Source: Neocallimastix lanati (nom. inval.)
Lineage: Eukaryota > Neocallimastigomycota > Neocallimastigomycetes > Neocallimastigales > Neocallimastigaceae
Direction of reading: 5' to 3'
Assembly: GCA_016946835.1 (NCBI GenBank)
Contig: JACVTC010000087.1
Span: 655,001 to 675,000 of the forward strand
DNA length: 20,000 nt
Both the position numbers and the translations under genes were made by a program. The first letter of the stretch is position 1, and each line of letters starts with the position of its first letter. Positions 1 to 20,000 of the stretch are shown here, one piece after another. The notes under the pieces were generated by a model. It was not told the DNA's origin. It saw only the letters and a list, made by a program, of their open reading frames with translations, and did not search any database.

Positions 1-1827
1 GATTGAATAGTAATTATAATAATTATGAAATTAAATAGTTAAGAATGATCTCTCTCTTTTCCTCTTTTACCTTTTCCTTTTTCTTTATTTTATTTTTTTT
101 TTATAGATTATATATTTAATTTTTTTTCGTACATATAAAACTAATTAATATGAATGTATTAAAACACTATATCATTATTATTATATTAATATAACGTTTT
201 AGTGTATTCATATTGATAATAATAATAATAATAATAATAAAAATAAAATAATATATATAAAAAAAATTTATTATTAAATCGTCTCAAACACAAAAACAAA
301 AACAAAAAATAAAAAAAAAAGTTTTGAATGCGAAGTCTTTTTTTTTACTTTATGAATATGTATTTAATTTTTTTTTTCCTTTTCCTTTTTTTTTTTATGT
401 CATTAAAAACCAAAAAAAAAGAAAAAAAAAATTAAAGATATATTATATTATATTCATGTCATTTTAAATAGTATCATAAATTATATTTTTTTAATATTCT
501 TTTTTTTTTGTTTTTTTTTAAAAAAAAAAGAAAAAATAATTATTCCATTTATATTGACTATAATTAATTATATAATAAAATTAAAAAAATAAAAAAAAAA
601 GGATACAAATTAATTATATGAACTTTAGGTTCATTAATTATAATAGATAATAATTAATAATTAAAAGTATGTTTTATTATAATAAAATAAAAAAAAAATT
701 ATTATAGAAAAAAAAAGTAAAAATTAATGAAAATTTGAAAATTTATTGAACATAAAAATAATAATAATTAAATCAAAAAATAAAAAAAAAAGTAAAAATT
801 AAAAAAATAAAGTTTTTAAAAATTTTTTGGATACAAAAAACAAAAAAAAAAAAAAAATTACCTATAATAATAAAAAAAAAAAATAAAAATATTTTTAAAT
901 GACATTCATTAATTAATCATCATAAAAATAATTATATATATTTATAATTGATTCATATTTGAAATAATTAATAAAAATAAAATAAAATAAAATATATATA
1001 TATAAAAAAAAATCTTATTTTATATAAATTGTATATTTATTACTTTTTTTTTTTTTTTAATAGTTCATTAACATTTTTATTCATATCTGATTTATATTCA
1101 ATTTTACTAAACTTTTTTTTTTTTTTTTTATTATTATGTATGTAATATCAATTATATAACAAATTAATCTTAATAAAACTTTATTTATATATAAAAATAT
1201 ATTTTTATCATTTAATTTCTCAATTTTATAATATTAAAGAATCAAAATTTAAAAATTAAAAAAAAAATCTTTATCGAATAATTATTATTATATTCTTATA
1301 TATATATATATATATATTCTTTAATTGTAAAATTGGATTTATTATAAAATTTTTTTTTTATATTATTATTTCTTTTGTTTTTTTTTTTTTTAAAAAAAAA
1401 AAAAGAAAAAAGGATGATGAAGTATTAAATAATTAACAGATTAACCTTCAATATATATATATATATGTATATTATTTAATATTGTAATTATTATTACTAT
1501 TATATATATATATTATATACTTTTTTTTTTTTTATTTTTATTTTGAAAAATAGGTTAAAAGAAAAAAAAAAGATATTCTTATTATAATTAAGAAAATCGA
1601 ATAAAAAAAAAGAAATAAATAAAAGTGAAAAAAAAAAAACTATAGATCTATAGATAAAATAGATAATATATATTAAATAAATAAATAAATTAAAAAGAAA
1701 AATACAAAAACGAAAAACAAAAAACAAAAAACAAAGAATAAAAAATAAAAATAAAAATAAATTAAATAGAATAATATAAAAACAAAACAAAAAACAATAA
1801 AATAAAACAAAAAATAAATAAAAAAAA
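1..1827. other. AT-rich intergenic region upstream of the RING-H2 gene
   Basis: No coding region is visible. The stretch consists of A and T homopolymers, TA and TAA microsatellites and short imperfect hairpins, for example ATGAAC/GTTCAT at about 619-634. The last 150 bases before the ATG at 1828 are purine-rich with many AAATAA and AAACAA words. That resembles the leader ahead of the deacetylase gene, so this part probably holds the promoter and 5' UTR. No TATA box can be singled out in such sequence. Confidence 0.6.
147..214. repeat. Imperfect inverted repeat, about 24-bp arms
   Basis: The left arm (about 147-170) and right arm (about 191-214) are inverted copies sharing ATATGAAT and TAAAAC blocks. 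Most of the mismatches would be G-T wobbles in RNA. The spacer is about 20 bases of TATTAT. It may be a decayed miniature fold-back, or a chance product of the low-complexity background. Confidence 0.35.
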
Positions 1828-4364
1828 ATGACTGATTATTATCATTTAATACAAAATTTTCTAATAAAAGATATCATTAAAATAAAATATGGAGTTATTC
1901 TATTTCTAATTCTATTGATAGTAGTAAGGTATCGAGAATATAAAAAGAATCAAGAGGTGATCAAAAAATTGAAAAAAAGAATACATATTCAGAGACTTAA
2001 AGCAGATGATAAAAGTAGAAGATTAAGAAGATATCAGAGGAGGTGTAATCATAAAAGTAGAGTTGATGGAAGTAGTAGTGAAAATACAGAAGAAGAAGGA
2101 GATGAAAATGATAATAATAGGAATGATAATAATAATAATAATAATAATAACAATGAAGAAAAAAGGGAAGTAGAAGAAGAATTAGAAGTAGAGGAAGAAG
2201 AAGAAGAAGAAGTGGAATCTAGTATTGAAATGATTAAGAGGAAAAATGAAGTGAAACGAATAAGAAAAAACTTATATTATCATTTAATGCAAGATGGTAT
2301 ATCCTTTATGATGGAACATTTAAATCCCATCACTGTGTATATGATGATCCATCCACCAGAATCTCTCTCTTCTTCCATTTCAAGTATAGATCAAAATAGA
2401 GATTCAAATCCACCTTCAAAGTTGGATATATCGACTTCTACAAATAAATCAAAAAAGAAGGAATTATCTTCCTCCTCTCCTTCCAATAAACATGATCATA
2501 AACAACAAAATTCATTAAATAGTCCTAACACTCTTAAAAATACTGGTAGTGGTAGTGGTAGTGGAAGTACCAGTACCAGTAAGAAAAATCGATATCATGA
2601 TGAGCACGGTCCTTCCTCATCCTATCTTTTAAAAACTGAAAGTAATGATAGTGTTTCTCATCGACCTCAATTCCATTCCCATTCCCACTCTCATACCCAT
2701 TCTCATTCACATTCTAATTCACATAGTAAAGAAAATAGTCAAAAACCATCTCATCATTATAAACCACAACCTCAACTTCTTGAACGTAATGATAGTCATT
2801 CCTCTATTTCTTCAGGCATATCTAATGATTCGGCAGCTTCTTATTCTTCCTTTTTTTCAACTGAAAGTCCTCATCATCTTATGGAAAAAGATCATTATTC
2901 AGGTACATCAATAATAGAAGGTAAACAGTGTCAAAGTCCAACTCAAAGTCCACATCATAGTCGTAATTCCAGTCATAGTCGTAGTGGTAGTCGTAGTCAT
3001 TCAAACCGTACATCAAATGAACCTTCCTTAATAGCTCAAAGAAAAATTAATGGATCAAAATCCAATAATTTATCTCTTTTGAAATCGCATAGTGAAGATG
3101 GATTACCTTCTCACTCTCATGCTCATGCTTATGCTTATGCTCATGTTCATACTCACCAACATTCACATCATCCTTCACGATCATCTAGCCGTTCTCATTC
3201 AAAACAAAATTCATCCTCCTCCTTAAAAATTTCTACCTCCTGTCTTAATCCTAATCCTAATTCTACTGCTACTGATTTAGAACATTCAACCAACGGATAT
3301 AGCCCCTATACCAGTCCAGTAAATGTATCTTCTCCTCTTAAGATTTCATATTCAGCAAGTCAAACGAATATAACTTCTTTTTCAGAGACCGCTTCCCCTA
3401 CCACCATAACCGCCACCACTATCATTGAAGGTAAATCTTCTTCTTCTTCTTCTTCAAAACGTAATTCCGACATACCTCATTCCTCCTCTTCCACTCATAA
3501 TAATACGGGTAAACATTCTAATTTTCTTGGATCTATTTCTTCAATATTTAGTAAAAGTAGAAGTAAGTTTAATAATAAAAATACAAAAAAAAGAAAAAAA
3601 AATTATAAATTCATATATAATGAACATATATAAATACATGTTCATTATACTAAAATAATTTTTTTTATTTTTTTTAACTAATATTATATTATATAATATT
3701 AATTTTACTGACTTTTTTTTTTTAATTTTTTTTATTATTATTTTTTTTAATATATATAAATTTCTTTATTATTATTTTTATTAAATATAAATTCATTAAT
3801 TTTATATATAATAAAATATATACACTCATACAAATTCATACAATATCTATATATATTAAATGAATAAATATTAATAAAATGAATAATTTAAATAATTTAA
3901 ATAATTTCAATAAATAAATTTATAATAATAATAATTAATGATATCTAAATTAGATAATTCCAGTTCAAGAACCAATGTACAAGCTCATGACTCGAATTCC
4001 TCTTTAAATCATCATATTCCTCCTTCTTCGACATCCTCCTCGTTAAACGGTAACACTAGTCGTCCAAGAAGTTCCTTCTTTAATATTATTCGTCAAGGAT
4101 TTGAACTATTTAGAGAGGATTATTCAAATCAATATATTGAGGTAAGGAAAGAAAAAAAAATAAATAAAAAAATAAAAAATAATAATAAAAAAAAAAATAA
4201 AAAATTAAAAAGTACATAAAATATATAAAAGTCTTTTAAAATAAAGATTAATAAAAAATATAAAATTAAAAAAAAAAAGAAGTAGAAATAATATATTATA
4301 TATATATATATATATAAAAGTAAAAATAATATATTTAGTAAATATAATTTTTTTTATTATATGA

Positions 4365-4395
<31 letters not shown>

Positions 4396-5778
4396 ATATC
4401 TATCTAAATCTATATTCATATCTATCTTAATAGGAATTATTAGATATATATAGAGATGAAAATATTACTCGGGCCTTAAAGGCAAAGAAAGGAGGGGCTA
4501 CCGATGATGAATTAAAATACTTAAAAACAGTGATCTATCGACCCAGTGAGGATGAAAATGATATTAAACCTCCTGTGAAAGAAATATCTAATTTATCCTC
4601 TGAGTTTTCCACTAATAGTATTAATAATAACAATAATAATAATAATGATAATGATAGTTTTACAGTATCTGGAATTGAAGGGAATTCAAATCCTAATACT
4701 CTAGATAATGATTATAATTATAAACAAGGACAGAAACAGGAACCGGAACAAGAACAGAAATATTTAAGTGAACGACCATTAACACCAAATTCAGAAAACG
4801 AGAAGTCACCCATAACAAGAGATAAAGGTAAAGGTAAAGGAAAAGAAGCAGAGGTAGATAATGAAAATGAAAATAACTATGAATCAGCACTCAATGCCGA
4901 AACATTACCAAATACAAGTACGATCCAAACGAATACCATTAAGGATTATCATAATGGAAAACCACCATTAACTCCTATTTCTAAAAATAATAATAATAAC
5001 GCTTCCTCCTCTTCATTGCACTCAATAACTAATGAAGAGATGGAAAGATCATCAGTGACTCCAACTGAAGTATCACAAAATAACTGTCAACCAAGAACTT
5101 CATCGTCAAAATCCGAAACTCCTACGGATAAAACAATAAAATCAGCAGGTAATAATGATAGTAGAATTATTTATAATGAAAAAACATGTTCCATTTGTTT
5201 TGAAGATTTTCATATCAATGAAAAAATTATTATGCTGGAAGCCTGTTCTCATATGTAAGTAGAAAAAAAAAAAAAAAAAAAAAACTATATATATATATTA
5301 TTATTATTATTATTATTATTATTTTATAAAATTATATTTAAAAATTAGTAAATAATACAGTTATTTATAAAAAAAATTTTTTTTTTTATTTAATTTTATA
5401 TATATTTTTAAATCCTATATATATAATGATTATAATTGTAATATTTAAATTTTTTGTACTATTCTATTCCATTAAAATAGTTTCCATCGCCATTGTATTG
5501 CCAGTTGGTTAAAAATTAAAAAAGATTGTCCAATATGTCGAAGAGATGTCATTTTCAATAGTGATAAAAAGAAAGGAAAGGATAAAGAGATTAGTCGATC
5601 AAGGTCTTCCTCAGTATCTACCGCTCATACCCACTCCAGTCGTCGTAACAGAATTAATTCTCTAACAAATAATACTACCACAAATAATTCTTCAGTATAT
5701 ACTTCCAGAGATAACTCCAGAGATAATTCCAGAGATAATTTAAATAATCCTGGAAATAATTCTATTGTAAATGATTAA
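1828..5778 (+). CDS. Membrane-anchored Ser/His-rich RING-H2 protein (putative E3 ubiquitin ligase), four exons
   Basis: Preferred model: exons 1828-3562, 3954-4141, 4434-5254 and 5481-5778, giving 1013 aa. The RING-H2 domain lies at residues 893-934: C893-x2-C896-x15-C912-x-H914-x2-H917-x2-C920-x10-C931-x2-C934, with the usual Trp (W924) and Pro (P932). RING-H2 proteins are typically ubiquitin E3 ligases that bind E2 enzymes through two zinc ions; that role here is inferred. The N-terminus has a short hydrophobic segment (about 21-33) followed by a basic stretch (34-74), which suggests a membrane anchor. Then come an Asn run and an acidic run (88-129), and a long Ser-rich part with His-Ser (283-299) and His-Ala/Tyr (429-448) repeats. 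Residues about 610-680 look more ordered. The third and fourth exons are certain, because the RING is split exactly across their intron. Alternative: two genes, 1828-3633 (601 aa) and 3938-5778 (440 aa, with the RING at 320-361). Confidence 0.72.
3563..3953 (+). other. Predicted intron 1 of the RING-H2 gene (phase 1)
   Basis: It runs from a consensus GTAAGT at 3563 to TAG at 3951-3953 (391 bases). Reading through the donor gives a Lys/Asn-rich tail and a stop at 3631-3633, of the kind also produced by reading into the next intron. Donor and acceptor phases match: 578 codons plus one base before, two bases of a codon after. If this intron is not used, the sequence holds a stop codon, a 304-base gap and the start ATG at 3938 of a separate gene. 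Confidence 0.55.
4142..4433 (+). other. Intron 2 of the RING-H2 gene (phase 0)
   Basis: GTAAGG at 4142 to TAG at 4431-4433 (292 bases), with poly(A), (TA)n tracts and no coding signal. Joining 4141 to 4434 keeps the reading frame and leads into a charged, coding-like stretch (4434-4530) that lies upstream of the first possible start in that exon. Confidence 0.85.
5255..5480 (+). other. Intron 3 of the RING-H2 gene, interrupting the RING finger (phase 2)
   Basis: GTAAGT at 5255 to TAG at 5478-5480 (226 bases), with poly(A), (TTA)n and poly(T). The splice falls within the codon right after the fourth zinc ligand (His of the C-x-H pair). Joining restores H-x2-H-x2-C and the last C-x2-C with canonical spacing, which is strong evidence for these exact sites. 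Confidence 0.95.
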
Positions 5779-6558
5779 GTGTTATTAATAATGATAATCA
5801 AGAGAGTAATAATGATACCATCATTTCATAAATATTTATCTTATTCTTTTATATATATATATATAATTCTAAAAATAATATAGATAAAAAATTGTATTGA
5901 AATATTTTTCATATTATATAATATAATGTTTATATCTTTAAAAGTTATATAGAATTTTATATTATATAATATTTATAAGTTATATAGTAATATTTTATAA
6001 TATTCTTATGTATATTTAAACAGTAACTATCCTTTTTTTTTATATTTTTATATTTTTATTTCTTTATTTAAGAGTTCATATATTTACATAAAGAATATTT
6101 TATATATTATACATTTAATGTATTAAATTATTAAGATATAATGCTCTAAAGCATTATACCTTAATAATATATATTATATATATATATACCAATAAAATTT
6201 TGATTCTAATATAATAAATGTATTAATAATAATAACTTTAAATTGATACAGTTTTTATTTACTTTATTTTATTTTACTGTTATGTCTTTATAAAATCAAT
6301 TGAGTGTTTTTGAAATAAATATATGTATATATATATATATATAAACATATTATTCTATTATTTTAATGTACTAAAAAATTCTTTATGTAATTATATAATA
6401 AATATTATTTATATTTAAATTTCTATATTTTTATATAAAAAAAAAAAAGTTAATAATACTAATAGTGTTATAAGAAAAGAAAAATATTATTTATTAACGA
6501 TAATTATTATTGTAGACTAAGATCTTTTTGTAATTAGAATTCATTAAAATATCTATAT
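5779..6558. other. AT-rich region downstream of the RING-H2 gene
   Basis: This holds the 3' UTR and spacer, with no coding region. An AATAAA-type word occurs at about 6192. (TA)n tracts lie at about 5850-5864 and 6325-6345. A 19-bp hairpin inside it is listed separately. Confidence 0.5.
6127..6168. repeat. 19-bp stem-loop
   Basis: The arms 6127-6145 and 6150-6168 are reverse complements with a single mismatch and a CTAA loop. The core AATGCT/AGCATT is richer in G/C than its surroundings. Lying 350 bases after the stop codon, it could be a small fold-back element or an RNA structure; nothing identifies it further. Confidence 0.7.
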
Positions 6559-7333
6559 ATTATTTTTTAAATATTAATATGAATTTCATTTTATAATATA
6601 TAAATAAATAGATATATAATAAATAAATAAATAAGTAAATAAACAAATAAACAATATATAAATAAATTAATAATATATAAAATAAATAATTAAATATACA
6701 AATAGAAAATATAAAAATTTTAAATATTACCGCATTGTGGTAATGTAATGCAGTTTTTTACGGTTAAAAAAAAAAAAAAAAAGCATGAAATAAAATAAGA
6801 AATTTTATTATATAATAATTATTATTGGAAATAAAAGTTTATAAAGTTATTATCATATTTTATTATTATTTTTTATTTCTATTATTATTTATTGTTATAA
6901 TTTATTATTATTTTTTAAATATTAATATGAATTTCATTTTATAATATATAAATAAATAGATATATAATAAATAAATAAATAAGTAAATAAACAAATAAAC
7001 AATATATAAATAAATAATATATAAATAAATAGATATAATAAATAAATAAATAAGTAAATAAACAAATAAACAATATATAAATAAATTAATAATATATAAA
7101 ATAAATAATTAAATATACAAATAGAAAATATAAAAATTTTAAATATTACCGCATTGTGGTAATGTAATGCAGTTTTTTGCGGTTAAAAAAAAAAAAAAAA
7201 AAGCATGAAATAAAATAAGAAATTTTATTATATAATAATTATTTTTGGAAATAAAAGTTTATAAAGTAATTATCATATTTTATTATTATTTTTTATTTCT
7301 ATTATTATTTATTGTTATAATTTATTATTATTA
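6559..7333. repeat. Near-identical tandem duplication, unit 348 bp, second copy expanded to about 419-427 bp
   Basis: Copy 1 is 6559-6906 and copy 2 is 6907 to about 7333. They differ by only a few single-base changes (for example ACGGTT against GCGGTT) apart from a 71-base internal re-duplication in copy 2. That block, rich in AAATAAAT and GTAAATAAAC words, occurs twice in copy 2 (about 6935-7075) and once in copy 1. Such high identity in this background points to a recent duplication. Confidence 0.85.
6723..6783. repeat. Structured motif followed by poly(A), copy 1 (copy 2 at 7142-7202)
   Basis: This is the only G/C-bearing island in the duplicated unit. It contains overlapping inverted repeats: ATTACC/GGTAAT around a 7-base loop, GCATT/AATGC, and ACCGCA paired with TGCGGT across the motif. 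The last is perfect in copy 2 and has one mismatch in copy 1. An A run of 16-18 bases follows. The pairings exclude one another in part. It could be a retroposon 3' end or a small transcribed structure; the function is unknown. Confidence 0.5.
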
Positions 7334-7849
7334 TTATTTATTATTATCAATTATTATCAATTATTATTATTATTTATTATTATAATTAATATTTATTATT
7401 TATTATATTATATATCGAGTTTATTTTTTTTTTATTATTATTATAATCAGTATTATTATAATTATTATTTATCATTTGTAATAGTAGCAAAGTTTATTTA
7501 TAATATTTTCCTATTAAATTTATTATAAAGTCTACCATAAACCTAAATAATAAACTAAGAATTTCTTGTCAATAAATTTTTTTTTACTCAGTTGATGGTC
7601 CTCTAACTTTATATATTATAATTATACTTTAAAAAACTCTAAAGATAATAACACTGATAATAATGGAGAATCATAATAATATTTAATAATGATGATAATA
7701 ATAATAAAAATAAATAAATAAATAAAATAATAAAAATAAATAAATATAATATATAATAATATGTAATAAATATATAGATAATAAATAATAAATAATATAT
7801 AATAAATAATAAATAATAAATATATAGATAATAAATAATAAATAATAAC
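7334..7849. other. AT-rich spacer without genes
   Basis: TTATTA microsatellite sequence (about 7320-7480) is followed by slightly more complex sequence (7485-7680) and AATAAAT-type repeats. Nothing coding is supported. Confidence 0.5.
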
Positions 7850-7997
7850 TAATAAATAATAAATAATAAATAATAAATAATAAATAATAAATAATAAATA
7901 ATAAATAATAAATAATAAATAATAAATAATAAATAATAAATAATAAATAATAAATAATAAATAATAAATAATAAATAATAAATAATAAATAATAAAT
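7850..7997. repeat. 7-bp satellite (AATAAAT)n, about 21 copies
   Basis: A pure array of the 7-bp unit runs for about 148 bases, with degenerate shoulders on both sides (about 7780-7849 and 7998-8060). Because 7 is not a multiple of 3 and no frame of this strand's complement meets a stop, it creates a spurious minus-strand ORF with a 7-residue period. Confidence 0.95.
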
Positions 7998-10900
7998 AAA
8001 TAATAATAAATAATAAATAATAATAAATAATAGAAAGAAGTATTTATTAATAATAATAGAATAATAAATAGTAAATAGAATAATCATTTTGTTTGCTTTT
8101 TAGTGGTCAGAATGCTTTGAAGTTCCAATATCAAAGAAATTAAAAATAAAAAATTAAAAATTAAACATTTTTATATATTAATTAAAATTTTATTAATTAT
8201 TTTATTTTTATTATTTATATCATTATTTGTACTTCTCCTCTTGAACTTTTCAAATTAAAGTTAAACTTTATTTCTTTTTCAAAATCTCAAATTTTTAAAA
8301 AGTTTAAAAATAATAAAATTATCTCATCAATTAAGTTTTCTGTTATTTAATTTATTTAATTAATTTATGAAACCAGTATCATATAAAAAAAAAGTTTAAT
8401 TTGTATAAAAAATAAATAATATATAATTAATGGTATATATAAATAAATACATAAATATTAATATATAAGTAAATATAAATAAATATAAATAAATATATAT
8501 AAATAAATATATTAGGTTGTTGATTTATTTTAGTCTTTGTTAATCAAAATAAAAAAAGAAAAATAAAAAACAAAAATTAAAGATTATTTAGAATTTTATA
8601 TAGAAAACTTTATATAACAAAGTTTTAATATTAAATTATTATTAAATTATTTAATTATTTAATTGATTAAATATTAGTTTAATAATTAATATTTAACTAC
8701 TTATTATTAATATTATATATTATTATCATTATCATTATTAGTAGTTTAATTATTAACATTTAACTACTTATTATTAATATTATATATTATTATCATTATT
8801 ATTATTTTTATAACTAAATAATATGTGAAAGAATTTTTTTTAAAATAAAAACAATTCCAACTTTCCATCTACTATTCAGCCATTTAGGTTCAAGCATCCC
8901 TCCTTTTATTATTAAATAAAGTATTTATCTTTATTTATAGAATTTAATATTCATTTATATGTAATATTGAGAGAAGAGAATAATTCATAACATATATAAT
9001 TCATATCATATATAATTATATAATTCATAACATATATATTTCTTTTAATTATCTTTTTATAATTTTTTTTATGATAATTTTCAATCAACCATAAATACTA
9101 AATTGTTTGTTCAACTTGAAGTTGATTGTAAAATAGATTTTGTGGACTTTATAGTTCAAACTAGACACAAATAATAATTAACTTATTTATATATAGGCAA
9201 TTATGATATTGGAAAAACCATTTGTTGTTGTATATCAAGCTGTAATATAAATATTTATATAACTATATATAAATGGTTATAAAAAGAGTTTATTTATATT
9301 TTTATTTATTTATTTATTAATTGTTGTGTTTATTTTGGTTTTATTTTTTTTTGTTTTAATTTTTATGTTTAATTAATAAAAATTGTATTTTTATCTTTTA
9401 AATACACTCTAATTAAACTTTATGATTATTATTTAATTAATTATTCAATTTAAAAATAAAATAAAATAAATACTAATAAAATTAATAATAATAAAATAAA
9501 TAATAATAAAATAATAAATAATAGATTAATAAAATAATAAATAATAGAATAATAAAATAATAAAATAATTTAATCAATAATAAAATAATCAATAAAAAAT
9601 AATAAATAATAATATGTTATATTATATTTGAAATATAATATATAATAAAGAGTATATGATAATATTATGATATATCAATTAAAAACCATATTGATTTAAA
9701 TATAAAAATAAAATAAAATAAAAATATAATTAATATAATTAATTATAATCATGTGACTTACACATATAGTATTTTTAGCATATATTTGGTATAAAAAAAA
9801 TGTTCTTTAAGAAGTAATTTCTATATTTCATTATTGTTTTTTCCTTCTTAATTTGAATAATTATGACATAAATTATCAATTGTTTGTTCCTCTATATTAA
9901 TGTATAAAATTACAATATAAGTATGATTAAATAAAATAAAAATTTAATTTAATAAGAGTCAAATATAAACTTTTATTATAAAATTATATTCATTATATAT
10001 AATTTTTTTTTTTAATAACTAGCCATATTTATTTATATATGTTTCAACCTTTAATAATTATTTTATTTTTCATCGTATTCAATAAAAAAAATGTCTCTCT
10101 AATTGTAATTATTAATAAAAATAATAATACTAAAATAAAATAGATTAATTTATATGACAAAAAAAAATATAAAACATTTTAATACTATAAAATAACAAAC
10201 TATAAATAAATAAATAAATAAATATAGTTCTTTAATTATTATTATTATTATACTTGGAATAATTAAAATTTATAGTTATTAATTATTATTATTTATTATT
10301 GATTATTTATTTATTATTATTATTGATAGATATTATAAATTGTAATTATTTATTATTATTATTGATATTCATATTAATCATTATTAACATATAAATTTCC
10401 CTTTTTTATTATATACCAGCAATATTATTGGTGATTTTTTCATTATCTAATAATGTAACTAAAAAAAAAAAAAAAAAAAAAATAATAATAAAAAGGGAGA
10501 ATTTCACTAAAAAATAATTGATTATTATTATTATTATTATTATAATTAATTTATACTCTTAGACATTGAATGTAAGAAATGACTATTCAATAAGCATTTA
10601 TTTATATATTAAAGTACGTATATATAAAGTTTAGTAAGAGAAGCAATAGCTTCTCTATATATATATATAATTCAAAAATTAAATATGAATTTAATAAATT
10701 TAATAGTATTAAATAGTATTAATAATGAAATATTATGATATTAATATCAATTATTATTTAATACTAATAATTTTATTATATATTATTTAATTATTTAATT
10801 ATTATTTATTATTTATTATTTATTTATTATTAATATTTTATGATCATTTCTTAATAATTATTTTATATTAATAAAGTTAATTATTAATTCTAGTATATCC

Positions 10901-11355
10901 AATAATGTTTATCAAAATTAATATTTAAAAAGATTTTACTATTATAATTATTATAAATATTAATATCTTTATTTTTTTATGCTAAATTGAAACTAAACTA
11001 AACTCAAATATATATGTTAAGTAATATATTGTGGATGAGAGTACTACATATTAATGTAGTATTCATAATATATATAAAATTTTGACAAATAAAAAAAAAA
11101 AAAAAAAAAAAAATTAAATTAACCATTTAAAAAAAATGATATTAATAAAAAAAAACTTCTTAATATATAAATATAAGAAATTAATATGTGGTATTATATT
11201 AATATTTGCACTTGTTATATAACAAGAAATTAATTTTTAATTTAAAAAATTATATCCATCTGTAATTTCAAAGTCATATATAATATATGTAATCATTTAA
11301 ATGGTTATCAATATAATATTATTTTTTTTTGTTATATAATTTTTTTTTAAATAAA
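7998..11355. other. Long gene-free AT-rich region
   Basis: No convincing ORF is present on either strand. It contains AAT, AAAT and TTA microsatellites, poly(A) runs (about 10460-10480 and 11091-11113), an 8-bp hairpin (10637-10656, AGAGAAGC/GCTTCTCT), a TACTACAT/ATGTAGTA hairpin (about 11041-11062) and a perfect 16-bp palindrome (11211-11226, CTTGTTATATAACAAG). A short island at 9097-9174 has coding-like codons for 25 residues but no start or family signature. It may be a gene relic. Confidence 0.5.
8675..8808. repeat. 67-bp tandem duplication
   Basis: Two adjacent copies, 8675-8741 and 8742-8808, share TAGTTTAAT, TTTAACTACTTATTATTAAT and TATTATTATCATTAT blocks with a few substitutions. Confidence 0.75.
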
Positions 11356-11811
11356 AATGAATATATAAATATAAATAAATATAACTGTAAATGTAAATAA
11401 ATGAATATATAAATATAAATAAATATAACTGTAAATATAAATAAATGAATATATAAATATAAATAAATATAACTGTAAATGTAAATAAATGAATATATAA
11501 ATATAAATAAATATAACTGTAAATATAAATAAATGAATATATAAATATAAATAAATATAACTGTAAATGTAAATAAATGAATATATAAATATAAATAAAT
11601 ATAACTGTAAATATAAATAAATGAATATATAAATATAAATAAATATAACTGTAAATGTAAATAAATGAATATATAAATATAAATAAATATAACTGTAAAT
11701 GTAAATAAATGAATATATAAATATAAATGAATATAAATTTAAATGTAAATAAATGAATATATAAATATAAATGAATATAAATTTAAATGTAAATAAATGA
11801 ATATAAATTAA
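11356..11811. repeat. 44-bp minisatellite, 10 full copies plus a partial one
   Basis: Units start at 11356 and every 44 bases to 11796. The first seven alternate strictly between GTAAATGTAAATA and GTAAATATAAATA endings, which makes an 88-bp higher-order repeat. Unit 8 repeats the first type. Units 9 and 10 form a third type with changes in the middle, and a partial unit ends the array. The 156-aa minus-strand ORF across it is a by-product of the repeat. Confidence 0.97.
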
Positions 11812-11857
11812 TTCCAATATATATTAAAACATAATATGTTTTATACAACCATTTCTA

Positions 11858-11976
11858 TTTGGTATATTTAAATTTATTTCAATATATTGCATCATATAAT
11901 ATTTAATTAATGGCATAGAATTTAACTATAAATTTTATATGATGCAATATATTGAAATGGATTTAAATATACCAAA
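11858..11976. repeat. Fold-back element with 42-bp arms
   Basis: The arms 11858-11899 and 11935-11976 are reverse complements over 42 bases with two adjacent mismatches (TT against CC), around a 35-base loop. The arms contain ATATTGCATCATATAA, more complex than the background, so chance is unlikely. It looks like a miniature inverted-repeat element or the hairpin relic of one. No target duplication was evident, and no transposase lies nearby. Confidence 0.85.
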
Positions 11977-12894
11977 TAATTTACTATATAAAAAAAAAGA
12001 CTTATAGTTAGTTATTATTAATATATTATGTTTTATAATGTATAATTTTTTTTTATTACTGGAATAATATTATCATGTAAAACTCTTTGTGTTACATTAT
12101 TTAATATTTTAATATATAATTTAATTTCATATGAAATAAATTAAATTTTTAATTTTTATAATCATTAAAATTTAATTCAATTTATTTTTTTTTAAAAAAA
12201 AAATTAAATTATTATTATTATTAATATTTTATAAATATTATTATAAAAAGATTAGTATTATATAAAGATTATTATTTTAATAATTAACTTTTATATTTAT
12301 TTTGATTATACTTTCTACTTTTTTACTATTTACTATTTCAAATTCCAACTTTAGATACCATCATTTAATTATTATTAGTTGAAGTTTATTATTATCTTTT
12401 GTATGTAATAGAACTACATTGCTAATATTTTATATAATATAATTCAATAAAAAAATACTCGATTATATAAAGATAAATTTGTTGTTAGAATAAATATGAA
12501 GAGAGATCTTCTATATCATATCCTAAAGTATAATTCAAAGTTTTAAATGTAACTTGTATAAATAAATATATGATTAAAATTATTAATAATGTCAATGTTG
12601 TACTATTACATTATAGTTACATAATTGGTAAATGTGAAAAAACAACACATCTAATTTTAAATACTAATTTTTTAAAACTTTCAATTTTTTATTTCATTTT
12701 AATAAAATATAAAGTTTTATTCTATTAAGAAGTATTGTTTATATTATATATTATTTCTTTAAACACTTTAATATTATTCGTTACTTTATAATTAATTTTT
12801 TAATTTATTAAAAATATTATTAAAAAAAATATATATATATATATTTTTTTTCAAACATATAAATAATTAAATATTTCACTTTTAGTTTTAAATA

Positions 12895-12930
<36 letters not shown>

Positions 12931-13414
12931 ATAATAATAATAATAAAAAGTTATTAAAAAAATATAAAAATTAGAGGTCTTTTTTATAAAATTAATAAAA
13001 AAGCTAACTTTATTAAAAAAAAAAAAATAAATAAATAAGTAATAGTATATATTATTTATAAATTAGTAATAATATTAGTATTTGAAATAAACTAATACAA
13101 TAATTTATAGTAATATAGCTAGATCTTATAATAGAGTATATAAATTATTAATTATATATGTATATAAAATCTTTTGTATACAATATATATATATATATTA
13201 GAAATTTTGAAAATTTTCAAAAATAGTAAAATAAAATATAAAATATCATAGTAGAATATATAATTTAATCATATTAACATAATTATTAAATATATATCAA
13301 AATATTATTCCCTTTTAAAATATTGAATATTAATACCTAACTAAACAAAAAAAAAAAAAAAAAAAAAAATAAAAGAAAATAAAAGAAAATAAAAGAAAAA
13401 AAATTATACACAAA
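11977..13414. other. AT-rich region upstream of the deacetylase gene
   Basis: No gene is supported. It holds poly(A) runs (12899-12928 and 13349-13369), (TA)n and TAA microsatellites, and imperfect hairpins around 12120-12200. The last 45 bases before the ATG at 13415 contain three AAAATAAAAG-type words and end in ACACAAA, a plausible A-rich fungal leader. Confidence 0.5.
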
Positions 13415-16243
13415 ATGAGCTTTTTAAATAAAACTTTAATTTTAACTTTTATTTATTTCATAGTTGGCTGTTTAGCAGCTAGCACTCCAATTGGAATGAA
13501 GATTTTAGTTATTTCAACTGGTGAACCAGAATCTATGATCAAGTCACTTCAATCTTACTCAATTGAATATGATTATTTAGAATACAATGTTGAACATCCA
13601 CTTGTTGGTAATTTACCATTATACACTGAAGACAATCAACCAAAGTATTATGGTATTGTTCTTGGAAATGGTTCTCTTTCTGTTTACTTTGAAGAAGAAG
13701 ACGATTGGGGAAGTATTTTATCTGAAAAACAATGGAGTTATCTTAGAGAATACCAAAGAAAATACGGTATCAGAATTGTTGCTCTTGATGATGGTCCAGA
13801 TGAGGAATATGGAACTGAAATTGCTGATAGTAAATTCTGGGGTATTGAAAGTGTTCAACAAATGAAAATTGCTGATAATGATATGGCAAGAGCTATTTTC
13901 AAAGAAGCTGGTATTAAGGAAACCGCTGAAATTGATACTACCAGGTAAATGTTTTTATATATATAAATTTAAATTAATTCAATTTACCTTTTTTTTTTTT
14001 AAAAAAAAAAATTAAGTTTAAATGAAAGTATTGAATTAAAACAAAACAAAAATAAAGATTAAGTTTATATATAATATAAATTTTTTTTAAAAAAAAAATA
14101 TAGTAAATATAAAGAGCTATATGAAATATATATAAGTTTATATATTATTTTCAAATTTTATTATAGTTTTATGTTGAAATTTATTTATATGAATTATTAT
14201 GACAAAAAGAAATTTATTAGTATATGTTATATTAATTATTTTTTTTTAAATTTTAAATTTTATTTAATTATATTCATTTATTATAATAGTTTATACCATG
14301 TACCAGTTAAGATTATCAGTAAAGATGCTATTCCAATTATGACTTTCCAACCAAATTCTGAATTTAAGAAGGAATCAGTTGCTGTTGCTTACTACAAGGA
14401 TAAATATGGTTGTGAAAGACTTTCATTCTTCATTGGTTTCGGTGACTGGTCTCTTAACAGTGTTATGTTAAATCACTTATGGATCTCATGGATTACTCGC
14501 TCTTTATATGCTGGTGAAAGACATGTTACTTTCACTCCACACATTGATGATGTTTTCCTTTCTACTGGTAGAATCAATTATGAAACTGGAGAGTTAGAAG
14601 GTTCCAAAAATGCTTACCGTAGTACCGTCGAAGATTTTGAAGACTTAAAGAAATGGCAAGATTCAATTGTTGATGAACTTCCAGAAGGTTCATTTATTAG
14701 ATGTGAAGTTGCTTTCAATGGTAATGGCATTGTATCTACAATTGATCCATCTAAAGCTCTTGAAGTTGATGGTGAAAGATATTGTGATATTGAATACATT
14801 AAGGAACCTGGTACTGGTAAAGACAGATGGCCATCTTTCAATTGGACACTTCCATACGATAGTAAATACCTTAGAAAAGATGATTTATTTGCCTACTTTG
14901 AAAAAGAAGAAAACAACAAAAACTTCTTCTTCTCTTCTCACACTTTCACTCATGAAAACTTAGATGAAGCTACCACTTCTGATGTTGATAATGAAATTAG
15001 AAATAATATTGAAATTGCTAAGCTTTTAGGTATTCATGGTAAGTCTAATTGGTCTGGTAAGTCTATTATTACTCCACAAATTTCAGGTTTAAGAAACGCT
15101 GATGCTCTTACTGTCTTTAAGAAGTACGGTATTGTTTCTGGAACTGGTGATTTATCTCGTCCAATTGTTAATGAAGAAAATCCATACTTACCATTCTTTA
15201 CTACTAAAGAAAGTAGTAATTACGAAGGTTTCCCAATTATCCCACGTACTCCAACTGAAGTTTACTACAGTAGTGCTAATACTGAAGAAAATACATTTAT
15301 CTATAACATGATATATGGTGAAGAAGTTGGTGAAACTACATGGGATCAAATTCTTGAACGTGAAATTGATCGTACTCTTACTTTAATGTTAAATTTAAGA
15401 AATGAAGCTCATCAATTCCATCAAATTAATATTCGTAGTCGTGAAAATGATGAAGATGGTAACAAAAGTATTCTTCAAATTTGGTGTACTGCTGTTCTTA
15501 AGAAATACACTAGCTATGTTGATTGGCCAGTTGAATCCTTAAAGCTTGATGACCAAGCTCAATTATACATTGACAGATACAACAGAATTGAAAACTGTGA
15601 AGTTAGTAAGAATCTTATTCTTGATGGAGATTATATTACTGGTGTTGAAGTTACTCCAAAGAAGATTAAGAAGGATTGTAAGATTCCAATTACTGTTCCA
15701 AAGAACGTTTACAAGGATAAAAAGGACACCAAGATTACCTATGAAAAGAGAGGTAATGATCATTTAGTTGCTTGGGTTAGCTTTGAAGAAGGCGATTCTG
15801 AATCAAAGACCATTAAGTTAAACCCACCACTTGCATGGGCTAATGGTGCCATTCAAGGTGAGGAAGTTCCAGAAAAGGATGATGAAGAAGAAAAACCAGC
15901 CGAAACTTGCTGGAGTGAAACCCTTGGCTACAGATGTTGTAAGGATAATGAAAACATTGTTCAATACATCGATGAAGATGGATGGTGGGGTGTTACTAAT
16001 GATGAACAACCAGATTGGTGTGGTATCGTTAAGAATGAAAAATGCTGGGCAGAAAACTTTGGATTACCATGCTGTGAATCAGAAGATTTAGACTTTGTTC
16101 ATGATAATGGTGTTATCGGTTATGAAGAAAAGTATGAAAATGATGAATCTAGACCAGCTGGAGGTTGGTGTGGTATTAAGAGTGCTGTTGACCGTGTTAA
16201 CAGTGATGCCATAGATTTATTCAGAGATCAACTTGGTTTTTAA
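13415..16243 (+). CDS. Secreted Agd3-like polysaccharide deacetylase with two fungal dockerins
   Basis: Exons 13415-13944 and 14290-16243 encode 827 aa. Residues 1-22 form a signal peptide (hydrophobic core, cleavage near LAA/S). About 28-240 resembles the N-terminal CBM87-type region and about 250-600 a CE18-type deacetylase domain as in fungal Agd3, which removes acetyl groups from N-acetylgalactosamine polymers. Visible catalytic-type motifs are HIDD (D263 and D264, base and metal ligand by analogy), SHTFTHE (H394 and H398, the H-x3-H metal pair) and HQFHQIN (H551 and H554). A beta-rich part (about 615-690) and an acidic linker (701-715) follow. Then come two CBM10-like dockerins at 717-756 (CW, CC at 726-727, WCGI) and 762-806 (CW, CC at 771-772, WCGI). 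The dockerins should attach the enzyme to fungal cellulosome scaffoldins. Codon use is strongly biased (CCA, GGT, AAG, AGA), which suggests high expression. The substrate is inferred from the family, not shown. Confidence 0.85.
13945..14289 (+). other. Intron of the deacetylase gene (phase 2)
   Basis: GTAAAT at 13945 to TAG at 14287-14289 (345 bases). A second TAG at 14164-14166 is in the same phase and would give a 222-base intron, adding 41 residues in frame. Those residues are dominated by F, I, Y, K and N, as expected from translated intron, so the downstream site is preferred. Confidence 0.8.
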
Positions 16244-16547
16244 TTTAAAGTTATAAATAAAAAAAAAATAAAATAAAATAAAATAAAATAAAAAATAAAA
16301 TAAAATAAAATAAAAAAAAAAATAAATAAAATAAATTTTTTTTAATTTTTATTATTTTTTTTTTTTTTTATAAACATCATAAAAATTTAGAAATATATAT
16401 ATAAATATCATAAAATGAATATAAATAAATAAAAAATAAACTTGTATTATTTCATAAAAAAATAAATAAAATAAAAATAACTGAAAATAATATAAATTTT
16501 ATAAATATTATAAATAAAAGTAAATATTAAATATATATATATATAAT
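16244..16547. repeat. Deacetylase 3' region with AAAAT pentanucleotide microsatellite
   Basis: Downstream of the stop, AAAAT units run from about 16261 to 16341 with interruptions. AATAAA-type words are so frequent that no single polyadenylation site can be chosen. The rest is AT-rich filler with no coding signal. Confidence 0.7.
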
Positions 16548-16719
16548 AAATAAATAAAAATAAAAGTAAATATTATTCTTTATATATTATTATTAAGATT
16601 AAATAATAATATAAGGAAAGTATATAAATAAATAAATAAATAAAAATAAAAGTAAATATTATTCTTTATATATTATTATTAAGATTAAATAATAATATAA
16701 GGGAAGTAAATAAATAAAT
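16548..16719. repeat. 86-bp tandem duplication
   Basis: Two copies (about 16548-16633 and 16634-16719) share the block AAAAGTAAATATTATTCTTT and a following imperfect hairpin, TATATTATTATTAAG...AAATAATAATATAAGG. They are nearly identical, one difference being GGAAAG against GGGAAG. Confidence 0.85.
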
Positions 16720-16873
16720 AAAAAAAAATTAAAATAAAAATAAAATAAAGGGTTTGTTTAAATAAAAATAATATTATATTAATTATATATGATTATTGTT
16801 TATGATTTTATTATTAAGAAAAAAAAAAAAAAAAAGAATGTTTTTAATAGAGTTGCTTATTACAGTGGTTTAA

Positions 16874-16895
16874 TATGTATGTATGTATGTATGTA

Positions 16896-16930
<35 letters not shown>
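16874..16930. repeat. (TATG)6 microsatellite followed by a 32-base poly(A) run
   Basis: Six TATG units (16874-16897) are followed by 32 A residues (16899-16930). Retroelement coding sequence starts directly after the A run. It may be the tail of another retroposed copy, or an A-rich target site. No matching target duplication was found on its left. Confidence 0.85.
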
Positions 16931-16932
<2 letters not shown>

Positions 16933-16950
16933 TTTACTGGGATAGAGTTA

Positions 16951-16963
16951 TAGCAGAAAAATC
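16951..16963. repeat. Left target-site duplication of the 16964-18430 element
   Basis: TAGCAGAAAAATC occurs here and again at 18431-18443 directly after the element's poly(A) tail, with 13 of 13 bases identical. Confidence 0.85.
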
Positions 16964-17128
16964 CAAATTTAAAAATACTAGAAATTTATTCAAGCTCAGC
17001 CTTGAATACCCTCATTTAAGTTTAGGTTTTAACTGGATCTTATGATTAAGAGCTGGTTACAAATATAATACAACTATTGCAATAAGAAGTGGTAGAGTTT
17101 CTGACGACTGTCCTAAATTCTTCCCTTG

Positions 17129-17141
17129 TTGTGGAAAAGGT
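17129..17141. repeat. Left target-site duplication of the nested 17142-17502 insert
   Basis: TTGTGGAAAAGGT occurs here and again at 17503-17515, immediately after a 16-base poly(A) run, with 13 of 13 bases identical. Confidence 0.9.
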
Positions 17142-17502
17142 AGGTTCAAATCGAATCGTACTACTACTACCAAGAGCGTCAATGTTGAAGAAACAGTAAG
17201 ACAGGCCATCAGGGCTAGCGCAACCAATGAAGATCATAATTTTGTATCTTAAAATTAGGATTAACATTGCGAAGACAAAATTAATTATTATACTTCAGTA
17301 TAATAATGCCCTTGTGAAGTCTTATAAATATTAATTAAATGAAACAAGAATATATTATACCATTATTTTTTTTTTTTTTTTTAATTTGAGTTTTATTTTT
17401 TGTTTATTTTTTATCTTTTTTTCTCTTTATTACATGTATTTTATCATATATTTAATTAATAAAGATGAAACAAGTTTGCTGCCGTTAAAAAAAAAAAAAA
17501 AA
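17142..17502 (+). mobile_element. Nested retroposed insert (361 bp) with polyadenylation signal and poly(A) tail
   Basis: It starts right after the duplicated TTGTGGAAAAGGT and ends with A16 (17487-17502), preceded by AATAAA at 17458-17463 and the word TTGCTGCCGTT. The first part encodes the C-terminal end of an unrecognised protein (SVNVEETVRQA...EDHNFVS, stop at about 17252). The rest is a T-rich 3' UTR with a perfect 10-bp hairpin (17284-17307). This is the structure of a 5'-truncated, reverse-transcribed mRNA 3' end. A relative lies at about 19190-19636. Without the insert, the host frame reads from CCGKG straight into E-stop-SFIHWIFE. Confidence 0.88.
17458..17463 (+). promoter_or_regulatory. 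Polyadenylation signal AATAAA of the nested insert
   Basis: AATAAA lies 24 bases before the start of the 16-base A tail at 17487, a normal distance for mRNA 3'-end formation. Confidence 0.75.
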
Positions 17503-17515
17503 TTGTGGAAAAGGT
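17503..17515. repeat. Right target-site duplication of the nested insert
   Basis: TTGTGGAAAAGGT is an exact copy of 17129-17141 and directly abuts the poly(A) tail. Confidence 0.9.
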
Positions 17516-17618
17516 GAATAATCTTTTATCCATTGGATATTTGAATACTCTGCCATGTCTTTATGTTGATGTAAATCTTTAGATTTTATTGATAATTTAT
17601 TCATTATATTTGCCAATA

Positions 17619-17641
17619 AAGTAAGGAATCTTTCCTTACTT
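17619..17641. repeat. Perfect 10-bp hairpin in the retroelement body
   Basis: AAGTAAGGAA (17619-17628) and TTCCTTACTT (17632-17641) pair around a TCT loop. A second hairpin, TATTCTAA/TTAGAATA, follows at 17648-17667. Both lie within degraded coding sequence. Confidence 0.7.
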
Positions 17642-17726
17642 CCTTCTTATTCTAATATTTTAGAATATGAAAATTTCATAAGCAGGTATATTTATACATT
17701 TCTTCTTGGTGGAATTTCAGCTTTAG

Positions 17727-18095
17727 ATGAGCTACAATTCGATACTGGGGAACAAGAGACATTTAAGTGAACAACTCCTAAAAAGTTCACAGGGGTCTAC
17801 TATTCCGTATATTGTGGGGTTTGCGGAATATCTTGTTAATATAATACCGATCATCAGTAGCTCTCTTGAGTTACTTTTTGAGAGGTTTAGTAAAAACACT
17901 TTCATTACCAAGAGTGTCGACGTCGTACCGATATGGCAAAGGAATAATGCAGTTAGAAATCCTGTTAATTCTCATCAATACACATTAACTAACAGCACAG
18001 TTCCTAACACAGTACCTATAGAAAGTAATTCAACTTTTGATGATCTTTCTTGTGCTTCAGGGGAGAGTTTAGTGGATACCACACTATTTATTTAA
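17727..18095 (+). pseudogene. C-terminal fragment of the retroelement protein (122 codons)
   Basis: This is the longest open stretch in the retroelement region, and it is not an independent gene. It overlaps, in another frame, the end of the upstream frame that carries HWIFE and LLGG, so a frameshift separates two parts of one protein. It reads as mixed polar and hydrophobic sequence (HLSEQLLKSSQGSTIPYIVG) with an Asn/Ser-rich end finishing in GESLVDTTLFI. The GE-x-LV end matches the older copy near 19020. The ATG at 17727 is probably internal. Confidence 0.6.
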
Positions 18096-18376
18096 AGATG
18101 TTACTTCTTTGTTTTATTATTTTAGATTTAACTGGTGATCATGTTACTACTGGTAGTATACATCATACCGAATTTTTTTTTAACTCTTGAACTTATTTTT
18201 ATTCTTTATTACATTAAATTTTCTTTGATTAATTAAAATTTGTTATTTCTTAAATTTTTATTATTTTTTATTTTACTTAATCTTTTATATACATTTTATT
18301 TTTTTTATCTTTTAATTATATAATGTATTTTTTTTTAATAATTAAATGTAATAAATAAAAATATTTTAATCTATTT

Positions 18377-18382
18377 AATAAA
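18377..18382 (+). promoter_or_regulatory. Polyadenylation signal AATAAA of the 16964-18430 element
   Basis: AATAAA lies about 30 bases before the 19-base A tail (18412-18430). Confidence 0.7.
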
Positions 18383-18430
18383 GCACTGAAAGTGTATTCT
18401 CTTCCTAGTCTAAAAAAAAAAAAAAAAAAA

Positions 18431-18443
18431 TAGCAGAAAAATC
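18431..18443. repeat. Right target-site duplication of the 16964-18430 element
   Basis: TAGCAGAAAAATC is an exact copy of 16951-16963, directly after the poly(A) tail. The older retroelement copy resumes behind it. Confidence 0.85.
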
Positions 18444-19189
18444 AACCAAGGCTATGGCCTTTTAGGGAAAATAAACTTAATAAAACTAGAGACTTCCTAA
18501 AGCTCAACTTTAAGTATCTTGAATTTAGCATTGGTTTCCGATGAGTACTTCGTGCCAAGATGTGGATATAAAATTCGATGCTCGTATTGCCAAAGCTGCC
18601 AATAGGGTTAAAGACAACTTGTCCAGAACGAAGCCTTTGTTGTTATAGAAAATATAATAATCCTCGATTGGAACACATTGGTTTTCTAAATGTTATCTTT
18701 TCCGTTAATTTCGAATGAAATATTTTAAGGATATTGAAAAACTTTATGAAAATTTTTTTATAATTTCCATATATGTGTCCAAATATCAAATAGTAATGTA
18801 AATACTGTTTTCACAGATATGAATAATATAGAATCAAATCAAGTACAAATTTTGATAGTAGCAACGAAGTATTTAATATTAATAATAATAACAACAGACA
18901 TAATATTGTTAATAATAATAGAATTAGTGATAGTGAAAATAGGAATATTAATATTAGTCATAATGAAAATAATAGTATCGTTACTAATAATGTAGTGAAT
19001 AGTTCAATTGGTGAAAATCTTGTTAAATAAGCATCTCTTCCACCAAGAAGGAAGAGGTACAGATATTATTGATTTAAATTATAAAAAGGAATGGAATATT
19101 TTGTTTTAAGAACCAAATTATTTCTGGTGATTATTCAAAAACGCCATTCTTAGGTACAATCTGCAGCTCTCTTTACAGAAATTATGCCT

Positions 19190-19636
19190 AGGGCTAATAC
19201 TCGACAAGGGTTGTTATTCCGACAGTAATATGCGCAAATTAACCAGGAGCGTCAACGCTGAAAATGCAGTTAAGACAAGCTAGCATGGGCCAATGCCTCT
19301 GAAGGAGAAGACCATAATTTCCTTTCAGATAGTCAATTCAAACTCTAATCTGGAATAAGAATTCCTTTTAAAGCAGAGATCTTATAATCTGGAGGTAAGG
19401 TTCGATGCCAATGAACTTTTTACTGAATCTAGTTATACGTTTTATTTTGAATATTACTTTTTTATTTCGATTTATTATTCTATATATTATTAATATTATT
19501 ATGTTCATATTGGACAAATAATATTTATTTTTTTTTTTAATTGAGTGTTTTTTATCTTTTTAAAAAAAAATATGCATGAAAAAATTTATAAATAAATAGA
19601 GTTTAAAGTTCGCAATAATTGCTGCTGTAAAAAAAA
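19190..19636 (+). mobile_element. Degraded second copy of the nested-insert family
   Basis: Plus-strand translation gives RSVNAENAV, then after a frameshift ANASEGEDHNFLSD, parallel to SVNVEETV...NEDHNFVS of the insert at 17142-17502. The 3' end matches too: AATAAA at 19591-19596, then TTGCTGCTGT (19619-19628) and an A run (19629-19636) merging into AAT repeats. Stops and frameshifts show it is dead. The left boundary is uncertain; coding-like sequence at 19031-19190 could belong to this copy or to the older RT copy. Confidence 0.65.
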
Positions 19637-19639
19637 TAA

Positions 19640-20000
19640 TAATAATAATAAATAAAAACTTAAAGATCTTATTCTTATTTTTCTCATCAATGGTTAATTA
19701 TGAATATGGTTGGTCACCAGTTTCATATTTAATGAATATTATACTATACTATATTAAATTATATTTATATTTTATATTATATTTATTATTATATTAATAT
19801 TTTATATTTAAAATTAATAATTATTATTATTTCATTATTTTATTATTTTATTTATTATTTATTTAGTTTTTTTATATTTTACCAATATCTTTGGTAGAAT
19901 ATACTTATTTATTTATTATAAATATAATTATTATTATTTTATTTATTTAGCTTGTTTTTTATTTTACTAAATATCTTTGGTAGAATATATCATAATGACT
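19640..20000. repeat. AT-rich end of the window with an 84-86-bp repeat
   Basis: Two copies (19858-19904 and 19942-19990) of a block containing TATCTTTGGTAGAATAT lie 84-86 bases apart. In the first, TACCAA/TTGGTA forms a small hairpin. In the second the same stem is kept with one change that would be a G-T wobble. No coding region is seen. The sequence continues beyond the window. Confidence 0.7.

Follow-up and report, generated by a model that had tools for sequence, protein, structure and literature searches.

Nested LINE copies and same-strand self-nesting of LINE families in the genome of Neocallimastix lanati

A LINE inserts by way of a nick, after which reverse transcription begins at the A tail and stops early, and the second strand is then synthesised. 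In Drosophila, the arrays formed by the non-LTR retrotransposons HeT-A, TART and TAHRE run in one orientation. For the Zepp LINEs of green algae, the available text of a published account describes nesting by a mechanism "that targets existing copies" together with frequent 5′ truncation (PMC8226300), and in Coccomyxa the Zepp elements form clusters of nested copies, one per chromosome and probably centromeric, according to the accessible part of a second source (PMC3446292). Among titles and abstract openings, no publication on LINEs of gut fungi was found; the repeat elements treated in the available part of PMC8778642 are LTR elements. At the same level of titles and abstract openings, nothing closer than Zepp was found on same-orientation insertion or self-insertion, and we do not claim that the strand rule described below is absent from print.

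The window analysed here is a stretch of 20,000 nucleotides (C749:655001-675000). The genome searched was the window's own assembly, which comprises 199 Mb in 762 contigs. The window holds three layers of LINE sequence, termed E1, E2 and E3 (Table 1), and all three are in sense orientation.

The nest and its target-site duplications

A sequence-only reading of this window had claimed nested retroposition on account of two exact 13-bp duplications. Both were re-found at the positions proposed: the outer and the inner 13-mer each occur as two exact copies and nowhere else in the window, and 0 of 200 shuffles contain either of them. The right copies directly follow A runs with AATAAA upstream, as had been stated, and the spacing between AATAAA and the A run amounts to 29 bases at the outer and 23 bases at the inner site. 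The outer duplication could be 14 bp long, since the preceding A is common to both sides; on the right side, this additional A cannot be told from the tail.

Table 1. Features of the LINE nest (positions in the window)
Feature	Position	Strand	Basis
E1, oldest LINE copy, left piece	16931..16963	+	sense match of 33 bases to E1 paralogs (91% identity); no interruption at the site in paralogs
Outer target-site duplication, left copy, TAGCAGAAAAATC	16951..16963	+	exact-repeat search
E2, 5′-truncated LINE, left piece (RT-protein C-terminal codons to zinc knuckle)	16964..17141	+	paralogs
Inner target-site duplication, left copy, TTGTGGAAAAGGT	17129..17141	+	exact-repeat search
E3, 361-bp 5′-truncated LINE 3′ end, A tail 17487-17502, AATAAA 17458-17463	17142..17502	+	paralogs, full-length member
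Inner target-site duplication, right copy	17503..17515	+	exact-repeat search
E2, right piece, 3′ end, A tail 18412-18430, AATAAA 18377-18382	17516..18430	+	paralogs
Outer target-site duplication, right copy	18431..18443	+	exact-repeat search
E1, right piece, decayed, reaching the 3′ end and a short A run	18444..19636	+	paralogs ~77% identical

E3 interrupts the zinc-knuckle codons of E2. The insert itself had been recognised by the sequence-only reading, but its body is confined to 17142-17502, and the range 17142-17515 given there includes the right-hand duplication. Excision of that range does join CCGKG to HWIFE in a continuous frame, as suggested; however, this frame meets a stop (GAA TAA) one codon after the inner site. 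A single paralog (L008), among 19 searched, has the identical 15 bases at this stop. Hence, the stop may predate the E3 insert, and E2 may have been dead already when E3 arrived.

Empty sites were sought by joining the flanks with each 13-mer retained once and aligning the product to paralogs of the same genome; the empty sites are thus paralogous within one genome and not orthologous. Within each of the pairs L006/L007 and L060/L061, the two members appear to be a single copy duplicated, so that the counts are not all independent. At the inner site, 12 of 19 E2 paralogs hold the 13-mer once (12/13 or 13/13 bases) with flanks on both sides, L018 also runs across with a 13-mer match of only 8/13, and 6 of the 19 are gapped at the site or do not reach it. 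A stricter contiguity flag yields 10/19; L018 is counted here, and L002, L006 and L007 drop out because of small indels near the site; in the initial genome search, these three gave two-piece matches overlapping by exactly 13 bases. At the outer site, the sequence runs uninterrupted in 17 of 19 E1 paralogs, which agree with the 13-mer at 9-11 of its 13 positions, and the other 2 are gapped or do not cover it.

Because the paralogs are uninterrupted and contain a single copy, the 13-mers are flanks of insertions and not repeats internal to intact members, and the claim of nested retroposition is upheld. The idea that a single intact element contains the 13-mers as internal repeats, with its own ordinary sequence in the middle, can practically be dismissed: paralogs cross both sites with one copy of the 13-mer, E3 and E2 are found apart elsewhere in the genome, and no point in favour of this idea was found.

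We consider it nearly certain that three related endonuclease-bearing LINEs were nested here by target-primed reverse transcription, E2 having inserted into E1 and E3 subsequently into E2. The non-LTR (LINE) mechanism proposed before is supported by the duplications, the tails, the truncation, the paralogous empty sites, and the endonuclease and reverse transcriptase (RT) domains described below. By analogy with LINE biology, the endonuclease of the element would nick the strand complementary to the sense strand of the older copy, at the left border of the duplication. Synthesis of cDNA would start at the A tail and stop early, leaving E2 and E3 truncated at the 5′ end, and second-strand synthesis would produce the 13-bp duplications. 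By itself, such a nest is ordinary LINE biology; it is the strand rule that is of interest.

A run of about 31 As at 16899-16930, which follows GTAT repeats, ends directly at the truncated start of E1 and may represent either an A-rich target site or the tail of yet another insertion. Elsewhere in the window, a gene with Agd3 CBM87, deacetylase and CBM_10 domains extends over two reading frames (13412-16243), possibly with an intron near 13950-14330. A low-complexity protein with a RING-like zinc finger (Pfam match below the curated cut-off) is apparently split over two frames at 4434-5778, and the GC content is near 10% in several stretches of the window. The gene with Agd3 and CBM_10 domains and this very low GC content are compatible with an anaerobic gut fungus.

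Truncation, age and class of the elements

E2 has paralogs up to 94% identical. L002, L003, L005, L007 and L017 match from the first base of E2, and 96-200 of their upstream bases are 93.8-94.8% identical to L009, whereas the window upstream of E2 has just a 26-base stretch in common with L009. Since the paralogs continue upstream together while the window does not, E2 is 5′-truncated; L004 and L011 begin matching further in and are uninformative in this test.

E3 is 95.3-96.7% identical to 29 copies chosen as its best matches, which show a median identity of 99.1% to each other. This near-identity points to recent activity. In the genome, one exact E3 3′ end including the A tail is present 424 times, and E3 ends are dispersed over many contigs. 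E1 is ~77% identical to its best full-length paralogs, with a maximum of 85% over the first half; a target-site duplication of E1 itself was looked for and not found. Taken as similarity ages, the identities of E1, E2 and E3 to their paralogs agree with the nesting order. The succession of an old RT copy, a truncated RT copy and a short insert, as read earlier, therefore holds in its order, but the short insert is the 3′ end of a LINE and not another kind of element: a SINE or separate short element was considered and rejected, as the 361 bp represent the 3′ end of a 5,386-bp LINE.

This full-length member of the E3 family (C46:394378-399763) is flanked on either side by a 12-bp duplication, TTGTTACTAATA, and is itself inserted in sense within the RT codons of an older LINE. 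It has a single long open frame, the biggest upstream frame measuring 55 codons. The open frame, scanned as two pieces, matches Exo_endo_phos above the curated cut-off (E 2e-8) and also contains RVT_1, which was found in 3 of 5 scanned pieces of E1-, E2- and E3-type (E down to 2.7e-37). No RNase H domain was found in the scanned pieces at E 0.01. When the first 1,200 bases of the full-length copy were compared with its last 1,200, no long terminal repeats and no common repeat exceeding 51 bases were found (best E 0.001). The best solved-structure matches of the E3 protein are human LINE-1 ORF2p chains, ahead of R2.

With RT, endonuclease (in the E3 copy), A tail, 5′ truncation, target-site duplications and no LTRs, these elements are APE-type non-LTR retrotransposons. 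They resemble APE-type elements of the LINE-1 kind in Exo_endo_phos, RVT_1, A tail, 5′ truncation and target duplications, LINE-1 being the best solved match and not a tree placement. Unlike LINE-1, which has two open frames, the full-length E3 copy showed only one long frame.

Same-strand self-nesting across the genome

As all layers of the nest in the window point the same way, the generality of this orientation was tested in the genome. Readable 3′ junctions of E1, E2 and E3 copies numbered 103 (40 E3 copies selected while their flanks were still unread, and 63 of 70 loci, with L006, L061 and five loci lacking a clear A run left out). A LINE is entered within 15 bases of the A tail in 41 of them, 40 in sense and 1 in antisense (two-sided binomial 4e-11), a count which includes the window's own two junctions and in which some library pieces may extend beyond LINE sequence. 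Within the 40 chosen E3 copies, which were hand-picked among the first 72 entries in a listing of 100 places (of 424) and do not constitute a formal random sample, 12 junctions are in sense and 0 in antisense.

A comparison of the E3 protein with the 480 bases downstream found LINE codons in sense in 41 cases and in antisense in 1 (14:1 within the 40), where one earliest match per flank was counted and L028, L029 and L033, probably one event, were included. The antisense case differs between the two counts: at the junctions it is L038, with a 60-base AT-rich match, and in the protein comparison it is L082, where the match starts 21 bases from the tail. L082 is probably a true antisense nest missed by the 15-base junction count.

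The positions of the 3′ ends display the same bias at short range. Adjacent ends less than 10 kb apart lie on the same strand in 34 cases and on opposite strands in 3, numbers which duplicated contigs make partly dependent, whereas those more than 10 kb apart are split 78 to 85, and pairs at 10-50 kb 12 to 12. For this count, 74 of the 100 places of one listing were added, the other 26 repeating places already entered. The first 100 listed E3 ends alone give 16 same-strand and 1 opposite pair below 10 kb; these are 17 adjacent pairs, compared with about 2 expected if the ends were evenly spread. This clustering is the sole substitute for a measure of enrichment over the LINE share of the genome. 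In these genome-wide samples, copies of the E1, E2 and E3 families that are inserted into their own kind are almost always in sense.

Tandem or segmental duplication would also place neighbours on the same strand, and some duplication does exist, since L028, L029 and L033 share their first flanking bases in three contigs. As a source of the bias it is extremely unlikely: the spacing of same-strand E3 pairs among the first 100 listed ends varies from 95 to 6,594 bases, no two of the 40 chosen E3 copies have the same first 15 flanking bases, and of the 41 nested junctions just one pair could be aligned from the start for more than 100 bases, with 77% identity.

Chimeric cDNA deserves consideration as well. 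A reverse transcriptase switching between LINE RNAs would leave an A tail followed by sense LINE sequence without true insertion; it would yield only sense junctions, and most nested junctions of the set of 103 were read on the 3′ side only. We nevertheless regard this explanation as very unlikely. Nine nested junctions (L001, L021, L025, L040, L048, L041/L071, L050/L116, L075/L118 and L095/L120) were read on both sides, and all of them are in sense, with LINE sequence on each side and duplications of at least 10 bp, although in some of these the first A or first two As may be part of the tail; in L025, the match of the left flank to the target LINE ends 60 bases before the site. Because each carries a duplication, these nine are insertions, for which a chimeric origin is excluded. 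Ten left-junction windows, placed on the assumption of full-length copies or, once, a short one, comprise three among these nine and seven without a clear duplication.

Base composition was also considered as a cause of the sense bias and was rejected: E1 and E3 contain A and T in nearly equal amounts, and the right piece of E2 is T-rich. By eye, no nick-site motif was noticed at the junctions.

Some individual loci may be mentioned separately. Four sense insertions (L020, L034, L039 and L109) fall within one asparagine-rich low-complexity stretch of a target LINE (positions ~1979-2000 of L054_E1-type). Four bases past the E3 A tail of L081, the 5′ end of another full-length-type E3 starts, head-to-tail. 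The 3′ flanks of the E3 copies L032, L085, L089 and L098 hold another repeat; three of these have a common reverse-strand frame, and the fourth was likened to them by eye.

Possible origin of the strand rule and comparison with known systems

Based on this dataset, we tentatively hypothesize that the strand rule arises at integration, for example if an RNA-protein complex gains access to LINE copies under transcription and nicks their template strand. This is the least certain step of our account. Put more specifically, the elements may perhaps practise strand-specific self-homing, in which the complex would find copies of its own group, probably transcribed ones, and would nick the template strand only, giving rise to head-to-tail stacks dispersed over the genome.

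Alternatively, insertions might occur both ways and antisense nests might later be lost, inverted repeats being unstable or triggering silencing. Such losses would produce a local bias that fades with distance, which matches the neighbour counts; however, targets with 64-80% identity to the library copy show an equally strong bias (12 sense and 1 antisense), and we judge this explanation rather unlikely. A regional strand bias set by the direction of replication forks, independent of LINE targets, has a precedent in LINE-1, for which strand preferences relative to replication have been reported. It appears quite unlikely here, as the 12:12 split at 10-50 kb would imply a reach shorter than that of usual replicons. 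Origin of the strand rule at integration remains our preferred, if tentative, reading.

The nest in the window provides a clean order of insertions. With 424 occurrences of the E3 3′ end, young copies and readable junctions, both self-landing and strand choice are testable in this genome. The available text of two studies connects self-stacking LINEs of green algae with centromeres (PMC8226300, PMC3446292). What merits further attention, in our view, is that whole families in a fungal genome nest in themselves on the same strand.

The elements described here resemble Zepp in their behaviour, namely in nested insertion into their own copies with 5′ truncation. They may differ from the Zepp elements, which the accessible text places in one probably centromeric cluster per chromosome, as the copies here are spread over many contigs. 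With the telomeric non-LTR elements HeT-A, TART and TAHRE of Drosophila they share, as far as the available text describes these, tandem repeats of non-LTR copies; but whereas those elements are added to chromosome ends, here older copies are interrupted and target-site duplications are left behind.
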